A stretch of DNA of 64,000 nucleotides from Brevundimonas vitisensis (GTDB lineage Bacteria; Pseudomonadota; Alphaproteobacteria; Caulobacterales; Caulobacteraceae). The position numbers and the translations under genes were made by a program. The stretch lies in contig NZ_CP067977.1 in the NCBI RefSeq assembly GCF_016656965.1, positions 1,240,001 to 1,304,000 on the forward strand, read 5' to 3'. Under the pieces are notes generated by a model. That model was not told the origin of the DNA, ran no database searches, and saw nothing but the letters and a program-made list of their open reading frames with translations. Below, in pieces: positions 1 through 64,000 of this stretch; the stretch's first letter is position 1; each line of letters opens with the position of its first letter.

Positions 1-31
1 CACGTCGATCCTTTCAGGGGTTTAAATCATT

Positions 32-57
32 CCCCAGCGGGCAGGTGCCTGCCGGGG
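32..57 (-). other. Short GC-rich hairpin below the last head gene
   Basis: CCCC at 32-35 pairs with GGGG at 54-57, with an inner GGCAGG/CCTGCC stem. It follows the stop of the HI1506-like gene by about 14 bases. No T-tract follows on the minus strand, so it is not a convincing intrinsic terminator; it may be an RNA processing or attenuation structure. Bases 1-70 hold no other gene that I can see. Confidence 0.25.
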
Positions 58-70
58 ACGGCACGTCGGC

Positions 71-382
71 TCAGTCCTCAGCCGATGTCTGGGATTTAGC
101 GATCGCGGCGGCGCGCTCGTCTGCGGTCAGGGTGCGCCAGCCTTCGGACGTCATGACCTGAACGGTCAGCACCGGCTCGGCGAAGAGGGTGATCAGGGCC
201 TCGTCGCTGATCTCCGGATCGAAGGGCGTCCAGTCCCGGTCGTTGAAGACCAGGCCGCCCCGGCGGAAGGTCGGGCGCGAGGCCCGGCCCCGGACCCCGA
301 CCTGGGGCGGCATCGGGGCCGGGGCGGCCGGGTCGATCTTGACCGGCTCGACCGCTTTGGTTTTCGAGGAAGCGCGGCTCAT
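71..382 (-). CDS. HI1506-like (FluMu-type) phage head-region protein
   Basis: A 103-residue protein whose middle (about residues 28-77) has the pattern of the Mu-like prophage FluMu N-terminal domain: an RGRASRPTFRRGG stretch, then a tryptophan and an acidic LITLFAEPVLTVQV segment. In Mu-like phages this small gene follows major head protein T and is thought to have a structural or head-completion role. The ATG at 382 is chosen because it shares a base with the stop of the head gene (TGATG). The frame stays open further upstream, but that extension lies in the shadow of the head gene. Exact function unknown. Confidence 0.75.
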   Translation of the reverse strand: MSRASSKTKAVEPVKIDPAAPAPMPPQVGVRGRASRPTFRRGGLVFNDRDWTPFDPEISDEALITLFAEPVLTVQVMTSEGWRTLTADERAAAIAKSQTSAED

Positions 383-1269
383 CAGGCCAGGCGCGGGGCG
401 TCGATGATCGCCACGTCCTGGAAGTAGATGTTGGATTCGCCCCCGGCCTTGTTCTGGGCCTGGAACAGCGTTTTGGCCGCTGCGCGGTTGGAGTGACCGA
501 CGATGATGTGGGTCGGCCGGATCTCCAGCGGCTCGCCCTCGTCGTTCACCAGTCCGGCCATGGCATTGTAGGCCGCAACATAGCTGGCCGCGTCCAGGGC
601 CGCCGTCGAACGGTGCGCCAGCTGCCAGAGGGTGTAACCCGCCGCGCCCCGGGCCTCGCCGCCCATCAGGTACTCGCCGGTCTTGAAGACGTGGCTGTCC
701 TTCGGATCGGTGACCATCTCGAACTGCGGCGCCTTGCGGTTCTGGTACAGGATCGGCTTCAGCGGTTTGCTGAGGTCGACCAGGAACCACGGCTGCACCG
801 CCCCGGCCCCCGACATATTGGTCGTGGGGGCACCGGCGAAATCGACCGGGTGGTCCGTGTCGAAGAAATTCTGGCCGTCGTAGCAGGGCCGGATGTGGCC
901 ATCGCGCAGGGCGTCGAAGGCCAGGCGGTCCTTCAGCTGCCCGGCATCCTTGCCCCAGCCCGAGACGATCGGGCCGTAGAGGCCCAGGTTGTCGTCCTCG
1001 ATCTTGGTCTTGTGGATCCCGAGGGTGGCCTCGAAATCCTCATTGGTCAGGGCGTAAGCCTTTTCGGCCAGCGAGCGGATACGCTTCTCGCCGAGCCATT
1101 TGCGGAAGACCGGCAGGTCGCCCAGGAAGCCGTAGGTCTCGACCTTGGTGGCCGAGGTGACTGTGGTGACCATGGGGTCCGACACCGGGGCAGCCGTGGC
1201 CAGGCCGTTCTGGAACTGGGTGTTGAACCCGGTCCGGAGCGCCTGCAGGGCGGTTTGGGTAATGATCAA
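382..1269 (-). CDS. Mu gpT-like major head subunit
   Basis: A 295-residue protein of the Mu gpT major capsid family, the main building block of the icosahedral head. Recognisable features are an N-terminal MIITQTALQALRTGFNTQF, a segment around residues 75-90 (AEKAYALTNEDFEATLGI), and a central FFDTDHPV motif. The length is close to Mu T (about 305). It sits between the decoration protein and the HI1506-like gene, the usual Mu-type order, and would be expressed late from the promoter proposed at 2850-2867. Confidence 0.93.
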   Translation of the reverse strand: MIITQTALQALRTGFNTQFQNGLATAAPVSDPMVTTVTSATKVETYGFLGDLPVFRKWLGEKRIRSLAEKAYALTNEDFEATLGIHKTKIEDDNLGLYGPIVSGWGKDAGQLKDRLAFDALRDGHIRPCYDGQNFFDTDHPVDFAGAPTTNMSGAGAVQPWFLVDLSKPLKPILYQNRKAPQFEMVTDPKDSHVFKTGEYLMGGEARGAAGYTLWQLAHRSTAALDAASYVAAYNAMAGLVNDEGEPLEIRPTHIIVGHSNRAAAKTLFQAQNKAGGESNIYFQDVAIIDAPRLA

Positions 1270-1281
1270 GCGGGTCGCTCC

Positions 1282-1740
1282 TTAAGCGAAGTTGGCTTTG
1301 CCGATGGAGACCCAGACGGCCTCGGAGGTGACGTCCTCGATCACCCCGGCCCGGGCACGCGTGGCGTTAGCCGAGGTCTTGGCGACGGTCTGGTCGTCGA
1401 CGATGAAGGCGGACTTGCCGATGTCGGCCCGGGTGATCAGGTCGCCAGCAGAGGAGTTGGCGAAGCCGAAGCAATCGCGCTCCACCTCGACAACCACATC
1501 GCCGTTGGCCGCGCCCCCGGTGACCGTCTCCAGGGCGATACCGACGCTGACGTGAGTCAGGGCGTCAGCCGCCTTGGCGGCGTCGTCTGCGCCTTGGCCA
1601 GCGCGGGCCGGCCGGGCGAAGCCGTCGTCCAGCATGACCAGGGCCGACTGCAGGATGGTGACGCCGGCCGTGACCGGAACCGGGAAGCGGCGGACACCCG
1701 CCAGCTTGACGATCTTGCGCGGTGCGCTGAGGGCCGTCAT
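1282..1740 (-). CDS. Head decoration/stabilisation protein (DUF2190-like)
   Basis: A 152-residue alanine/valine-rich protein with the small beta-rich composition of DUF2190/capsid-stabilising proteins: GVRRFPVPVTAGVTILQSALVMLDDG near the start and a central GIALETVTGGAANGD loop. Its position between protease/scaffold and major head protein matches decoration proteins in many Mu-like and siphophage genomes. The start overlaps the stop of the protease gene by four bases. The assignment rests on composition and context rather than on a diagnostic motif. Confidence 0.6.
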   Translation of the reverse strand: MTALSAPRKIVKLAGVRRFPVPVTAGVTILQSALVMLDDGFARPARAGQGADDAAKAADALTHVSVGIALETVTGGAANGDVVVEVERDCFGFANSSAGDLITRADIGKSAFIVDDQTVAKTSANATRARAGVIEDVTSEAVWVSIGKANFA

Positions 1741-2288
1741 TGGGCCACCTCCGATTCACGGGACTTCAGGAAGTCGGCCTCGGAGATGCCCATGGCCGCG
1801 CAGACCTGCCGGTCCTCGTCGGTCAGGACCGCCTTGTCGGCATCGACCTTGGCGGCGGCCTTGCCGGCACCGCCCGACAGGACGGCGGGCTGGCCCTGGA
1901 CGAAGGCGGTGAACTGGGCCTCGTCCTGGTTAAACAGGGCCTTGCCCCAGTCCTTCAGGGCGGGCGTCAGCTTGCCGGCGGCGACCGCATCATCCACGGC
2001 GGCGCTGGCGCGCTCCTCGTTGATGACCTTCAGCTTGTCGGTCACCTCGGTCAGGGCGGCGATCGGCACGAACTTCTGGGGATCAGGGGCTCCACCAGTC
2101 ACGGCGGCCGTGGCGGCGGCGGTGATGGCCTCGCCGGTGGCATTGACGCCCAGACCCAGGGCGGTCGCGGTGGCCGCGACAGCCTCCTGCGCGGCCTTGC
2201 GATCGGAAATCAGCGACGCGATCGAGGCGCAGGCCTCGGCCTCGGTCGCATCGTCCTTCAGCCCGAGGGCCGTGAGGATGGTCTTCAT
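1737..2288 (-). CDS. Probable nested scaffold protein (gpZ equivalent)
   Basis: In Mu the scaffold Z is made from an internal start inside the protease gene I. Here Met176 of the protease (codon at 2286-2288) opens a 183-residue in-frame product beginning MKTILTALGLKDDA, just after the protease domain ends. An AGGGAC element lies about 13 bases upstream, a weak and rather distant ribosome site. The product would be a helical, charged scaffold. The inference rests on position and the Mu precedent; the start is not proven. Confidence 0.45.
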   Translation of the reverse strand: MKTILTALGLKDDATEAEACASIASLISDRKAAQEAVAATATALGLGVNATGEAITAAATAAVTGGAPDPQKFVPIAALTEVTDKLKVINEERASAAVDDAVAAGKLTPALKDWGKALFNQDEAQFTAFVQGQPAVLSGGAGKAAAKVDADKAVLTDEDRQVCAAMGISEADFLKSRESEVAQ

Positions 2289-2813
2289 GGATGGCGATGT
2301 CCCTGGATGGAGGTCGACCGACGCCGCAGCGGCGATCTCCCGAATGGCCGGCTGGTTGACCAGTCCGACGTTGAAGAAACGGGTGAGGCGGCCGGACGCC
2401 TTGTCCGAGCCGAAATAGGGCGACAGGTAGCGGTAGGTCCTGGCTTTCAGCTTGGCGGCGGCGGCCTCGGTCCACTCGACGGCCGCCCAGATGCCATCGG
2501 CCCTCACCGTCAGCTTGGAGACGTCGATCCACGCGGCGGCTTCGGCCGTGCCGCCCTTGCCTTCACCGACAGCGAAGACGGCCTGGTGGTCGTAATCGAC
2601 CATCATATCGGTGGGGGAATGCCGGGCCTGGGTGGCGGCGATCACTTCACGGGCATGGGCCTCGTCGGCCAGCGTCCAGGGCCCACGACCATCGCGGGCC
2701 TGGACGGTCCCCATGGGAAAGAGCTGGATCTCGCGCGGCGGCTCGCCATCGGCACCCAGAACGATCGGGGTTGCGGCGGACGCGTGATTGAGGATTTCGG
2801 CGGCGGTGTTCAC
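1737..2813 (-). CDS. Mu gpI-like prohead protease with C-terminal scaffold
   Basis: A 358-residue protein of the Mu I protease family, which matures the prohead by cleaving scaffold and head proteins. The protease part (about residues 1-170) has the family segments MVDYDHQAVF, TYRYLSPYF and FFNVGLVNQPAI. The C-terminal half is helical and alanine-rich, like a scaffold. The start is a GTG at 2813. It lies 37 bases from a dyad that also precedes the lysis operon, so this gene should head a late transcript (equivalent of Mu PI). An internal in-frame start is listed separately. Confidence 0.88.
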   Translation of the reverse strand: MNTAAEILNHASAATPIVLGADGEPPREIQLFPMGTVQARDGRGPWTLADEAHAREVIAATQARHSPTDMMVDYDHQAVFAVGEGKGGTAEAAAWIDVSKLTVRADGIWAAVEWTEAAAAKLKARTYRYLSPYFGSDKASGRLTRFFNVGLVNQPAIREIAAAASVDLHPGTSPSMKTILTALGLKDDATEAEACASIASLISDRKAAQEAVAATATALGLGVNATGEAITAAATAAVTGGAPDPQKFVPIAALTEVTDKLKVINEERASAAVDDAVAAGKLTPALKDWGKALFNQDEAQFTAFVQGQPAVLSGGAGKAAAKVDADKAVLTDEDRQVCAAMGISEADFLKSRESEVAQ

Positions 2814-2849
2814 CCGCCAGTTATCGGGGAGCCCGCGCAGGGCATCTAT

Positions 2850-2867
2850 TGGTGCAACCTTGCACCC
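2850..2867 (-). promoter_or_regulatory. Candidate Mor/C-dependent late operator (PI equivalent)
   Basis: The dyad GGTGCAACCTTGCACC (2851-2866; arms GGTGCAA/TTGCACC with a 2-base centre) lies 37 bases before the GTG of the protease gene. A perfect copy, 18 bases identical in total, lies 37 bases before the GTG of the lysis operon at 13726-13741. Mu C activates promoters at exactly these two places, and a Mor/C-family gene is adjacent to the second copy. No clear -10 is shared by the two sites. Confidence 0.7.
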
Positions 2868-2923
2868 TGATGGCCGAACTGAGCGGCCTCTAAACGGACC
2901 CTATGCCGCGTCTCAGCATCCGT

Positions 2924-4060
2924 TCAAGCCGCCGACTGGAATCGCCAGGCCGGGGACCCGCCGCCCGAGGCCATGTCCACGACCAGGCCGTCGCGGCGAT
3001 ACCGCTTCAGCAGCACTGGAGCGGCCTCGCCCCGCCGGACCCAGACCCAGCTGGTCGAGACCGGTTCGCGCAGAACCCGGCCGACGGCCGCCAGCTGCAG
3101 CAGCTGATCGGTGGACAGGGGCAGCTCACGCCCGCCGGCACCGGCGAACAGGCCCGGGCCGACCACCTGCGGATAACCGTCGCGGTCCAGCCAGACGCGG
3201 TCTTTTTCCTTGGCATTGTCGTTGGCCCCAGCTTCGGACCCGAACCCGGCCAGGAAGGCGGCGATCGCGGTGGACCGCGTCACGGCCGTGGCGTTGCTCA
3301 CCTCCGCGTCCGGACCTATCAGGGTCGGGGACTGGCCTCTCAGATAGGCCTGGCCGACGTTGTAGCTGAAGCCCGGCGTGATGCCGCCCTCGATGACAGT
3401 CACCTCGCCGGTACGCGGATTGGTATAGGGACGGGGCGGGAACCGGGGTGGAGTCTCGCCGATCTTCAGCCCGCGACGCTCCGCCGTCCGGGCACTGACC
3501 TGGATGGTGGTGCAGCGGCAGCCCCAGCCGCAGGGCGGGTAGTGGGTGGCCCACCATGGATCGTCGACCGGGAGGCAGACGCCGTCCCAGGCACGATGTT
3601 CCAGCCGCACCCGACTGTCGCCCACCGTGGTGAAGACCAGATAGGGCAACAGGGCCTTGGATTCCTCAATGCGTTCCCAGCGGCCGGCCGCATAGGCGGT
3701 CCGCAGGTTCATGTCGAAGATCGTCTTCAGCCGGCGCGGCGATCCCAGCTGCACCTCGCTCGCCACCCCGGTCAGGGGATCGGTCATCTCACGGCGGCCC
3801 CACCAACCCCGCGCCTCCAGCTGGGGACGCAGCTCGGCCTTGAAGGTCTCGAACGTCGTGCCATTGGCCAGGGCGTCGTCCAGGGCGGCGCGGATATCCT
3901 CCAGCACCGCCCGTTCCATGGCCTTGGCCACGGTAAAGGCGCGTGCATGCTCCTCCTGCCAGACGTCCTGCCAGGCAAAGCTGGAGGCCAGGCCCTTGGA
4001 CCGAAAGAACCGAATGGCCTCCTCGGGCGGCAGGGGTTGAAGGCGGACCGGATCGGCCAC
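2924..4060 (-). CDS. MuF (gp30-like) head morphogenesis protein with possible nuclease-like tail
   Basis: A 378-residue minor head protein. The MuF domain spans roughly residues 75-200 and ends in the hallmark HYPPCGWGCRCTT. The GTG at 4058-4060 is chosen because it shares its G with the TAG of the preceding gene; the frame is open further upstream but only as a shadow of that gene. The last ~90 residues (LPLSTDQLLQLAAVGRVLREP, VWVRRGEAAPVLLKRYRR) lie outside MuF. They resemble the small nuclease-like (PBECR-type) domains often appended to MuF proteins. That second call is tentative. Confidence 0.82.
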   Translation of the reverse strand: MADPVRLQPLPPEEAIRFFRSKGLASSFAWQDVWQEEHARAFTVAKAMERAVLEDIRAALDDALANGTTFETFKAELRPQLEARGWWGRREMTDPLTGVASEVQLGSPRRLKTIFDMNLRTAYAAGRWERIEESKALLPYLVFTTVGDSRVRLEHRAWDGVCLPVDDPWWATHYPPCGWGCRCTTIQVSARTAERRGLKIGETPPRFPPRPYTNPRTGEVTVIEGGITPGFSYNVGQAYLRGQSPTLIGPDAEVSNATAVTRSTAIAAFLAGFGSEAGANDNAKEKDRVWLDRDGYPQVVGPGLFAGAGGRELPLSTDQLLQLAAVGRVLREPVSTSWVWVRRGEAAPVLLKRYRRDGLVVDMASGGGSPAWRFQSAA

Positions 4061-7000
4061 TAGCCCACCATCGACTGGATGGCCTCGGCCACCAGGGGGG
4101 TGATGGCGCGGCCCAGATTGTCCATGCCCTGCTGGCCGGGGTGCAGGTCGTCCGTGGAACGCCAGCCCTCGCCCGTGCCGTCGTCGACATAGATGCCGTG
4201 GGTCTGCAGGTTCACGCCCCGCACGCGCGACTGATCCGACGCCGCCGCCACCCCGTCCAGCACTGCCGCCTGATAGGTGGCATCCGCCTCCCATCCGGTC
4301 AGGGCCACGATCAACAGGTTCGGATTGCTGGCGAGCAGATAGTCCAGGTCCGCCGTCACCCGCGCGGTCACCGTCGCGGCCAGCGTCGACGTCTCCTTGT
4401 CGTTGACGCCCAGCGCGATCACCAGAACGTCCGCGCCCAGGGCCGCGACATTGGCCCGGTGGCTCTGGAACTGCGCCCCCGTCTTGGCCCAGCCCAGGCC
4501 CGACACGCCATAGCGGGCAAACCGCTCATGCAGGCCCAGCGCGTTCGCCAGGGTCTCGGACCAGTTGCCGGCCGGATGGTTGTCGAACGCATATTCCGTC
4601 AGGCTGTCGCCCGCCACGACGAGGCGCGCAGGCTTCGTCGCTTCCGGCCATGGGGACACGGTCGTATTGGCGGGCACGATGAGGCCGCCGAACCAGCAGC
4701 CGAAGTCCAGCGTCACCTCGATCGCGCGCATCCGCCGCGTCGATTGCAGCTTCTGCCAGATCAGGGCGAACGACGCCCCGGTGCCGCTGCCGGTCGTGGA
4801 CGCCTGCGGCTGGGCCGGGCCCGCCGTGGTCGTATAGACGCCGGGCGTCTTGACCGTCACCGCCGTGATCACGCCCGACGCCACCGCCGCGACCCTCAGC
4901 ACGGCCGGCGTCACCGCCACCGCGCCCCCGGCGGTGCCCAGGGTGATCTCATCCCCCACGGCATGGCCCGTGCCGCCATTGGTCAGATTGGCCAGGCCGA
5001 TGACCGCCCGCGTCTCGACATTGGTGCCGAAGTCATAGCGGACCAGGTGATTGCCCCCCGGCACCATGCCCGCCCCCCACGGCTGATCGGTCACGAACGC
5101 CCCGTCGATCGCCACCGACACGCCCCGGCCGGTCGAGGACCGCAGGCGCAGTTCGAACGTCTCGGCATCGGTCATGAACCGCACCCGTCCGCCGCTTCGC
5201 TGCGTGGCCTGATAGCTGGCGTCCGATTGCGCCGCCCAGACACCGCCCATGCGGCTCAGGCTGGCACTGGTCGCGGCATGGGTGACGGCGGTGTTGGCCC
5301 CGCCGGTGATGGCGCTGACGGCATCGGCGGCCCCGATCGTGCGGGTCGGCGGCGCGGTCATCACGCCGGGCAGGCGGCGCGGGTCGATCCCGCCGAAACC
5401 ACGGGCCCAGGCGGCAACCGCCCCCTGTCCGGCGCGGACCTCATTCAGGGCGGCGGGCACGTCCAGCGTCTTCCTGAAGTCCAGCCCGATCTCCAGGCGA
5501 TAGTTGGTGTCCAGCGTCGCATCGGTGAACCCGGCCGATCCGCTGGCCCCGGTCCAGTATCCGGCCCCGTCGGCCGTGTTGCTGGTGAAGACCAGGACGC
5601 CGCTCGCCGCCGCCGACAGGCTGGCATATTCGCCCTCGGCAAAGGCCAGGACGCTGGACAGTTCGATGGTGTTGTCACCGACCGCCAGCGGCACCACGAC
5701 GCTGCCCAGGCTGTCGCTGTTCGCCGTGCCGCTGCGGGTCCGGCGATGGATGGTCAGATTGCCCGCCACCGCGCATCGGGCACGGACGCGCCACAGGTCC
5801 AGCGGCTCGGTCAGGGCATCGCCCAGCATATAGTTGCCGGCAGCGGCATTGGATCCGGTTATCGGCGCGACGGCCCGTCCGCGCACAGACGTCGCGGTCA
5901 GGGCGGCCTTGGCGGCCACGCCATCGGCGGCGGCGGCCAGCGCCTCGGCTGTCCCGGTTTCAAGCGCCGCGAACCGTTCCACCGTCACGGCCCGGCGCTT
6001 CAGGCCGAACCCGATCTGCAACCGGATGGCCGTGTCCAAGCTGGCGTCGCTGAAGCTCGTTGCGCCTGCCGCCCCGCCCCACCAGCCCACGCCATCGGCG
6101 GCGGCGGACGTATAGGTCATGTGCCCCGCCGACCCGTCCCAGCCGACATACTGGCCCGCCAGCACCGTCAGCGGCGTGGTCAGGGTCAGGACGTTCAGCC
6201 CGGACGACAGCACAAAGGTCTGGCCCGAGGCTTCCAGCGTCATGGTCGTGCCGGACCGGGACCAGGCCTGCGGCGTCAGGGTCGCCCCCGGCGTGGCGCA
6301 CCAGACCCGGATCGTCTCGACCTCATAGTCCGCCGTCATCGGCACGGCATCGACGAAGGTGCCCGCCGCCGCGCTCGTGCCGGTGATCGGATCGACCGTC
6401 CGTCCGCGCGTCGTCCGTTCGGTCAGGCTCTCGATCACGTCATCGACGGCGGCCTTGTCGGGATAGATGCCGCGACTGGTGGCGGTGCCCGCCACATTCT
6501 CGAACACCTCGAACCCGCCCGCCGCCTTGATGCGCCAGAAGGTTCCGGCGGGCCGGTTCTGGGCCAGGACCGCCGTGGCCGACGCCCCGGTCAGCCCGGC
6601 CGAGGCGGCAAACGACACCGTGGGCGCACTGGTATAGCCGCGCCCGGGGGCCGTCAGCATCGTGCTGACCACCACCCCTCCTGCGACCACGAACACGCCC
6701 GCCGCCCCGGTGCCTCCGCCGCCGGAAAAGCCTAGGGCAAAGGTGCCGTTGGTACCGCCAGTGCCAGCAACGACGGCGGCGAGCGAAGCCACACCATTCG
6801 ACAGGGCATCCGCATTGCCGGCGTAATCCCGGGCTCCGAACACCTGGGCCACGTTGGCGATCTGTTCATCGGCCGCCTCAACGATCGCCGTGACCTGGGC
6901 CGCGCCGGCACCGGCGATCGTTTCGTCCAGGTCATCGACCACGGCCTGGGCCGCTACCCGCGCAGCTTCCGTCTCCTCGATCTTGGCCTGGGCCGCCGCT

Positions 7001-7542
7001 GCCGCTTCCAGTGCAGGGGCGCGCAGCCAGTCGGCCAGGGCGTCGGGCGTCGCCTGATCGATAAGGCCGGCCGCCTTCATCTCCTCGGCGGCCGACGCGC
7101 CCTTGGACCCGGCATAGCGGACCACCAGCCGGTCCGGGGCTCCGATCTCGAAGCGGGCGATCGGCAGGCCGGACCGAAGCCGGCGGATGGAGAAGGGCCG
7201 GGTCAGGACGTCGTCTTCCTGGTCGCCGTCCAGCAGCTCGACGATGGCATGGGTGAGGTCGGCCGCCGCGAGCGCACCGGGCAGATAGCCCTCCTCGATC
7301 GTCAGCTCGAACCGCACCGTCAGATCGTCGGGCCGCGTGGCCTCGATCTCGACCAGGACGGCCCCGGCCTTATCGAACAGCCGCTGGACGAAGAACCGCC
7401 CCGACAGGTCGGCGGGCGTGAAGGGTCCGGTATTGCCCGGCTCGGCCAGCTGCAGCTCCAGCACCGCCGTCTGGCCGATGCGGCAGATGGCGCTGCCGTC
7501 CGGCCGATAGATGCCGCCCTCGGCGATCAGGGGTGCCGTCAC
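4060..7542 (-). CDS. Giant fibre-like protein with C-terminal SGNH/GDSL hydrolase domain
   Basis: An 1160-residue protein. Residues 1-145 look like an Ig-like fibre-base domain. About 165-235 is an alanine/glutamate-rich coiled coil. About 260-330 is glycine-rich with GRGYTSAPTVSF. Residues 378-516 and 553-690 are two diverged copies of one ~140-residue domain (RGRxVxPITG at the start, DTxxRLxIG at the end). Residues 972-1160 form an SGNH esterase: GDSL (Ser980), Gly block SGLGW, GVND (about 1045) and DDLH (His1134). Such enzymes deacetylate or de-esterify surface glycans. It overlaps both portal and MuF genes by a few bases, so it is translated within the head operon, an unusual place for a fibre or adhesin gene. 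Confidence 0.85.
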   Translation of the reverse strand: MTAPLIAEGGIYRPDGSAICRIGQTAVLELQLAEPGNTGPFTPADLSGRFFVQRLFDKAGAVLVEIEATRPDDLTVRFELTIEEGYLPGALAAADLTHAIVELLDGDQEDDVLTRPFSIRRLRSGLPIARFEIGAPDRLVVRYAGSKGASAAEEMKAAGLIDQATPDALADWLRAPALEAAAAAQAKIEETEAARVAAQAVVDDLDETIAGAGAAQVTAIVEAADEQIANVAQVFGARDYAGNADALSNGVASLAAVVAGTGGTNGTFALGFSGGGGTGAAGVFVVAGGVVVSTMLTAPGRGYTSAPTVSFAASAGLTGASATAVLAQNRPAGTFWRIKAAGGFEVFENVAGTATSRGIYPDKAAVDDVIESLTERTTRGRTVDPITGTSAAAGTFVDAVPMTADYEVETIRVWCATPGATLTPQAWSRSGTTMTLEASGQTFVLSSGLNVLTLTTPLTVLAGQYVGWDGSAGHMTYTSAAADGVGWWGGAAGATSFSDASLDTAIRLQIGFGLKRRAVTVERFAALETGTAEALAAAADGVAAKAALTATSVRGRAVAPITGSNAAAGNYMLGDALTEPLDLWRVRARCAVAGNLTIHRRTRSGTANSDSLGSVVVPLAVGDNTIELSSVLAFAEGEYASLSAAASGVLVFTSNTADGAGYWTGASGSAGFTDATLDTNYRLEIGLDFRKTLDVPAALNEVRAGQGAVAAWARGFGGIDPRRLPGVMTAPPTRTIGAADAVSAITGGANTAVTHAATSASLSRMGGVWAAQSDASYQATQRSGGRVRFMTDAETFELRLRSSTGRGVSVAIDGAFVTDQPWGAGMVPGGNHLVRYDFGTNVETRAVIGLANLTNGGTGHAVGDEITLGTAGGAVAVTPAVLRVAAVASGVITAVTVKTPGVYTTTAGPAQPQASTTGSGTGASFALIWQKLQSTRRMRAIEVTLDFGCWFGGLIVPANTTVSPWPEATKPARLVVAGDSLTEYAFDNHPAGNWSETLANALGLHERFARYGVSGLGWAKTGAQFQSHRANVAALGADVLVIALGVNDKETSTLAATVTARVTADLDYLLASNPNLLIVALTGWEADATYQAAVLDGVAAASDQSRVRGVNLQTHGIYVDDGTGEGWRSTDDLHPGQQGMDNLGRAITPLVAEAIQSMVG

Positions 7543-9221
7543 GGGGTTTCCTCTTCGATCAGACTGACGCCCGCGATGCCCGCGAGGCGCGCGTTGAAGC
7601 TGGCCCGGGCCAGCCGCTCGGTGACCTGGCGGCTGTCCATCCTGCCCAGGGCAGTCGCCAGCCTGGCCTTCAGTTCCTCGAAGCTGCTGCAGCCGGCCAC
7701 CAGATCCTCGGCCGGGCCGATGACGCCGATCGCCAGGTCACTCCAGTCGCCCAGGCTGTCATCGACCAGGTCGTCGATCGGGTCCCGTGCGGCGAGAACC
7801 GCCGCTGCCGCCCTCGCCTCGGGACCGAAAGGCCGCTTAAGAGGCTCTAAGAGGGGTCTGGAGCCCGTTTGTGGGGTTCGCGCGATAGTCGGCCGCCCCC
7901 CGGGGGTCTCAAGGGGCTCCTGCGGCGGATTTTCGGGGGTCGCCGATGACGGGGCCTGCAACAGCGCCTCTTCTTCGCCGGGGTCCTCGATTCCCAGCTT
8001 GTCGCGGATGGCCGACATGCCGACGCGGCCGCCCATGGACACGAAGGTCTGGACCGCCGGCATCATGACCGTGGGGTCCCAGGCCTCGGCCTGGCCTATC
8101 GTCAGCTTGGGCGGCCTGACCTCCTGGCCCAGGTTCAACCGGACATAGGGTGTGATCAGGTCGCGGTTGATCGTCGCCGCCAGCTGCTTGGCGTCCGACC
8201 GCTTGATGTCGTCGCGGACGTCGCCGTGCTGCGATCCGGACCCGGACAGGCCTGCGCCCGGTGCGGCATCCGTCGTGGCGGTCTGGCCAAGGGTGGCCTT
8301 GGAGACCTGCTTGTCCAGGTATTCGCAGATCTTCTCGTAAAGGTCGACCGTGCCTGTGGCCCCGCCGGCGGTGATGAACTCGATCATCATCGACTGGGGG
8401 ATGACGGCGGCCGCGTCCGAACCGATGTCGGTGACTGCCTGCATCAGCCGGCGGATGTTCTCCTCGGTCTCGCCGGCACCGTATTTCCCGACCCGCAGCG
8501 GCAGGCCGAAGATCTCGGCGAAGGACACCCAGTCCTTAAGGGCGTAGTTCTTGAACAGGTAACCCCAGGCGGCGGCCCGGGCCAGGCCGCCCCGGATCGG
8601 CAGGCCCGATTTGGCCTTGTGGTCGTGGCAGATGTATTTGAACGGCGGCAGGGGTTCGCCATAGGCATTGCCCGACGCCCCGCCATCCACCAGCAGCGGC
8701 GTGCGCCCATCGACCGGATCGAAGGTAAACCAGCGCGGGTCCCGCCACTCCAGCCGGACCGGCGTCCAGGCCGTGGCCGTCATGTCCCAGATGACCTCGG
8801 TCCGGCTGAACCCCTTGCCGATCGCATCCAGGATGTCGAACAGCTCGGTCTCCAGCTCGTCGCGTTCCAGCCATTCGCGGACCATGTCCGCCGCCTTCTG
8901 GTCGGCAGCATCGTCCGACCCGGCCTTGACCGTGATCTCCAGCTGGGCAACCGCCCGCTTCCGCGTGCCCAGCACCCCCAGATAATGGAGGTCCTTTTCC
9001 TCCATCTCCTCGGCCAGCTCCAGGTAGCGCAGAGGGCTGCTGTTTTCGGATTCGCGCAGGATCGAGGCCAGCCGATCGGGCGTCAGCCCCTGGGCCGGAT
9101 GGCTGGACACGATCGAGCGCACGCCCGAAACCGACGGTGCCGAATGCTCTTCCTTCAGACGCCCGAAGTCGATCGGGCGCAGCAGGCGATCGACGAGGGG
9201 GGGCGGCTTGCCGACCATCAC
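7539..9221 (-). CDS. Mu gp29-like portal protein (DUF935)
   Basis: A 560-residue protein of the DUF935 family, the portal of Mu-like phages, which forms the dodecameric DNA gate and docks the terminase. Visible family stretches are EEMEEKDLHYLGVLGTRKRAV, GKGFSRTEVIWD and KYICHDHKAKSGLPIRGGLARAA in the middle. The C-terminal ~120 residues are alanine-rich and less conserved. It overlaps the terminase gene upstream and the giant SGNH gene downstream. In Mu the next gene would be MuF directly. Confidence 0.92.
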   Translation of the reverse strand: MMVGKPPPLVDRLLRPIDFGRLKEEHSAPSVSGVRSIVSSHPAQGLTPDRLASILRESENSSPLRYLELAEEMEEKDLHYLGVLGTRKRAVAQLEITVKAGSDDAADQKAADMVREWLERDELETELFDILDAIGKGFSRTEVIWDMTATAWTPVRLEWRDPRWFTFDPVDGRTPLLVDGGASGNAYGEPLPPFKYICHDHKAKSGLPIRGGLARAAAWGYLFKNYALKDWVSFAEIFGLPLRVGKYGAGETEENIRRLMQAVTDIGSDAAAVIPQSMMIEFITAGGATGTVDLYEKICEYLDKQVSKATLGQTATTDAAPGAGLSGSGSQHGDVRDDIKRSDAKQLAATINRDLITPYVRLNLGQEVRPPKLTIGQAEAWDPTVMMPAVQTFVSMGGRVGMSAIRDKLGIEDPGEEEALLQAPSSATPENPPQEPLETPGGRPTIARTPQTGSRPLLEPLKRPFGPEARAAAAVLAARDPIDDLVDDSLGDWSDLAIGVIGPAEDLVAGCSSFEELKARLATALGRMDSRQVTERLARASFNARLAGIAGVSLIEEETP

Positions 9222-10831
9222 CAGGCTCCTTTGGATTTGTTGAAGCCTGCGCGGCCTTCATCGCGGCGCGCGAAGGCTCCGCCATGCCGGCGGCTGAAGT
9301 CGTCGTCATCGTCCCGGTAGCGACCGTTATCGAGGGCGTTGGCGCGGGGCACCGCGCGATAGTCGATCTCGGGCACCTCGGCCCGGCTGGCCGCGTGGGC
9401 CAGGCACAAGCCGACGGCGAAGTCACCGTGACGGGGCTCGCCATCTGCGCCCTCGGTGTGGGCGTCAGAGGGCACCATCGGCACCCCCTTGATCATAATG
9501 ATCTGGCGCAGGTCATCGACCAGGTCCGGTTCGTCAGCCGGGATGGCGATCGTCTTGTCCTCGAACGCAGCCTTCACCGGCGGCATGTTTTCCCGGTACC
9601 AGCCTTGGGTCGGCATCACCTTCTCGATGCGCGCCTCGCCGTACTCCTGCTGCATGGCCTCGCCGAGGTAGTTGCCATTTCCGTTGGCGTCGTTCTTGCC
9701 GGCGCTGAATCGGGGCAACCGGTCGACGATCCAGATGCAGACCTGTTTCTGCTGCTCATGCGGCACGTTCCGCATTTCGACGACGAAGGGCACCGTGCGG
9801 TCCAGATTGGCCTCGATGGCCATCGGCACGAAGGCGCTGATGTCTCCCGAGCGAGCGAAGTCGTGGCCGTAGACGTGGCGAAGGCGCTTATTGAGCTTGC
9901 CGACCTCGGGGGCGACAACCTGTTCCAGCCAAGCATCGATATAGGACCGGCGCTGTGACTTCGGCAGCAGATCGAATCCGGGCGGGCACTTCAGGCGAAG
10001 GACCGGAGCCTTGGCGGTGGCGCAGGACTCGATAAGGTTGCGGGTCATGAAGACCCCCGAGCCCTGGGCCGGAATGACGTCCAGCTCCTCGGCATCGTTG
10101 GGCGCGTAGATCTTCCGAATGCCGGCTTCCCACTCGGCCTCGGCCTCGGGCGACCAGGTCTTGCCGGTCTTCTCGCAAATCCGCTTGTAGAGGCCTTGGG
10201 CCAAGGCCTCCTTGAAGGTGGTGCGAAACAGTCGGAACGGCTTCTTCAGCGCGCGGCAGTCTTCGACCAGCTGGTTGAAGGCGTTGTCCACCCCGTCGTG
10301 GGTCGAGATGATCCAGACCCGACCGCCCCAGATCAGCAGGGCGAAGGCCGCCTTCAGCATGCCGGGCAGGTCGTCCATGAAGGCCGCCTCGTCCAGGATG
10401 ACGAAGCCCTGTTTGGACCGCAGGTTGCGGGGTCGGCTGGTCAGGGCGACGATCGTATGGCCCGAGGCGAACTTGATTCGGAACGCTTGGATCGACCGCT
10501 CGCCATCCTTGTCGCTGTCGTCCCACAGGAACTCGTCAACGTCGGCGGCGGCGACCTTGAAATGCCCGGCCCAAAAGGCGCAGTCGTCGATGAAACCGCG
10601 CGTCATCTCCTTCTCGAAGCCGATGTAGAAGGTGTCCATGCCGTCGACAGCAGCCGACGATACCAGCACGGCCTCGCAGGCGGCGGCCCAGCTGATGCCG
10701 ATGCGGCGGCTCTTCTCGAAGACGACGACGGGCTCTTTGCACGCCAGCAGCTCCTGCTGGTAGGGCAGCAGGACCGCCAGGACGCCGGTCGCTTCAGTGG
10801 TGACGGCCGTCTGTGTGGCGGCAGGCGTCAC
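9218..10831 (-). CDS. Mu gp28-like terminase large subunit
   Basis: A 537-residue packaging motor. The N-terminal ATPase has an adenine-binding LLPYQQ, a Walker A-type EKSRRIGISW near residue 40, and a Walker B LDEAAF near residue 145. The C-terminal half should be the RNase H-like nuclease that cuts host-phage junctions during headful packaging; GHDFARSGD carries a likely acidic metal ligand. It overlaps the small-terminase and portal genes by four bases each. Confidence 0.93.
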   Translation of the reverse strand: MTPAATQTAVTTEATGVLAVLLPYQQELLACKEPVVVFEKSRRIGISWAAACEAVLVSSAAVDGMDTFYIGFEKEMTRGFIDDCAFWAGHFKVAAADVDEFLWDDSDKDGERSIQAFRIKFASGHTIVALTSRPRNLRSKQGFVILDEAAFMDDLPGMLKAAFALLIWGGRVWIISTHDGVDNAFNQLVEDCRALKKPFRLFRTTFKEALAQGLYKRICEKTGKTWSPEAEAEWEAGIRKIYAPNDAEELDVIPAQGSGVFMTRNLIESCATAKAPVLRLKCPPGFDLLPKSQRRSYIDAWLEQVVAPEVGKLNKRLRHVYGHDFARSGDISAFVPMAIEANLDRTVPFVVEMRNVPHEQQKQVCIWIVDRLPRFSAGKNDANGNGNYLGEAMQQEYGEARIEKVMPTQGWYRENMPPVKAAFEDKTIAIPADEPDLVDDLRQIIMIKGVPMVPSDAHTEGADGEPRHGDFAVGLCLAHAASRAEVPEIDYRAVPRANALDNGRYRDDDDDFSRRHGGAFARRDEGRAGFNKSKGAW

Positions 10832-11388
10832 GTCTTCACACCCAGGATCTCGGACCGCAGCAGGGCGATCGTTTCGGGAGACAGCCCCTCTCTTTTGGCG
10901 ACCTTCTCGACAGCGGTGGCCGCTTCCTTGGCCGCTTCGGCCTTCAGCTTCAGCGTCCGGTCGGCATTGATCTTCTCGGCCGAGGCCAGCTTGGCCAGGG
11001 CGTCGGCCAGGAAGCGGGCGTCCTCGGGGGTGAAGGTGACCGGCTGGGCCTCCCCGTCCTCGTCCTCGGCCGTGGCCATGATGGTCTGCATGACCACCCC
11101 GTGCATCAGCTCCAGGTTCAGCCGGGCCAGCTGGTTGTCGGGCTGGTCCCCGAACTGCGAGACCAGAGCAATGGACATCTCTCGCGAATGCTTCATCCGC
11201 TCCCGCGCCGTACTCATCCGCTTGACGTGGCGGCCCAGCGCCGAGCGCGAGACGTCGACGTCCATGGTCTTCAGATGATCGAGGATCTCGTCGATCGTCC
11301 GGCCCTGGACGCGCAGGCGGCCGACTTCGGCCCGGATTTCTTCAGGCAGCCGGTCGATGCTGGAGGGACGTTCGGGACGGCGGGCCAT
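10828..11388 (-). CDS. Mu gp27-like small terminase subunit (DUF3486)
   Basis: A 186-residue protein beginning MARRPERPSSIDRLPEEI, typical of DUF3486 proteins, with an N-terminal helix-turn-helix (about residues 15-60, VSRSALGRHVKRM) for DNA recognition and a C-terminal coiled region. It immediately precedes the large terminase and overlaps it by four bases. Confidence 0.88.
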   Translation of the reverse strand: MARRPERPSSIDRLPEEIRAEVGRLRVQGRTIDEILDHLKTMDVDVSRSALGRHVKRMSTARERMKHSREMSIALVSQFGDQPDNQLARLNLELMHGVVMQTIMATAEDEDGEAQPVTFTPEDARFLADALAKLASAEKINADRTLKLKAEAAKEAATAVEKVAKREGLSPETIALLRSEILGVKT

Positions 11389-11391
11389 GGA

Positions 11392-11697
11392 TCAGCGCCT
11401 CCCGATCGGGGGCTTCTCGACGCCATCGACGGTGATGCGGCCCTCGGCGACCGCCACCCCGCGCTCGGTGATATGGGCGACCATCAGGGTGTCACGGAAA
11501 TAGTCAATTGTGACTGCGTCGAGCGCCTTCAGGTCCTTCAGCAGCTCCCGGACATGGTCCCGGGACATGCTGGCGTGATGCCCCTGGGCGCGCAGAGTCT
11601 GCTCGATCGCAGTCTCGCTGCCGTGGCCCTCGTCGGCGATAAGGTTCTGCAGGATGCAAAGGCGACGGTTGGCCGCAAGATGCTCGGCGTAACTCAC
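11392..11697 (-). CDS. Mu gp26-like small winged-helix protein
   Basis: A 101-residue protein starting at a GTG (11695-11697) that overlaps the stop of the gp25-like gene. It reads as a small winged helix: RRLCILQNLIADEGH, SMSRDHVRELLKDLKALDAVTI, then a beta-hairpin ending in the gene-26-like ITERGVAVAEGR. This gene class regularly sits between the DUF2730 protein and the small terminase in Mu-like phages. Role unproven; head assembly or regulation are both possible. Confidence 0.7.
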   Translation of the reverse strand: MSYAEHLAANRRLCILQNLIADEGHGSETAIEQTLRAQGHHASMSRDHVRELLKDLKALDAVTIDYFRDTLMVAHITERGVAVAEGRITVDGVEKPPIGRR

Positions 11698-12017
11698 GAC
11701 CGGCCGCCCCTCATCATGTAATCTTCGAGGCGCAGCACCGCCTGCTCGGTCCGGTCCGCAATGCGGCATGTCGAGACGATCTCGCCCTCCAGCCGGGCGA
11801 AGTCGGCCTTGGTAGGAAGCCCTGCGATGTCCTCCTCGATCTGCTCCAGCCGCTGGGCATGCAGGCCCGCCGTCCGCTCGACGCCGCTGATCCGGTCCAC
11901 CAGCGCCTTGGCGGCCTCGGAGTCGCGCCAGCGCCCGGCCCGGATGGCCACCCAGCCAGAGATGCAGCAGGCGATCACGGCGATCGCCAGGCTGAAATAG
12001 GGAAGCAAATCTCTCAC
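11694..12017 (-). CDS. Mu gp25-like membrane/coiled-coil protein (DUF2730)
   Basis: A 107-residue protein with an N-terminal membrane helix (LLPYFSLAIAVIACCISGWVA) followed by a coiled coil (DRISGVERTAGLHAQRLEQIEEDIAGL), the DUF2730 layout. The GTG at 12015-12017 is preferred because it overlaps the stop of the zinc-finger gene; the longer frame has no such signal. Function unknown; it is a constant member of the region between lysis and packaging genes. Confidence 0.75.
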   Translation of the reverse strand: MRDLLPYFSLAIAVIACCISGWVAIRAGRWRDSEAAKALVDRISGVERTAGLHAQRLEQIEEDIAGLPTKADFARLEGEIVSTCRIADRTEQAVLRLEDYMMRGGRS

Positions 12018-12244
12018 GCGGCGGCTCCACGGCGGGCCGCCTCGGCCTCCGCCTGGCAAGGGGTGCAGCGCAGGGCGCCGGGATTGGCGGCCAGACGGGC
12101 CGCCTCGATGTGGTCGGGACAGTCGATGCAGATCCGCGGCCCCGGTCGATCGACGGGAGGGGCCGCGTTCAGGGCCCGGGCCTGGGCCATGATGCGCTCC
12201 ACGATTTGGTCGCTGACGTGCTGGGCGCGATCGGCGTCGTCCAT
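12014..12244 (-). CDS. TraR/DksA-type C4 zinc-finger protein
   Basis: A 76-residue protein with CIDC and CTPC pairs about 20 residues apart, the C4 zinc finger of the TraR/DksA group, preceded by a helix (DDADRAQHVSDQIVERIMAQ). Family members bind in the RNA polymerase secondary channel and mimic DksA/ppGpp. The ATG at 12242-12244 overlaps the Rz1-like stop. A phage copy may redirect host polymerase late in infection. Confidence 0.85.
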   Translation of the reverse strand: MDDADRAQHVSDQIVERIMAQARALNAAPPVDRPGPRICIDCPDHIEAARLAANPGALRCTPCQAEAEAARRGAAA

Positions 12245-12546
12245 CAGTCGGCAGCCTCGGCAGCGGGCCTGGGGCATTGCCCCTGGGCGTCGATCAGCCG
12301 GGCCCATCCGCCCTCGCCCCAGGCCATCTCGGACGCCAGCCAGGTCGCGCCCTCGGCATTGAATTCGACGACCGCCCCGGCCGGGACGGCGGGGCGGGGC
12401 TGGACGGGGATCAGCAGCTCGGCCGGGCAGGTCACTATCGTCTCGGAGCGGACCTCGACGATGGGTCCAGCCTCAGTCGCGGCCGAGCCGTGACAGGCAG
12501 TCAGCATCGCAGCGGCCAAGGCCGGAATCAGTGCGCGGCGCGGCAT
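12244..12546 (-). CDS. Rz1-like outer-membrane spanin lipoprotein
   Basis: A 100-residue protein with a short signal sequence and lipobox LTAC (Cys18 becomes the lipidated N-terminus). The remainder is proline/alanine-rich, as in Rz1. Its 5' 74 bases overlap the Rz gene in another reading frame, the classic embedded or overlapped Rz/Rz1 arrangement. The start at 12546 is the ATG directly before the signal peptide. Confidence 0.78.
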   Translation of the reverse strand: MPRRALIPALAAAMLTACHGSAATEAGPIVEVRSETIVTCPAELLIPVQPRPAVPAGAVVEFNAEGATWLASEMAWGEGGWARLIDAQGQCPRPAAEAAD

Positions 12547-12883
12547 CAAGGCGGGTCTGAACACTCTGGGTCCTTTGGGTCTGGGTTCGGCCGCGCGCCT
12601 CGGCGCGGGCAAGGGCGTCGGCCTGGTCGGCACGGGTCTTCAGCAGCTCGTCGTTCAGGGCTGCCATTTGGGATTGGGCGGTGTCGCGCTGGGCTACCAG
12701 GGTCAGGACGGCGGGCGAGCAGGTCAGCGACTGGTCGAACCGGTCCGCCTCGGTCAGGGCCTGGTCACAGGCGCGGGCGGCGGCGATCACCTTGCGCAGG
12801 CCCCGCTCCTCGATCGACTTGACCACGACCAGACTGCCCAGCAGGGCGGACATGGCCACACCGGCCAGCGCCAGACGGATCAT
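12473..12883 (-). CDS. Rz-like inner-membrane spanin
   Basis: A 136-residue protein with one N-terminal membrane helix (LALAGVAMSALLGSLVVV) and a long periplasmic helical region (DTAQSQMAALNDELLKTRADQADALARAEARG). This is the topology of Rz, which joins Rz1 across the periplasm to fuse the membranes at lysis. It overlaps Rz1 out of frame and the holin-like gene by four bases. Confidence 0.78.
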   Translation of the reverse strand: MIRLALAGVAMSALLGSLVVVKSIEERGLRKVIAAARACDQALTEADRFDQSLTCSPAVLTLVAQRDTAQSQMAALNDELLKTRADQADALARAEARGRTQTQRTQSVQTRLDAAPRTDSGLGRCDADCLSRLGRD

Positions 12884-13185
12884 GACGCGGCCCTCCGTCC
12901 CGCCAGGTCGACCTTGGCGGCCTGGATCAGCTGGACCAGCTCATAGGCCGTGGCCCCGACGACATAGATCAGGCCGACGAAGACGATCAGTCCGATCAGG
13001 GCATAGGCAACGCCCTGAAGGGCCCGCGCCTGCAGGTCGACCACGCCCGGCTGGCCCAGGCACCAGACGATGCCGGCGACGATGACCAGGGCGATCACCG
13101 TCACCAGGAAGGACCAGCTCCGGCGCCAGACCCATTGCACCTCGACGAGGCGCGGGGTCGGCTGGGTCAGGGTCGCTTCGTTCAT
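12880..13185 (-). CDS. Holin-like two-TM membrane protein
   Basis: A 101-residue protein with two hydrophobic helices (FLVTVIALVIVAGIVWCL and YALIGLIVFVGLIYVVGAT) and a charged tail. It lies between endolysin and spanins, overlapping both. The M15 endolysin lacks a signal peptide, so a pore-forming holin is needed, and this is the only candidate in the cassette. The ATG at 13183-13185 overlaps the endolysin stop. The call is mainly by topology and position. Confidence 0.65.
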   Translation of the reverse strand: MNEATLTQPTPRLVEVQWVWRRSWSFLVTVIALVIVAGIVWCLGQPGVVDLQARALQGVAYALIGLIVFVGLIYVVGATAYELVQLIQAAKVDLAGRRAAS

Positions 13186-13688
13186 TGGCCCGTTCCGAAC
13201 GGCACATAGACGGTGCGGCCGCCGGACCGGCGGGCCGACAGGACCTGGCCGCGCTGGCCCGGACCGAATCCGATGTGGATCCACTCGCCGAACTCTTCGA
13301 TGATCTGGTCAAACCCGCCCATGCGGGGCGAGGCGCGCAGTTGGGCGACGACCTGTGCCGGCGTGCCGTAGCCCGGGCAGATAAAGTCGATGGCGTGGCC
13401 GGTCATGTGGGCGCTGGTGGGCGATCCCCCGACCGCCTTGTTCACGGCCGGGCTGCGATAGCCGGACAGCACGCTGATCGGCTTGTCGCCCAGGGCCTTC
13501 CGGACCTCTTCCATCCGCTCAGCCGTCCGGGTCAGCACCTCGATGACAGCCGGAGGCGGCGTGTTCTTCAGCCCGCGCCGCGCGGCCGTCGCCGAATGCG
13601 TCATCTCGGCCAGCGAGAAATGCGGCGACAGGCGCTGCGAAGGCGTGCCGGCAGGCGATGAAACGGGTCTGGGGGTCTGGGCGTTCAC
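13182..13688 (-). CDS. M15-family peptidase endolysin
   Basis: A 168-residue peptidoglycan-cleaving enzyme of the M15_3 (D-Ala-D-Ala carboxypeptidase-like) family. Zinc and catalytic motifs are present: SGYRSPAVN, SAHMTGHAIDF (SxHxxGxAxD) and WIHIGF. No signal peptide is seen. It starts with GTG at 13686-13688 and is the first gene after the 13725-13742 dyad, so it should head the lysis transcript. Confidence 0.92.
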   Translation of the reverse strand: MNAQTPRPVSSPAGTPSQRLSPHFSLAEMTHSATAARRGLKNTPPPAVIEVLTRTAERMEEVRKALGDKPISVLSGYRSPAVNKAVGGSPTSAHMTGHAIDFICPGYGTPAQVVAQLRASPRMGGFDQIIEEFGEWIHIGFGPGQRGQVLSARRSGGRTVYVPFGTGQ

Positions 13689-13724
13689 CGGCCGAAGCTA
13701 CGGGGCACCCATCATCCTGTTGAG

Positions 13725-13742
13725 GGGTGCAACCTTGCACCC
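13725..13742 (-). promoter_or_regulatory. Candidate Mor/C-dependent late operator (Plys equivalent)
   Basis: The same GGTGCAACCTTGCACC dyad as at 2851-2866, here at 13726-13741, 37 bases before the endolysin GTG and 13 bases past the stop of the Mor/C gene. The arms extend one more G/C pair here. In Mu, C activates Plys from a dyad at the same place. Confidence 0.72.
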
Positions 13743-13754
13743 TTAGCCCGGTCG

Positions 13755-14132
13755 TCAGTCGGTAGAAAACAGGCCCAGCTGATCGGAATCGTCGTCCGCG
13801 CCGCGTTCGGCCGCCTTGACGTAGAACACGGTCCGGCGGCTGGCGCCAACCCTGCGACAGATGTTCGGTATCGACTCGCCCGCTGACAACAGCTGAACGA
13901 TCATCGCGCGGCGGCCCAGGCTGATGGGAACGTCGATTGTCTTGGTACCGAACGCCGCGACCAGCTGCGCCGCCGCCTGCGGTCCGACGCACTGGGTGAT
14001 CGGGTGATGGGCCCCCAGAAAGCGCGGGACATAGATCCGCGAACCGGCATAGGCGGCGGACAAGGCGGCGGCTCCATCGTCGCCGACCAGCTGGACCACC
14101 CTTTCCCAGTCGCTGAAGTGCCGGGCGTTCAC
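13755..14132 (-). CDS. Mor/C-family middle/late transcription activator
   Basis: A 125-residue protein. The N-terminal half is the Mor dimerisation region (SDWERVVQLVGDDGAAALSAAYAGSRIYVP). The C-terminal half carries the helix-turn-helix (RAMIVQLLSAGESIPNICRRVGASRRTVF). Mu Mor (129 aa) activates the middle promoter and C (140 aa) the four late promoters. Only one family member is visible here, so it may do both jobs. The start is GTG at 14130-14132. It is the last gene of the early/middle block and sits directly before the lysis operator. Confidence 0.9.
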   Translation of the reverse strand: MNARHFSDWERVVQLVGDDGAAALSAAYAGSRIYVPRFLGAHHPITQCVGPQAAAQLVAAFGTKTIDVPISLGRRAMIVQLLSAGESIPNICRRVGASRRTVFYVKAAERGADDDSDQLGLFSTD

Positions 14133-14133
14133 G

Positions 14134-14343
14134 TCACGCCTCCGACCGTCTGACGCGGGCCAGCTGCAGCTCGGCCTCCAGGGACCGTTGAACGGCCGCT
14201 TGAAGGGCGATCAGCCGTGCCGATTTCTGCCCATGGGGCGACAGGCGATAGCGGCGCTGAGCCTCGGCCTGCTCGACATGCGCCGACGCCAGGGCGGCTT
14301 CCGCCTCCCTGATCTCCGGCCATGTGAGAAGGTCCAGCGCCAT
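14134..14343 (-). CDS. Small hypothetical phage protein (69 aa)
   Basis: A 69-residue, alanine-rich, mostly helical protein (WPEIREAEAALASAHVEQAEAQRRY) that fills the gap between GemA and the Mor/C gene with one base to spare. No family recognised. A parallel frame of similar length over the same bases is arginine/glycine-rich and judged a shadow. Confidence 0.6.
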   Translation of the reverse strand: MALDLLTWPEIREAEAALASAHVEQAEAQRRYRLSPHGQKSARLIALQAAVQRSLEAELQLARVRRSEA

Positions 14344-14346
14344 GGA

Positions 14347-14985
14347 TCACCGAGCGTTCTCGGGCAGGCAGCGGATCTCTTCGCCCTGCCGGCGGATCAG
14401 CGTGTCGAGGTATTCATGCGGGAAGGCGTGGCCGACAAACCCGGCCCGACCGTAGAGCCGGGTCTCCTGGGCGCGGATCAGGTTGACCATGAGAACCCGG
14501 ACCGCGTCCGCCCCGGGCAACAGGCCCGTCACGTCCTGCGACCAGCCGGCCCGCTCGGCCATGGCCTTCAGCGCCTCGATCAGCTTGTAGGTTTGTCCCT
14601 GATCGGCCCACTGCAGACGCTCGACCTTCAGCTGGCGGCGGGCAAAGGCCTCCAGCGCCGTCTCGGACGGGTCGCGGATTTCGCCCAGGTTCCACAGCGA
14701 CAGCCACAGGGCCCGCGCCTTCTTCGCCGCTGGATGGTCGGCGGGGGCGATCGGTCGGCCTTTCTGGCTTTGCGGCTTTCTGGCTTTCCGGCCGCCGGCC
14801 ACCACCTTCGGCGTCCAGCCCTTCGCCTTGAACTCGTCCAGCACCCGGCCCAGCTCGGCGTCATTGCACTCGGCCGAGGACGTTTGGCCGGTCAGCCGCA
14901 GCAGGATCGCGCGATAGTCATCCTCGGCCAAGCCCAGCTCTTTGCGGGCAATCTGCACCTTCACGACGGCGGGGCGGCGGGTCAT
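14347..14985 (-). CDS. gemA: GemA (Mu gp16-like) regulatory protein
   Basis: A 212-residue DUF1018 protein. The N-terminus has the family signature IARKELGLAEDDYRAILLRLTG. A lysine/arginine-rich linker (about 65-85) and a C-terminal helical part follow (ARALWLSLWNLGEIRDPSETAL). Mu GemA alters host gene expression and DNA topology during middle infection. It overlaps the 72-residue gene upstream by four bases. Confidence 0.9.
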   Translation of the reverse strand: MTRRPAVVKVQIARKELGLAEDDYRAILLRLTGQTSSAECNDAELGRVLDEFKAKGWTPKVVAGGRKARKPQSQKGRPIAPADHPAAKKARALWLSLWNLGEIRDPSETALEAFARRQLKVERLQWADQGQTYKLIEALKAMAERAGWSQDVTGLLPGADAVRVLMVNLIRAQETRLYGRAGFVGHAFPHEYLDTLIRRQGEEIRCLPENAR

Positions 14986-15200
14986 TTCAGCGACTCGATC
15001 TGGCCGGCGACCAGGCCGATCTCGACCAGCTGGGCGGTCGTCAACGACCGGATGGTCTCGCCTTCGTCACGCTGATTTACGGCCTCGCTGACGATCGCCC
15101 AGCTATACTGGCCGTTCGTCTGCAGGAAGCCCTTCAGGTTGGTCCGGCGGGCGTACTGGTCGGTGCCCAGATAGAATTCGACCTTGGCGGGGCGGATCAT
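14982..15200 (-). CDS. Small hypothetical phage protein (72 aa)
   Basis: A 72-residue protein of mixed alpha/beta composition (KVEFYLGTDQYARRTNLKGFLQ). It overlaps both neighbours by four bases, so it is very probably translated. No recognised family. Confidence 0.65.
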   Translation of the reverse strand: MIRPAKVEFYLGTDQYARRTNLKGFLQTNGQYSWAIVSEAVNQRDEGETIRSLTTAQLVEIGLVAGQIESLK

Positions 15201-15484
15201 GTCGCCCCTCCTTTGATGGTCAGCACGGGCAGCGACAGCTCTTCGGAAACACTGTCCCAGCCGCCAGAATGGGCGTCCCGGCGCAGGCGAAGCCGGGCCA
15301 TCATGACCTGGCCATCGGCGTCCGTGAACCGGGCCGACAGGGTCATCTGCTGCGCTCCCGGGGAGGCGCGGACATGGCGAGGCGGCGTCCAGTCGCCGAT
15401 CGCGCCCAGGCGAAAGGCGTCGGCCAGGGCCGGGGACCAGACCAGCCAGTGGGCCCTGGGCCGCGAAGACCGTTTGCGGCTCAT
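15197..15484 (-). CDS. Small hypothetical phage protein (95 aa)
   Basis: A 95-residue basic protein starting MSRKRSSRPRAHW. The start at 15482-15484 is set by overlap with the DnaA-like gene's stop. The C-terminal half looks beta-rich (MTLSARFTDADGQVMMARLRLRRD). No family recognised. Confidence 0.6.
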   Translation of the reverse strand: MSRKRSSRPRAHWLVWSPALADAFRLGAIGDWTPPRHVRASPGAQQMTLSARFTDADGQVMMARLRLRRDAHSGGWDSVSEELSLPVLTIKGGAT

Positions 15485-15873
15485 GCCCTGGGCCTTTCGA
15501 CCACAGCCAGGCACTGCTGCATCCAGGCGAGGCGGAAGGCGGTCGTTTCGATGGCCCGTCTCAGGGCCGGCGCGGCGTCCCGGCCGAACAGGTCCAGCAG
15601 TTCCTGTGTCAGGCTCGCGTCGCCGGTACCGGACGCCAGACGCTTCTGCGCCTCGGCGACGGCGTGCCGCACGGTCGAATGATCGCGACCGCCGAACAGG
15701 GCACCGATCGTCTTGTAGCTGAGGTCGGAGCGGTAGCGCCGGATGACCAGCATGGCCCGGGCGCGGGCCCAGACCAGCGGCAGTTTGCGGCTCGGGCCGG
15801 TCAGGTCGTCAACGCTCAGACCGACCTGGCTGGCGGCGGCGTCAAGCACACGTCGGGCGATCACGCGGGTCAT
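15481..15873 (-). CDS. DnaA domain IV-like DNA-binding protein
   Basis: A 130-residue protein whose first ~80 residues match the C-terminal DNA-binding domain of DnaA: VDDLTGPSRKLPLVWARARAMLVIRRY, then SYKTIGALFGGRDHSTVRHAV, the DnaA-box recognition signature (RDHSTV). There is no AAA+ domain, so it cannot act as an initiator alone; it could compete for DnaA boxes or recruit factors. It lies directly before a gene with a GcrA-type motif, overlapping it by four bases. Confidence 0.85.
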   Translation of the reverse strand: MTRVIARRVLDAAASQVGLSVDDLTGPSRKLPLVWARARAMLVIRRYRSDLSYKTIGALFGGRDHSTVRHAVAEAQKRLASGTGDASLTQELLDLFGRDAAPALRRAIETTAFRLAWMQQCLAVVERPRA

Positions 15874-16565
15874 GCGGCGTCAGACTCCAGATCGCGGGTG
15901 CCATAGGGGCGGGCCACCCGGCCGAGGGTCCGCACGACCTTGGGCGTCGGCTTCAGGCCGGCGGCCTTGCAGTGATCCGCGCAATAGCCTCGGCCGGTGA
16001 CGACCGGCTCGCCGCAGTTGCGATAACCCGCCTCGCCCGGCGTCCCGATCGGCCAAACGCAGGGGGCGACCTGGGCGGGGGCCTGGGCGGCGATCTGGCC
16101 GGCGGAGGGGGACGGCGCTCCGGACGCATGCCGACGCCTCAGCGCCTCGCGGATGGCATCGGAATGATCGATCTTGCGGTCAGTGACCGGCGGCACATCG
16201 GGCGTCAGCGCCTTCAGCGCCGCCGCATAAGCGCGGAAATAGTCCGACCCCGCTCCCCGCATGGCTGCCCTATAGGTGGATGTCATGATGCCGATCGTCG
16301 CCAACACCCGCTCTGATGGCGCTCCCGTGGCGAAGATCAGCGCCTGGACGGCTGGGGCCAGGCCGCGACGTGGCTTGCCTGACTTCGCCAGAAGAGCCTT
16401 GATCGGGTGGTCGCCATAGGTCGCGGTCGAGGCCACGATCGCGGCGGCAATGGTGTCGGCGGTCAGCATCGTCTTCATCCGGCTGTCCTTTCGCGGGTGA
16501 TCGGGGACGGGCTGGGCGAACCCAGCCTGTGCCGGAGCATCCGCAAGGGCCTTGGGGGCGACCAT
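15870..16565 (-). CDS. Phage protein with GcrA-type sigma-interaction motif
   Basis: A 231-residue protein. Residues ~169-204 carry CVWPIGTPGEAGYRNCGEP then GRGYCADHC, which is the pattern of the C-terminal domain of GcrA, the Caulobacter cell-cycle regulator that binds sigma-70. The N-terminal ~130 residues do not look like the GcrA HTH; they are helical (DYFRAYAAALKALTP) and may bind DNA or another partner. Two starts are possible: ATG at 16565, overlapping the upstream stop and preceded by GAGGGG, or ATG at 16478, preceded by AAAGGA. The second gives a 202-residue form. Confidence 0.75.
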   Translation of the reverse strand: MVAPKALADAPAQAGFAQPVPDHPRKDSRMKTMLTADTIAAAIVASTATYGDHPIKALLAKSGKPRRGLAPAVQALIFATGAPSERVLATIGIMTSTYRAAMRGAGSDYFRAYAAALKALTPDVPPVTDRKIDHSDAIREALRRRHASGAPSPSAGQIAAQAPAQVAPCVWPIGTPGEAGYRNCGEPVVTGRGYCADHCKAAGLKPTPKVVRTLGRVARPYGTRDLESDAA

Positions 16566-16801
16566 CAGGCCGCCCCTCGCAGGTCCGGGGTTTCGGTCCT
16601 GGCGGCGGTCATCGCGGCCACCGCCTCCTGGATCACGCGCCATTCGTTATCGGTCAGGGTCATCCGCTCGGGCGACACGCGGAATCGGGCGACGACCTCG
16701 CCTGCCAGCTCGGCCTCAAAGGGGGCCAGGACATGCGCCCAGCCCCCCAGGAGGGTCGCGGTACGGATGATCGCCAGTGACTGTTCGTAGGTCAGCGCCA
16801 T
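16565..16801 (-). CDS. Small hypothetical phage protein (78 aa)
   Basis: A 78-residue helical protein (MALTYEQSLAIIRTATLLGG, then RMTLTDNEWRVIQEAVAAM). The start at 16799-16801 is set by its overlap with the upstream membrane gene. No family recognised. Confidence 0.6.
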   Translation of the reverse strand: MALTYEQSLAIIRTATLLGGWAHVLAPFEAELAGEVVARFRVSPERMTLTDNEWRVIQEAVAAMTAARTETPDLRGAA

Positions 16802-16983
16802 CACCAGGCCCCGTCCAGCCAGGCTTGATATTCTTCGTCCGCATCCATCGGGTGGGCCTTGCGGTCCTTGCGCCGGTTGAGCAACCGGGCGACCCCGACG
16901 ACTAAAGCCACCACCAAGACCAGCGACAACCACCAGCCGAGGCCGGACAGGAAGCCCTGCAGGATCAGGTCCAGCCACATCAT
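16801..16983 (-). CDS. Small single-pass membrane protein (60 aa)
   Basis: A 60-residue protein with one strong membrane helix (GWWLSLVLVVALVVGVARLL) followed by RRKDRK and an acidic tail, suggesting the C-terminus is cytoplasmic. The ATG at 16981-16983 overlaps the DUF3164 stop. Function unknown. Confidence 0.6.
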   Translation of the reverse strand: MMWLDLILQGFLSGLGWWLSLVLVVALVVGVARLLNRRKDRKAHPMDADEEYQAWLDGAW

Positions 16984-17651
16984 CAGGCGTCCGCCACGTC
17001 GATCGTGACGGCCTCCCAGCGGGCGCGGGCATCGGCGCGGCGATAGAAGCGGACATGCTCCTTGGTGCCGTCGACGCGGATCGAGTCCTTGATCGCCCTC
17101 ATGGCCGACTGCCACCGCTCGTCCGGGATCTCGTAGCGCAGCAGGCGGAACAGCTCGGCCCGGTTGACCAGGCCAGACTGGTCGGTGCGGAAGGCATGGT
17201 GGACGATGCCGCGCAGCTCGGGGCCGCTGTCCTCGGTCAGTTCGGTCAGATACTCGTCGACCAGGGCCTTTGCCGCCTGCAGCTCGGGGCCGAAGGTCAG
17301 CCGCTCCTGGACCTGGACCTTAACCTGCAGGGTGCCGTCAAACGAGGTCAGGGTCACATTGCCCTTCTCGCCGCCGATCTTGGTCGAATACTCCTGGGCC
17401 AGCACCGCCATCAGGTCGGCGACGTCATTCAGGGTGTGCTGTTTGAACCGGGCGACCTGGGCGTTCAGCGGCACCGCGAAGCCCATGATCTTGCGGACCT
17501 GTTCGTCGACCAGTTGATCGGTCGGCTTGACGATCTCGGCGGGGATCAGGGCCCCTTTGGCATCGGTCCAGTAGATCTGGCCGTTCAGTTCGACACGGCC
17601 GCCCGGGACGGGAGCCGCCTCGATCGGCGTGGTAGTGGTCTGTTCGATCAT
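16983..17651 (-). CDS. DUF3164 family phage protein
   Basis: A 222-residue protein of the DUF3164 family common in the early region of Mu-like phages. Recognisable parts are YWTDAKGALIPAEIVKPTDQLVDE, a central FDGTLQVKVQVQERLTFGPELQAAK, and a C-terminal IRVDGTKEHVRFYRR. Role not established; its position suggests early replication or regulation. Confidence 0.88.
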   Translation of the reverse strand: MIEQTTTTPIEAAPVPGGRVELNGQIYWTDAKGALIPAEIVKPTDQLVDEQVRKIMGFAVPLNAQVARFKQHTLNDVADLMAVLAQEYSTKIGGEKGNVTLTSFDGTLQVKVQVQERLTFGPELQAAKALVDEYLTELTEDSGPELRGIVHHAFRTDQSGLVNRAELFRLLRYEIPDERWQSAMRAIKDSIRVDGTKEHVRFYRRADARARWEAVTIDVADA

Positions 17652-17655
17652 GGTT

Positions 17656-17820
17656 TCAGTCCTTCGTTTGAGATTGGATTCGGGGATGGGTGCGGCGGCT
17701 GCGGACCTCCGGTGCCCCCGGGCCCCAGAGCAGGGCCAGGAAGCGAAGCCACCGGGCGAGCGGGCCCGGCCGACGTCGGGTCGAGGAGGCTAAGCCTCCT
17801 GAGCGGCGGCCCAGCGTCAT
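17656..17820 (-). CDS. Possible 54-residue basic ORF with internal hairpin
   Basis: A 54-residue arginine-rich frame whose ATG (17818-17820) overlaps the upstream stop and whose stop falls just before the DUF3164 start. The DNA contains a perfect AGGAGGC-TAA-GCCTCCT hairpin (17784-17800), which would hide or expose a strong ribosome-binding sequence. It could be a short leader ORF or simply an untranslated regulatory spacer. Confidence 0.3.
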   Translation of the reverse strand: MTLGRRSGGLASSTRRRPGPLARWLRFLALLWGPGAPEVRSRRTHPRIQSQTKD

Positions 17821-18230
17821 GACCGCCCCCCGTCGATGACCACCAGGGCCCCGCAGACACGGGCCCGGGTGACGCCCTGGGGCAGCCGGGCCAGATCCGC
17901 GCCGGTCATCAGCCCGTCGATGCGCGAGGCCAGGGCCTTGATCGAGGCGCGTCGCTGATCGGCGCTGTCGCTCAGCGCCTGACCCAGGGTGGTCAGGCCC
18001 AGACCCGTCAGCTCGAAACCGCCGCCAGCCTCGATGTCGGTCTCGCGATCGGCCCGCAGACTGGCGCGAAGGGCGATCAGGTTGCGCCGGGCCCGGCTCG
18101 CAAAGCCACGGAAGTCCTCCTCGGACAGGGTCTCGGCACCGGCTCGCCGGACGATGGTCCCAAGGTCGGCCAGGACCGCCTCGATGCGATCCAGATCGTC
18201 AGTGTGTTCGGCCATCGGATCGCTCCTCAT
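17817..18230 (-). CDS. Hypothetical phage protein (137 aa)
   Basis: A 137-residue mostly helical protein (DDLDRIEAVLADLGTIVRRAG, RGFASRARRNLIALRASLRADRE). The ATG at 18230 overlaps the transposition gene B stop; a second ATG five codons later is also possible. Lies directly after A-B in the early operon. No family recognised. Confidence 0.65.
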   Translation of the reverse strand: MRSDPMAEHTDDLDRIEAVLADLGTIVRRAGAETLSEEDFRGFASRARRNLIALRASLRADRETDIEAGGGFELTGLGLTTLGQALSDSADQRRASIKALASRIDGLMTGADLARLPQGVTRARVCGALVVIDGGRS

Positions 18231-19201
18231 GTTGCCGCCAGCAGCGGGGCGACCCGCTGTTCGTAGGTTTCGCGAAGGTGACCGAGGACGCGCGGCTCTT
18301 CGGTCGCGGTGGCCCCCAGCGTGGCCATCTCCAGGGTCATGGTGATCGAGCGCAGACCGCCCGGCAGCGCGCCGATCTCGCGCAGGAAGGCGATCTCGTC
18401 CGCGCGGGTGACGCCCCAGGCGCGCAGGATGATGTCGATGTCCGTCTGGGTCGGGCGCTTGTAGTGCTGAGGCCAGCTGACCCGGCTGTGCAGCTGGGCG
18501 AAGGCGGGCGTGCGGGCACCGCGACTGACCCGGCGCATGATCTCGGTATTGCCGGCCAGAACCAGGCCGCATTTCAGCGCGTCGTGGATGGCGCGCGCCA
18601 TCTCGACCGCGTCATCCTCAAGATGCTGGGCCTCATCGATGATGATCAGCGGGTTCAGGCCCTGCAGGCGCTCCAGAAGCAGCGTCTTCAAGGTGTAGGC
18701 GCGACCGCCGAGCCGCGAGACATTGCCCGCCGCGTTCAGCATCGCCAGCAGCAGGGATGTCACGCCGGTCGTCGACTTGTCGGCCGTGACCATAAATGCG
18801 TTCGGCGTGTCCTGCAGGTACTGCTCGAAGGTGGCGGTCTTGCCGACGCCGGGGTCGCCGGTGATGACCGAGATCTTGCCCCGGTGCGCCCACTGCAGCT
18901 GGCGGGTCATCGCCTTGGCGGTGGGTGTCCAGGTGAAGTCCGGAACCAGCGGCGCCTGCAGCGCCATTTGGGCGGCGGCATCCTCGGCCAGGAAGAACCG
19001 GTTGACCTTGAAGGCCAGGTCCCGGTTGTCCGCACCGTATTTGTTGCTGGCGAACAGCTGGATGGTGACGCGATTGACCCCGACCTTGTCGCCGACCTGT
19101 GGCCAGGTCAGGCCTTTCTCGGCCTTGTAGGCGGACAGGCGGTCGCGCAGCTCCTGCATCTCCTCCTCTGTGAAGGTCTCTTTGCCGCGTGTGACGTTCA
19201 T
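18227..19201 (-). CDS. Mu B-like transposition ATPase
   Basis: A 324-residue protein: N-terminal HTH (RDRLSAYKAEKGLTWPQVGDKVGVNRVTI) and an AAA+ ATPase with Walker A GDPGVGKT and Walker B LIIIDEAQH. Mu B binds target DNA as a filament, delivers it to the A transpososome and gives target immunity. The ATG at 19199-19201 is chosen; an extension to 19246 has no homology. It follows transposase A after a 78-base gap. Confidence 0.93.
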   Translation of the reverse strand: MNVTRGKETFTEEEMQELRDRLSAYKAEKGLTWPQVGDKVGVNRVTIQLFASNKYGADNRDLAFKVNRFFLAEDAAAQMALQAPLVPDFTWTPTAKAMTRQLQWAHRGKISVITGDPGVGKTATFEQYLQDTPNAFMVTADKSTTGVTSLLLAMLNAAGNVSRLGGRAYTLKTLLLERLQGLNPLIIIDEAQHLEDDAVEMARAIHDALKCGLVLAGNTEIMRRVSRGARTPAFAQLHSRVSWPQHYKRPTQTDIDIILRAWGVTRADEIAFLREIGALPGGLRSITMTLEMATLGATATEEPRVLGHLRETYEQRVAPLLAAT

Positions 19202-19279
19202 GCTAGGCGTTCCTTGCTGACTACAGGGCCTTGCAGGCCCAACCACGGGCGCGAGGGGTTCCAGCCCTCGCGCCCGAAC

Positions 19280-21349
19280 TCATTCGTCGACCAGTCGAAG
19301 GGCCGGCGGACGCGGCGCGACCGGGTTCAACCGGTCCATCGCGGCGGCCCACCGTTCCGGGGCGGTCAGGGTTTCGGGGGATGCCACCGCATCGGGCGTG
19401 AACGCCTCCTGGGTGACGGGTTTGAGGGCGGCGGCCATCTGTCCGCGTGCTCTGACGGGACGAACCACCTTGGGGCTGACCGGCATGGGCCCCTTCGGGT
19501 CGCTGGCCAGCAGGGCCGCCAGCTTCTCGCCCTGCATCAGTCCCAGCAGCTCGGTCTGGCGCTTGGTGTTGCGGCGCAGCTCGCCTTCCTGGCGGGCGCG
19601 GCGGCCGGCGGCGGCGACATCCAGGAAACCGGTCCGTTCCTGCAGCGGCGCGGAGGCCAGATAGGCGTTGTTCAGGCTGTAGACATGGACTTCGGAATGC
19701 AGGTCGTCGGGGTCGAACCGGACGATCACCCGCTGGCCGGCCAGGGCGCTCATGGCGGGCGACCAGTAGATGTTCTGATAGGCCTTGATGGAGCCGTCCT
19801 TGCGGTCGCACCGCACGACATCGGAAGCCAGCAGGGCCATCCGCAGATGCTCCGGCTTGGCCTTGCCGACGGAGGCGGTGGCATAGGAGGCTTCGAACAC
19901 CTGGTCGAAGCTGTGCTGGCCCCGGCCCATCTCGGTGTTGCGGCCCAGCTGCGCGTTGTGGGCTTCGATACCCAGGGCGACGACCCGCTTGAACTCCTCC
20001 AGGTCCACGGCCTTCTGGCCATAGTTCTCCGGCTTGTTCAGCACCGTGTTGCCGGTATAGGCCCCGGCGAATTCTGGCCGGTTGGCGACGCTGTTGCACA
20101 GGTCCCGCCAGGCGCGCTCAATGGGCTTTGAGGAGCCCCTGAACGGCAGCGCCCAGTGGATGGCGATGCCCAGCGAGGTCAGCAGCCCGGTCGGCTCCTC
20201 GGGCTTGATCTTGAACCGGAAGCGGCTCTTTGCCCCGCCGGTGATCATCTTCGACGCAAAGGCCCGGCCGTTGTCCATCAGGCAGGCCTTGGGGATGCCG
20301 AAGTCGCGGAACAGGTCAGCGAAGGCCAACCGGGTCAGCACGGCCGACTCGGTCTCGCCGATGCGCCACGCCAGGATCTTGCGGCTGTAGACGTCCTGGA
20401 TGCCGACCATCATGGGGCGACCGATCGAGCCGTCGGGCCAGCGCACGAAGACGTCCCACTTGTGGCCGTCGATGTTTACCAGCTCCATGGCCGAGAGATC
20501 GGCAACGGTCCGTTGCTGGGCGGGGATGACGGCGCGCAGGGCGTCGGCCCCATAGCGCGACGAGATGATCACCGGGTGCGGCACTTCCCGCTCCAGCTTG
20601 CGCTTCAGGGTCTTCATGTGGGGCAGGACGATCCCGCGCGGCGCGCAGTATTCGCTCTGGACCCGCCGGTAGACCGACGACAGGGTCGGGGGGCCTTCCT
20701 TGCGCAGATAGTCCGACAGGAAGACCGCCCATGCCCCGGCATCGACCTCGGCGGTCTCCCCTCCGCCTTTGCGTTGGGGGGCCAGGCGCGGCAGGCGATC
20801 GTGAGGTTCCGCCCCGGCGATAGCCGAAAAATAGGTCCAGATCGTCGACGCCCCGACCTTCGATCGGGCGGCGACGGTGGCGATCGCGGCCGACCGGTTC
20901 AGCCCGGCCGCTTCCAGGGCCTCGACCTGGTCGATGATCGCCAGCTTGGCCCGGGCATCGGCCTTCACGGCCTCGGTCTGCTGGTCGAACCAGGACCACA
21001 GCTGGCTGACCGGCGCGTCATTGGCGGCCTCGCCCTGGGCCGCCGACTGCGCCGCGTCGCCCACCAGGCCCTTGCGGACCAGGGCCGTCGAGGCTGCCGG
21101 CGGCAGGACGGCGATGTGATATTCGACCCCGCCGCCCCGACCGCGGTGCGGGCGGCACAGCGGCATCCCCGTGGCGTCGGTGCGCAGGGCCCAGCGTTCG
21201 GCCTGGGCCAGCTCATTGATCTTGCGCTTGGCCGACGAAAGGCCCGGCAGCTTCAGATCGGCCAGCTCGGCCGCCGTGAACCACTGCTTTCCTCCAGCAG
21301 GCAAGGCAGTGGTCGGAGAAATGATCGAAAGGGTATGAAGCACCGTCAT
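19280..21349 (-). CDS. Mu A-like DDE transposase
   Basis: A 689-residue transposase that performs replicative transposition. An N-terminal Mu-type HTH region (about 20-80, FTAAELADLKLPGLSS), a second DNA-binding part (about 150-175), then an RNase H-like core with catalytic Asp294 (NIDGHKWDVF), Asp359 (LMDNGRAF) and Glu411 (KPIERAWRDL). The C-terminal part should contact B. All three catalytic residues are present, so the element may be active. Confidence 0.95.
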   Translation of the reverse strand: MTVLHTLSIISPTTALPAGGKQWFTAAELADLKLPGLSSAKRKINELAQAERWALRTDATGMPLCRPHRGRGGGVEYHIAVLPPAASTALVRKGLVGDAAQSAAQGEAANDAPVSQLWSWFDQQTEAVKADARAKLAIIDQVEALEAAGLNRSAAIATVAARSKVGASTIWTYFSAIAGAEPHDRLPRLAPQRKGGGETAEVDAGAWAVFLSDYLRKEGPPTLSSVYRRVQSEYCAPRGIVLPHMKTLKRKLEREVPHPVIISSRYGADALRAVIPAQQRTVADLSAMELVNIDGHKWDVFVRWPDGSIGRPMMVGIQDVYSRKILAWRIGETESAVLTRLAFADLFRDFGIPKACLMDNGRAFASKMITGGAKSRFRFKIKPEEPTGLLTSLGIAIHWALPFRGSSKPIERAWRDLCNSVANRPEFAGAYTGNTVLNKPENYGQKAVDLEEFKRVVALGIEAHNAQLGRNTEMGRGQHSFDQVFEASYATASVGKAKPEHLRMALLASDVVRCDRKDGSIKAYQNIYWSPAMSALAGQRVIVRFDPDDLHSEVHVYSLNNAYLASAPLQERTGFLDVAAAGRRARQEGELRRNTKRQTELLGLMQGEKLAALLASDPKGPMPVSPKVVRPVRARGQMAAALKPVTQEAFTPDAVASPETLTAPERWAAAMDRLNPVAPRPPALRLVDE

Positions 21350-21813
21350 CCGGTCCGTCCCTTGCGCGTGATGGCGGGGGCGGCGCGCTTCAGGTGACGC
21401 TGGCGTTCCTGCAGGCGCTCGATCTGGGCCGCGACATGGCCCAGCTCGACGGTCAGGACCTCCTCGCCCACGACCAGGGCGCAGCCGATCTTGCGGACGA
21501 AGGCTTCCAGCACGTCGTAACGGCCCGTGGCCGCCACCATCACCAGGAACCGCCCGGCGCTGATGTTGTGGTCTTCGCTGGCCTCAGACGAATACTTGTC
21601 CAGCATGCCCTTGGTGATGTCGGTTCCGGCGATTCGGCTCATAGCGGCCGCCACATCGAACCGGTCGCGGTCGTCGTCCTTCAGGATCAGGGCGACCGCA
21701 CTGGTGATCTGGCGCTCGATCCCTTCCAGCATGCCGTCGGACGCCAGCGTCTTGGGCGGCTCGAAGCCAAAGGCCATCTGTGCCGGATCGAAGGCGGGCG
21801 TGCGCTTGGGCAT
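21346..21813 (-). CDS. Hypothetical early phage protein (155 aa)
   Basis: A 155-residue protein with FEPPKTLASDGMLEGIERQIT near the start and a central RDRFDVAAAMSRIAGTDITKGMLDKYSSE that reads like a helix-turn-helix. It ends in a basic coiled region. It overlaps the transposase start. Proteins of this kind precede transposase A in other alphaproteobacterial Mu-like phages (recollection, not verified). Function unknown. Confidence 0.65.
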   Translation of the reverse strand: MPKRTPAFDPAQMAFGFEPPKTLASDGMLEGIERQITSAVALILKDDDRDRFDVAAAMSRIAGTDITKGMLDKYSSEASEDHNISAGRFLVMVAATGRYDVLEAFVRKIGCALVVGEEVLTVELGHVAAQIERLQERQRHLKRAAPAITRKGRTG

Positions 21814-22016
21814 CAGTGCACCACCCCGGTTGGGGCCGAGGCCGTCGCCGCCCGGTGGCAGGCGTCGATCATCTGGTCCCGGACCTGTTCGGCCGCGCCC
21901 AGCGTCAGCCCGGCGATCGCGAACACATTCCCCGCTGCGTCGCGAAACTCGACATAGACCTCGGCATGGCGGGACACGACCAGACTGACGCCCTGGGCCA
22001 GGAGGGGGCGGCTCAT
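21813..22016 (-). CDS. Small hypothetical early phage protein (67 aa)
   Basis: A 67-residue protein (VSLVVSRHAEVYVEFRDAAGNVFAIAGL) with a beta-rich middle and a helical end. It shares one base with the stop/start of the downstream gene and four with the ParB-like gene. No family recognised. Confidence 0.6.
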   Translation of the reverse strand: MSRPLLAQGVSLVVSRHAEVYVEFRDAAGNVFAIAGLTLGAAEQVRDQMIDACHRAATASAPTGVVH

Positions 22017-22903
22017 GCCTCGCCCCCGATCGTCTCGCCGTCGATGACCAGGACCACCCCGCGCGGCATCGGCAGGTCGCGGATCAAGGCCTTCAGCTCC
22101 CGCTCGGACAGCCGCGCCCAGTTGCCCCGGATGGCCGACACGGCCTTCTGCTCGGGCGACTTCACGGGCCGCTGGCGCATCATGGCCACGGCCTCGGTGA
22201 CGCCCTTGGCCGTCCCGTCGACCACAAGGGCCGCGACCTCGCGCTGTTCACGCTCCGGCAGGCGGGCCAGAGCGCGCAGCTGGCTGGCATTGGAGGCAAC
22301 CGGCAGGGCCCGGATGGCCTCGACCACATCAGGCATCAGGCCCCGGTGCAGCTCCAGGTCGCGATAGATCGATGCGCGGGAAAGGCCGACCTTTTCAGCC
22401 GTGGCATCGGCAAAACCGAATGCGAGTCTCACGATGCGACTCGCATCGTCGGCCTCGTTTCCGATCCGATCAGCCCAGCGCGCCGTGGCGGCCACGGATT
22501 GGGCCGACACATCCTCCGACACCCCGGCCCGGGCCTTCTCGATCGACACCTGTTCGGCGACGAATGCCGCCCGGTCCAGTGGCGACAGGCCCAGCTTGTG
22601 CAGGTTCTCGCTGACCTCGGTCGCGCGCCGGTCAAGGGCATCCAGGTCCAGCACATCGGCATCGATGGTGGTCCAGCCCAGCAGCGCCGCCGCCGCACCG
22701 CGATGGCGACCGGCCATGGCCTTGAACCGGCCGTTCCGCGTCGGGTGCACCTCGATCGGGCGGCGCTGGCCGTCCCGCTTCATCATGGCCGCCAGGGCCT
22801 CGACCCAGACCGGGTCCAGCGGCCGCAGGCCACCGTCCCAGTCGATCAGGTCCAGCGGCAGGTGATAGATCGACCGCGCGATCGGATGGCTGACCTCAGT
22901 CAT
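22013..22903 (-). CDS. ParB/RepB-type nuclease-domain protein
   Basis: A 296-residue protein with an N-terminal ParB domain (about residues 12-100; DGQRRPIEVHPTRNGRFKAMAGRHRGAAAALLGW) and a following helix-turn-helix region (about 170-190, KVGLSRASIYRDLEL). ParB domains bind CTP and clamp DNA, or in other families act as nucleases or phosphotransferases. It is encoded early, before the transposase, so it could act in replication, target choice or regulation. A GANTC-centred palindrome lies inside the gene (22420-22449). Confidence 0.82.
   Translation of the reverse strand: MTEVSHPIARSIYHLPLDLIDWDGGLRPLDPVWVEALAAMMKRDGQRRPIEVHPTRNGRFKAMAGRHRGAAAALLGWTTIDADVLDLDALDRRATEVSENLHKLGLSPLDRAAFVAEQVSIEKARAGVSEDVSAQSVAATARWADRIGNEADDASRIVRLAFGFADATAEKVGLSRASIYRDLELHRGLMPDVVEAIRALPVASNASQLRALARLPEREQREVAALVVDGTAKGVTEAVAMMRQRPVKSPEQKAVSAIRGNWARLSERELKALIRDLPMPRGVVLVIDGETIGGEA
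22420..22449. repeat. Palindrome with two GANTC sites inside the ParB-like gene
   Basis: ACGATGCGACTCGCATCGT at 22431-22449 is a perfect 9-bp-arm palindrome centred on one C. Its centre is GACTC (22438-22442), and another GAGTC lies at 22424-22428 within a second ATGCGAGT arm (22420-22427). GANTC is the CcrM methylation target in Caulobacterales. Candidate regulatory or protein-loading site. Confidence 0.5.
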
Positions 22904-23207
22904 GGACAGCCTCCATCGAGGCGGGCTGTTCGATCAGCACCGCGCGATAGCCACCGGCCACCAGAGCGGTCGCCAGCTTGTCTCTCTGGGCCTGGGGCAG
23001 CATCGACAGGGCTTCGGCGCTATCGCGCACGGCCATCAGGGTGGCGGCGGCCTGGGCCAGGGCATCGCGGTGTGCCGTCGCCTTGGCGCGGTGGCTCCGG
23101 CTGATCGCCTTGGCCTCATGGGCGACGACGGCCGCGCTGCTGGCGGCACGGCGAACGGCGATCAGCTGGGCGGCAATCGGCACGGCGGGGATGACGCGGC
23201 GGGCCAT
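22896..23207 (-). CDS. Hypothetical early phage protein (103 aa)
   Basis: A 103-residue, alanine-rich, probably all-helical protein (SSAAVVAHEAKAISRSHRAK, LAQAAATLMAVRDSAEAL). It overlaps the ParB-like start and lies two bases from the Ner-like stop, so it belongs to the early operon. No family recognised. Confidence 0.6.
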   Translation of the reverse strand: MARRVIPAVPIAAQLIAVRRAASSAAVVAHEAKAISRSHRAKATAHRDALAQAAATLMAVRDSAEALSMLPQAQRDKLATALVAGGYRAVLIEQPASMEAVHD

Positions 23208-23209
23208 GT

Positions 23210-23500
23210 CTAAAAGCCCCGCGTCGTTAGACGGTGCGCGTCCCGCTTTTGAGGGGTATCATCCCGTTTTGTGGATTCGATACCGCGCGGATGATCGGCT
23301 TTTCTATGCGGGAACAGTTTGGATATCGGCCTGCCCAAGGCACCCGCGATGGCGGTCTCGACGCGAAGCGATTTGCGGCCACGCAGGACGTCGCGGGTCG
23401 AGTCGGCGGGCAAGCCTTGGCGCTCTTCAAATGCACGCAGCGTCCCGAATTTGATCCTCAGGTCCGCCTTTATCCGTTCTTTGTGCGCAGGCTTGGTCAA
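23210..23500 (-). CDS. Ner/Nlp-like early regulator
   Basis: A 96-residue DNA-binding protein. The first ~65 residues follow the Mu Ner pattern: ERIKADLRIKFGTLRAFEERQGLPADSTRDVLRG, then AIAGALGRPISKLFPHR in the place of the Ner ALG-P-IWPSRY. In Mu, Ner turns down both repressor and early promoters. Upstream in-frame is a stop, so the start is TTG at 23498-23500, with GGGGAG eight bases before it. Transcribed divergently from the repressor. Confidence 0.78.
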   Translation of the reverse strand: MTKPAHKERIKADLRIKFGTLRAFEERQGLPADSTRDVLRGRKSLRVETAIAGALGRPISKLFPHRKADHPRGIESTKRDDTPQKRDAHRLTTRGF

Positions 23501-23509
23501 ACGTCATTC

Positions 23510-23561
23510 TCCCCTGGGACGCGAATCCCATTTCCGGGACGCTAATAGCCAATTATGGGAC
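23510..23561. promoter_or_regulatory. Repressor/Ner operator region
   Basis: Three GGGAC boxes lie at 23516-23520, 23536-23540 and 23557-23561, spaced 20 and 21 bases (two helical turns). The first two continue as GGGACGC-AAT. An ATCCC at 23525 makes a partial dyad with the first. The last box overlaps the repressor ATG, and no ribosome site precedes it, so a leaderless repressor mRNA is possible. A GAATC (GANTC) methylation site lies at 23523-23527. Confidence 0.55.
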
Positions 23562-24220
23562 AGTCAACGGTTAACGATCATCAGGCATGGGAGCCTACGT
23601 CCGGTTTTGGCGCACGGCTCAAAATCGCTATGGGTTCAATGCAGCAGGCACATCTGGCCAAGAGAGCCGATATCTCGACCTCGACGCTGTCGCGGATCCT
23701 GCAAGGTGCCGATCCGGGATTGGACGCGTCTATCCGGCTTGCGCGAGAAGTTGGGGCCGATCTGATCTGGCTGGCGACTGGGCGCGGCTCACCGAATGCG
23801 GCCGCCAGCGGCTATCTGAGCGTGCCCATCTATGACGTCCGCCTGGCCGCTGGCGTCGCGGCCTTCGCCGATGCGGCCGAGGTGATCGGGGAAATGCCTT
23901 TCGATCGTGGCCTTTTGCGCGACATTGGCCGCACCACCGCCGATGGGCTGGCGGTCTTCATAGCCGAAGGCGATTCGATGCATCCCAAGATTGCCGACGG
24001 GGCTCGCGTCCTGACCGATCTGAAGGATGTTCGACTGCGGGAGGGGGTCTTCGCCTTCCGCACGGGCGACGAGCTGCGCATCAAGCGCCTGCGCCGCCGC
24101 CTCGACGGCATCGAGATCATCTCCGACAACGAGAACTACCCGCCCGAGCTGGTCACCGGTGACGCAGCCGACGACCTAGCCATCATCGGCAAGGTCCTTT
24201 GGACAGGAACGGTCGTATGA
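23555..24220 (+). CDS. Phage repressor, XRE HTH plus S24 peptidase
   Basis: A 221-residue immunity repressor. An N-terminal HTH (about 18-70, QAHLAKRADISTSTLSRILQG) is followed by a LexA/CI-like S24 domain with Ser141 (EGDSMHP) and Lys177 (RIKRL). An Ala-Gly pair at 99-100 (RLAAGVAAF) is a plausible autocleavage site. This suggests SOS-type induction, unlike the Mu c repressor, which is not an S24 protein. The ATG at 23555 is the only good start, since an in-frame stop lies just upstream. It is followed by two overlapping small genes. Confidence 0.92.
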   Translation: MGQSTVNDHQAWEPTSGFGARLKIAMGSMQQAHLAKRADISTSTLSRILQGADPGLDASIRLAREVGADLIWLATGRGSPNAAASGYLSVPIYDVRLAAGVAAFADAAEVIGEMPFDRGLLRDIGRTTADGLAVFIAEGDSMHPKIADGARVLTDLKDVRLREGVFAFRTGDELRIKRLRRRLDGIEIISDNENYPPELVTGDAADDLAIIGKVLWTGTVV

Positions 24221-24333
24221 TCGAGAAACCAAAGCCCTCCAAGCTGCTGCTGATCAGCTTCTCCGCCCTGGCGATCATGGTCATGGGCATGGTCCTGGCT
24301 CTGCTGCTACAGATATCGTCGATGCTGTCATGA
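24217..24333 (+). CDS. 38-residue single-TM peptide co-transcribed with repressor
   Basis: ATG at 24217 overlaps the repressor TGA. The peptide is MIEKPKPSK, then one membrane helix (LLLISFSALAIMVMGMVLALLL) and a short tail. Its stop overlaps the start of the next gene. The double overlap supports translation. Being expressed with the repressor, it should be made in the lysogen; a role in superinfection exclusion is possible but unproven. Confidence 0.6.
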   Translation: MIEKPKPSKLLLISFSALAIMVMGMVLALLLQISSMLS

Positions 24334-24935
24334 CCCGGTCCGACACCAAGCCCTCCCGGTTCGCACTCATCGCGTATCGCACGCTCGCGATCTTGGTCGG
24401 TGTGGGCATTCTCGCCACTGTGATCGGGCGATGCGCGGGGGAACCTCCCCTGGAACCAGGGTCGGTGGTTCCTGCCGAACCCACTTCGATTGCGTCTTCG
24501 GTCGAGGGGATCAACTCGGTCCTCCCGTTCGAGGACGCGCTGATTGTGGGCCTCCAGCTGGACGGCACAGCAGGTGATGCTGACTATGTTTTCCGCGTCG
24601 GAGACGCGGTGAAATCCATTGCTGCGGTGATCCAGTCCGGGGCCACAGATGACGCCGCTCAAGCGAACAAGCTGGACCTGTCAGTCTCCAGCGCCGCGAC
24701 CGACCGCCTGGGCAATCCCAGGACCGTCCACGTCATGACCCTGACCTTTCCCATGGCCGATCTTCGAGCAGCCCGTCTCGACAATCTGAGCGTAGGCCGG
24801 GTGCTGAACCTGACCAGTGACATCAGGTTCGGCGGACACGGTGCCGGACAGCTCCTCGCCTATTGCGCCAGCGAGCGGGGACGAACCCAGAGCCGGCCGT
24901 TCTGCGCTCTGGCCGAAAGCAGAGCGACAAACTAG
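24330..24935 (+). CDS. Membrane-anchored protein in the repressor operon (201 aa)
   Basis: A 201-residue protein with an N-terminal membrane anchor (LIAYRTLAILVGVGILATVI, then a Cys in GRCAGEPP) and an external domain. It overlaps the 38-residue peptide gene, forming a three-gene operon with the repressor. No family recognised. Expression in the lysogenic state and an envelope location fit a host-altering (moron) gene. It ends three bases into the convergent 61-residue gene. Confidence 0.65.
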   Translation: MTRSDTKPSRFALIAYRTLAILVGVGILATVIGRCAGEPPLEPGSVVPAEPTSIASSVEGINSVLPFEDALIVGLQLDGTAGDADYVFRVGDAVKSIAAVIQSGATDDAAQANKLDLSVSSAATDRLGNPRTVHVMTLTFPMADLRAARLDNLSVGRVLNLTSDIRFGGHGAGQLLAYCASERGRTQSRPFCALAESRATN

Positions 24936-25117
24936 GCATCACCGTCGCTAGGGGTCAGCATGCGCGCGACCGTTTCCGGCTCCTCCGCCACGATCAGGCT
25001 CAGCGAGGCCGACAGCATCAGATGCGTCGTCCCGTCCGGCCCGCCGGTAAAGGCCTGCACCCGTGCCGCCCGCACATACATCGGCGGACCCTCGACCGAG
25101 GTGAACTTCACGAACAT
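24932..25117 (-). CDS. Small hypothetical protein (61 aa)
   Basis: A 61-residue beta-rich protein (MFVKFTSVEGPPMYVRAARVQAF). The ATG at 25115-25117 overlaps the SRAP stop, so the two are co-translated. Convergent with the repressor operon. No family recognised. Confidence 0.55.
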   Translation of the reverse strand: MFVKFTSVEGPPMYVRAARVQAFTGGPDGTTHLMLSASLSLIVAEEPETVARMLTPSDGDA

Positions 25118-25761
25118 CAGGCCGCCTTCTCGAATCGCTCGGGTCGAACCGACGCCAGCAGCGCCGCCGCGTCCTGGCCGGGGTCAAGCCACAGCGCCCA
25201 GTCCTCGGGCTCCAGGATGGCGGGGGCGCGATCGTGATAGTCGGCAAGCATCCCGGCCGACGGCCCGGTCAGGATGGTGAAACTGGCCACCTCGCCCGCG
25301 TCGGCCGTGGTCACCCGGTCCCACAGGCCCGCGAACCAGATCGGGCCGCCGTCTGCTCGCCGGAAGGTATGTTTTGTCTTGCCGCCAGCCGTGCCCGTCC
25401 ATTCATACCAGGCGCTCGCCGGCACGATGCACCGCCGCCGCCGGAAGGCCTCGCGGAAGGTCGATGTCCCCGCGCAGGTCTCGACCCGCGCATTGAACGT
25501 CGACAGCTTGAACCCGTCGCCTGCGCCTTTTTGGGTGTCCTTTAGTGGCTTGCCGTTCCGCCAGAACGGGACCAGGCCCCAGCGCATCTTCTCCAGCACC
25601 CAGGCCCCATCCTCGATCCGTGCCGTCACCTGGGCCGTGGTCGGCCGGACGTCGTCGTTCGGCTCCAGATTGAGTGGGGCAGTCCTGACCGTCGAATAGG
25701 TCAGCAGCGCCTCATGGATCTGGGCCCAGGTCAGATGGCTGGTGTCGAAGCGTCCGCACAT
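25117..25761 (-). CDS. SRAP/YedK-type abasic-site-binding protein
   Basis: A 214-residue SRAP (HMCES/YedK) protein that covalently traps abasic sites in single-stranded DNA through Cys2, exposed after Met removal. The start MCGRF is diagnostic. Other active-site parts are present: LEPNDDVRPT (Asn region), WYEW (Glu) and MLADYHDRAPAIL (His). The frame stays open upstream, but the Cys must follow the initiator Met, so the start is 25761. Frequently phage-carried, it may protect phage DNA or act in host repair. Confidence 0.92.
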   Translation of the reverse strand: MCGRFDTSHLTWAQIHEALLTYSTVRTAPLNLEPNDDVRPTTAQVTARIEDGAWVLEKMRWGLVPFWRNGKPLKDTQKGAGDGFKLSTFNARVETCAGTSTFREAFRRRRCIVPASAWYEWTGTAGGKTKHTFRRADGGPIWFAGLWDRVTTADAGEVASFTILTGPSAGMLADYHDRAPAILEPEDWALWLDPGQDAAALLASVRPERFEKAA

Positions 25762-25846
25762 AATCGGGAACCCTATAGGCCTCGGCTGCGCTGTCGAGAG
25801 GCAGTGCCGGCTGTGTGAGCGGTGGCCCGGCAGTAAGCGCCGCTCT

Positions 25847-26203
25847 TCATTTCCGCCCGGGCTCGTCGGGCGCGATCCATTTCCCCATGAACATGCGCCA
25901 GCCCAGGGCGTGCAGCTGGGCCCGCTCCTGATCGTTGAACGTCCACCAGGCCTCGTCGGCCTCGGTGATGGTATCCAGCGGCAGGGGCCAGAAACTGTTG
26001 GCATCCAGGAACCGCACCCGACCGGGACAGCCCGGCACCCGGCAGCGCGGCCGACGATTGCCCAGGGTCGCGTCCAGGCCCAGCGCGGCCGCGACGGCGA
26101 CCAGGTCGACGGGCCCTTGCCCCTGACACACGGAACATTGCCAACGAGCCTTGCCGCCGCGCGCGATCACTTGGGCCAGCGTGAAGCCCCCTCCCAATGA
26201 CAT
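25847..26203 (-). CDS. Zinc-finger-like hypothetical protein (118 aa)
   Basis: A 118-residue protein with CSVC (about 23-26) and CRVPGC (about 54-59), a likely zinc site, followed by a tryptophan-rich C-terminal part (WWTFNDQERAQLHALGWRMFMGKW). The gap to the SRAP gene is 85 bases. Possibly a small DNA-binding partner of the accessory group. No family recognised. Confidence 0.6.
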   Translation of the reverse strand: MSLGGGFTLAQVIARGGKARWQCSVCQGQGPVDLVAVAAALGLDATLGNRRPRCRVPGCPGRVRFLDANSFWPLPLDTITEADEAWWTFNDQERAQLHALGWRMFMGKWIAPDEPGRK

Positions 26204-26208
26204 GGCGG

Positions 26209-26415
26209 CTAATTCAGAGAGCGGTTCTCGAACGACCTTGCCAGTGTCAGCCGTGACACTGCCCGCCGAATACCGGCGATCGACCCAGGGCGCATCGCTT
26301 CCAGCCGCATCAAGGCATCGCGCATAGCCGTGTCGGTCGGCTCGCGCAGCAAGGCGATCAGCTGCAGCACGACCTGCTGGTCGTCAGGCGCAGCTGGGGC
26401 TTGGGTCGCATCCAT
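26209..26415 (-). CDS. Small helical hypothetical protein (68 aa)
   Basis: A 68-residue protein (VVLQLIALLREPTDTAMRDALMRLEAM). The ATG at 26413-26415 is preferred over the one two codons upstream because GGAG then lies five bases before it. Five bases separate it from the next gene. Last minus-strand gene before the repeat-rich spacer. Confidence 0.5.
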   Translation of the reverse strand: MDATQAPAAPDDQQVVLQLIALLREPTDTAMRDALMRLEAMRPGSIAGIRRAVSRLTLARSFENRSLN

Positions 26416-26537
26416 CTTCATCTCCAATGTTGCCGACCCGGCCGGACTCCTACGGATCTGCCCCCGCTGCCGCAAGCGCAATGTTCACGTCTTGTTCTAT
26501 TCTGGGGACAAGCCCGCCCGTGGGGCGTTTGGCTCCC

Positions 26538-26741
26538 ATGGCCCATCGCTTCGCCACCGAAATCGCCGCCCTACAGCGGACCGCCCAGCGCCTCGCCGCC
26601 GCCGGCCGCACCCTCGATCGCCTCGCCGAAAGGGGTCCCAGTTTCGCACCTGGACAATCGGCCACTTCGACGGCCTCGAACCGCCCCAAACGCCCGCGCC
26701 ACAAGGGTTCTTCACCTCGCGAGCGAACTGGGACCCCCTGA
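26538..26741 (+). CDS. Doubtful 67-residue ORF
   Basis: MAHRFATEIAALQRTAQRLAAAG starts like a real helical protein but degenerates into a low-complexity Ser/Pro/Arg tail, and the tail is encoded by the inverted repeats. No recognised family and no clear ribosome site. Listed for completeness. Confidence 0.2.
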   Translation: MAHRFATEIAALQRTAQRLAAAGRTLDRLAERGPSFAPGQSATSTASNRPKRPRHKGSSPRERTGTP

Positions 26742-26753
26742 GTCCCAGTTTCG
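26632..26753. repeat. Three GTCCCAGTT repeats, two forming an inverted pair
   Basis: GGGGTCCCAGTT at 26632-26643 is the exact reverse complement of AACTGGGACCCC at 26726-26737. A third copy, AGTCCCAGTTTCGG, begins at 26741 in the first orientation. Copies 1 and 3 also share the following TCG. Multiple copies in mixed orientation near a Mu-like end are reminiscent of transposase-binding sites, but the spacing to a phage terminus is unknown. Confidence 0.4.
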
Positions 26754-27010
26754 GCGATCGGCTTCGCTCGGCCAGGACCCCGATGCTCGTCCGAGGCGCC
26801 ATCTCCCCATGTGGCCTCAATCCCCGCCACGCCTGATTCAGAGGCCGTTTAGAAGCGCCTAAGCGACGCCTCAACGGCCATGGCGTCCAACGGCCAGACT
26901 CCGGCCGGTCCTGTCCCGCTGGTGTCTATTTCGCTGCCGACTCTAGACAGTGCAACGCACCGCCGACGCCGCCGATTTTTTCGGAGAGACCCTTACGTAG
27001 CGGGGATTTC

Positions 27011-27050
27011 ATCCCACCTGGTCCCGCCCGATCCCGCCTAGTCCCGGACT
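27011..27050. repeat. Four 10-bp phased RTCCC repeats
   Basis: The units ATCCCACCTG, GTCCCGCCCG, ATCCCGCCTA and GTCCCGGACT follow each other without gaps, so (A/G)TCCC recurs exactly every helical turn. GTCCC (as GGGAC) is also the repeated box in the immunity operator at 23516-23561. Looks like a protein-binding array; owner unknown. Confidence 0.5.
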
Positions 27051-27189
27051 CCAAGAGGTTCTGTCTCTCCACACGGATATTGCAGCGCTCCCGACTCGCG
27101 ATAGGTTTCAGCGATCACGGGTCGGCGGACATTGGGGAACGCTGTCGGCCGGGGTCACTCTCTCAAGCAGCGCCCCCTGAGCAGCCGCC

Positions 27190-27738
27190 ATGTCCGACGC
27201 CTATTTTGGCGAGATCCGCCTGTTCGGAGCCTGCCAGATTCCCACGGGCTGGATGATGTGCGACGGCGCCATCTTGTCCGTTCGAGAAAATGTCCAGTTA
27301 TTCAGTATCATAGGCGCACGGTACGGCGGCGACGGGGTCAATACCTTCGCCTTGCCGGATTTGCAGAGCCGCACGCCGATCCACATCGGCCAGGTTCCGG
27401 GCAGCACCGGCCCGGTCTGGAGTATGGGCCAGACCGGGGGCACCGAAACGGTCAGCCTGACCCTGGACCAGATCCCTCGCCATCTGCATTCCGTCCGCGC
27501 CACGACCCAGACCGGGACCACCGGCAATGCCACCAATGCCATGCCGTCGACCGTAAACCGTCACGCCACGGCCTCTGCGAATGACGCCCTGCTGTATGGG
27601 GCCCCCACACAACCTGCGGCCTTCGTGCCGGGCACACTGGGCGAATCCGGCGGGGGTTACGCCCACACCAATATGCAACCCAGCCTGGCCTTGCTGTTCT
27701 GCATCTGTGTGCAGGGCACTGTGCCCAATCGCGCCTGA
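27190..27738 (+). CDS. Phage tail collar-domain (Mdp-type) protein 1
   Basis: A 182-residue protein of the microcystin-dependent-protein group. The tail collar domain is at the N-terminus (FGEIRLFGACQIPTGWMMCDGAIL, YGGDGVNTFALPDLQSRTPIHIG), with a central PRHLHSV and the family ending YAHTNMQPSLALLFCICVQG. Such proteins are chromosomal, occur in sets of three and are of uncertain function. First of the three here. Confidence 0.88.
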   Translation: MSDAYFGEIRLFGACQIPTGWMMCDGAILSVRENVQLFSIIGARYGGDGVNTFALPDLQSRTPIHIGQVPGSTGPVWSMGQTGGTETVSLTLDQIPRHLHSVRATTQTGTTGNATNAMPSTVNRHATASANDALLYGAPTQPAAFVPGTLGESGGGYAHTNMQPSLALLFCICVQGTVPNRA

Positions 27739-27762
27739 TCGCCGACGAAGGGGAGATTCACC

Positions 27763-28290
27763 ATGAATCCGATAATCGGCGAAATCCGCATGATGGCGGG
27801 CGGCAGCTGTCCCGACGGCTGGCTGCCTTGCGACGGACGGGCCGTGCCGATCGCCACCTATCCGCATCTCTATTCGCTGTTTGGCACCATCTATGGCGGT
27901 GACGGCAACACCACCTTCGGCCTGCCCGACATGCGCGGGCGGTTGCCGGTCTGCGTGGGTCAGGGAGCGAACCTTTCGCTGCGCTCCCTCGGCGAGCAGT
28001 TCGGCCAGCAGTATGCCACCCTGACCCTGGCCCAGATTCCCCAGCATAGCCACGACCTGAACTATTCGGGGGGTCTGGGCACATCGCTGATCCCAGGCGT
28101 CGATCTGATGCATGCCACGGTCCAGCAGGACAGCCGCGCCTATCGGCCCAAGACCAGTCCGAGCGATACCAGCCAGATCTGCGCGCCCCATGCCGTGACC
28201 AGTGCCGGCGGCAACCAGCCCCACACCAACCTCATGCCCGCCCAGACGATCGCCTTCATCGTCTGCGTCAAGGGCCGCTACCCCAACTGA
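27763..28290 (+). CDS. Phage tail collar-domain (Mdp-type) protein 2
   Basis: A 175-residue paralogue of its neighbours: IGEIRMMAGGSCPDGWLPCDGRA, YGGDGNTTFGLPDMRGRLPV, PQHSHDL and QPHTNLMPAQTIAFIVCVKG. It follows protein 1 after 24 bases with GGGGAG before its ATG, and precedes protein 3 by 16 bases. Same operon. Confidence 0.88.
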   Translation: MNPIIGEIRMMAGGSCPDGWLPCDGRAVPIATYPHLYSLFGTIYGGDGNTTFGLPDMRGRLPVCVGQGANLSLRSLGEQFGQQYATLTLAQIPQHSHDLNYSGGLGTSLIPGVDLMHATVQQDSRAYRPKTSPSDTSQICAPHAVTSAGGNQPHTNLMPAQTIAFIVCVKGRYPN

Positions 28291-28306
28291 CTGCGGAGCA
28301 GGGCCG

Positions 28307-28882
28307 ATGGACCCCGAAGAAGACGCCTTCACATCGGAAATCCGGGTGTTCGCCTTTGATTTCTGCCCGCCCAACTGGCTGCCCTGCGACGGTCGGGCGG
28401 TCGCTATTTCGGATTATCCGCAGCTCTTCGTGGCTATCGCGAACACCTACGGCCCGCCCCCGGCCGAGGGGCAGTTCGTGCTGCCCGATCTGCGCGGGCG
28501 GGCGGTGATGGGCCAAGGTCAGGGCCCGGGTCTGTCGCCGCGCATGCTGGGCCAGGCCTCGGGCCAGAACGACGTGACCCTGAACTCCGCTCAGTTGCCG
28601 ACCCACAGCCATGCTCTGACCGTCGGGACCGGGGCCTATACGGATCTGGTCGCGGCACCCGGCGGAACGACCCGCCCCAGCCGGGTTCTGACGTCACTGA
28701 CGACAGGCAGCACCGATGTGGCGGAGAACTATTACGCAGGCCCCGTTTCGCCCAATACGACCTTGAGCCCCGCGGCGGTATCGAACGTCGGCGGCGGCCA
28801 GCCCCACACCAACCTCCAGCCCCTGATGGCCCTGACCTTCGCCATCTGCGTCAACGGGGCCTATGTCCCTTCGACGACCTGA
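28307..28882 (+). CDS. Phage tail collar-domain (Mdp-type) protein 3
   Basis: A 191-residue third paralogue: SEIRVFAFDFCPPNWLPCDGRAV, GQFVLPDLRGRAVMGQG, PTHSHAL and QPHTNLQPLMALTFAICVNG. The ATG at 28307 is chosen after GGAGCAGGG; an upstream extension is low-complexity shadow of gene 2. It converges on the secreted protein gene at 28889. Confidence 0.88.
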   Translation: MDPEEDAFTSEIRVFAFDFCPPNWLPCDGRAVAISDYPQLFVAIANTYGPPPAEGQFVLPDLRGRAVMGQGQGPGLSPRMLGQASGQNDVTLNSAQLPTHSHALTVGTGAYTDLVAAPGGTTRPSRVLTSLTTGSTDVAENYYAGPVSPNTTLSPAAVSNVGGGQPHTNLQPLMALTFAICVNGAYVPSTT

Positions 28883-28888
28883 ATCCGG

Positions 28889-29494
28889 TCAGCGGCCGGC
28901 CCGCAGCAAGGCCAGATTGGCCTGGCCCGGCGCAGCGCGCGTCAAGGTCAGCATATAGATGGGGCGCTCGGCAGCCGTTTCGAACATGGCGTTGCTGCCG
29001 CTCATCGCCAGATCGAGTTCGCTGACATAGGGACCGGTTCCCGAATAGATCCAGACCGGTTGTGGCGCATTGCCCGGCTCGACGCCCAGCCGGGCAGTGG
29101 CTAGTTCGACCAGGTTACCCGCATCGATTTCGGCGTCGGGCTCAGCCACGACGACGCACACCCGAACGACGACACCCGTTTCAGGCATAGGCGGCGAGAC
29201 GGACAGCATCAGCTGCGCCTGCGGCTGATCCGGGCCAGTGGTGGGCGAAAGGCGTACTGCAATCTCGGGCGCGTCGGGATTGACCATGGCCGCAACCATG
29301 GCCTCTGGCGCAGCCGTCCAGCCCGCAGCCTCCGCGGCCGACAGGGCCAGATCCCGATCCCCCCCGGTCGCCAGGCAGAACCGCTCCATATCGGAGAAAT
29401 AGCGCTGCGTGGGCGAAGGCGCCGCCTCCTGTGCCAGGGCCGGTGCGGCCAGGGCCGCCGCCACAATGCCCGCGAAACATGCCAGACGCCGCAT
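28889..29494 (-). CDS. Secreted hypothetical protein (201 aa)
   Basis: A 201-residue protein with a signal peptide (MRRLACFAGIVAAALAAPALAQ) and a mature domain without recognisable motif (YFSDMERFCLATGGDRDLAL). The ATG at 29492-29494 is the one that begins the signal peptide. Only six bases separate its stop from the convergent collar gene 3. Confidence 0.7.
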   Translation of the reverse strand: MRRLACFAGIVAAALAAPALAQEAAPSPTQRYFSDMERFCLATGGDRDLALSAAEAAGWTAAPEAMVAAMVNPDAPEIAVRLSPTTGPDQPQAQLMLSVSPPMPETGVVVRVCVVVAEPDAEIDAGNLVELATARLGVEPGNAPQPVWIYSGTGPYVSELDLAMSGSNAMFETAAERPIYMLTLTRAAPGQANLALLRAGR

Positions 29495-29547
29495 CTTCAA
29501 ACTCCTGAACCCGAGACCGCCAGCCATCGCCTGTGACGCCGCGTGCG

Positions 29548-30246
29548 TCAATCGTCGCGCGGGTCCAGGGCATAGGCCGCGACGCCGGGCACGGCCTCCA
29601 GACGCGCGGCCAACGCCTTCAGGTCCGCCTGCCCCGTGACCTTCAGCCGCCACGAACGGCGAAGAAGACGCCCTTCATCGACCAGTTCGAACCGGTCGGA
29701 CCGCGCGGCCTCGTCGACCCCGCGCAGAGCCTGCTCCACAGCCAGTGCAACTTCCGGCGCATCGCGGGGCCAGCAGACGACCGCGTCGATGATTGTGCGC
29801 GTCGGCAGGCTGGCGCTGACAAGGCGCAGCCCCACCAGGATCAAGGCGGTCACCGCCGTTCCCAATGCCGCCAGGGCATAGAGCCCGGCCCCGAACAGGA
29901 TTCCGATCGCAGAGGTGATCCACAGCGAGGCCGCCGTCGTCAGCCCGTGGATTGAAAAGCCGGTACGAAAGATGACGCCTGCACACAGAAAGCCGATCCC
30001 CGTCAGCACGCCATGGGCCATCCGCGTGGGATCGGTGACGATGTTCTCGTCCGGCAGGGCCTCGAAGGCCCAGTCGCCCTGCATCATGGCCGCCTGCATC
30101 AGCAGGGTCGAGGCCAGGCAAACCAGAATATGGGTGCGAAAACCCGCCGCCCTGCCCCGCCACTCCCGCTCAAGCCCGATCAGGCCGCCGGCCAGGACGG
30201 ATCCCGCCACCGGCGGCAGCAGACCAAGAAAGTCGACAAAGGTCAT
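29548..30246 (-). CDS. mgtC: MgtC/SapB family membrane protein
   Basis: A 232-residue protein. The N-terminal ~140 residues carry the MgtC domain: GGLIGLEREWRGRAAGFRTHILVCLAS, the TGIGFLCAGVIFR motif and GLTTAASLWITSAIG, with about five membrane helices. A short ACT-like cytoplasmic tail follows. MgtC proteins limit ATP synthase and help with low magnesium or acid stress. Symbol by family only. Confidence 0.9.
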   Translation of the reverse strand: MTFVDFLGLLPPVAGSVLAGGLIGLEREWRGRAAGFRTHILVCLASTLLMQAAMMQGDWAFEALPDENIVTDPTRMAHGVLTGIGFLCAGVIFRTGFSIHGLTTAASLWITSAIGILFGAGLYALAALGTAVTALILVGLRLVSASLPTRTIIDAVVCWPRDAPEVALAVEQALRGVDEAARSDRFELVDEGRLLRRSWRLKVTGQADLKALAARLEAVPGVAAYALDPRDD

Positions 30247-30308
30247 CGTCCGTCAACGGAGCGATGCTCTGGTGGGTTCCGGCTATCCGGCCATCCGGGC
30301 GATCGCGA

Positions 30309-31082
30309 TCACCCGCCCAGCTTGGCCAGATCCTCGTCCGAGATGTCTTCGTTGGAATAGACGGCCGAGACGTCGTCTTCGGCGTCCAGGGCATCCAGCA
30401 GCTTCATCAGGGTGCCGACCGTCTCGCCGGTCACCGGCACTTCCGACTGCGGCTTCCACACCAGTGCCGTCGACTTCGGGTCGCCCAGGACCTTGGACAT
30501 GGCCTCGGCCACATCGTTCAGGTCCTCGAAGGCGGTCCAGATGGTGTGGCCGGGCGCATCCTCATAGATGTCGGGCTTGACCAGATCGCTCTCGACGTCC
30601 TGGGCCCCGGCCTCGATGGCGGCTTCCATCACGGCATCCTCGGTGCCGGCCTCGGCCGGATAGACGATCTTGCCGACCCGGTCCCACATGAAGGCGACCG
30701 AGTTGATCTCGCCCAGCTGGCCGCCATTCTTGGAGAAGGCGGCGCGGATGTTGGAGCCCGCCCGATTCCGGTTGTCGGTCAGCGCCTCGACGATGATGCC
30801 GACCCCGCCCGGGCCACGGCCCTCATAGCGGATTTCTTCCATCGTATCGGCGTCGCCCGACGAGGCCTTGTTGATGGCGCGCTGGATCACGTCCTTGGGC
30901 AGGCTCTCGGCCTTGGCGTTGTTGACGGCCAGGCGCAGGCGCGGGTTCATGGCCGGGTCCGGCAGTCCGGACTTGGCCGCCACAGTGATGTCGCGCGACA
31001 ATTTGGAGAACAGCTTGGACCGCTGCGCGTCGGCGCGCCCCTTGCGGTGCATGATGTTCTTGAACTTGGAATGGCCGGCCAT
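30309..31082 (-). CDS. yebC: YebC/PmpR family protein
   Basis: A 257-residue YebC/TACO1-type protein: [20 protein letters not shown] at the start, then [21 protein letters not shown] and [22 protein letters not shown]. Family members were named as regulators, and recent work on the family points to a role at ribosomes during proline-rich translation. Length and motifs are standard for alphaproteobacteria. Confidence 0.95.
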
Positions 31083-31270
31083 GAAGAAGCTCTTGAAGGG
31101 CGCTATCGCTCGGCTGGCCCCATTGCTGGGTTCGGGCCTCGCGGCATGAGCGCGTCTGGAATCGGTTTGCGCGTCTAGCTCAATCGGTTGAAGCTGTCAC
31201 GGCATCTGCCCGACAGGAACCCCGGTCCTCTGTGCGGATTATTCCGCCGAACCCACGACGGAGATGCCCC

Positions 31271-31456
31271 ATGACCGCCGAAGACCTGATCTATGACGAG
31301 GACGATCTGGACGAAGCCGACATCGTGGAATGGTACGAGGCCCGCCCCGTGACCGTCTCGACCGCCGTGGCCACAGGGTCGATCGTGGCGGCCTTCGCTC
31401 TGGGCGTGCTGGCGACCGTGGGGGCCCTGGCCCTGATGGGCCGTCTGGACGACTGA
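31271..31456 (+). CDS. Small acidic membrane protein (61 aa)
   Basis: A 61-residue protein with a strongly acidic N-terminus (DLIYDEDDLDEADIVEWYEA) and one C-terminal membrane helix (GSIVAAFALGVLATVGALALMG). The ATG at 31271 is preferred to the frame opening upstream. No known family. Confidence 0.55.
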   Translation: MTAEDLIYDEDDLDEADIVEWYEARPVTVSTAVATGSIVAAFALGVLATVGALALMGRLDD

Positions 31457-31521
31457 TGTGTCTCGCGTGGCCGTGCGATCGGGCTTAAGGCTGACGATCG
31501 TCACACCACCGGAGCCACCCC

Positions 31522-32520
31522 ATGCATCTCGCCCGCTTCCCTCGCGTCCGGCTGGCGCATCTGCCGACGCCGCTGGAGCCTCTGCCGCGCCTGTCCGAAG
31601 CCCTGGGTATCGACCTCTGGATCAAGCGGGATGACTGCACCGGCCTGGCGGGCGGCGGCAACAAGACGCGCAAGCTGGAGTTCCTGCTGGGCGACGCCCT
31701 GGAGCAGGGCGCGGACACCCTGGTCACCCAGGGCGCCGTCCAGTCCAACCATGTGCGCCAGACGGCGGCGGCCGCTGCGGCGCATGGGCTGAAGTGCGAC
31801 ATCATCCTGGAGGCGCGCACGGGATCGACGGCGAACGATTACCTGAACAACGGCAATGTCCTGCTGGACCGGCTGTTTGGCGCGACCCTTCGGACCGTGC
31901 CCCGCGACACGGACATGGTGGCCGAGCTGAAGACGACGGCCGAGGAAGTTCGCGCGCGCGGCGGGCGTCCCTATGTCATCCCCGGCGGCGGATCCAACGC
32001 CATTGGAGCCCTGGGCTATGTCGACTGCGCGCGCGAGATCGTGGTCCAGGCGGACGAGCTGGACCTGCCCGTCGATCACATCGTGACGGCGACCGGCAGC
32101 GCCGGCACCCATGCGGGTCTGGTCGCGGGCCTGGCGGTCATGGGGGCGGACATTCCCGTCCTGGGCATCGGCGTGCGGGCCCCCAAGGCGCGGCAGGAGG
32201 CCAATGTACTGAAACTGGCCCACCAGACGGCGGCCCTGCTGGGGCGGCCCGATGCGGTCACGCCGCAGATGGTGGTGGCCGACTGCGACTATGTGGGCGA
32301 GGGCTATGGCCTGGTGGATGAGGCGGTCATCGAGGCCCTGAAACTGGCGGCGCGGACGGACGCGATCCTGCTGGACCCCGTCTATACCGGCAAGGCGATG
32401 AAGGGCCTGATCGCCCTGGCCAAGAGCGGCCGGTTCCAGGGCGAAACGGTCGTCTTCCTGCACACGGGCGGGGCCCAGGGGCTGTTCGGCTATCAGGGCG
32501 AACTCGAAGGGGCGCTTTAG
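31522..32520 (+). CDS. D-cysteine desulfhydrase / cysteate lyase family PLP enzyme
   Basis: A 332-residue fold-type II PLP enzyme of the D-cysteine desulfhydrase/ACC deaminase family. The PLP lysine lies in [11 protein letters not shown] (about residues 45-54), followed by [18 protein letters not shown] and the phosphate-binding TGSAGTHAG. It should cleave D-cysteine (or L-cysteate in CuyA-type members) to pyruvate, ammonia and sulfide or sulfite. First gene of a four-gene run with racemase, transporter and AraC regulator. Confidence 0.88.
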
Positions 32521-32522
32521 TC

Positions 32523-33227
32523 ATGGCGCGGATCCTGGGCATTCTGGGCGGGATGGGACCGGCGGCGACGGTCGCCTTTCTGGACCGTCTGGTCACCCTG
32601 ACGCCCGCCGAGCATGACGAGGATCACATCCGCGTCCTGATGGACATGAACCCCCAGGTCCCGAACCGCCATCGCAACCCGCCAGGGGCCGCCGAGGCGC
32701 TGGGCCGGATGGCGACCTCCCTGCGAGACATGGGAGCCCAGGTGCTGGCCATGCCCTGCAACACCGCCCACGCCCATGCCGCCGCCATCCGGGCGGCCGG
32801 CATCCCCTTCATCGACATGATCGAGCGGACGGCCACCGCAGCGGTCCAGACCGGTGCCCAGCGGGTCGGCATCCTGGCCACGCCCGGCGGTCAGGACCTC
32901 TATGTCGCCGAACTGGATCGCCAGGGGCGAGATGCCGTGGTGCTGGACAGCGGCGACCGGCGCGCCTTTCTGGACACCGTCTTTGCGGTCAAGCGGGGGG
33001 ATGTGGGCCCGGGTCCACGCGCCGAGATGCGCCGCCTCGCCGCCGCCCTGGTGTCGGAGGGGGCCCAGGTCGTGATCGCGGGATGCACCGAGGTGCCGCT
33101 GCTGCTGACCGCCGAGGACGTGACCGTGCCGCTGGTGGATTCGGCCGAGGTGCTGGCCATGGCCTGCATCGCCGCTTGCATACCAACGTCATCCTATGAC
33201 CAATGGCGCGCTGATTCAGTCATTTGA
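32523..33227 (+). CDS. Aspartate/glutamate racemase family protein
   Basis: A 234-residue racemase with the two catalytic cysteines in MPCNTAH and AGCTEVP, and the N-terminal GILGGMGPAATV. It begins two bases after the desulfhydrase stop. Interconversion of D/L-amino acids would feed or drain the neighbouring D-cysteine enzyme; the true substrate is unknown. Confidence 0.88.
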   Translation: MARILGILGGMGPAATVAFLDRLVTLTPAEHDEDHIRVLMDMNPQVPNRHRNPPGAAEALGRMATSLRDMGAQVLAMPCNTAHAHAAAIRAAGIPFIDMIERTATAAVQTGAQRVGILATPGGQDLYVAELDRQGRDAVVLDSGDRRAFLDTVFAVKRGDVGPGPRAEMRRLAAALVSEGAQVVIAGCTEVPLLLTAEDVTVPLVDSAEVLAMACIAACIPTSSYDQWRADSVI

Positions 33228-33236
33228 GTACATGGA

Positions 33237-34526
33237 TTGCCGCCCCAGCCCCTCGTCTCCCTGCGTCCGGGCACCCTGATCCTCTTAGCGGCCTGCCATT
33301 TCGCCGCCTTCGTCGATCGGTCCCTGCCCGCCGTGTTCGCGCCCTCGCTGAAACAGGCCTTTGGCCTCAGCGACACCCAGATCGGGGCCTTGCAGGGCCC
33401 GGCCTTCGTTGCGGTGTTCGCGATCGCCACCCTGCTGACCGGGACCCGGCACAACAGGCTGGGCGTGCGTTCGCTGCTCGTCGGATGCCTTCTGCTGTGG
33501 ACCCTGGCCAGTCTCGCCTTCGCCCTGTCAGCCTCTTATGAGGCCCTGCTGGCCTCGCGGCTGCTGCTGGGGCTTGGACAGGCGGCCTTCGCACCGACCG
33601 CGCTTCGGCTGCTGACCCAGGGCGTGCCTGCTCCGCAGCTCGGCCGGGCCACGTCTGTCTTTACCGCCGGTTCCGCCACGGGTCGCAGCGGGGCCCTGCT
33701 GATCGGCGGTCTGATCCTGGTGATTCTGACCCAGTTTCCCGCCGCCGCCGGGGATGAGCCGTGGCGCCTGGCCATCGTCGCGATGGTCGTGCCCAACCTG
33801 ATCCTGGTCGCGCTGCTGTTGCGCCAGATCCGGGGCACGGATGTCCCGCCTCTGCCCCAGGCCGGGCTGGGCCGGGCCCTGGCCCGCATCGCGCGGCACC
33901 CCCTGGGCCTGGGTCTGCATATCCTGGCGGCGTCCGGCATCATCCTGATGGTTCAGGCTGCGGCTGGCTGGGTGCCCTCCATCTTCAACCGGTCCATCGG
34001 CCTCAGCCCGGCCGACAGCGCCCTGCTGGCCGGAGCCGTCGTCCTGGTGGCGGCCCCCATCGGCCATATGGGGGCGGGCTGGCTGCTGGATCGCCATCTG
34101 GCGCGCGGCGGGGGGCCGGGCGTTCTGATGGTGGCCGGCGCCGCCGTGGCGGTGGCCGGCGCGTCCATCCTGGCCGTGGCACAGCAGCCGATCGGTGCGG
34201 TGGCGGGCCTGACCCTCATCACCGCTGGCGGAGGCGCAGCCGCTCTGGTCGCCCTGGCCGCCATCCATCCGCTCAGTCCGCCGGCCCTGAAGGGCTCGAT
34301 GGTCAGCCTCTATCTGGCGATTGTCGCTGTTCTGGGGTCGGCGCTGGGGCCCCTGCTGACCGGGGTCGTCAGCGACCGCCTGTTCCCCCACGCGACAGGG
34401 CTCAGCCTGTCCCTGGTTACCGTCATGGGGACAGCGGGTCTGGTTGTCACAGCCTCTGCCCTGGCCGGGCATTCAGCATGGATGCGCCTGGCGCAGGCCA
34501 CGCGCACAGAGGCCGCGGCCCCATGA
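33237..34526 (+). CDS. MFS transporter
   Basis: A 429-residue major facilitator with about 12 membrane helices. The first is GTLILLAACHFAAFVDRSLP, followed by SDTQIGALQGPAFV and the loop 2-3-type segment TRHNRLGVRSLLV. A stop lies 12 bases upstream in frame and no ATG precedes helix 1, so the start is TTG at 33237. Likely imports or exports the amino-acid-type substrate of the operon. Confidence 0.85.
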   Translation: MPPQPLVSLRPGTLILLAACHFAAFVDRSLPAVFAPSLKQAFGLSDTQIGALQGPAFVAVFAIATLLTGTRHNRLGVRSLLVGCLLLWTLASLAFALSASYEALLASRLLLGLGQAAFAPTALRLLTQGVPAPQLGRATSVFTAGSATGRSGALLIGGLILVILTQFPAAAGDEPWRLAIVAMVVPNLILVALLLRQIRGTDVPPLPQAGLGRALARIARHPLGLGLHILAASGIILMVQAAAGWVPSIFNRSIGLSPADSALLAGAVVLVAAPIGHMGAGWLLDRHLARGGGPGVLMVAGAAVAVAGASILAVAQQPIGAVAGLTLITAGGGAAALVALAAIHPLSPPALKGSMVSLYLAIVAVLGSALGPLLTGVVSDRLFPHATGLSLSLVTVMGTAGLVVTASALAGHSAWMRLAQATRTEAAAP

Positions 34527-35521
34527 TCGAGCAGTTCCGCTTTTCCAGCGACGACCTGCCTGAGGAGGAGGCCTTCGACCGCTATCGCGAGCTTTACGCC
34601 TCGGGGGCCGACGTCACGCGCGGCACGGGTCCGTTCCGGGCGCAGGTCAGCGCCACGCGTCTGGACCGGATCATCCTGTTCCATCGCCAGCTGTCCGGGG
34701 TGGTGCATGCCCGCCAGGCCCGCGTCCATGCGGACGGATTCGACCATTTCGTGGTGACCCTGGTCGTGTCGGGCAGCCAGATCATACACATGGGCGATAC
34801 CGGGCCGGTCGTCGCCTATGCGGGGGACGTCATTCTGACCGACATGCAGAAGCCCAGCCACACCGAGATCCGCGACGCCGTCCTGGTCACCGCCAGCGTG
34901 GCGCGGGACCTGATGGAGGCCGCCCTGGGCAGCCAGTTGGCCACAGCGCATGGCCATATCGTCACGTCTCCGCGCAGCGACGTCCTGGCCGACTTCATGG
35001 CCTCGCTCGCCCATCGTGCCCCGACCCTGGACCCTGCGGCCGTACCCGGCCTGTGCCGCGCCTTCATCCAGATTCTCGGTGCCGCCTGGCATTCGGCCCG
35101 GCCCAGCCCCCGCAGCCAGGCCCTGCAACAGGAACTGGCCCAGCGCGACGCCGTCGACCGCTATCTGGCGCTGCACCTTTCGGATCGCAGCCTGTCGGCC
35201 GAAAGCCTTGCGGCCGCGGTCGGCCTGTCGCGATCGGCCCTCTACCGGCTGTTCGAACGTCAGGGTGGGGTGTCGCGCTATATCCAGGCGGTGCGTCTGG
35301 ATGCCCTGCGCGCCGCGCTGGACGACGGCGTTGCCCTGCCGCTCTCCACCCTGGCCACCGCCCATGGGTTCGCGACCGAAAGCCATATGAGCCGGGCCTT
35401 CAGCGCCACCTATGGCACCTCGCCCGGGGCCTATCGCATGGCCGCCCTGGCCGGGGCCGAGGGGCGCCGTATCGAACTGGCCCGCCGCCGCTGGAACGGC
35501 TGGATGATGAAGCTGGACTGA
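34523..35521 (+). CDS. AraC family transcription regulator
   Basis: A 332-residue regulator: an N-terminal AraC-binding-like sensor (about 40-190, with FDHFVVTLVVSGSQIIHMG) and a C-terminal double HTH (SAESLAAAVGLSRSALYRLFERQGG, LSTLATAHGFATESHMSRAFSATYG). Its ATG overlaps the MFS stop, so it is the last gene of the operon and probably controls it. Confidence 0.92.
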   Translation: MIEQFRFSSDDLPEEEAFDRYRELYASGADVTRGTGPFRAQVSATRLDRIILFHRQLSGVVHARQARVHADGFDHFVVTLVVSGSQIIHMGDTGPVVAYAGDVILTDMQKPSHTEIRDAVLVTASVARDLMEAALGSQLATAHGHIVTSPRSDVLADFMASLAHRAPTLDPAAVPGLCRAFIQILGAAWHSARPSPRSQALQQELAQRDAVDRYLALHLSDRSLSAESLAAAVGLSRSALYRLFERQGGVSRYIQAVRLDALRAALDDGVALPLSTLATAHGFATESHMSRAFSATYGTSPGAYRMAALAGAEGRRIELARRRWNGWMMKLD

Positions 35522-35633
35522 CGCGACGAATCCCAAATGCGGGATGGCCGGACATTCGGCACTGGGCGGTCAGGCCTTAACGTCACGCTTTGGGCCTTTT
35601 GCCTCCCCGCCCCCGCCAACATCAAGGCCGCCC

Positions 35634-35756
35634 ATGCTGCCGACCTTCCTTGTGATCGCCATCGTCATCGGGGTGATCGCCCTGTTCATGGCCCCCCAGA
35701 TCCGGACCGCCCTTCGTCGTCTGCGGCGCAGGCGTCGGCGCGGCAGCGATCTATGA
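35634..35756 (+). CDS. Possible 40-residue membrane peptide
   Basis: MLPTFLVIAIVIGVIALFMAP is a single membrane helix followed by an arginine-rich tail (RRLRRRRRRG). The composition is typical of real small membrane proteins. The stop overlaps the end of the convergent dehydrogenase gene by six bases. Confidence 0.45.
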   Translation: MLPTFLVIAIVIGVIALFMAPQIRTALRRLRRRRRRGSDL

Positions 35757-36884
35757 GCCTTCAAAGCTGACGATCTGGCGCACCACCCGTCCCTCGGCCA
35801 GCCGGTCGAAGGCGGTGTTGATCTGGTCCAGGGGCACCGAGCCGCTCATCAGACGATCGACCGGCAACCGCCCCTGGCGAAACAGGGCGATATAGCGGGG
35901 GATGTCGCGGCTGGGCACGCAGGTGCCGATATAGCTGCCCTTCAGCGTCCGCTCCTCACCGACCAGAGACACGACATTGACCGCCAGGGTCGCGTCGGGC
36001 GGCGGCAGACCGGCTGTCACCGTCAGGCCGCCGCGCCGCGTCATGCGCCAGGCGGCGTCCAGGGCGCGCACCGAGCCGGCCATTTCAATCGCCACATCGG
36101 CGCCGCCGCCGGTCAGGGCCCGAACCTGCTCGACCGCATCGGCGTCGCCTGCATTCACCGTGGCGACGGGTCCGAGGGTGCGCGCCAGGGCCAGCTTGTC
36201 TTCGTCCAGATCGACCGCCACGACGGGCGTGGCCCCGCAGGCCAGCGCCCCCAGCACACTGGCCAGGCCCACACCGCCCAGACCGACCACCACCACCGAC
36301 TGCCCCGCCCGCACGCCGGCCGTATTCACGACCGCTCCGACACCGGTCAGGACGGCACAGCCGAACAGCGCCGCCTGGTCGAACGGCAGGTCATCGTCCA
36401 CCCGCACCAGCGAGCGCCGCGACACCACCGCGTGCTCGGCAAAGGCGGAACAGCCCAGATGGTGATGGATCGGCTCGGCCCCCGCATGGACGCGTCGTCC
36501 TCCGGCCAGCAGCTCGCCCCGGCCATTGGCTGCGGCACCCGGTTCACATAGGGCCGGGCGTCCCTCGGCACAGGGACTGCAGTGGCCGCAGGACGGCATG
36601 AAGACCATGACGACCCGGTCCCCGGGCTTCAGGTCCGTGACCCCCTCGCCCAGGGCCTCCACCACCCCGGCCGCCTCGTGTCCCAGGGCCATGGGCAGGG
36701 GACGGGGCCGATCGCCATTGATGACCGACAGATCCGAATGGCACAGCCCCGCTGCCTTGATCGCCACCAGCACCTCGCCGGGCCCCGGCGGATCCAGGTC
36801 GACGGCCTCGATCGACAGCGGGCGACTGTCGGCATAGGGCCTTTGCAGGCCGGTCGCCCTGAGGATTGCTGCGTGCGTTTTCAT
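35751..36884 (-). CDS. Zinc-dependent alcohol dehydrogenase
   Basis: A 377-residue medium-chain dehydrogenase. Catalytic zinc ligands lie in AGLCHSD and GHEAAG; structural zinc cysteines in CGHCSPCAEGRPALC. The NAD(P)-binding motif is GLGGVGLA with VAVDLDEDKLALA (Asp for NAD preference). Closest in style to class III/AdhC-type enzymes. Divergent from the thioesterase gene across a repeat-containing spacer. Confidence 0.92.
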   Translation of the reverse strand: MKTHAAILRATGLQRPYADSRPLSIEAVDLDPPGPGEVLVAIKAAGLCHSDLSVINGDRPRPLPMALGHEAAGVVEALGEGVTDLKPGDRVVMVFMPSCGHCSPCAEGRPALCEPGAAANGRGELLAGGRRVHAGAEPIHHHLGCSAFAEHAVVSRRSLVRVDDDLPFDQAALFGCAVLTGVGAVVNTAGVRAGQSVVVVGLGGVGLASVLGALACGATPVVAVDLDEDKLALARTLGPVATVNAGDADAVEQVRALTGGGADVAIEMAGSVRALDAAWRMTRRGGLTVTAGLPPPDATLAVNVVSLVGEERTLKGSYIGTCVPSRDIPRYIALFRQGRLPVDRLMSGSVPLDQINTAFDRLAEGRVVRQIVSFEGS

Positions 36885-36970
36885 GCCGAAGTCTCCATCC
36901 GCCGCACGCTAGGCGCTTGACGCGACGCAAGCCAAGCCCGAGCCTCGACCACGGACACTGTGCTCCGGCT

Positions 36971-37056
36971 GCCGACGACAGCGTCGGCGGCGGTAGCACC
37001 CAAAGACCAACCCGTGCTCAAGTAGCCGACGACCGCGTCGGAGGCGGTAGCACCCA
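36971..37056. repeat. Two ~32-bp repeats with internal hairpins
   Basis: The units at 36971-37002 and 37025-37056 share GCCGACGAC-GCGTCGG-GGCGGTAGCACCCA with three differences. Each contains CCGACG and CGTCGG separated by four bases, so each can form a hairpin. They lie in the 188-base spacer between the divergent dehydrogenase and thioesterase genes, the second ending 17 bases before the thioesterase ATG. Could be a dispersed palindromic element or a duplicated operator. Confidence 0.6.
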
Positions 37057-37072
37057 GAAGGAAGGATCCTCC

Positions 37073-37507
37073 ATGCCCGCCCGAGACGAAGGCCCCCTGG
37101 CCGAACGCGCGACCTACAAGGCCTTTCACATGGTCTCGACCCGCTGGGCGGACAACGATCAGTACGGCCACATCAACAATGCCAAATTCTACGAGTTCGT
37201 GGATTCGGCGGTGAACGCTCACCTTCTGGTCGCCGGCGCACTGGATGAATCGATCGGTCTGGTGGTGGATTCGGGCTGCCGCTACACCTCGTCCCTCGCC
37301 TTTCCGGATGTCATCGAGGTCGGGATCAAGGTCGATCGCATCGGCAACTCCAGCGTCACCTACGGCTTTGCCGTTTTCCGCCGTGGCACGGCGGTCCCGG
37401 CCGCCATCGGCCATTTCGTGCACGTCTATGTCGATGCCGAAACCCGCCGCCCCAAAGCCCTGCCGCCCAAGCTGCGCGGCGTGGTCGAGAACCTGAAGGC
37501 GGACTGA
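37073..37507 (+). CDS. 4-hydroxybenzoyl-CoA-type thioesterase
   Basis: A 144-residue hotdog-fold thioesterase. The signature TRWADNDQYGHINNAKFYEFVDSA contains the catalytic Asp of the YbgC/4HBT group. The ATG is preceded by AGGAAGGA. Substrate unknown; acyl-CoA clearance is usual for the family. Confidence 0.85.
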   Translation: MPARDEGPLAERATYKAFHMVSTRWADNDQYGHINNAKFYEFVDSAVNAHLLVAGALDESIGLVVDSGCRYTSSLAFPDVIEVGIKVDRIGNSSVTYGFAVFRRGTAVPAAIGHFVHVYVDAETRRPKALPPKLRGVVENLKAD

Positions 37508-37745
37508 CCCCTCCGCGCTCAAGCCCCGCATCTGCGGCCCAACGGGGCAGTTGCCCGATCTTTCGATGCCAGTGTTACCGGCGGGTGGAACCGGAAGGCA
37601 TGGCCGCCGGTTTCACCTTCGTCCCGATGTCGAGTTCTTCCGTCGGGTATTACGGCCCGGCCTGGTCACGCCCCCCCGACACCAGGCCGGGCCGCTCGCC
37701 TGTCAGCCTCTTGTGAGATTCCGGCCCCTGTCCCATGCTCGGGAC

Positions 37746-38381
37746 ATGTCGAACGAGTCGCCTGCCCGCCCCCGTGATCGTGCCGCGACCGAGGCCGCCA
37801 TCGTGGCGGTGGCCGAACGCCTGTTGCTGGCCCAGGGCTGGACTGGCCTGAACGTCCAGACCCTGGCGGCCGAGGCGGGCGTCGATCGCAAGCTGATCTA
37901 TCGCTATTTCGACGGCGTCGACGGCGTGGTCGCGCGCCTGGCCCAAGGCCTGGACCTGTGGCTGGGTCAGACCCTTGCCCGGCAGGGCCCGTCCGCCGCC
38001 ACCGGCTATCCGGCCTTCGTGCGTGAGACCCTGACCGCCTATCTGCGGGCGCTGCGGGCCAATCCGCTGATCCTGCGCCTGCTGGCCTGGGAGATGGCCC
38101 AGGACACGCCCCTGCTGCGGCGGACGGAGGCGGCGCGGTCCGATGTCCTGCAGGCCTGGGTTCGTGCCCGGCGTCCGAAACTTCGCCTGCCGCCCGAGGG
38201 CGACGTCATGGCCCTGAACGCCGTGCTGCTGGCGGCCATCCACCACCTGGCCCTGGCCGCCCAGGCGCGCGGCCGCTTCGCCGGGCTGGATCTGGACGAG
38301 GGCGGCTGGACCCGGATCGAAACGGCGGTTGAGCGCCTGATCACTGCGTGGCCGATTGAACCGGCCGCCATCTCGGCCTAG
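37746..38381 (+). CDS. TetR family transcription regulator
   Basis: A 211-residue regulator with the N-terminal TetR HTH (AAIVAVAERLLLAQGWTGLNVQTLAAEAGVDRKLIYRYFDGVD). The C-terminal ligand domain is unassigned. The ATG at 37746 opens just before the HTH. It lies between the thioesterase and the thiC riboswitch. The 238 bases upstream show no gene; they include a GCCCCG/CGGGGC inverted repeat. Confidence 0.88.
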   Translation: MSNESPARPRDRAATEAAIVAVAERLLLAQGWTGLNVQTLAAEAGVDRKLIYRYFDGVDGVVARLAQGLDLWLGQTLARQGPSAATGYPAFVRETLTAYLRALRANPLILRLLAWEMAQDTPLLRRTEAARSDVLQAWVRARRPKLRLPPEGDVMALNAVLLAAIHHLALAAQARGRFAGLDLDEGGWTRIETAVERLITAWPIEPAAISA

Positions 38382-38392
38382 GGTCGTGCCGT

Positions 38393-40457
<2,065 letters not shown>

Positions 40458-40462
40458 TCCTC

Positions 40463-41253
<791 letters not shown>

Positions 41254-41309
41254 TGGGCTGCTCAGCGAATCAGCGGACGTACCGTATGCTCGCTGCTTGA
41301 GGGGGACAC

Positions 41310-42941
41310 ATGGCAGAACCGGCAAAAGCGGCCCGACCCGCGCCTGCAGACAACGATGAGCGCAATGTAGGTGCGCGTGAACTTCTGGTGGGTCAGGCCG
41401 CCAATGAACTTGTCGTAGCCGTGGTCGGCCATGTCGGATCAGGTACGAGTGAGATTGCCGAGCTGGTAGCTAACCTCCTCGAGGATATCGGCGGGTTCGA
41501 GACGACCATCGTTAAAGCTCGGCGAGAGATCGAAGAGTGGGCTCGAGCCAATGGTAAGCCAGTGCCAGCCGACCGGGATCGTCTCGAAACCACTCAGGCG
41601 CTGCAGGACCTCGGCGATGCGATGCGCGCGCAGACTTCAGATTTTGCCTCGGTCGGAGAGGCGATAGCGGCGCGTATTCGGGTGCTGCGGGCTGAAAAAC
41701 AGGCAGTCGTAATTGAAGGCTCAGAACCCGTGGTCCCTGACGGCACACCTCGGGCATACGTCGTTGACGCCATCAGGCATCCGGCCGAGGTCGAGGTTCT
41801 AAGGCACATCTATCAAGACGCCTTCGTGCTTATCGGCGTGGTCTGTGACGAGGACGTTCGGATAACGCGCATCACTCGGAAGTATGAGAATGCCGGGCGG
41901 GCAGCGGCGGAAGCGCTGATGAAGTGCGACGCCAAACGCGGGCCAAAAAATGGGCAGCGAGTTTCTGACGCTTTCCATATGTCGGACTTCTTCGTCGACA
42001 ACAGCGAGCCCAGGCTGCTTGAGAATGGCGAGGGAAATTCGGACTGGAACGTCAATGAGAAGCTCACTCGCCTTCTCAAGATCGTGAGTCACAGTGAGGT
42101 AATCCGGCCTTCGATCGCAGAAACCGCAATGCATCATGCGTACAGTGCGTCGATGAGAAGCGCCTGCCTGTCGCGGCAGGTTGGAGCCGCTCTGATCGAC
42201 GATGCCGGGAACGTCATTGCTACCGGAACGAACGAGGCGCCCCGGGCCGGTGGCGGCGTATACGGTGAACTATTTGCCGACGAAGGTAGCGACCACAGGT
42301 GTGCCTTCTCGAACAAATATTGCAGTAATACTGTTCAGCAAAATGAGATCGCCACCCGCATCGTCGACAACATTCCGGCGCTTAAGTCTCTTCCTCCGGA
42401 AGAAAAGGCGGCGATTTCGGTGCAACTGCGTGATACTGACATCGGAGATTTGATCGAGTTCAGTCGCGCGGTGCACGCTGAAATGGATGCTCTGCTTTCA
42501 GCCGCTCGCGCTGGAACTTCCACAGTTGGGACCCGGCTCTACGTTACGACGTTCCCCTGTCATTATTGCGCGAGACACATTGTCTCTGCGGGAGTCGATG
42601 AGGTGCAGTTCATTGAGCCGTACCCGAAGAGCAAGGCCCTCTCGTTACACAAAGACAGCATCGAGACTGTGGCGAGTCGATGGTCATCCCCTTCTGACGT
42701 CCGCCTGAAAACGAAGGTCGGCGACGATGATACCCATCCCAAAGTTTTGTTCAGGCCGTTCGTAGGCGTTGCACCCCGAATGTATCGCCGAGCGTTCCTG
42801 AAAATGAGGGAATTAAAGGACAAGACGACAGGGAAGATGGATATCGGTAACCCTGAATGGGGTACCAGTTGGCACCTTCGTGCTGCTGGGTATGCTGAGT
42901 TGGAAGCCCAGATCGCTAATCGCGGGAATAAAGGTGGCTAG
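41310..42941 (+). CDS. Anti-phage dCTP deaminase (AvcD/DCD type)
   Basis: A 543-residue two-domain protein. The N-terminal ~250 residues are kinase-like with a P-loop GHVGSGTS (40-47). The C-terminal part (about 270-460) is a cytidine/deoxycytidylate deaminase with zinc ligands His389 and Glu391 (HAEMDALL) and Cys417/Cys420 (PCHYC). This architecture matches dCTP deaminases that deplete dCTP on phage infection. In Vibrio the enzyme is restrained by a nearby RNA (AvcI); only 56 bases separate it from the thiC fragment here. Base composition is visibly less GC-rich than the neighbours, a sign of transfer. Confidence 0.88.
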   Translation: MAEPAKAARPAPADNDERNVGARELLVGQAANELVVAVVGHVGSGTSEIAELVANLLEDIGGFETTIVKARREIEEWARANGKPVPADRDRLETTQALQDLGDAMRAQTSDFASVGEAIAARIRVLRAEKQAVVIEGSEPVVPDGTPRAYVVDAIRHPAEVEVLRHIYQDAFVLIGVVCDEDVRITRITRKYENAGRAAAEALMKCDAKRGPKNGQRVSDAFHMSDFFVDNSEPRLLENGEGNSDWNVNEKLTRLLKIVSHSEVIRPSIAETAMHHAYSASMRSACLSRQVGAALIDDAGNVIATGTNEAPRAGGGVYGELFADEGSDHRCAFSNKYCSNTVQQNEIATRIVDNIPALKSLPPEEKAAISVQLRDTDIGDLIEFSRAVHAEMDALLSAARAGTSTVGTRLYVTTFPCHYCARHIVSAGVDEVQFIEPYPKSKALSLHKDSIETVASRWSSPSDVRLKTKVGDDDTHPKVLFRPFVGVAPRMYRRAFLKMRELKDKTTGKMDIGNPEWGTSWHLRAAGYAELEAQIANRGNKGG

Positions 42942-43479
42942 ACTTAACGAGGTGAATTTTCTGAGGGCCGTCGCCCCTAGGCAGCCGCGCGCAATGAGCG
43001 CGATGCGTTTGCCGGTCGCTCAACCCCTCCAAATGACGCTCTTCCCTCGGGACGAAGAGAACCTCATCGCCACGGTCGTCTTTGAGGCCGTTCCGTTCGA
43101 CTTTGTTCGGCGTCTCGTGGCTAACTTGCGTCCAGGGGCGATTTTTGACCTGCGAGTTTCCCCGCGCTTTGACTACGGGGGCGCAACCCGACGGGCAGTG
43201 GTGGACTGGTTTAAGAGCAGCGGAGCACTCTATTATGATCTCTCCGGAGAGATTGGCGTGTTGCGAAAACACGACGCGCGCCTCAATCCCGTATTTGTCG
43301 GAGAAGCAGTGCGTGACCGTGTGATACCGCTCACCAATCAGGGCAGATCGTTGATCTTTTTGATCGATGAGCGGAACGACACACCTTCTTACGTGGAAGC
43401 TCTACTCGACGGTGTTGCTCCGGATAGAAACGAGTGGAATTGGATGCGGGTCGGCGGTGCCAATCAGGTTCTCGTTTAG
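42934..43479 (+). CDS. Unknown gene overlapping the dCTP deaminase (181 aa)
   Basis: A 181-residue protein. A GTG at 42934 overlaps the deaminase stop by eight bases; an ATG at 42994 gives a 161-residue alternative. The middle reads FDLRVSPRFDYGGATRRAVVDWFKSSGALYYDLSG, which faintly recalls DUF488, but I would not assign it. Same low-GC codon style as the deaminase. The overlap and shared composition suggest a two-gene defence operon. Confidence 0.65.
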   Translation: MARLNEVNFLRAVAPRQPRAMSAMRLPVAQPLQMTLFPRDEENLIATVVFEAVPFDFVRRLVANLRPGAIFDLRVSPRFDYGGATRRAVVDWFKSSGALYYDLSGEIGVLRKHDARLNPVFVGEAVRDRVIPLTNQGRSLIFLIDERNDTPSYVEALLDGVAPDRNEWNWMRVGGANQVLV

Positions 43480-43499
43480 GGGAAGTGATTGGGGTCTTC

Positions 43500-43672
43500 T
43501 CACCCCTCCCCCGCCAGCCCCCGCAACGCCTCCTCAAACACCCCCGCCGGCTGCCCCCGAGATCAGCCACTTCCCCTCCACCACCACGGCGGGCACGCCG
43601 TTGATCCCGCGCGAGACCCACAGCGCATCCGCCGCCCGCACCTCGGCGGCATGCAGGTCGTCGGGAGAGCCC
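43500..43672 (-). pseudogene. Degenerate 3' fragment of a FrnE-type DsbA oxidoreductase
   Basis: On the minus strand this reads LHAAEVRAADALWVSRGINGVPAVVVEGKWLISG, matching the C-terminus of the intact FrnE at 45351-46034 (YAAEVRAEEQLWLSRGINSVPAVVVEGKYLISG). A two-base deletion then shifts the frame, after which FEEALRGLAGEG and a stop continue in another frame. The N-terminal CPWC active site is absent. Divergence from the local copy is well above that of a fresh duplication. Confidence 0.85.
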
Positions 43673-43712
43673 CCCTCGCCCCCAACCCCATCCTTCGTCA
43701 GCGCGCCAAGCC

Positions 43713-44117
43713 TCAAAGCTGCTGGTCGATCAGGTCGATGATCTCGGCGATGCTGATGGTGAAGACGCCGCCCCCGGCGGCGCGCCAGTCGGCGATGCCG
43801 GGGCGATGGTCCGGCATTCGTTCCGGGCGTCTGTCCGACAGGCGGGTCACGCTCGCATCCAGGGTCTGGCGACTGACCGGGCTGTGGGCCAGATCCGTCG
43901 GTCCCCATTTCGCGTCGGCCCGGATGCCGGTGACCGAGACGTGGTAGATGCGGCCCATCGCGGCGCTGTCCTCGATCTCCCGGATCACCAGCAGCGATTG
44001 CGGCTCCTGCGGGCGGGTCCGGTATTCCCAGACCTGGCCCACTGCATAGGGATCGCCCGAGGCCTGGAGCGGCGCGCCGAACAGGATCGCCAGCACCGCC
44101 GTCAACACAGTGATCAT
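43713..44117 (-). CDS. Secreted hypothetical protein (134 aa)
   Basis: A 134-residue protein with a signal peptide (MITVLTAVLAILFGAPLQASG) and a mature part with YAVGQVWEYRTRPQEPQSLLVIREIE, a small beta-rich domain. No known family. It lies between the frnE fragment and a divergent secreted protein gene. Confidence 0.65.
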   Translation of the reverse strand: MITVLTAVLAILFGAPLQASGDPYAVGQVWEYRTRPQEPQSLLVIREIEDSAAMGRIYHVSVTGIRADAKWGPTDLAHSPVSRQTLDASVTRLSDRRPERMPDHRPGIADWRAAGGGVFTISIAEIIDLIDQQL

Positions 44118-44227
44118 CGTGCATCCTCCACCCCGGCACAGCTTCCCATGACAGGGAGGCCACCGCCATGGGAATCGCGTTGCGAGATGCGCTCGACTCC
44201 GGCTCCCGCCCGCGCCACTGTCACCGC

Positions 44228-44737
44228 ATGTTCACCCTCGCCCTGACCCTCGCCCTCGCCGCCGCCGCGCCGGTTCAGGCCGCCGACCCGCTCGCCCCCG
44301 CCCGAGAGGGCCGCCTACAATGCCATTCGCCCGACACGGCGCGGAAGACCTGTGCGGCCCTGGCCGGCTATACCTTTGCCTCTGACGGAACGATCCTGAA
44401 CCAGTCGGAGGTGATGGTGAATCCGTCGCCCCTGATCGTCATGCGCGATTCCGAGCCCGTTTATATCCGCGACGGGGCTGTGTGCGGACGGGTCGGCGGG
44501 TTCGAGGACACGGTGTTCCTGATCAACGGCCATCCGACCGAGGCGGCGACCGCCAATATGCTGCGCCAGCGGGTCGTGGCCGCCTTCGACGGCTTCGGCA
44601 CGGAGGTCTGCACCACCTATGTCACCGAGGGAGACGCGCTGCGGGCCGAGGTCGCCGTCGACGGCCAGCGCCGCACCGAGCTTGATCAGTCCCTTATCTG
44701 GATCTCGCCTGCGGACGGCTATTCGGTCCGGCCCTAG
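44228..44737 (+). CDS. Secreted cysteine-containing hypothetical protein (169 aa)
   Basis: A 169-residue protein with a signal peptide (MFTLALTLALAAAAPVQAA) and four cysteines in the mature part (LQCHSPDTARKTCAAL, GAVCGRVGG, EVCTTYV), probably two disulfides in the periplasm. The ATG at 44228 is the signal-peptide start. No family recognised. Confidence 0.7.
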   Translation: MFTLALTLALAAAAPVQAADPLAPAREGRLQCHSPDTARKTCAALAGYTFASDGTILNQSEVMVNPSPLIVMRDSEPVYIRDGAVCGRVGGFEDTVFLINGHPTEAATANMLRQRVVAAFDGFGTEVCTTYVTEGDALRAEVAVDGQRRTELDQSLIWISPADGYSVRP

Positions 44738-44826
44738 GGTCCGTACTCAACACTGCCCCCCTACGACCCATCCTTACGTAGCCGCATGCTAGCCCTGCCC
44801 CCACTCGCAAACGGGGAGGCAGACGG

Positions 44827-45306
44827 ATGGCAGACGGATCACCCACGCTGTACGGCAAGGGGCGCAGTGCGCCCGATGAGGTCTGGGCGCGGGTGCGGGA
44901 GGATTATCTGTCGGGGCTGCCGGGGGGCGAGGTCTGTCGGCGGCACGGGGTGGGGCTGACGGCCATGCGCAACCGGGCGGCGCGCGAGGGCTGGCGGCGC
45001 ACGGACCAGCCCTGGACCCCGCCCAACACCCTGGACCCCGATGACGAGGGGCTGCTGCTGGAAAATGAAGTCCACGGCGACCTGGATCAGGTCGAGCTGC
45101 GCCAGCTGTCCTTCGTCGCCTCGCGCCGGATGCAGCGCGCCGTGCTGCGGGGTCAGGCCGCCGAGGCCCTGCGCTGGAGCCGCGTCCGCATCATGGTCGA
45201 CGCCGAGGCGGTCGAGGAGGAGCAGGCGATAGAGCAGGAAGAGCGGCTCTGGCACTACCTCCACGTCGCGTCCAAAGGCCCGGACCCGGACAACCGGGTG
45301 GACTGA
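44827..45306 (+). CDS. Hypothetical HTH-like protein (159 aa)
   Basis: A 159-residue protein with an N-terminal recognition-helix pattern (DEVWARVREDYLSGLPGGEVCRRHGVGLTAMRNRAAREGWRR) resembling small-terminase or transposase-type HTHs, then an acidic helical tail. No ligand or catalytic motif. It may regulate or bind DNA; a phage origin cannot be excluded. Confidence 0.6.
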   Translation: MADGSPTLYGKGRSAPDEVWARVREDYLSGLPGGEVCRRHGVGLTAMRNRAAREGWRRTDQPWTPPNTLDPDDEGLLLENEVHGDLDQVELRQLSFVASRRMQRAVLRGQAAEALRWSRVRIMVDAEAVEEEQAIEQEERLWHYLHVASKGPDPDNRVD

Positions 45307-45350
45307 GTGGACTCAATTTTCCGATCGCCTGCCACAGGCGGCCAAAGGCG

Positions 45351-46034
45351 TCAGGACGCCGCCATCTGCCGCAGCGCCTGTTCGAACACCGCCGCCGGCT
45401 GGCCGCCGCTGATCAGATATTTGCCCTCGACCACCACGGCGGGCACGCTGTTGATGCCGCGCGACAGCCACAGCTGTTCCTCGGCCCGCACCTCGGCGGC
45501 ATAGAGGCCGTCTGACAGGACACGGGCCGCCTGGGCGCGGTCCAGCCCCGCCGCCTTCGCCGCGTCGGCCAGGACCTGAGGGTCGGTCATGGTGCGGCCC
45601 TCGGTGAAATGGGCCTCGAACAGGGCCGCCTTCAGCGCCGCCTGTTCGTCCCGTCCGATCGTGCCGGCCCAGTGCAGCAGCCGGTGGGCGTCAAAGGTAT
45701 TCCAGATCCGGCTGTCCGGCCCCATCCGCATCTCGAAACCCTGCCAGGCCTCTGCCGCCCGCTCGGTGATCATGGCGCGGTTGGCCGCCGACTGTTCGGC
45801 GGTCGAGCCGTATTTGCGGGCAATGTGCTCGCCGATGTTTTCGCCCTCCGGCGGCATCTGAGGGTTCAGCTCGAACGGCTGAAAGGTGATCTGCGCTTCG
45901 ATCCCCTCGGCCTTCAGCGTCTCCAGCGCCGTCCGCAATCCGCCCAGCCCCACCACACACCAGGGGCAGACGATGTCTGAGACGAAGTCGATGGTCAGGG
46001 TGCGGGTCGGGGTCTGGGGTGCGGTGTCGGTCAT
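45351..46034 (-). CDS. frnE: FrnE-type DsbA family oxidoreductase
   Basis: A 227-residue DsbA/FrnE-like thioredoxin-fold protein with the CPWC active site in DFVSDIVCPWCVVGLGGLRTAL, and the cis-proline loop GINSVPAVVVEG. It has no signal peptide, so it is cytoplasmic like other FrnE proteins linked to oxidative stress. The ATG at 46032-46034 is chosen. Its 3' end is duplicated as a fragment at 43500-43672. Confidence 0.9.
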   Translation of the reverse strand: MTDTAPQTPTRTLTIDFVSDIVCPWCVVGLGGLRTALETLKAEGIEAQITFQPFELNPQMPPEGENIGEHIARKYGSTAEQSAANRAMITERAAEAWQGFEMRMGPDSRIWNTFDAHRLLHWAGTIGRDEQAALKAALFEAHFTEGRTMTDPQVLADAAKAAGLDRAQAARVLSDGLYAAEVRAEEQLWLSRGINSVPAVVVEGKYLISGGQPAAVFEQALRQMAAS

Positions 46035-46149
46035 GCCCTCCACATAGGGGCCGCCGGGGGCGACCGGAACCTGCGACCGCTGCAAACGTCGCAGGGAACC
46101 TTGCCCGCCCGCATCCGCTGTGCCCGTCACACCCGATCAGGAGCGACAG

Positions 46150-46557
46150 ATGAGCATTCTCGGCAAGATTCTCGGCGGCATCTTCAAGCGCGAGCCCGAG
46201 GCCCCTGCGGCCCAGCCTGACCCCGCCCCCACGGCGGCAACGGCACCCCAGCCCGCCCCGCCCGTCACCGCCGGAGCCGCGACCTCGCCCCAGCCCGAGC
46301 CGGTCGATGTTGCCGGCATCCTGGACTTCATGAACGACCAGCGGGACCAGAAGCTGAACTGGCGCACCTCCATCGTCGACCTGATGAAGCTGATCGGCCT
46401 GGAGAGCTCGCTGGCCGAGCGCAAGGAACTGGCGCAGGAACTGAACTATCCCGGCGACACCTCCGACACGGCGTCGATGAACATCTGGCTGCACAAGCAG
46501 GTGCTGCAAAAGATCGTGGACAACGGGGGCCAGCTGCCGCGCGACATGACGCCTTGA
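46150..46557 (+). CDS. DUF3597 domain protein
   Basis: A 135-residue protein: MSILGKILGGIFKRE at the start, a proline/alanine linker, then the DUF3597 domain (VDVAGILDFMNDQ, LNWRTSIVDLMKLIGLESSLAERKELAQELNYPGD). Function unknown; the domain resembles a LysM-associated stress protein domain. Confidence 0.85.
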   Translation: MSILGKILGGIFKREPEAPAAQPDPAPTAATAPQPAPPVTAGAATSPQPEPVDVAGILDFMNDQRDQKLNWRTSIVDLMKLIGLESSLAERKELAQELNYPGDTSDTASMNIWLHKQVLQKIVDNGGQLPRDMTP

Positions 46558-46673
46558 TTGGAAAGGGGGCGCTACCGCTCGCCGCGCGGCGGCTCACTGC
46601 TTGAGCGGGACCTGTGGATCATGCCCTGCCTTGGGAGTCGCCACTGGTCGCGTCCTCGCGCTATGACGGGACC

Positions 46674-48515
46674 ATGAGCGACGCCGACCCGAATCTCGAC
46701 GGCCCTCCGTGGGAGGAAGACGAACCTGCCGAGATCTTCGAGCGGGATGAGAACACCGACGACATGTTCGGCGCGCCCGCCCCGGCGGCGCCCGAGCCTG
46801 CCGCCGCTTCCGCCGTGGTCGAGGCTGCTCCTGCCGCCGAGACCGACGGGGCCGCCTATACGGTTCTGGCGCGCAAATACCGGCCCCGGACCTTCGAGGA
46901 TCTGATCGGCCAGGAGGCGATGGTTCGCACCCTGACCAATGCCTTTGCCAGCGGCCGGATCGCCCATGCCTTCATGCTGACCGGCGTGCGGGGGGTGGGC
47001 AAGACGACGACGGCGCGCCTGCTGGCCCGGGCCCTGAACAACGAGACCGACACCATCGACCGGCCGTCCCTGGCCCTGACGCTGGATGGACGGCACGACG
47101 CGGCCATCATGGCGGGCCAGCATATGGACGTCATGGAGATGGACGCTGCCTCCCACACCGGGGTCGGCGACATCCGCGACATCCTGGAAAGCGTCCGCTA
47201 TGCCCCGGTCGAGGCACGCTACAAGGTCTATGTGCTGGACGAGGTCCACATGCTCTCGACGCAGGCGTTCAACGCCCTGCTGAAGACGCTGGAAGAACCC
47301 CCGCCCCACGCCAAATTCATCTTTGCCACCACCGAGATCCGCAAGGTCCCGGTGACGATCCTCAGCCGCTGCCAGCGGTTCGACCTGCGCCGGGTGGAGC
47401 CCGAGATTCTGGTCGAGCACCTGTCGCGCATCGCCGATCGCGAGGGGATGCGGGTGGAGGCCGACGCCCTGGCCCTGATCGCGCGCGCAGCCGAGGGCTC
47501 GGTACGGGACGGGCTGTCGCTGCTCGACCAGGCGCTGGTGCAGGCCGAGCAGGGCCAGACCGTCCAGACCACTGTGGTCCGCGACATGCTGGGCCTGGCC
47601 GACCGCAGCCAGACCATCGCCCTGTTCGAACGCATCATGGCCGGCCGCACGCCCGAGGCGCTGGAAATCTTCCGCACCCTTTATGGCTATGGTGCCGATC
47701 CGGTTCAGGTGACCAACGACCTCCTGGAACACTGCCACGCCGCCTCGGTGGCCAAGATGCTGGGGCCCAATGCGACCCGCCTGCCGAACGATCAGGCCCA
47801 GGCCCTGGCGGCGCTGGGGGCCGCGATCTCGGCCGGGACCCTGTCTCGCACCTGGCAGATGCTGCTGAAGGCTCTGGACGAGGTGCGGCGCGCGCCCAAT
47901 CCGGCCGATGCCGTGGAAATGGCGATTGTCCGCCTAGCCTATGCCGCCGACCTGCCGGGCCCGGAGGAGGCGCTGAAGGCACTCCAGTCGGGCGAGATGC
48001 CCGGCGGCGGGGCCGGACCGCGCGGTTCGGGCGGCGGCGGCGGAGGCGGAGGCGGCGGGGCCTCGGCCCAGGCTGTGGCACGGCCCATGGCGGCCCCCGC
48101 GCGGCCAGACCCGCAGACCTTTGAACAGATGGTCGCCCTGCTGGGGGAAAAGCGCGAGATCGGCCTGCAGATCGATGTGAAATCCTATATCCGGCCGGTG
48201 TCGTTCAAGCCGGGCGTCCTGACCTATGAGCCGGTGGCCGGGGCACCGGTCGACCTTTCGCGGCGGCTGATCGCACGACTGAACGAATGGACCGGCCGCA
48301 CCTGGCTGATCGCCGCCAACGGTCAGGGCGGGGCGGCGACCCTGATGGATCAGGAAAAGGCCGCCCGCGCGGCTGAGCGTGCGCGCATCGAGGCCGACCC
48401 CTTTGTGCAGTCCGTGCTGGCTGCCTTTCCCGGAGCCAAGATCGGCGAGATCAAATTGCCGCCCCGCGCCCCGGAACTGCCTGTAATCCCGGACGAACCG
48501 ATCGAGGAAGACTGA
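46674..48515 (+). CDS. dnaX: DNA polymerase III subunit gamma/tau
   Basis: A 613-residue clamp-loader ATPase: an acidic N-terminal extension, YTVLARKYRPRTFEDLIGQE, Walker A GVRGVGKTTT, Walker B VLDEVHML, the SRC motif LSRCQRF. The usual zinc-binding cysteines are replaced, common in alphaproteobacteria. A poly-glycine linker (about residue 450) separates the tau-like C-terminus. The ATG at 46674 is preferred; an earlier start adds a non-conserved stretch. Starts the dnaX-ybaB-recR operon. Confidence 0.95.
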   Translation: MSDADPNLDGPPWEEDEPAEIFERDENTDDMFGAPAPAAPEPAAASAVVEAAPAAETDGAAYTVLARKYRPRTFEDLIGQEAMVRTLTNAFASGRIAHAFMLTGVRGVGKTTTARLLARALNNETDTIDRPSLALTLDGRHDAAIMAGQHMDVMEMDAASHTGVGDIRDILESVRYAPVEARYKVYVLDEVHMLSTQAFNALLKTLEEPPPHAKFIFATTEIRKVPVTILSRCQRFDLRRVEPEILVEHLSRIADREGMRVEADALALIARAAEGSVRDGLSLLDQALVQAEQGQTVQTTVVRDMLGLADRSQTIALFERIMAGRTPEALEIFRTLYGYGADPVQVTNDLLEHCHAASVAKMLGPNATRLPNDQAQALAALGAAISAGTLSRTWQMLLKALDEVRRAPNPADAVEMAIVRLAYAADLPGPEEALKALQSGEMPGGGAGPRGSGGGGGGGGGGASAQAVARPMAAPARPDPQTFEQMVALLGEKREIGLQIDVKSYIRPVSFKPGVLTYEPVAGAPVDLSRRLIARLNEWTGRTWLIAANGQGGAATLMDQEKAARAAERARIEADPFVQSVLAAFPGAKIGEIKLPPRAPELPVIPDEPIEED

Positions 48516-48517
48516 CC

Positions 48518-48847
48518 ATGAAAGACCTCAACGCCCTGATGCAGCAGGCCCAGGCCATGCAGCAGAAACTGCAGGACGCCCAGGCCAAGATGGCCGAGAC
48601 GACGGCGTCCGGCACCTCCGGCGGCGGTCTGGTCACCGTGGCTCTGAAGGGACCGGGCGAAATCACCGCCGTGACCATCGACGACAGTCTGATGGTGCCG
48701 GGCGAAACCGAGATTCTGGCCGATCTGATCGTGGCCGCCCATGCCGATGCCAAACGCCGCCTGGACGAGATCAACGGGGCCCTGATGCGCGAGGCTGCCG
48801 GGCCCATGGCCGGGATGAACATCCCCGGCATGCCCAAGCTGTTCTGA
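48518..48847 (+). CDS. ybaB: YbaB/EbfC nucleoid-associated protein
   Basis: A 109-residue protein: MKDLNALMQQAQAMQQKLQDAQ, then the beta-core VTVALKGPGEITAVTIDDSL. It dimerises and binds DNA. Standard neighbour between dnaX and recR, three bases after dnaX. Confidence 0.95.
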   Translation: MKDLNALMQQAQAMQQKLQDAQAKMAETTASGTSGGGLVTVALKGPGEITAVTIDDSLMVPGETEILADLIVAAHADAKRRLDEINGALMREAAGPMAGMNIPGMPKLF

Positions 48848-48862
48848 TCCTCACCCCCTGAA

Positions 48863-49465
48863 ATGGCCGCCTTCGCCGGACCCGAGATCGAACGCCTGAT
48901 CGCCCTCTTGGCCAAGCTGCCGGGGATGGGCCCGCGCTCGGCCCGGCGCGCGGCGCTGGCCTTGCTGAAACGGCGCGAGGCCCTGCTGATCCCGCTGGCG
49001 GCGGCCCTGGCGGAAACGGCGGACAAGGTGCGGTCCTGTTCGATCTGCGGCACGCCCGACACCCGCGATCCCTGCTCCATCTGCTCGGACCCTGCGCGGG
49101 ACAACAGCCTGATCTGCGTGGTCGAGGAGGCCGGGGCCCTGTGGGCCATGGAACGGTCGGGCGCGTTTCGCGGCAAGTATCATGTGCTGGGCGGATTGTT
49201 GTCGGCGCTCGACGGTGTGGGCCCTGACGCCCTGCGCGTCACCGAACTGGTCGGACGGACACGGGGCGGAGAGGCCAGCGAGGTGATCCTGGCCCTGCCC
49301 GCGACGGTCGATGGTCAGACCACCGCCCACTATATCGCCGAGCGGCTGGCCGGGTCGGGCGTGTCGATCACCTCCCTGGCGCGGGGCGTGCCGGTCGGCG
49401 GCGAACTGGACTGGCTGGACGACGGCACGATCGTCCAGGCTCTTCGCGCCCGCAGACCGACGTAG
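48863..49465 (+). CDS. recR: Recombination mediator RecR
   Basis: A 200-residue protein with the N-terminal HhH (IALLAKLPGMGPRSARRAAL), the C4 zinc finger (CSICGTPDTRDPCSIC) and a Toprim domain (ICVVEEAGALWAME). Loads RecA with RecO at gaps. Completes the dnaX-ybaB-recR operon. Confidence 0.96.
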   Translation: MAAFAGPEIERLIALLAKLPGMGPRSARRAALALLKRREALLIPLAAALAETADKVRSCSICGTPDTRDPCSICSDPARDNSLICVVEEAGALWAMERSGAFRGKYHVLGGLLSALDGVGPDALRVTELVGRTRGGEASEVILALPATVDGQTTAHYIAERLAGSGVSITSLARGVPVGGELDWLDDGTIVQALRARRPT

Positions 49466-49548
49466 GAGCGAACTCTGCGCGGGCTTTCGTGTCACGCTCA
49501 ACATCGCTAGGAACAGAGAGTGAACTTTTTGTCCGGAGCCGCCCTGTC

Positions 49549-50961
49549 GTGACCGCCCTTTCGACCGTCCTGCCCATCATCGCCGCTGTCTTCTCTCTGC
49601 TGGCCATGGTCTTTGCCTGGATGGCCTGGTCGGCGACCAAGGGCGGGGGTGCGGCGGCATCGGCCATGGACCGGTTGCCGGACATCCTGCGCGGCGAGAT
49701 GGCATCGTTTCGCCAGGGCACCGACCAGCTGGCCTCCACCCAACGGCTGGAGCTGAACAGCGTGCTCAAGGGCATGGCCGACAGCCTGAATGCTCGCATC
49801 GCCGCCCTGACCCAGGACGTGAACCTGCGGCTGCAGGCCCTGGCCGAGGTCCAGCAGAAGACCGGCGAGAACCTGGCCGAGAACCAGCGGCTGCGGCTGA
49901 ACGAGACCAATGCCGCCGTGCTCAAACTGACCGAAACCCTGACTGCCCAGCAGATCGAGGGCCGCAAGGCCATGCACGAAGAGCTGGAAAAGGTCCGCCA
50001 GACCCTGTCCGGCAATCTGGAAAGCCTGCGCAAGGAGAACGAGGCCAAGCTGGAGCAGATGCGTCTGACGGTGGACGAAAAGCTGCAGGCCACCCTCGAT
50101 CAGCGGCTGGATGCCAGCTTCAAACAGGTCAGCGACCGGCTGGAGTCGGTTCAGAAGGGGCTGGGCGAGATGCAGTCCCTGGCCACGGGCGTCGGCGATC
50201 TGAAGCGGGTTCTGACCAATGTAAAATCACGCGGCACCTGGGGCGAAGTCCAGCTGGGCGCCTTGCTGGAAGATACCCTGACGACCGAACAATATGCCGA
50301 ACAGGTTCAGGTCCGGCCGCGCAGCAATGAGCGGGTGGATTTCGCGGTGCGCCTGCCCGGGCAGGACGAGAACGGCCAGGTCTGGCTGCCGATCGACTGC
50401 AAGTTTCCGCATGAGGACTATGCCCGCCTGGTCGCCGCACAGGAGGCCGCCGATCCGGTGGAGGCCGCCACGGCGGGCAAGGCGCTGGAGCGGGCCATCG
50501 CTGCACAGGCCCGCTCGGTCGCCGAGAAATACATCAGCCCGCCCCACACGACCGACTTCGCCTATCTGTATCTGCCGACCGAAGGTCTGTTTGCCGAGAT
50601 TGTCCGCCGCGAAGGCTTCGCCGCCGAACTGCGGGCCAAGCACCGGGTCGAACTGGCCGGCCCCAGCACCCTGACGGCCCTGCTGAACAGCCTTCGCGTC
50701 GGGTTCCGGTCCCTGCAGATCCAGAAGAAATCCAGCGAGGTCTGGACCGAACTGGGCAAGGTGAAGACGGCGTTCGAGAAATACGGCGACGCTCTGGAGG
50801 CGGTGGATGTCTCGCTGGAACGGGCACGGTCCAAGGTGTCGGACGTCGGCAAGCGCCATAGGGCGGCGGTGCACAGCCTGCGCAACGTCGAGAACGTCGC
50901 CCTGCCCGAACCGGCGACACAGCCCGCAGCCCTGATCTCGGAAATGCCCGACGCGGACTGA
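49549..50961 (+). CDS. rmuC: DNA recombination protein RmuC
   Basis: A 470-residue protein: N-terminal membrane helix (VLPIIAAVFSLLAMVFAWMAW), long coiled coil (about 40-210), then the RmuC nuclease-fold domain (SRGTWGEVQLGALLEDTL, VDFAVRLPGQ, WLPIDCKFPHEDY). It limits inversions at short inverted repeats. GTG at 49549 is chosen; the frame opens 60 bases earlier without support. Confidence 0.93.
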   Translation: MTALSTVLPIIAAVFSLLAMVFAWMAWSATKGGGAAASAMDRLPDILRGEMASFRQGTDQLASTQRLELNSVLKGMADSLNARIAALTQDVNLRLQALAEVQQKTGENLAENQRLRLNETNAAVLKLTETLTAQQIEGRKAMHEELEKVRQTLSGNLESLRKENEAKLEQMRLTVDEKLQATLDQRLDASFKQVSDRLESVQKGLGEMQSLATGVGDLKRVLTNVKSRGTWGEVQLGALLEDTLTTEQYAEQVQVRPRSNERVDFAVRLPGQDENGQVWLPIDCKFPHEDYARLVAAQEAADPVEAATAGKALERAIAAQARSVAEKYISPPHTTDFAYLYLPTEGLFAEIVRREGFAAELRAKHRVELAGPSTLTALLNSLRVGFRSLQIQKKSSEVWTELGKVKTAFEKYGDALEAVDVSLERARSKVSDVGKRHRAAVHSLRNVENVALPEPATQPAALISEMPDAD

Positions 50962-50974
50962 TCCGCAAGCGACA

Positions 50975-51034
50975 TTGTCATTTTGACAAGGGCGCTTGAC
51001 ATGCCCCTGCCACGATGTAAAACACCCTTGTCAA
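50975..51034 (+). promoter_or_regulatory. Promoter with TTGTCA operator dyads
   Basis: TTGTCA-TTT-TGACAA (50975-50989) is a perfect dyad. A TTGACA -35 box follows at 50996-51001 with TAAAAC (51018-51023) at 16-base spacing. A further TTGTCAA lies at 51028-51034. These flank the promoter for the membrane protein/XRE operon and fit autoregulation by the XRE protein. Confidence 0.6.
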
Positions 51035-51053
51035 CGCTATGAGGGGTCGGACG

Positions 51054-51503
51054 ATGAGCAGATCAGGGCACAGATGGTTGCGGAATCCCTTGATCCGCTA
51101 TCTGTTCGTGTTTGGCCTGATGCTGGTGGCCGGTCTCATCGCCGGCGGCCTGGCCGCTGCCGTCGGGGCCTCCAACCCCCTGCGGCTGACGCTGACGGTT
51201 GTCGGACTTTCCACGACCATGGCCTTGGCGATCGCGGCCTGCGCCTGGTGGTGGCAGGGCCTGGATGAGGCCGCGCGCGAGGCGCACAAATGGGCCTGGT
51301 GGTGGGGTTCCACCTTCAGCCTGGCCGTTGGCGGTGTCGTTCTGATCACCCTGACCATGGCCATGAACCCGGCCGAAATGAACGAGGCGCTGCGCGACAC
51401 GACGGCCATAGACCTGGTGGCGGGTGGGGCCATGGGTGCTCTGCTGATGCAATGCGGGGGCTATTTCATCGCCTGGGCGGTGTGGTGGCTGCGGCGGCGT
51501 TGA
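51054..51503 (+). CDS. Four-TM membrane protein of the XRE operon (149 aa)
   Basis: A 149-residue protein with four membrane helices (LFVFGLMLVAGLIAGGLAAAV; TTMALAIAACAWWW; TFSLAVGGVVLITLTMAM; LLMQCGGYFIAWAVWWL). The ATG at 51054 has GAGGGG eight bases upstream. Eleven bases before the XRE regulator. Resembles small membrane proteins co-transcribed with YozG-like regulators. Function unknown. Confidence 0.75.
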   Translation: MSRSGHRWLRNPLIRYLFVFGLMLVAGLIAGGLAAAVGASNPLRLTLTVVGLSTTMALAIAACAWWWQGLDEAAREAHKWAWWWGSTFSLAVGGVVLITLTMAMNPAEMNEALRDTTAIDLVAGGAMGALLMQCGGYFIAWAVWWLRRR

Positions 51504-51513
51504 GGAGCACAGG

Positions 51514-51702
51514 ATGAACAACCGCCTCAAGGTGCTGCGCGCCGAACGCAACTGGAGCCAGGCCGAGCTGGCCGACCGGCTCGGGGTCTCGCGTCAGACC
51601 GTCAATGCGCTGGAAACGGGCCGCTATGACCCGTCCCTGCCGCTCGCTTTCAAGATCGCCCGGGTCTTCGAACAACCCATCGAATCTATCTTCAACGACT
51701 GA
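51514..51702 (+). CDS. Small XRE-family regulator
   Basis: A 62-residue single-domain HTH: MNNRLKVLRAERNWSQAELADRLGVSRQTVNALETGRYDPSLPLAFKIARVFEQPIESIFND. This YozG-type protein is nearly all HTH and probably binds the TTGTCA dyads upstream of its operon. Confidence 0.92.
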   Translation: MNNRLKVLRAERNWSQAELADRLGVSRQTVNALETGRYDPSLPLAFKIARVFEQPIESIFND

Positions 51703-51712
51703 GGAGCCTGTC

Positions 51713-52300
51713 ATGAGTGCGTCGCTTGACCAAAAGCCCTCCCTGGCCCTTCGCCTTCTCGGCATTGCCGCCCTGGCGGCTGCGGGCGGCACCACCGGCT
51801 ATGCCATGGCCAGTGTCACAGCGCTGGAGACCCTGCCCTGGGACGACAGCCTGAACCTACTGATGGCAGCCCTGCTGGTGGTCTCCGCACTGGCCAGCGT
51901 GGTGGCGATGTTCGTCCGCCCCTCCTCGATGCCCAAGGGGTGCGGTGTTCTGCAGATCACCGTGCTGCTTCTGGCCGGAGTCATGCTGTTGCTGCCGATC
52001 TTCGGCCCGGCCTATGCCTCGCCGGACGTGGTCTTCGGGGCGGTGATCGTGCTGCTGATCGGCCAGAGCATCGCCAATCTGATGCTGTGGAAGGCCGCCG
52101 ACGAGCTGTTTCGCCGCGTCATGGCCGAGACCAGCGCCCTGGCCTTCTGGGCCGTGCAGCTGGCCCTGTTCGTCTATGCCGCAGCCGAGCGCGTGGGCCT
52201 GGTCCAGAGCCTGTCCGCCTGGGGCATGATGGGCATTCTGATGGGCATCTATCTGGCCTGTTCGGTCATCGCCTCGGCCCGGCGCGGCCTGGCCGCCTGA
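51713..52300 (+). CDS. Multi-pass membrane protein (195 aa)
   Basis: A 195-residue protein with about six membrane helices (LRLLGIAALAAAGGTTGYAMA, LLMAALLVVSALASVVAMFV, LQITVLLLAGVMLLLPIF, VVFGAVIVLLIGQSIANLML, LAFWAVQLALFVYAAAE, MMGILMGIYLACSVI). It follows the XRE gene by ten bases. No family recognised. Confidence 0.75.
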   Translation: MSASLDQKPSLALRLLGIAALAAAGGTTGYAMASVTALETLPWDDSLNLLMAALLVVSALASVVAMFVRPSSMPKGCGVLQITVLLLAGVMLLLPIFGPAYASPDVVFGAVIVLLIGQSIANLMLWKAADELFRRVMAETSALAFWAVQLALFVYAAAERVGLVQSLSAWGMMGILMGIYLACSVIASARRGLAA

Positions 52301-52350
52301 TTTTTCTCACTCCTCTCCAACCCTTCGACCCAATCCAAAGGACTGAACCC

Positions 52351-53340
52351 ATGACCCTGATCGCTCGTCTCAAGACCACCGCCTCGACCCTCGGCCGCAC
52401 CACCCTGGGTGCCGCCCTGGGCCTGGGCCTGTTCGCCTCGGTCGCTGGCGGCCTGCCCTCGGCCGCCTTCGCCCAGGATGCCGCTGCACCCGCAACCGCC
52501 GCCGCCCCGCGCGCCGTCGTACCGGCTGCCGGACAAGGCCCGGCCCTGTGGGTCGTCCGCGACGCCGACTCGACCATCTATCTGTTCGGCACGGTCCATG
52601 TGCTGCGTCCCGACACCGCCTGGGGTTCGCCCGCCGTCGATGCCGCCTTCGATGCGAGCTCGGAAATCTGGTTCGAGATCACCAACCCCGACGATCAGGC
52701 TGCGGCCCTTCCGCTGATCCAGCAGTACGGCGTCTCGCCGAACCGGCCCCTGTCCAGCATCCTTACCGCCGATGACCTGGCCAAGCTGGACGTTGCCGCC
52801 CGAAGCATTGGAGCCACGGCGGCCCAGCTGGACCCGATGCGCCCCTGGCTGGTCGCCCTGACCCTGTCGGTCGCGCCGCTGGCCAAGGCCGGATATGACG
52901 CAAACTCGGGCGTTGAAATCGTGCTGCGCGAACGCGCCGTAGCCGCCGGCAAGCCGGTCCGCGGCCTGGAGACCATGGAAGGTCAGCTGGGCATCCTGGC
53001 CGGTCTGTCGGAGGAAACTCAGATCGCCTTCCTGCGCTCCACCCTGGAAGACTTCGAGCAGGCCACCGTCGAACTGGACCGTCTGGTCGCCGCCTGGGCC
53101 ACCGGGGATACCGCAGCGATCGAACAGATCGGTGTCATTCCGATGATGGAAGCCAGCCCCGAGGTCTATTTGGCCCTTCTGGCCGAACGCAATGCCAACT
53201 GGGCGACCCAGATCGAAACCATGCTGGAAGGCTCCGGAACGATCTTCATCGCTGTCGGGGCCGCCCACCTGGTGGGTGCTGAAAGCGTGCAGAAGATGCT
53301 GGAAGATGCCGGCGTCGACGTTCAGCGCGTGCAGCCGTGA
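52351..53340 (+). CDS. TraB/GumN family secreted protein
   Basis: A 329-residue protein with a signal peptide ending SAAFAQ, then the TraB/GumN domain: PALWVVRDADSTIYLFGTVHVLRP (GTxH), SEIWFEI, GVEIVLRERA, KPVRGLETMEGQL and a C-terminal FIAVGAAHLVG (GxxH). The paired GxxH motifs suggest a metal hydrolase/peptidase of Tiki type in the periplasm. Confidence 0.9.
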   Translation: MTLIARLKTTASTLGRTTLGAALGLGLFASVAGGLPSAAFAQDAAAPATAAAPRAVVPAAGQGPALWVVRDADSTIYLFGTVHVLRPDTAWGSPAVDAAFDASSEIWFEITNPDDQAAALPLIQQYGVSPNRPLSSILTADDLAKLDVAARSIGATAAQLDPMRPWLVALTLSVAPLAKAGYDANSGVEIVLRERAVAAGKPVRGLETMEGQLGILAGLSEETQIAFLRSTLEDFEQATVELDRLVAAWATGDTAAIEQIGVIPMMEASPEVYLALLAERNANWATQIETMLEGSGTIFIAVGAAHLVGAESVQKMLEDAGVDVQRVQP

Positions 53341-53579
53341 CCGACCCTTCGGCGGACACAGGGCTGCCGTCACAGGCCGCAGCCCCGACCAACCCGCGCT
53401 GGGTCAAGGTTGGGGTGATCGGTCTGATCGGCCTGGTCTGGATCGCCACCCTGGTGTCGATCGCTTTGGGGGATGACTGGCGCGAAGGGCTGTTCTGGGC
53501 GGTGATCGCCACCCTGTGCCTGTCCGCCGTTGACCTGGGTATTGATCTCAGCCGCAAACGCCGGCCCAAGGCGGATTGA
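53337..53579 (+). CDS. Small membrane protein (80 aa)
   Basis: An 80-residue protein with two membrane helices (VGVIGLIGLVWIATLVSIAL and FWAVIATLCLSAVDLGI) and a basic tail. The GTG at 53337 overlaps the TraB-like stop. No family recognised. Confidence 0.65.
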   Translation: MTDPSADTGLPSQAAAPTNPRWVKVGVIGLIGLVWIATLVSIALGDDWREGLFWAVIATLCLSAVDLGIDLSRKRRPKAD

Positions 53580-53592
53580 CGCCTCACCTGCC

Positions 53593-53642
53593 AGCCCGGC
53601 CAGGTCCTGGATCGCCCAGAGACACGGCCGGGCTTTTCTTTT
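53593..53642 (+). terminator. Intrinsic terminator
   Basis: AGCCCGGCC (53593-53601) pairs with GGCCGGGCT (53626-53634) and is followed by TTTCTTTT. It ends the TraB operon just before the tRNA gene. Confidence 0.85.
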
Positions 53643-53701
53643 GCCAAGGCCTCGCTATGGTCCGCGCCCGTTCGCAGGACGTCAGACACGCGACGACCGG
53701 C

Positions 53702-53776
53702 GCGGCCGTAGTTCAGAGGTAGAACGTCAGCTTCCCAAGCTGAATGTCGCGGGTTCGATTCCCGCCGGCCGCTCCA
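53702..53776 (+). tRNA. tRNA-Gly(CCC)
   Basis: A complete cloverleaf with CCA encoded: acceptor GCGGCCG/CGGCCGC, D-loop GTTCAGAGGTAGAAC, anticodon stem TCAGC/GCTGA with loop TTCCCAA (anticodon CCC), T-loop GGTTCGATTCC. The sequence ends T-CCA at 53773-53776. Confidence 0.97.
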
Positions 53777-53782
53777 ATCGCC

Positions 53783-54712
53783 TCACAACTGATCCATGTT
53801 GTTGTCGTGGTGGACTGCCTCGCGCTTCAGCCAAGCGATGAAGGCGGCTGCACCCGGAGAGGGCGGCCGGTCGCGCGGCAAGACGATGTGATAGGCGAAA
53901 CCGACCGCCTCGGACCCGTCCGGGAATGGCGCGACCAGGCGACCTGAGGCCAGATCGGCCTGCGCCAGTGTGCGCTTGGCCAGGGCCACGCCCCGGCCCG
54001 CCACCGCCGCCTCGATCAGCATGCCCGACTGGTTGAACCGCGAACCGCGCCGGGGATCGGGGTGACGCACGCCCCGCGCCTTCAGCCACATGGCCCAGTC
54101 CGGACGGCTGTGGTCGCCGTCGTTGGACATGTCGTGCAGCAGGGTATGATGTGCCAGGTCGGCGGGCCGCCGGATCGGATGATCTCCGCGCATCAGCGCC
54201 GGGGAACAGACCGGCAGGACCGTCTCGGTCAGCAGTCGTTCGGTCACGAAACCGGCATAGTCCCCGGGGCCGTAGCGCAGGGCGAGATCGACCTTGCCCT
54301 CGCCCACCGCCACCGGCTCCATATCAGCCGATATCCAGACTTCAACGTCCGGGTGTGCGGCATGAAAGTCGTCCATCCGCGGCATCAGCCACTTGGACGC
54401 AAAGGACGGCGCGACGCTGATCGACACCTGCGGGCGCCGAACCGGTTCACGCAGCATGGATGACGCATCCATCAGCCGCTCGATCCCCTCGGTCAGCAAG
54501 GGCACGGCAGCCCTGCCCCGATCGGTCAGCTGCAGTCCCCGCGGCTCGCGCTTGAACAGTGCGCTTCCGATGATGTCCTCCAGCAGGCGTATCTGCTGAC
54601 TGACCGCGCCCGGCGTGACCGACAATTCTTCAGCGGCGCGAGAGAAATTCAGATGACGCGCCGCGCTCTCGAAGGCGCGAAGAGCATTGAGGGGAAGCAG
54701 CGGCCGGACCAT
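53783..54712 (-). CDS. LysR family regulator (GcvA-like)
   Basis: A 309-residue regulator: N-terminal wHTH (LNALRAFESAARHLNFSRAAEELSVTPGAVSQQIRLLEDIIGSALFKREPRG) and a substrate domain. The style is GcvA-like. The ATG at 54710-54712 is the natural start. It is divergent from cysG across 126 bases, so it may control the sulfate operon, though divergence alone is not proof. Confidence 0.92.
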   Translation of the reverse strand: MVRPLLPLNALRAFESAARHLNFSRAAEELSVTPGAVSQQIRLLEDIIGSALFKREPRGLQLTDRGRAAVPLLTEGIERLMDASSMLREPVRRPQVSISVAPSFASKWLMPRMDDFHAAHPDVEVWISADMEPVAVGEGKVDLALRYGPGDYAGFVTERLLTETVLPVCSPALMRGDHPIRRPADLAHHTLLHDMSNDGDHSRPDWAMWLKARGVRHPDPRRGSRFNQSGMLIEAAVAGRGVALAKRTLAQADLASGRLVAPFPDGSEAVGFAYHIVLPRDRPPSPGAAAFIAWLKREAVHHDNNMDQL

Positions 54713-54838
54713 GGCCCTTAGAAAACCTATCAGCCAGGCGAAGACAATCTGGTTTGTGCGAAAGCCTGACCGGGTCGATGACGTTCGTCGTCCCGTGCTG
54801 CGGCCATTCCGGCCCCGGAGCGGGCGTGGAGCGAGCCG

Positions 54839-56218
54839 ATGCGCCTGTTTCTGGCGTCCATTCCCCTGGAGGATACCCGCGTCGTCGTGGTCGGCGGGGG
54901 CGAGCCGGCACTGGCCAAACTGCGGCTGTTCCTGGGCTCGCCTGCACAGTTGAGCTGGTTTGCGCCGGAACTGGACGCCAGCGCTCTGGAGATTCCCCGC
55001 ACTGCGCCGAAACCGCAACGGCGCGAGCCGTCGGCCGCCGACCTCGATGGGGCGCGGCTGGTGTTCATCGCCCTGCCCGACCTGGAGCAAGTTGGGCGTA
55101 TCGCCGCCCTGGCCCGCGCGGCGGGTGCCCAGGTCAATGTGGTGGACCAACCGGCCCTCAGCGACTTTCAGACCCCCGCCCTGATCGACCGGGACGAGGT
55201 GGTGGTGGGCATCGCCACGGGCGGATCGGCGCCCATCCTGGCCCGCGATATCCGCTCGCGAATCGAGGCGGTCCTGCCCGAGGGACTGGCCCATGTCGCC
55301 CGAATGGCGCGCGAACTGCGCGACACGGTCAAGTCCAGCGTGCCCGACTTCATGGCGCGACGCAGGTTCTGGGAGCGGGCGTTTCGCGGTCCTGCCGCCG
55401 ACCTGGCCGCCGCCGGTCGGACGGCAGAGGCACGCCGCGAGATGCTGCGCCTGCTGAACCAGGCCGCGCCCGAACAGGGCATGGTCCATATTGTCGGCGC
55501 GGGGCCGGGCGATCCCGAACTGCTGACACTCAAGGCCCTGCGCGCCTTGCAGGACGCGGACGTCATCATCCACGACCGGCTGGTGCCCGATGCTGTCCTG
55601 GACCGGGCCCGCCGCGATGCACGCCGCCTCTATGTCGGCAAGACGCGCGGTGATCACTCGGTACCGCAGGACCAGATTGAACAGCTGATGATCGACGAGG
55701 CCCGCGCCGGTCATCGGGTGGTCCGACTGAAGGGCGGCGACCCGTTCGTCTTCGGCCGGGGCGGCGAAGAGCTGGCGTCGGTGAGAGCCGCGGGCATCCC
55801 CGTCTTCGTCGTGCCGGGCGTGACGGCGGCTCTGGCCTGCGCGGCCTCGGCCGGCATTCCGCTGACCCACCGCGACCATGCACAGGCCGTGACCTTTGTG
55901 ACAGCCCAGGCCAAGCCGGGCGGCACCGACGCCGACTGGGCGCGACTGGCGGGCCCCAATCACACCCTGGCCATCTATATGGGCACGGACCGGGCAGCCG
56001 AGACGGCCGCTGCATTGATGGCCGCCGGACGAACCGGATCGACACCGGTCGCCGTGGTCGAGAACGGCAGCCGACCGGACGAGCGCATCCTGCACGGGCG
56101 ACTGGACGGATTGGCTGCCCTGGTGCGCGGCGCGAACCTGACGGGTCCTGCCCTGCTGTTCGTGGGCGAAACGGCAGCGTTTTCATTGGCCGAGCCTGCG
56201 GCCGAGGTGGCAGCGTGA
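54839..56218 (+). CDS. cysG: Siroheme synthase CysG
   Basis: A 459-residue trifunctional enzyme making siroheme, the cofactor of sulfite reductase. The N-terminal part (about 1-200) is the precorrin-2 dehydrogenase/ferrochelatase (VVVVGGGEPALAKLRLFL). The C-terminal part is the uroporphyrinogen III methyltransferase (HIVGAGPGDPELLTLKALRALQDADVI, RLKGGDPFVFGRGGEE, PVFVVPGVTAAL). First gene of the sulfate operon. Confidence 0.95.
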   Translation: MRLFLASIPLEDTRVVVVGGGEPALAKLRLFLGSPAQLSWFAPELDASALEIPRTAPKPQRREPSAADLDGARLVFIALPDLEQVGRIAALARAAGAQVNVVDQPALSDFQTPALIDRDEVVVGIATGGSAPILARDIRSRIEAVLPEGLAHVARMARELRDTVKSSVPDFMARRRFWERAFRGPAADLAAAGRTAEARREMLRLLNQAAPEQGMVHIVGAGPGDPELLTLKALRALQDADVIIHDRLVPDAVLDRARRDARRLYVGKTRGDHSVPQDQIEQLMIDEARAGHRVVRLKGGDPFVFGRGGEELASVRAAGIPVFVVPGVTAALACAASAGIPLTHRDHAQAVTFVTAQAKPGGTDADWARLAGPNHTLAIYMGTDRAAETAAALMAAGRTGSTPVAVVENGSRPDERILHGRLDGLAALVRGANLTGPALLFVGETAAFSLAEPAAEVAA

Positions 56219-56489
56219 GCATCCTGACCGCCAACCGCCTGGACGACGGCCGGGTCATCTATCTGGGCGAGGACGATCGGGTTGTCGAAGCGATCGGCGA
56301 GGCCCGCGTGCTGGATGACAGTTCCGCCGAGGCCGCCCTGGCCTATGCCGCCGCCCGGCCCGGCATCTTCGTCAATCCCTATCTGGTCGAGACCGACGGG
56401 CATCGGCCCTCGGGTCGTGATCGACTGAAGGAAACCATCCGATCGGCCGGTCCGACCGTCGGCAACAGCCTGCGCCGAGAGACCCTCTG

Positions 56490-56490
<1 letters not shown>
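56215..56490 (+). CDS. DUF2849 protein of the sulfite reductase operon
   Basis: A 91-residue protein (MSILTANRLDDGRVIYLGEDD) of DUF2849, always linked with cysI in alphaproteobacteria. GTG at 56215 overlaps cysG. Probably an accessory of sulfite reduction; the role is not established. Confidence 0.85.
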
Positions 56491-58140
<1,650 letters not shown>

Positions 58141-58154
<14 letters not shown>

Positions 58155-59244
58155 TACCGTTCAGAACGGCCCCCGGCTGAAGGTCTCGACCCCGCTGGAC
58201 GAAGTGGAGGCCGCCGCCGCCGATACCGAGTCCCTGGTTCTGGAGTTCGATGCCTTCCGCGACGGGCGCGGCTTTTCCCTGGCCTCCATCCTGCGCGAGC
58301 GTGGCTATACGGGGCAGCTGATCGCGGCGGGCAAGGTCCTGCCGGATCAGGCCCGGCATCTGCGCCGCTCCGGCTTCGATGCGGTGGAGCTGACCGAAGG
58401 CGCCGACCAGGCGCCCTGGCGGGCGATGGACCAGGCGTTCAATGCCGCCTATCAGCCTGCGATCGATCCGGAGCCGACGATCTGGCAGCGGCGCCTGGCC
58501 CTGGTCCCCAAGCCCCCGCAACCGGAGGCGGCGGATGACCTTGAAGCCCAGGCCGATCGCCTGAACGCGCAGGTCGGTGACGGCGATGCGACCGCCATTC
58601 TGAAGGCCGCGCTGGACCCGGCCCTGGGCCTGAACGTCGCTGCCATCTCGTCCTTCGGCGCGGAATCGGCCGTGCTGCTGCACCTGATCAGCCGGGAGCG
58701 GTCCGATCTGCCGGTGATCTTTCTGGAGACCGGCCAGCATTTCATGCAAACCCTGTCCTATCGCGCGCAGCTGACCCGGGACCTGGGCCTGACGGACGTG
58801 CGGCTGGTCACGCCGCAGCCCGAGGAAAAGGCGGCCCTGGACCCCCGCGACGACCTGTGGCGCACCGACGCCGACGCCTGCTGCGACCTGCGCAAGGTTC
58901 GGCCGCTGGCGCGTGCCTCGGCGGGGTTCACCGGCATCATCACGGGCCGCAAGCGGTTCCAGACCTCGGGCCGGGCGACACTGAAGCCATTCGAGGTGCT
59001 GGACGGCGTGCTGAGGATCAATCCGCTGGCCGATTGGACGGCGGACAGCATCGAAACCTGGCTGGAGACGCACGCCCTGCCGCGCCATCCCCTGGTCGAA
59101 CAGGGGTTCCTGTCGATCGGCTGCTGGCCCTGCACCAAGGCGGTCGAGCCGGGTCAGGATGCCCGCGACGGCCGCTGGTCAGGTCTCGACAAGACCGAAT
59201 GCGGCATCCACATGGGACGACGGCGCACCGATATCGCAGCCTGA
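58141..59244 (+). CDS. cysH: DUF934-CysH fusion (adenylyl/phosphoadenylyl-sulfate reductase)
   Basis: A 367-residue protein. Residues ~1-125 are DUF934 (LVLEFDAFRDGRGFSLASILRERGYTGQLIAAGKVLPDQ, RRSGFDAVEL). Residues ~140-367 are CysH, with SSFGAESAVLLHLI, ACCDLRKV, GCWPCTKAV and the catalytic ECGIHMGR. The CC and CXXC pairs are the 4Fe-4S ligands of APS-type reductases. The two domains are usually separate genes. The ATG at 58141 overlaps cysI by 14 bases. Confidence 0.93.
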
Positions 59245-59277
59245 TCCACGCCTCCCTCTTTCGCTGAAAGACGCCCT

Positions 59278-60291
59278 GTGCCTATCACCCGATCCGTCAT
59301 TGACCTCATCGGCGGGACGCCGCTGATCCGACTGAACCGTCTGTCGGATGAGACCGGCTGTGAAATCCTGGGCAAGGCCGAGTTCATGAACCCAGGCCAG
59401 TCGATCAAGGACCGCGCCGCCCTGTCCATCGTGCAGCAGGCCAAGGCTTCCGGTCGCCTGCGTCCCGGCGGGACGATCGTGGAAGGCACGGCCGGCAATA
59501 CCGGAATCGGCCTGGCCCTGGTCGGCGCGGCCCTGGGTCATCCCGTCGTCATCGTCATGCCCCGGACCCAGTCCGAGGAAAAAAAGCTGGCCATCCGAGC
59601 CCTCGGCGCCCGGTTGATCGAGGTCGACGCCGCCCCCTTTTCCAGCCCGAACCACTTCGTCCACCACTCCGGTCGCCTTGCCAGGGAGCTGGACGAGACC
59701 CTGCCCAACGGGGCGATCTGGGCCGATCAGTTCGACAATGTCGCCAATCGCCTGGCCCACTATGCCGGGACCGGCCCCGAAATCTGGGAACAGACGGAGG
59801 GAAAGATCGACGCTTTCGTCAGTGCGGTCGGGTCTGGCGGCACCATCAGCGGTGTCGGTGCCTTCCTGAAGGAGCGTGATCCAAACATCCGCATCGCCCT
59901 GGCTGACCCCGCGGGCGCGGCCATGTTCAACTGGTTCACCAAGGGGGAGATGACCTCCGAAGGCTCGTCGATCACCGAGGGCATCGGCGTGGCGCGGATC
60001 ACCGGCAACCTGGAAGGGTTTACGCCGGACCATGCCTATCGCATCGAGGATGCCGAGTTCCTGCCGCTGCTGTTCGATCTGGTGCGAGAGGAAGGGCTGT
60101 CGCTCGGCGGGTCGGCGGGCGTCAACATCGCCGGGGCCGTCAGGCTGGCGCGCGAACTGGGACCGGGCAAGACCATCGTCACGCCGCTTTGCGATCCCGG
60201 CTCTCGCTACGCCACCAAACTGTTCAATCCGGCCTTCCTGAAATCAAAGGGGCTGCCGGTGCCGGCGTGGACGGCCGAGGGCACCACTTAG
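59278..60291 (+). CDS. cysK: Cysteine synthase A
   Basis: A 337-residue PLP enzyme that joins sulfide with O-acetylserine. The PLP lysine lies in NPGQSIKDRAA, the substrate loop is EGTAGNTGIGLA, and the phosphate-binding GSGGTISG is present. GTG at 59278. Final gene of the sulfate operon, 33 bases after cysH. The 122 bases after it hold no gene. Confidence 0.95.
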   Translation: MPITRSVIDLIGGTPLIRLNRLSDETGCEILGKAEFMNPGQSIKDRAALSIVQQAKASGRLRPGGTIVEGTAGNTGIGLALVGAALGHPVVIVMPRTQSEEKKLAIRALGARLIEVDAAPFSSPNHFVHHSGRLARELDETLPNGAIWADQFDNVANRLAHYAGTGPEIWEQTEGKIDAFVSAVGSGGTISGVGAFLKERDPNIRIALADPAGAAMFNWFTKGEMTSEGSSITEGIGVARITGNLEGFTPDHAYRIEDAEFLPLLFDLVREEGLSLGGSAGVNIAGAVRLARELGPGKTIVTPLCDPGSRYATKLFNPAFLKSKGLPVPAWTAEGTT

Positions 60292-60413
60292 GCCGCCTTC
60301 GGAGCAAGTTTCACGCAATCGCCGCCGGAACGTCACGAAGCCATGTGCGCCGGGGGCGGAGCGTTCGGCTAGGAACGCCCCCGCAGCCCGTCTAGGGCAA
60401 ACGGGGCGTATCG

Positions 60414-61304
60414 GTGGTCGGCACTATCGGCTGGAACAGGGCCCGCAGCTGGAGCAGGGCGGCGCGCGAGACAGCGGGAACGCTGTCGGGCCGGCCTGAG
60501 TCCCTGCGCTGGTTGACCGAGGGCTTTCTGGCCCTGCTGCTGGTCGCGCAGGCTGTCTGGTTGGTCTGGGCCCTAGCCATGCCCGGATCGCGCGCTCTCA
60601 ATCCCGTGACCGAGCCGACCGCCGACCTGTCGGTACTGGGCCGGTTCGACGCCTTCTTCCGCACCGGTGGCCGCAGCAGCCTGGCCGAGGTGACGGCGGC
60701 AGGATCCGAGCAGCTGCGCCTGTTCGGCGTTCGTGCCGGAGGGCCCGGTGCAGGTTCGGCCATTATCGGACTGGCCGACGGGCGCCAGGTCTCGGTGGGG
60801 GTGGGCGAAACGATCGAGCCCGGCCTTGTCCTCAGCGAAGTCGGTGCCGACTATGTCACCGTGGCGCGCGGGGCCTCCATCAGCCGCATCGACTTCAGCG
60901 AAGCCCCGACCGGTGCCGCCGCGCCTCCGCCGCCCCCGACCACACCCCAGATCGTTGGCCCGACCCCTGCACCGGCCCCCGCACCGACCGCAGCGCCAGC
61001 CGCCAGTGCGCCCACCGGGCCCGTTGTAGACCCTCGCCGCCTGATGGCCCAGGCCTCCCTGCGCCCCCGAATGAAGGGGTTGTCGATCAACGGATTCACC
61101 GTCAGCGCGGGCGGTGACGGATCGGCGTTGCGGGCTGCGGGCCTGCAGTCCGGCGATGTCATCCTCGCCGTCAACGGCACAGAATTGAACAGCCTGGGGG
61201 CCGCCAATGCCCTGCGGACCCAGCTCGCCCAGGCGACCTCGGCCGAGATCCGCTACGAGCGGAACGGCCAGGTCCGGACCACCACCATAAGGACCGGCTC
61301 TTGA
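60414..61304 (+). CDS. gspC: Type II secretion protein GspC
   Basis: A 296-residue inner-membrane protein: one membrane helix (FLALLLVAQAVWLVWALAM), the HR domain (SEQLRLFGVRAGG, ADGRQVSVGVGETIEPGLVLSEVGADYV), a proline/alanine linker, and a C-terminal PDZ domain (LQSGDVILAVNGTELNS). It couples the secretin to the inner platform. GTG at 60414. Confidence 0.92.
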   Translation: MVGTIGWNRARSWSRAARETAGTLSGRPESLRWLTEGFLALLLVAQAVWLVWALAMPGSRALNPVTEPTADLSVLGRFDAFFRTGGRSSLAEVTAAGSEQLRLFGVRAGGPGAGSAIIGLADGRQVSVGVGETIEPGLVLSEVGADYVTVARGASISRIDFSEAPTGAAAPPPPPTTPQIVGPTPAPAPAPTAAPAASAPTGPVVDPRRLMAQASLRPRMKGLSINGFTVSAGGDGSALRAAGLQSGDVILAVNGTELNSLGAANALRTQLAQATSAEIRYERNGQVRTTTIRTGS

Positions 61305-63355
61305 CCCATCCGACCCGACACCGTTCCGGCCTGGCGGCCGTGCTGGCCGCGGTTCTGGCCGCGTCCCTGCCTGTCTTCGTGGCCGCCCCGGCCATGGCCC
61401 AGGCGGGCGGACGCCAGACGCTGAACGTCCAGGGCGCCGACATTCGCGCCTTCATTCAGGACATTGCCCGCCTGACCGGCCGCACCTTCATCGTTGATCC
61501 GGCAGTGACGGGCACGGTGACGGTGACCAGCGACCGGCCGCTGACCCGCGGGGAGATCTATGAGGTTTTCCTGTCCACCTTGCGGGCCAACGGCCTGGTG
61601 GTGATCCCGACGTCGTCCGGTGCTTACCGGATCGCTCCGGCCCAGGGCGCAGCCCAAGGTCCCTCGACCGCGGGGACCGAACGGTTCGCCACCGAGGTCT
61701 TCACCCTCAGGAACATCGACGCAGCCTCGGCCGCCGAAACCATCCGCCCGCTGGTGGGCCCCCAGGGGCAGGTCCTGGCCAATCCCACCGGCAACACGGT
61801 GGTCGTCGCCGACTTCGCCGACAATATCGTCCGTATTCGCGGCCTGATCAGCCGGATCGACGTCGACCGCGCGGCCTATGAGGTGATCACGCTGGAAAAC
61901 TCCTCGGCGCAGGAGATGGCAGCGGTTCTGGACGAGGTATTGGCCCCCGTCGGCGGACAGCCCGGCCAGGGCATGGTCTCGGTGACGCCGGTGCTCAGCT
62001 CCAACTCCCTGGTCCTGCGCGGCGATCCGGCAGCGGTGGCGCGGGTGGTCAATCTGGTCACCGACCTGGACGGGCGGGCCCAGACCTCGGCCGATGTGAA
62101 GGTCGTCTTCCTGCAGCACGCCGATGCCGAACAGCTGCTGCCTGTGCTGCAGCAGATGGTGGGCCAGCCGGTGACCGCGGCCACCGCCAATGCCGTTCCG
62201 ACGACTGAGGGCACCGCCACAGCGCCCGCCGCCAGCGCCGCCGCGCCCGTGCCGGGCCAGCGCGCGGTGATCGCCCGCTTCCCCGGTGCCAATGCCCTGG
62301 TCATCTCGGCCCCGCCCGAGACCCAGCGGATGCTGGCCGACGTCATCGGCCAGCTGGACACCCGTCGCCAGCAGGTGCTGATCGAGGCCGTGGTGGTCGA
62401 GCTGTCGGACAATGCCGTGCGTCAGCTGGGCGTGCAGTGGGCGGTGGCCGGCGAGGACGGCAATCCCCTGGGCTTCACCAACTACTCCGACTCTGCCGTG
62501 CCGCTGCTGCCCATCGCGGGAGCCATCGCCAGCGACGATCTGGACGCTGACGATCCGGCGCGCGACACCATTCGCGACGCAGCGGTCAACAGCCTGCTGA
62601 CCCTGAACGGCTTCGTCGGCGGGGGCGGGCTGCAGATCGGCGACGTGCTGCTGGGGGCCATCGTCAATGCGGTGAAGTCCGACAGCGGGTCCAACCTGTT
62701 GTCCACGCCCTCGGTCATGACCCTGGACAACCAGCCCGCCACCTTCCTGGCCGGTCAGGAAATCCCGGTGACCACCGGCGAGGTTCTGGCCGACAACAAC
62801 TCCAACCCCTTCCGCACCACCGAACGCCAGGACATCGGCGTCAAGCTGGAAGTCCGGCCCCAGATCAATGCAGGTGGCTCCATCACCCTGCACATCCGCC
62901 AGGAGGTGTCGGCCATCGACACCCGTCTGTCGCTGAGCTCAACGGACCTGGTCCTGAGCAAGCGTGAGATCGAGACGACCCTGGTGGTCGACGACGGCGA
63001 CATCGCCGTGGCCGGCGGGTTGCTGTCGCAGGACGAGCGGCTGACCGCGACACGGGTACCGGTGCTGGGCGATATTCCGGGTGTCGGGGCCCTGTTCCGC
63101 TCCACCTCGCGCCAGGCGGAGCGGACCAATCTGGTGATCTTCATCCGGCCGACGATCGTGCGGTCGCGCGCCGATCAGCAGCGGCTGAGCGCCCAGCGCT
63201 ATGACTATGTCCGGGCCCAGGAACTGGCCATCGACCCCGCTGCCGAGCCGAACATCGACGTCCTGCTGCGCGACTATATGCGGACCCAGCCGCCGGTCGC
63301 CCCGTCGGCCGTGGACTTTCCGGTTCAGGGCGCGCCCCTGGCTCCGACCGAATAG
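61301..63355 (+). CDS. gspD: Type II secretion secretin GspD
   Basis: A 684-residue outer-membrane secretin: signal peptide ending in AMAQA, N0 domain (LNVQGADIRAFIQDIARLTGRTFIVDP), N1-N3 domains with PTTEGTATAP linker, and the C-terminal secretin core (VLIEAVVVELSDNAVRQLGVQWAV, LLSTPSVMTLDNQPATFLAG, TNLVIFIRPTIV). Start TTG at 61301 overlaps the gspC stop. Confidence 0.95.
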   Translation: MTHPTRHRSGLAAVLAAVLAASLPVFVAAPAMAQAGGRQTLNVQGADIRAFIQDIARLTGRTFIVDPAVTGTVTVTSDRPLTRGEIYEVFLSTLRANGLVVIPTSSGAYRIAPAQGAAQGPSTAGTERFATEVFTLRNIDAASAAETIRPLVGPQGQVLANPTGNTVVVADFADNIVRIRGLISRIDVDRAAYEVITLENSSAQEMAAVLDEVLAPVGGQPGQGMVSVTPVLSSNSLVLRGDPAAVARVVNLVTDLDGRAQTSADVKVVFLQHADAEQLLPVLQQMVGQPVTAATANAVPTTEGTATAPAASAAAPVPGQRAVIARFPGANALVISAPPETQRMLADVIGQLDTRRQQVLIEAVVVELSDNAVRQLGVQWAVAGEDGNPLGFTNYSDSAVPLLPIAGAIASDDLDADDPARDTIRDAAVNSLLTLNGFVGGGGLQIGDVLLGAIVNAVKSDSGSNLLSTPSVMTLDNQPATFLAGQEIPVTTGEVLADNNSNPFRTTERQDIGVKLEVRPQINAGGSITLHIRQEVSAIDTRLSLSSTDLVLSKREIETTLVVDDGDIAVAGGLLSQDERLTATRVPVLGDIPGVGALFRSTSRQAERTNLVIFIRPTIVRSRADQQRLSAQRYDYVRAQELAIDPAAEPNIDVLLRDYMRTQPPVAPSAVDFPVQGAPLAPTE

Positions 63356-63362
63356 CGCCGCC

Positions 63363-64000
63363 ATGATCACCCTGGTCAATCCGACCCTGCCCTATGGCTT
63401 CGCCAAGCGTCACGGCGTGATCCTGCTGGATGCGGGGGACGTGGCGCTGATCGGGCTGCGCGAGGGGGCCGATCCCGCAGGGCTGATCGAAACGCGCCGG
63501 GCCCTGGGCCGCCCCATCCGCGTTCAGACCCTGACCCAGGCGGCGTTCGATCGCGAACTCTCGCAGGTCTATGCCGGGGACCACCTGAACGCGACCAACG
63601 GCGGCGAAGACCTGGACATGCCGTCGGGCCTGGACAGCCTGATCGACGACATCCCGGCGACGGCGGACCTGCTGGATACAGCCGACGACGCCCCCGTCAT
63701 CCGCCTGATCAATGGCGTGATCGCCGAGGCCGTGCGCGCCGGGGCCTCGGACATCCACCTGGAGCCGTTCGAACACGCCCTGGTCGTCCGGATGCGGATC
63801 GATGGCGTGCTGCGCGAAACCCTAAGCCTGAACCCCCGGATCACGCCGCTGCTGGTGTCGCGGGTCAAGGTGATGGCGCGGCTGGACATCGCCGAGAAAC
63901 GCATCCCTCAGGATGGGCGGATTCCCCTGGCCCTGGGCGGCAAGACGCTGGACGTGCGCGTTTCGACCCTGCCCTCGCGCGCGGGCGAGCGGGTTGTGCT
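63363..64000 (+). CDS. gspE: Type II secretion ATPase GspE (N-terminal part)
   Basis: The first 212 residues of GspE, cut by the window end. N1E region, then the N2E domain start (PVIRLINGVIAEAVRAGASDIHLEPFEHALVVRMRIDGVLRE, IAEKRIPQDGRI). The Walker A lies beyond base 64000. The ATG at 63363 is seven bases after gspD. Confidence 0.93.
   Translation, partial: MITLVNPTLPYGFAKRHGVILLDAGDVALIGLREGADPAGLIETRRALGRPIRVQTLTQAAFDRELSQVYAGDHLNATNGGEDLDMPSGLDSLIDDIPATADLLDTADDAPVIRLINGVIAEAVRAGASDIHLEPFEHALVVRMRIDGVLRETLSLNPRITPLLVSRVKVMARLDIAEKRIPQDGRIPLALGGKTLDVRVSTLPSRAGERVV

Follow-up and report, generated by a model that had tools for sequence, protein, structure and literature searches.

What does a Mu-like phage do with parts of DnaA and GcrA encoded next to each other in its early region? 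The question is raised by two genes, P0002 and P0001, in a 64,000-nucleotide stretch of DNA (the window) belonging to the one-contig, 2.98-Mb genome of Brevundimonas vitisensis, whose chromosome also encodes a full GcrA (242 bits against C. crescentus GcrA) and a full DnaA of its own. The first 24 kb of the window are a Mu-like prophage, encoded mainly on the minus strand, with ParB-like, MuA, MuB, DUF3164, GemA and Gp27 genes and an HTH gene in the position of Mor/C (Table 1); MuA, MuB, GemA, Gp27 and DUF3164, by which we define a Mu-like phage, are all present. The Mor/C label is based on where the gene lies and on the annotation "middle operon regulator" of its relative in L132, Pfam naming only a generic HTH. 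A preliminary description of the locus had assigned the two genes to a phage and had called them adjacent and overlapping; both points hold, as they sit between DUF3164 and GemA in a Mu-like early region and share a 4-bp ATGA (15870-15873, minus strand). They are close to GemA but not directly next to it, as had been stated, since two small genes (15197-15514 and 14982-15200) lie between. Our best explanation, to which we assign a probability of about 0.5, is that P0002 is an early phage cofactor of sigma70 with a DNA specificity of its own, accompanied by P0001 as a binder of DnaA-box-type DNA; sigma70 docking, DNA binding, promoter activation and site blocking are the parts of it that we infer.

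Table 1. Features of the prophage early region, in window coordinates.
Feature	Position	Strand	Remark
S24/CI-type repressor	23555-24220	+	
MuA-like transposase	19280-21349	-	DDE_2 E 1.7e-51
MuB-like protein	18227-19204	-	Phage-MuB_C E 5.9e-13
DUF3164 protein	16983-17651	-	PF11363 E 2.8e-68
Small gene u16565, upstream edge of slot	16565-16804	-	
P0002, 202 aa (DnaA-domain-IV-like head, linker, GcrA-type SID, as modelled)	15870-16478	-	
P0002 head, residues 1-91, six helices	16206-16478	-	two models, fold matches
P0002 linker motif (I/V)DH..AI..A..RR, about residues 101-119	16122-16178	-	
P0002 sigma-interacting domain (SID), residues 136-175	15954-16073	-	C-x-W-P, C, C-x2-H
P0001, 130 aa, free-standing DnaA domain IV (residues 8-72) with C-terminal extension	15481-15873	-	
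Small gene u15197	15197-15514	-	often beside slot in relatives; no Pfam family at E≤1
Small gene u14982	14982-15200	-	relative in L044
GemA	14347-14985	-	PF06252 E 4.7e-34
HTH gene, Mor/C position	13755-14132	-	HTH_23

The shorter product, P0001, is a DnaA domain IV with the DNA-reading motif GGRDHSTV, as had been recognized beforehand: its domain matches PF08299 with an E value of 1.6e-16 (60.5 bits, cut-off 31.5), and solved DnaA DNA-binding domains match with E values of 8.4e-6 to 3.6e-4 among the best three rows. The absence of the AAA+ ATPase, likewise claimed before, is confirmed, as PF08299 is the only Pfam family in the protein and the full-DnaA model TIGR00362 is matched with 47.3 bits against 343.9, over positions 350-422. 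Alignment with domain IV of E. coli DnaA (1j1v) reveals that P0001 keeps R399, D433 and H434 of the four base-reading residues, which we take to be R399, D433, H434 and T435, the last being replaced by Ser. The C-terminal extension recurs among relatives in the same slot, and 20 phage records match P0001 at E≤1. The host chromosome holds another lone DnaA-C-like gene (L009, G000:C1:1168524-1168715; 133 aa, 32.4 or 31.3 bits against the cut-off of 31.5).

For the second gene, both reading frames of the span originally described (15481-16565) exist, but P0002 probably starts at 16478 and not at 16565, because the start of each of the 17 other family members falls near the motif that begins with MKTMLTAD in P0002. 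About 5.8 billion proteins were searched twice for the family, which gave 2 and then 18 proteins (including those 2); Pfam assigns the GcrA label to only some of them. A scan of viral contigs with P0002 alone gave no confirmed relative, the three loci found by scanning genome contigs with query A2 were set aside as ordinary GcrA-type proteins on reading, and no match to any of four phage records extended over more than 26% of P0002.

The GcrA C-terminal motif attributed to this gene was recovered by PF07750 at residues 139-173 (E 9.3e-6; 26.5 bits, slightly below the cut-off of 26.9) and by the GcrA chains 5yix and 7ye1 (E 0.0025 and 0.017, respectively), while the NCBIfam GcrA model NF050816 gave 20.1 bits against 280. 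An AlphaFold2 model built from 18 sequences had a mean pLDDT of 82 and a pTM of 0.51, and in it the cysteine motif folds like the GcrA SID, which is what the preliminary description had asked a structure prediction to decide: superposition on 5yix gave a Foldseek probability of 0.99 and an rmsd of 1.0 Å over 36 columns, with a Foldseek E value of 0.82, the domain being very short. Moreover, the C, W, P, C, C and H residues are the same in 18/18 family members as in chromosomal GcrA (a reference set of 30 rows, one of them a spurious L035 ORF). Sequence and model agree, and we assign the C-terminus of P0002 to the GcrA sigma-interacting domain.

P0002 had been described as a sigma-contact module without the GcrA HTH. 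The HTH is indeed absent, PF07750 matching at profile positions 110-144 only, but the module is not a bare one, since residues 1-91 are modelled as a domain of six helices, and in two models DnaA domain IV gives the best structural matches to it. This head is conserved in 18 aligned family members, and a bare SID without any DNA-binding part is ruled out by that conservation together with the model. Comparison of the head with GcrA HTH profiles aligned 18 columns (E 0.081, with a few spurious ORF rows in the HTH set). The head profile scored 20.9 against DnaA domain IV, above 150/150 column shuffles, and on the same scale MuB, Mor-like and ParB profiles scored 20.7, 19.8 and 18.4; single heads were mostly no better than shuffles, and the GGRDHTTV signature is absent. 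Profile comparisons do not support the head as a clear sequence homologue of DnaA, and the likeness is retained at the level of fold. On the models, P0002 is thus a hybrid, with a head predicted to be DnaA domain IV by fold, followed by a linker and a GcrA-type SID. Such an architecture also bears on the idea that P0002 is a decoy, occupying region 2 of sigma70 and blocking host GcrA without activating promoters. Retention of the SID and loss of the GcrA HTH would be expected of it, but a pure decoy would need no folded DNA-binding-type head, let alone one so conserved, and we hold this explanation to be quite improbable.

The origin of the head can be read from related phages. Six IMG/VR contigs found with the family profile (L043-L048) carry the gene in the same slot among Mu-like neighbors, as far as the contigs reach; L045 and L046 encode an identical SID protein, and in L043 the SID gene is directly followed by tail-like genes, with no GemA. 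The head is DnaA-like in L043, L044 and L047 and a true GcrA HTH in L045/L046 and L048 (PF07750 65.9 bits in L045 and 106.9 bits in L048). From the DH..AI..RR linker motif onward, the L045 protein shares 53-55% identity with the DnaA-headed P0010 and P0012 across 97-104 aa. With linker, tail and slot all shared between the DnaA-headed proteins and those of related phages that begin with a true GcrA HTH, the alignments indicate that the DnaA-like head has replaced the GcrA HTH, in what is one gene with two interchangeable heads. Two further arrangements were noted by reading. In L077 (6329-7873) a head protein without SID adjoins a gene that reads like a doubled GcrA-type HTH, for which Pfam gives no significant match, and in L153 (6998-7633) a GcrA HTH continues into a u15197-like stretch without an intervening SID, possibly a fusion or a frameshift.

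Conservation of the gene pair, which the preliminary description had proposed to look for, was assessed in a scan anchored on GemA and blind to SID and DnaA genes. Its 40 IMG/VR contigs, clustered with L043-L048, formed 38 clusters; removal of L043 and L047, which the GemA scan had not returned, and merging by hand of L045 with L046/L134, whose SID gene is identical, left 35 groups. On the 5' side of GemA, DnaA-C was found in 20 of these, GcrA or parts of it in 11 (including L153, which has the HTH but no SID), DnaA-N in 8 and none of them in 8; the DnaA-C gene of L153 precedes MuA and was excluded from the slot count. The 6 kb downstream of GemA gave no match with the same profiles in the cluster representatives (at least 4 kb available in 33/37 with GemA). 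Local-profile matches at chance level outside the slot were dropped (L079 3050-3310; L123 7525-7710, on the other strand; L044 1517-1831). GcrA immediately followed by DnaA-C, as in the window, occurred in 5/35 groups (L139, L143, L145, L162 and L166), so that the pair does recur, with a DnaA-N gene ahead of GcrA in L139, L162 and L166. Pfam cut-offs were exceeded for GcrA in 5/5 and for DnaA-C in 3/5 (L139 with 29.2 and L145 with 24.7 bits fell short of 31.5), and for DnaA-N in L139 only, L162 scoring 15.0 bits and L166 having no Pfam match and being detected only with the profile built here. All five carry the GcrA HTH (the L143 contig begins within the gene); a DnaA-headed protein next to DnaA-C was found in the window only.

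Surveys of genomes extended this picture. In the order, GemA was present in 13/398 genomes at 15 places, of which the window and 12 other regions were covered (2/15 places, in G286 and G108, were left out). These 13 regions held DnaA-C in 6, DnaA-N in 2, a full GcrA in 1 (L078), the DnaA-headed SID in 1 (the window, also counted under DnaA-C), the head alone in 1 and none in 3. The L078 GcrA gene (PF07750 91.9 bits) overlaps a neighbor that matches DnaA-C weakly (11.2 bits, equalled or exceeded in 1/200 shuffles; no Pfam match). In the class, GemA was found in 18/385 genomes, host included, and 20 regions outside the host were covered (1/21, in G694, being left out); DnaA-C was present in 6 (in two of these, both from one genome, it lies after GemA), a weak DnaA-N match following GemA in 3, and GcrA or SID on the coding strand in none of the 20. 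A GcrA homologue and DnaA-C also share a contig in Synechococcus phage Ssp-JY42 (L002) and in the IMG/VR contig L051, neither of which was found through Mu-like genes. Taken together, the gene contents suggest that Mu-like phages of alphaproteobacteria have a slot for early regulators whose occupants, namely DnaA domain I, DnaA domain IV, GcrA and hybrids, are exchanged.

Early genes ending in DnaA domain I (PF11638), mostly behind an FWxxYP-type stretch, were seen in L043 (8493-9107), L044 (8518-9024), L045 (887-1465), L076 (4968-5462), L081 (5767-6261) and L153 (6499-6993), and possibly encode helicase recruiters. L076 is a second Mu-like prophage of the same host (G000:C1:2081862-2082365) with GemA and a DnaA-N gene; SID and DnaA-C gave no match in the 16 kb fetched. 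Such genes raise the alternative that the DnaA parts are replication helpers, domain I recruiting the helicase and domain IV acting as a tether for phage replication, with the SID gene a mere neighbor. In its favor are the PF11638 genes of the slot, which exceed the cut-off in L043, L044, L076, L081, L139 and L153 and not in L045; against it, the interval from 16565 to 15870 of the window phage contains no DnaA-N gene, and the phage lacks a DnaA-box cluster. We regard it as unlikely.

The recurrence of GcrA and DnaA-C, with DnaA-N ahead in three groups, would also fit a takeover of host S phase, in which P0001 contends with host DnaA for oriC and for promoters under DnaA control, P0002 imitates host GcrA on sigma70 or drives it off, and a DnaA domain I protein of relatives recruits the helicase, the cell being held in a state favoring replicative transposition. 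Many Mu-like phages, however, carry a single module only, and we put this forward tentatively, rather doubting it as a whole. A takeover of host replication timing, as first suggested for this locus, would be plausible. In its most compact version, to which we are equally disinclined, the genes would form a cassette in the order DnaA-N, GcrA, DnaA-C and then GemA, in which the helicase-recruiting domain I and the origin-binding domain IV of DnaA, without the ATPase, bracket a GcrA-type sigma70 cofactor, in the window itself DnaA-headed; oriC would be quieted, and helicase and polymerase redirected to the transposing phage. The odds of such a cassette are raised by the retention in P0001 of the presumed DnaA-box-reading arginine.

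The search for target sites bears on whether these proteins act on the host or on the phage. The phage part (24.3 kb) plus 12 kb to its left (36.3 kb in all) has one site within one mismatch of the DnaA box TTATNCACA, and the window holds no cluster of such boxes, with 5 sites within one mismatch compared to 7.55 in shuffles. GANTC occurs 31 times in the 24.3-kb phage part and 58 times in the other 39.7 kb, each about half of the value in base shuffles, and gives no signal. Because DnaA residues are kept and the phage part is almost free of DnaA boxes, the targets of P0001 are more likely on the host, provided that it keeps DnaA specificity, as its residues suggest; this also favors the S-phase takeover. 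Alternatively, the recognition motifs of its DnaA-C relatives differ, which fits drifted, phage-private operators and argues against the takeover. Variation of these motifs and exchange of heads are what would be expected if the DnaA-C and SID modules were purely phage-internal, convenient means of DNA binding and polymerase contact that tune the early and middle promoters of the phage and take no part in the host cell cycle, and the slot lies immediately ahead of GemA and the Mor/C-type gene. Yet a phage site was found for neither P0001 nor P0002, and such internal tuning leaves unexplained why it is DnaA and GcrA parts in particular that recur; we consider it possible, at somewhat less than even odds.

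Repeated elements were seen in two intergenic regions. In the gap that separates the repressor from the Ner-like gene (window 23440-23640), GGGA-type half sites are repeated in an early-operator-like arrangement, similar by eye in L043 and L044. An inverted repeat, GGGTGCAAGGTTGCACCC, lies at 13725-13742, 3' of the Mor/C-position gene, and looks like a late-promoter operator candidate. This 7-4-7 repeat was present in 10/12 loci tested (the window, L044, L045, L046, L047, L048, L081, L083, L084 and L087) and absent from L077 and L078; by eye, a TAGCTT-like -10 element follows 23-24 nt past it in the window, L044, L045, L047 and L048. Its 16-bp core has a second exact copy at 2851-2866, ahead of ORF 1737-2813 (minus strand), and matches with two mismatches allowed were at chance level. 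Binding of P0002 to this palindrome is unlikely, the same type of palindrome occurring beside different heads.

In our preferred explanation, the C-terminal domain of P0002 would dock on region 2 of the host main sigma factor in the fashion of GcrA, and its DnaA-domain-IV-shaped head would substitute for the methyl-GANTC-reading HTH. The head would select promoters, directing sigma70 polymerase to a different, phage-chosen set. That P0002 may bring polymerase to such promoters is suggested by the known mode of GcrA, which binds sigma region 2 and increases open-complex formation at methylated promoters (reviewed in PMC7403470). P0001 and P0002 are probably co-produced, because of their ATGA overlap, and P0001 would sit on DnaA-box-type DNA; since it has no ATPase, it could occupy or block sites and would not melt the origin. 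If true, P0002 is a phage transcription factor that keeps the GcrA contact with sigma region 2 and has had its DNA-reading head swapped, and the sigma-docking part is a portable activation tail. The order DnaA-N, GcrA, DnaA-C would also offer a compact natural set of parts for studying how phages couple to the alphaproteobacterial replication cycle. No description of the hybrid head, of its swap with the GcrA HTH or of the recurring order was found in searches of open-licence literature.

GcrA homologues are themselves known from phages, and 31 phage records match host GcrA at E≤1e-3. They have been reported for phiCbK-like phages (PMC3556154), Agrobacterium phage Atu_ph08 (PMC6630229), cyanophage Pam5 (PMC9382816) and Sinorhizobium prophages (PMC12429752), and a study on CtrA mentions the phiCbK GcrA and found GcrA and DnaA sites in phages to show no asymmetry (PMC9437464). 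P0002 shares with phiCbK gp222 and Atu_ph08 gp5 the SID and the phage location, but phiCbK-type proteins, unlike P0002, match most of the length of GcrA. With GcrA itself (PF07750; 5yix, 7ye1) it has in common the C-terminal SID with its C-x-W-P, C and C-x2-H, and it differs in the N-terminal HTH, in place of which it carries the DnaA-domain-IV-like head. Compared with DnaA domain IV (PF08299; 1j1v, 3pvp), P0001 is that domain without the ATPase and without domains I-III, and the P0002 head is a modelled likeness in fold that does not have the GGRDHTTV sequence. Mor and C of Mu are activators of middle and late transcription that act with the host sigma70 polymerase, and by analogy P0002 may be an early or middle phage regulator working with the same polymerase; in the window phage, however, the Mor/C position is taken by another gene, so that P0002 would be additional to it and of GcrA-type contact. 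Finally, Rhizobium phage RHph_N28_2 and Synechococcus phage Ssp-JY42 encode stand-alone DnaA-C proteins, which like P0001 are lone domains IV in phage gene clusters, in Ssp-JY42 at a distance of about 3.7 kb from a full GcrA, whereas the window gene lies in a Mu-like early region, where it overlaps the DnaA-headed SID gene.
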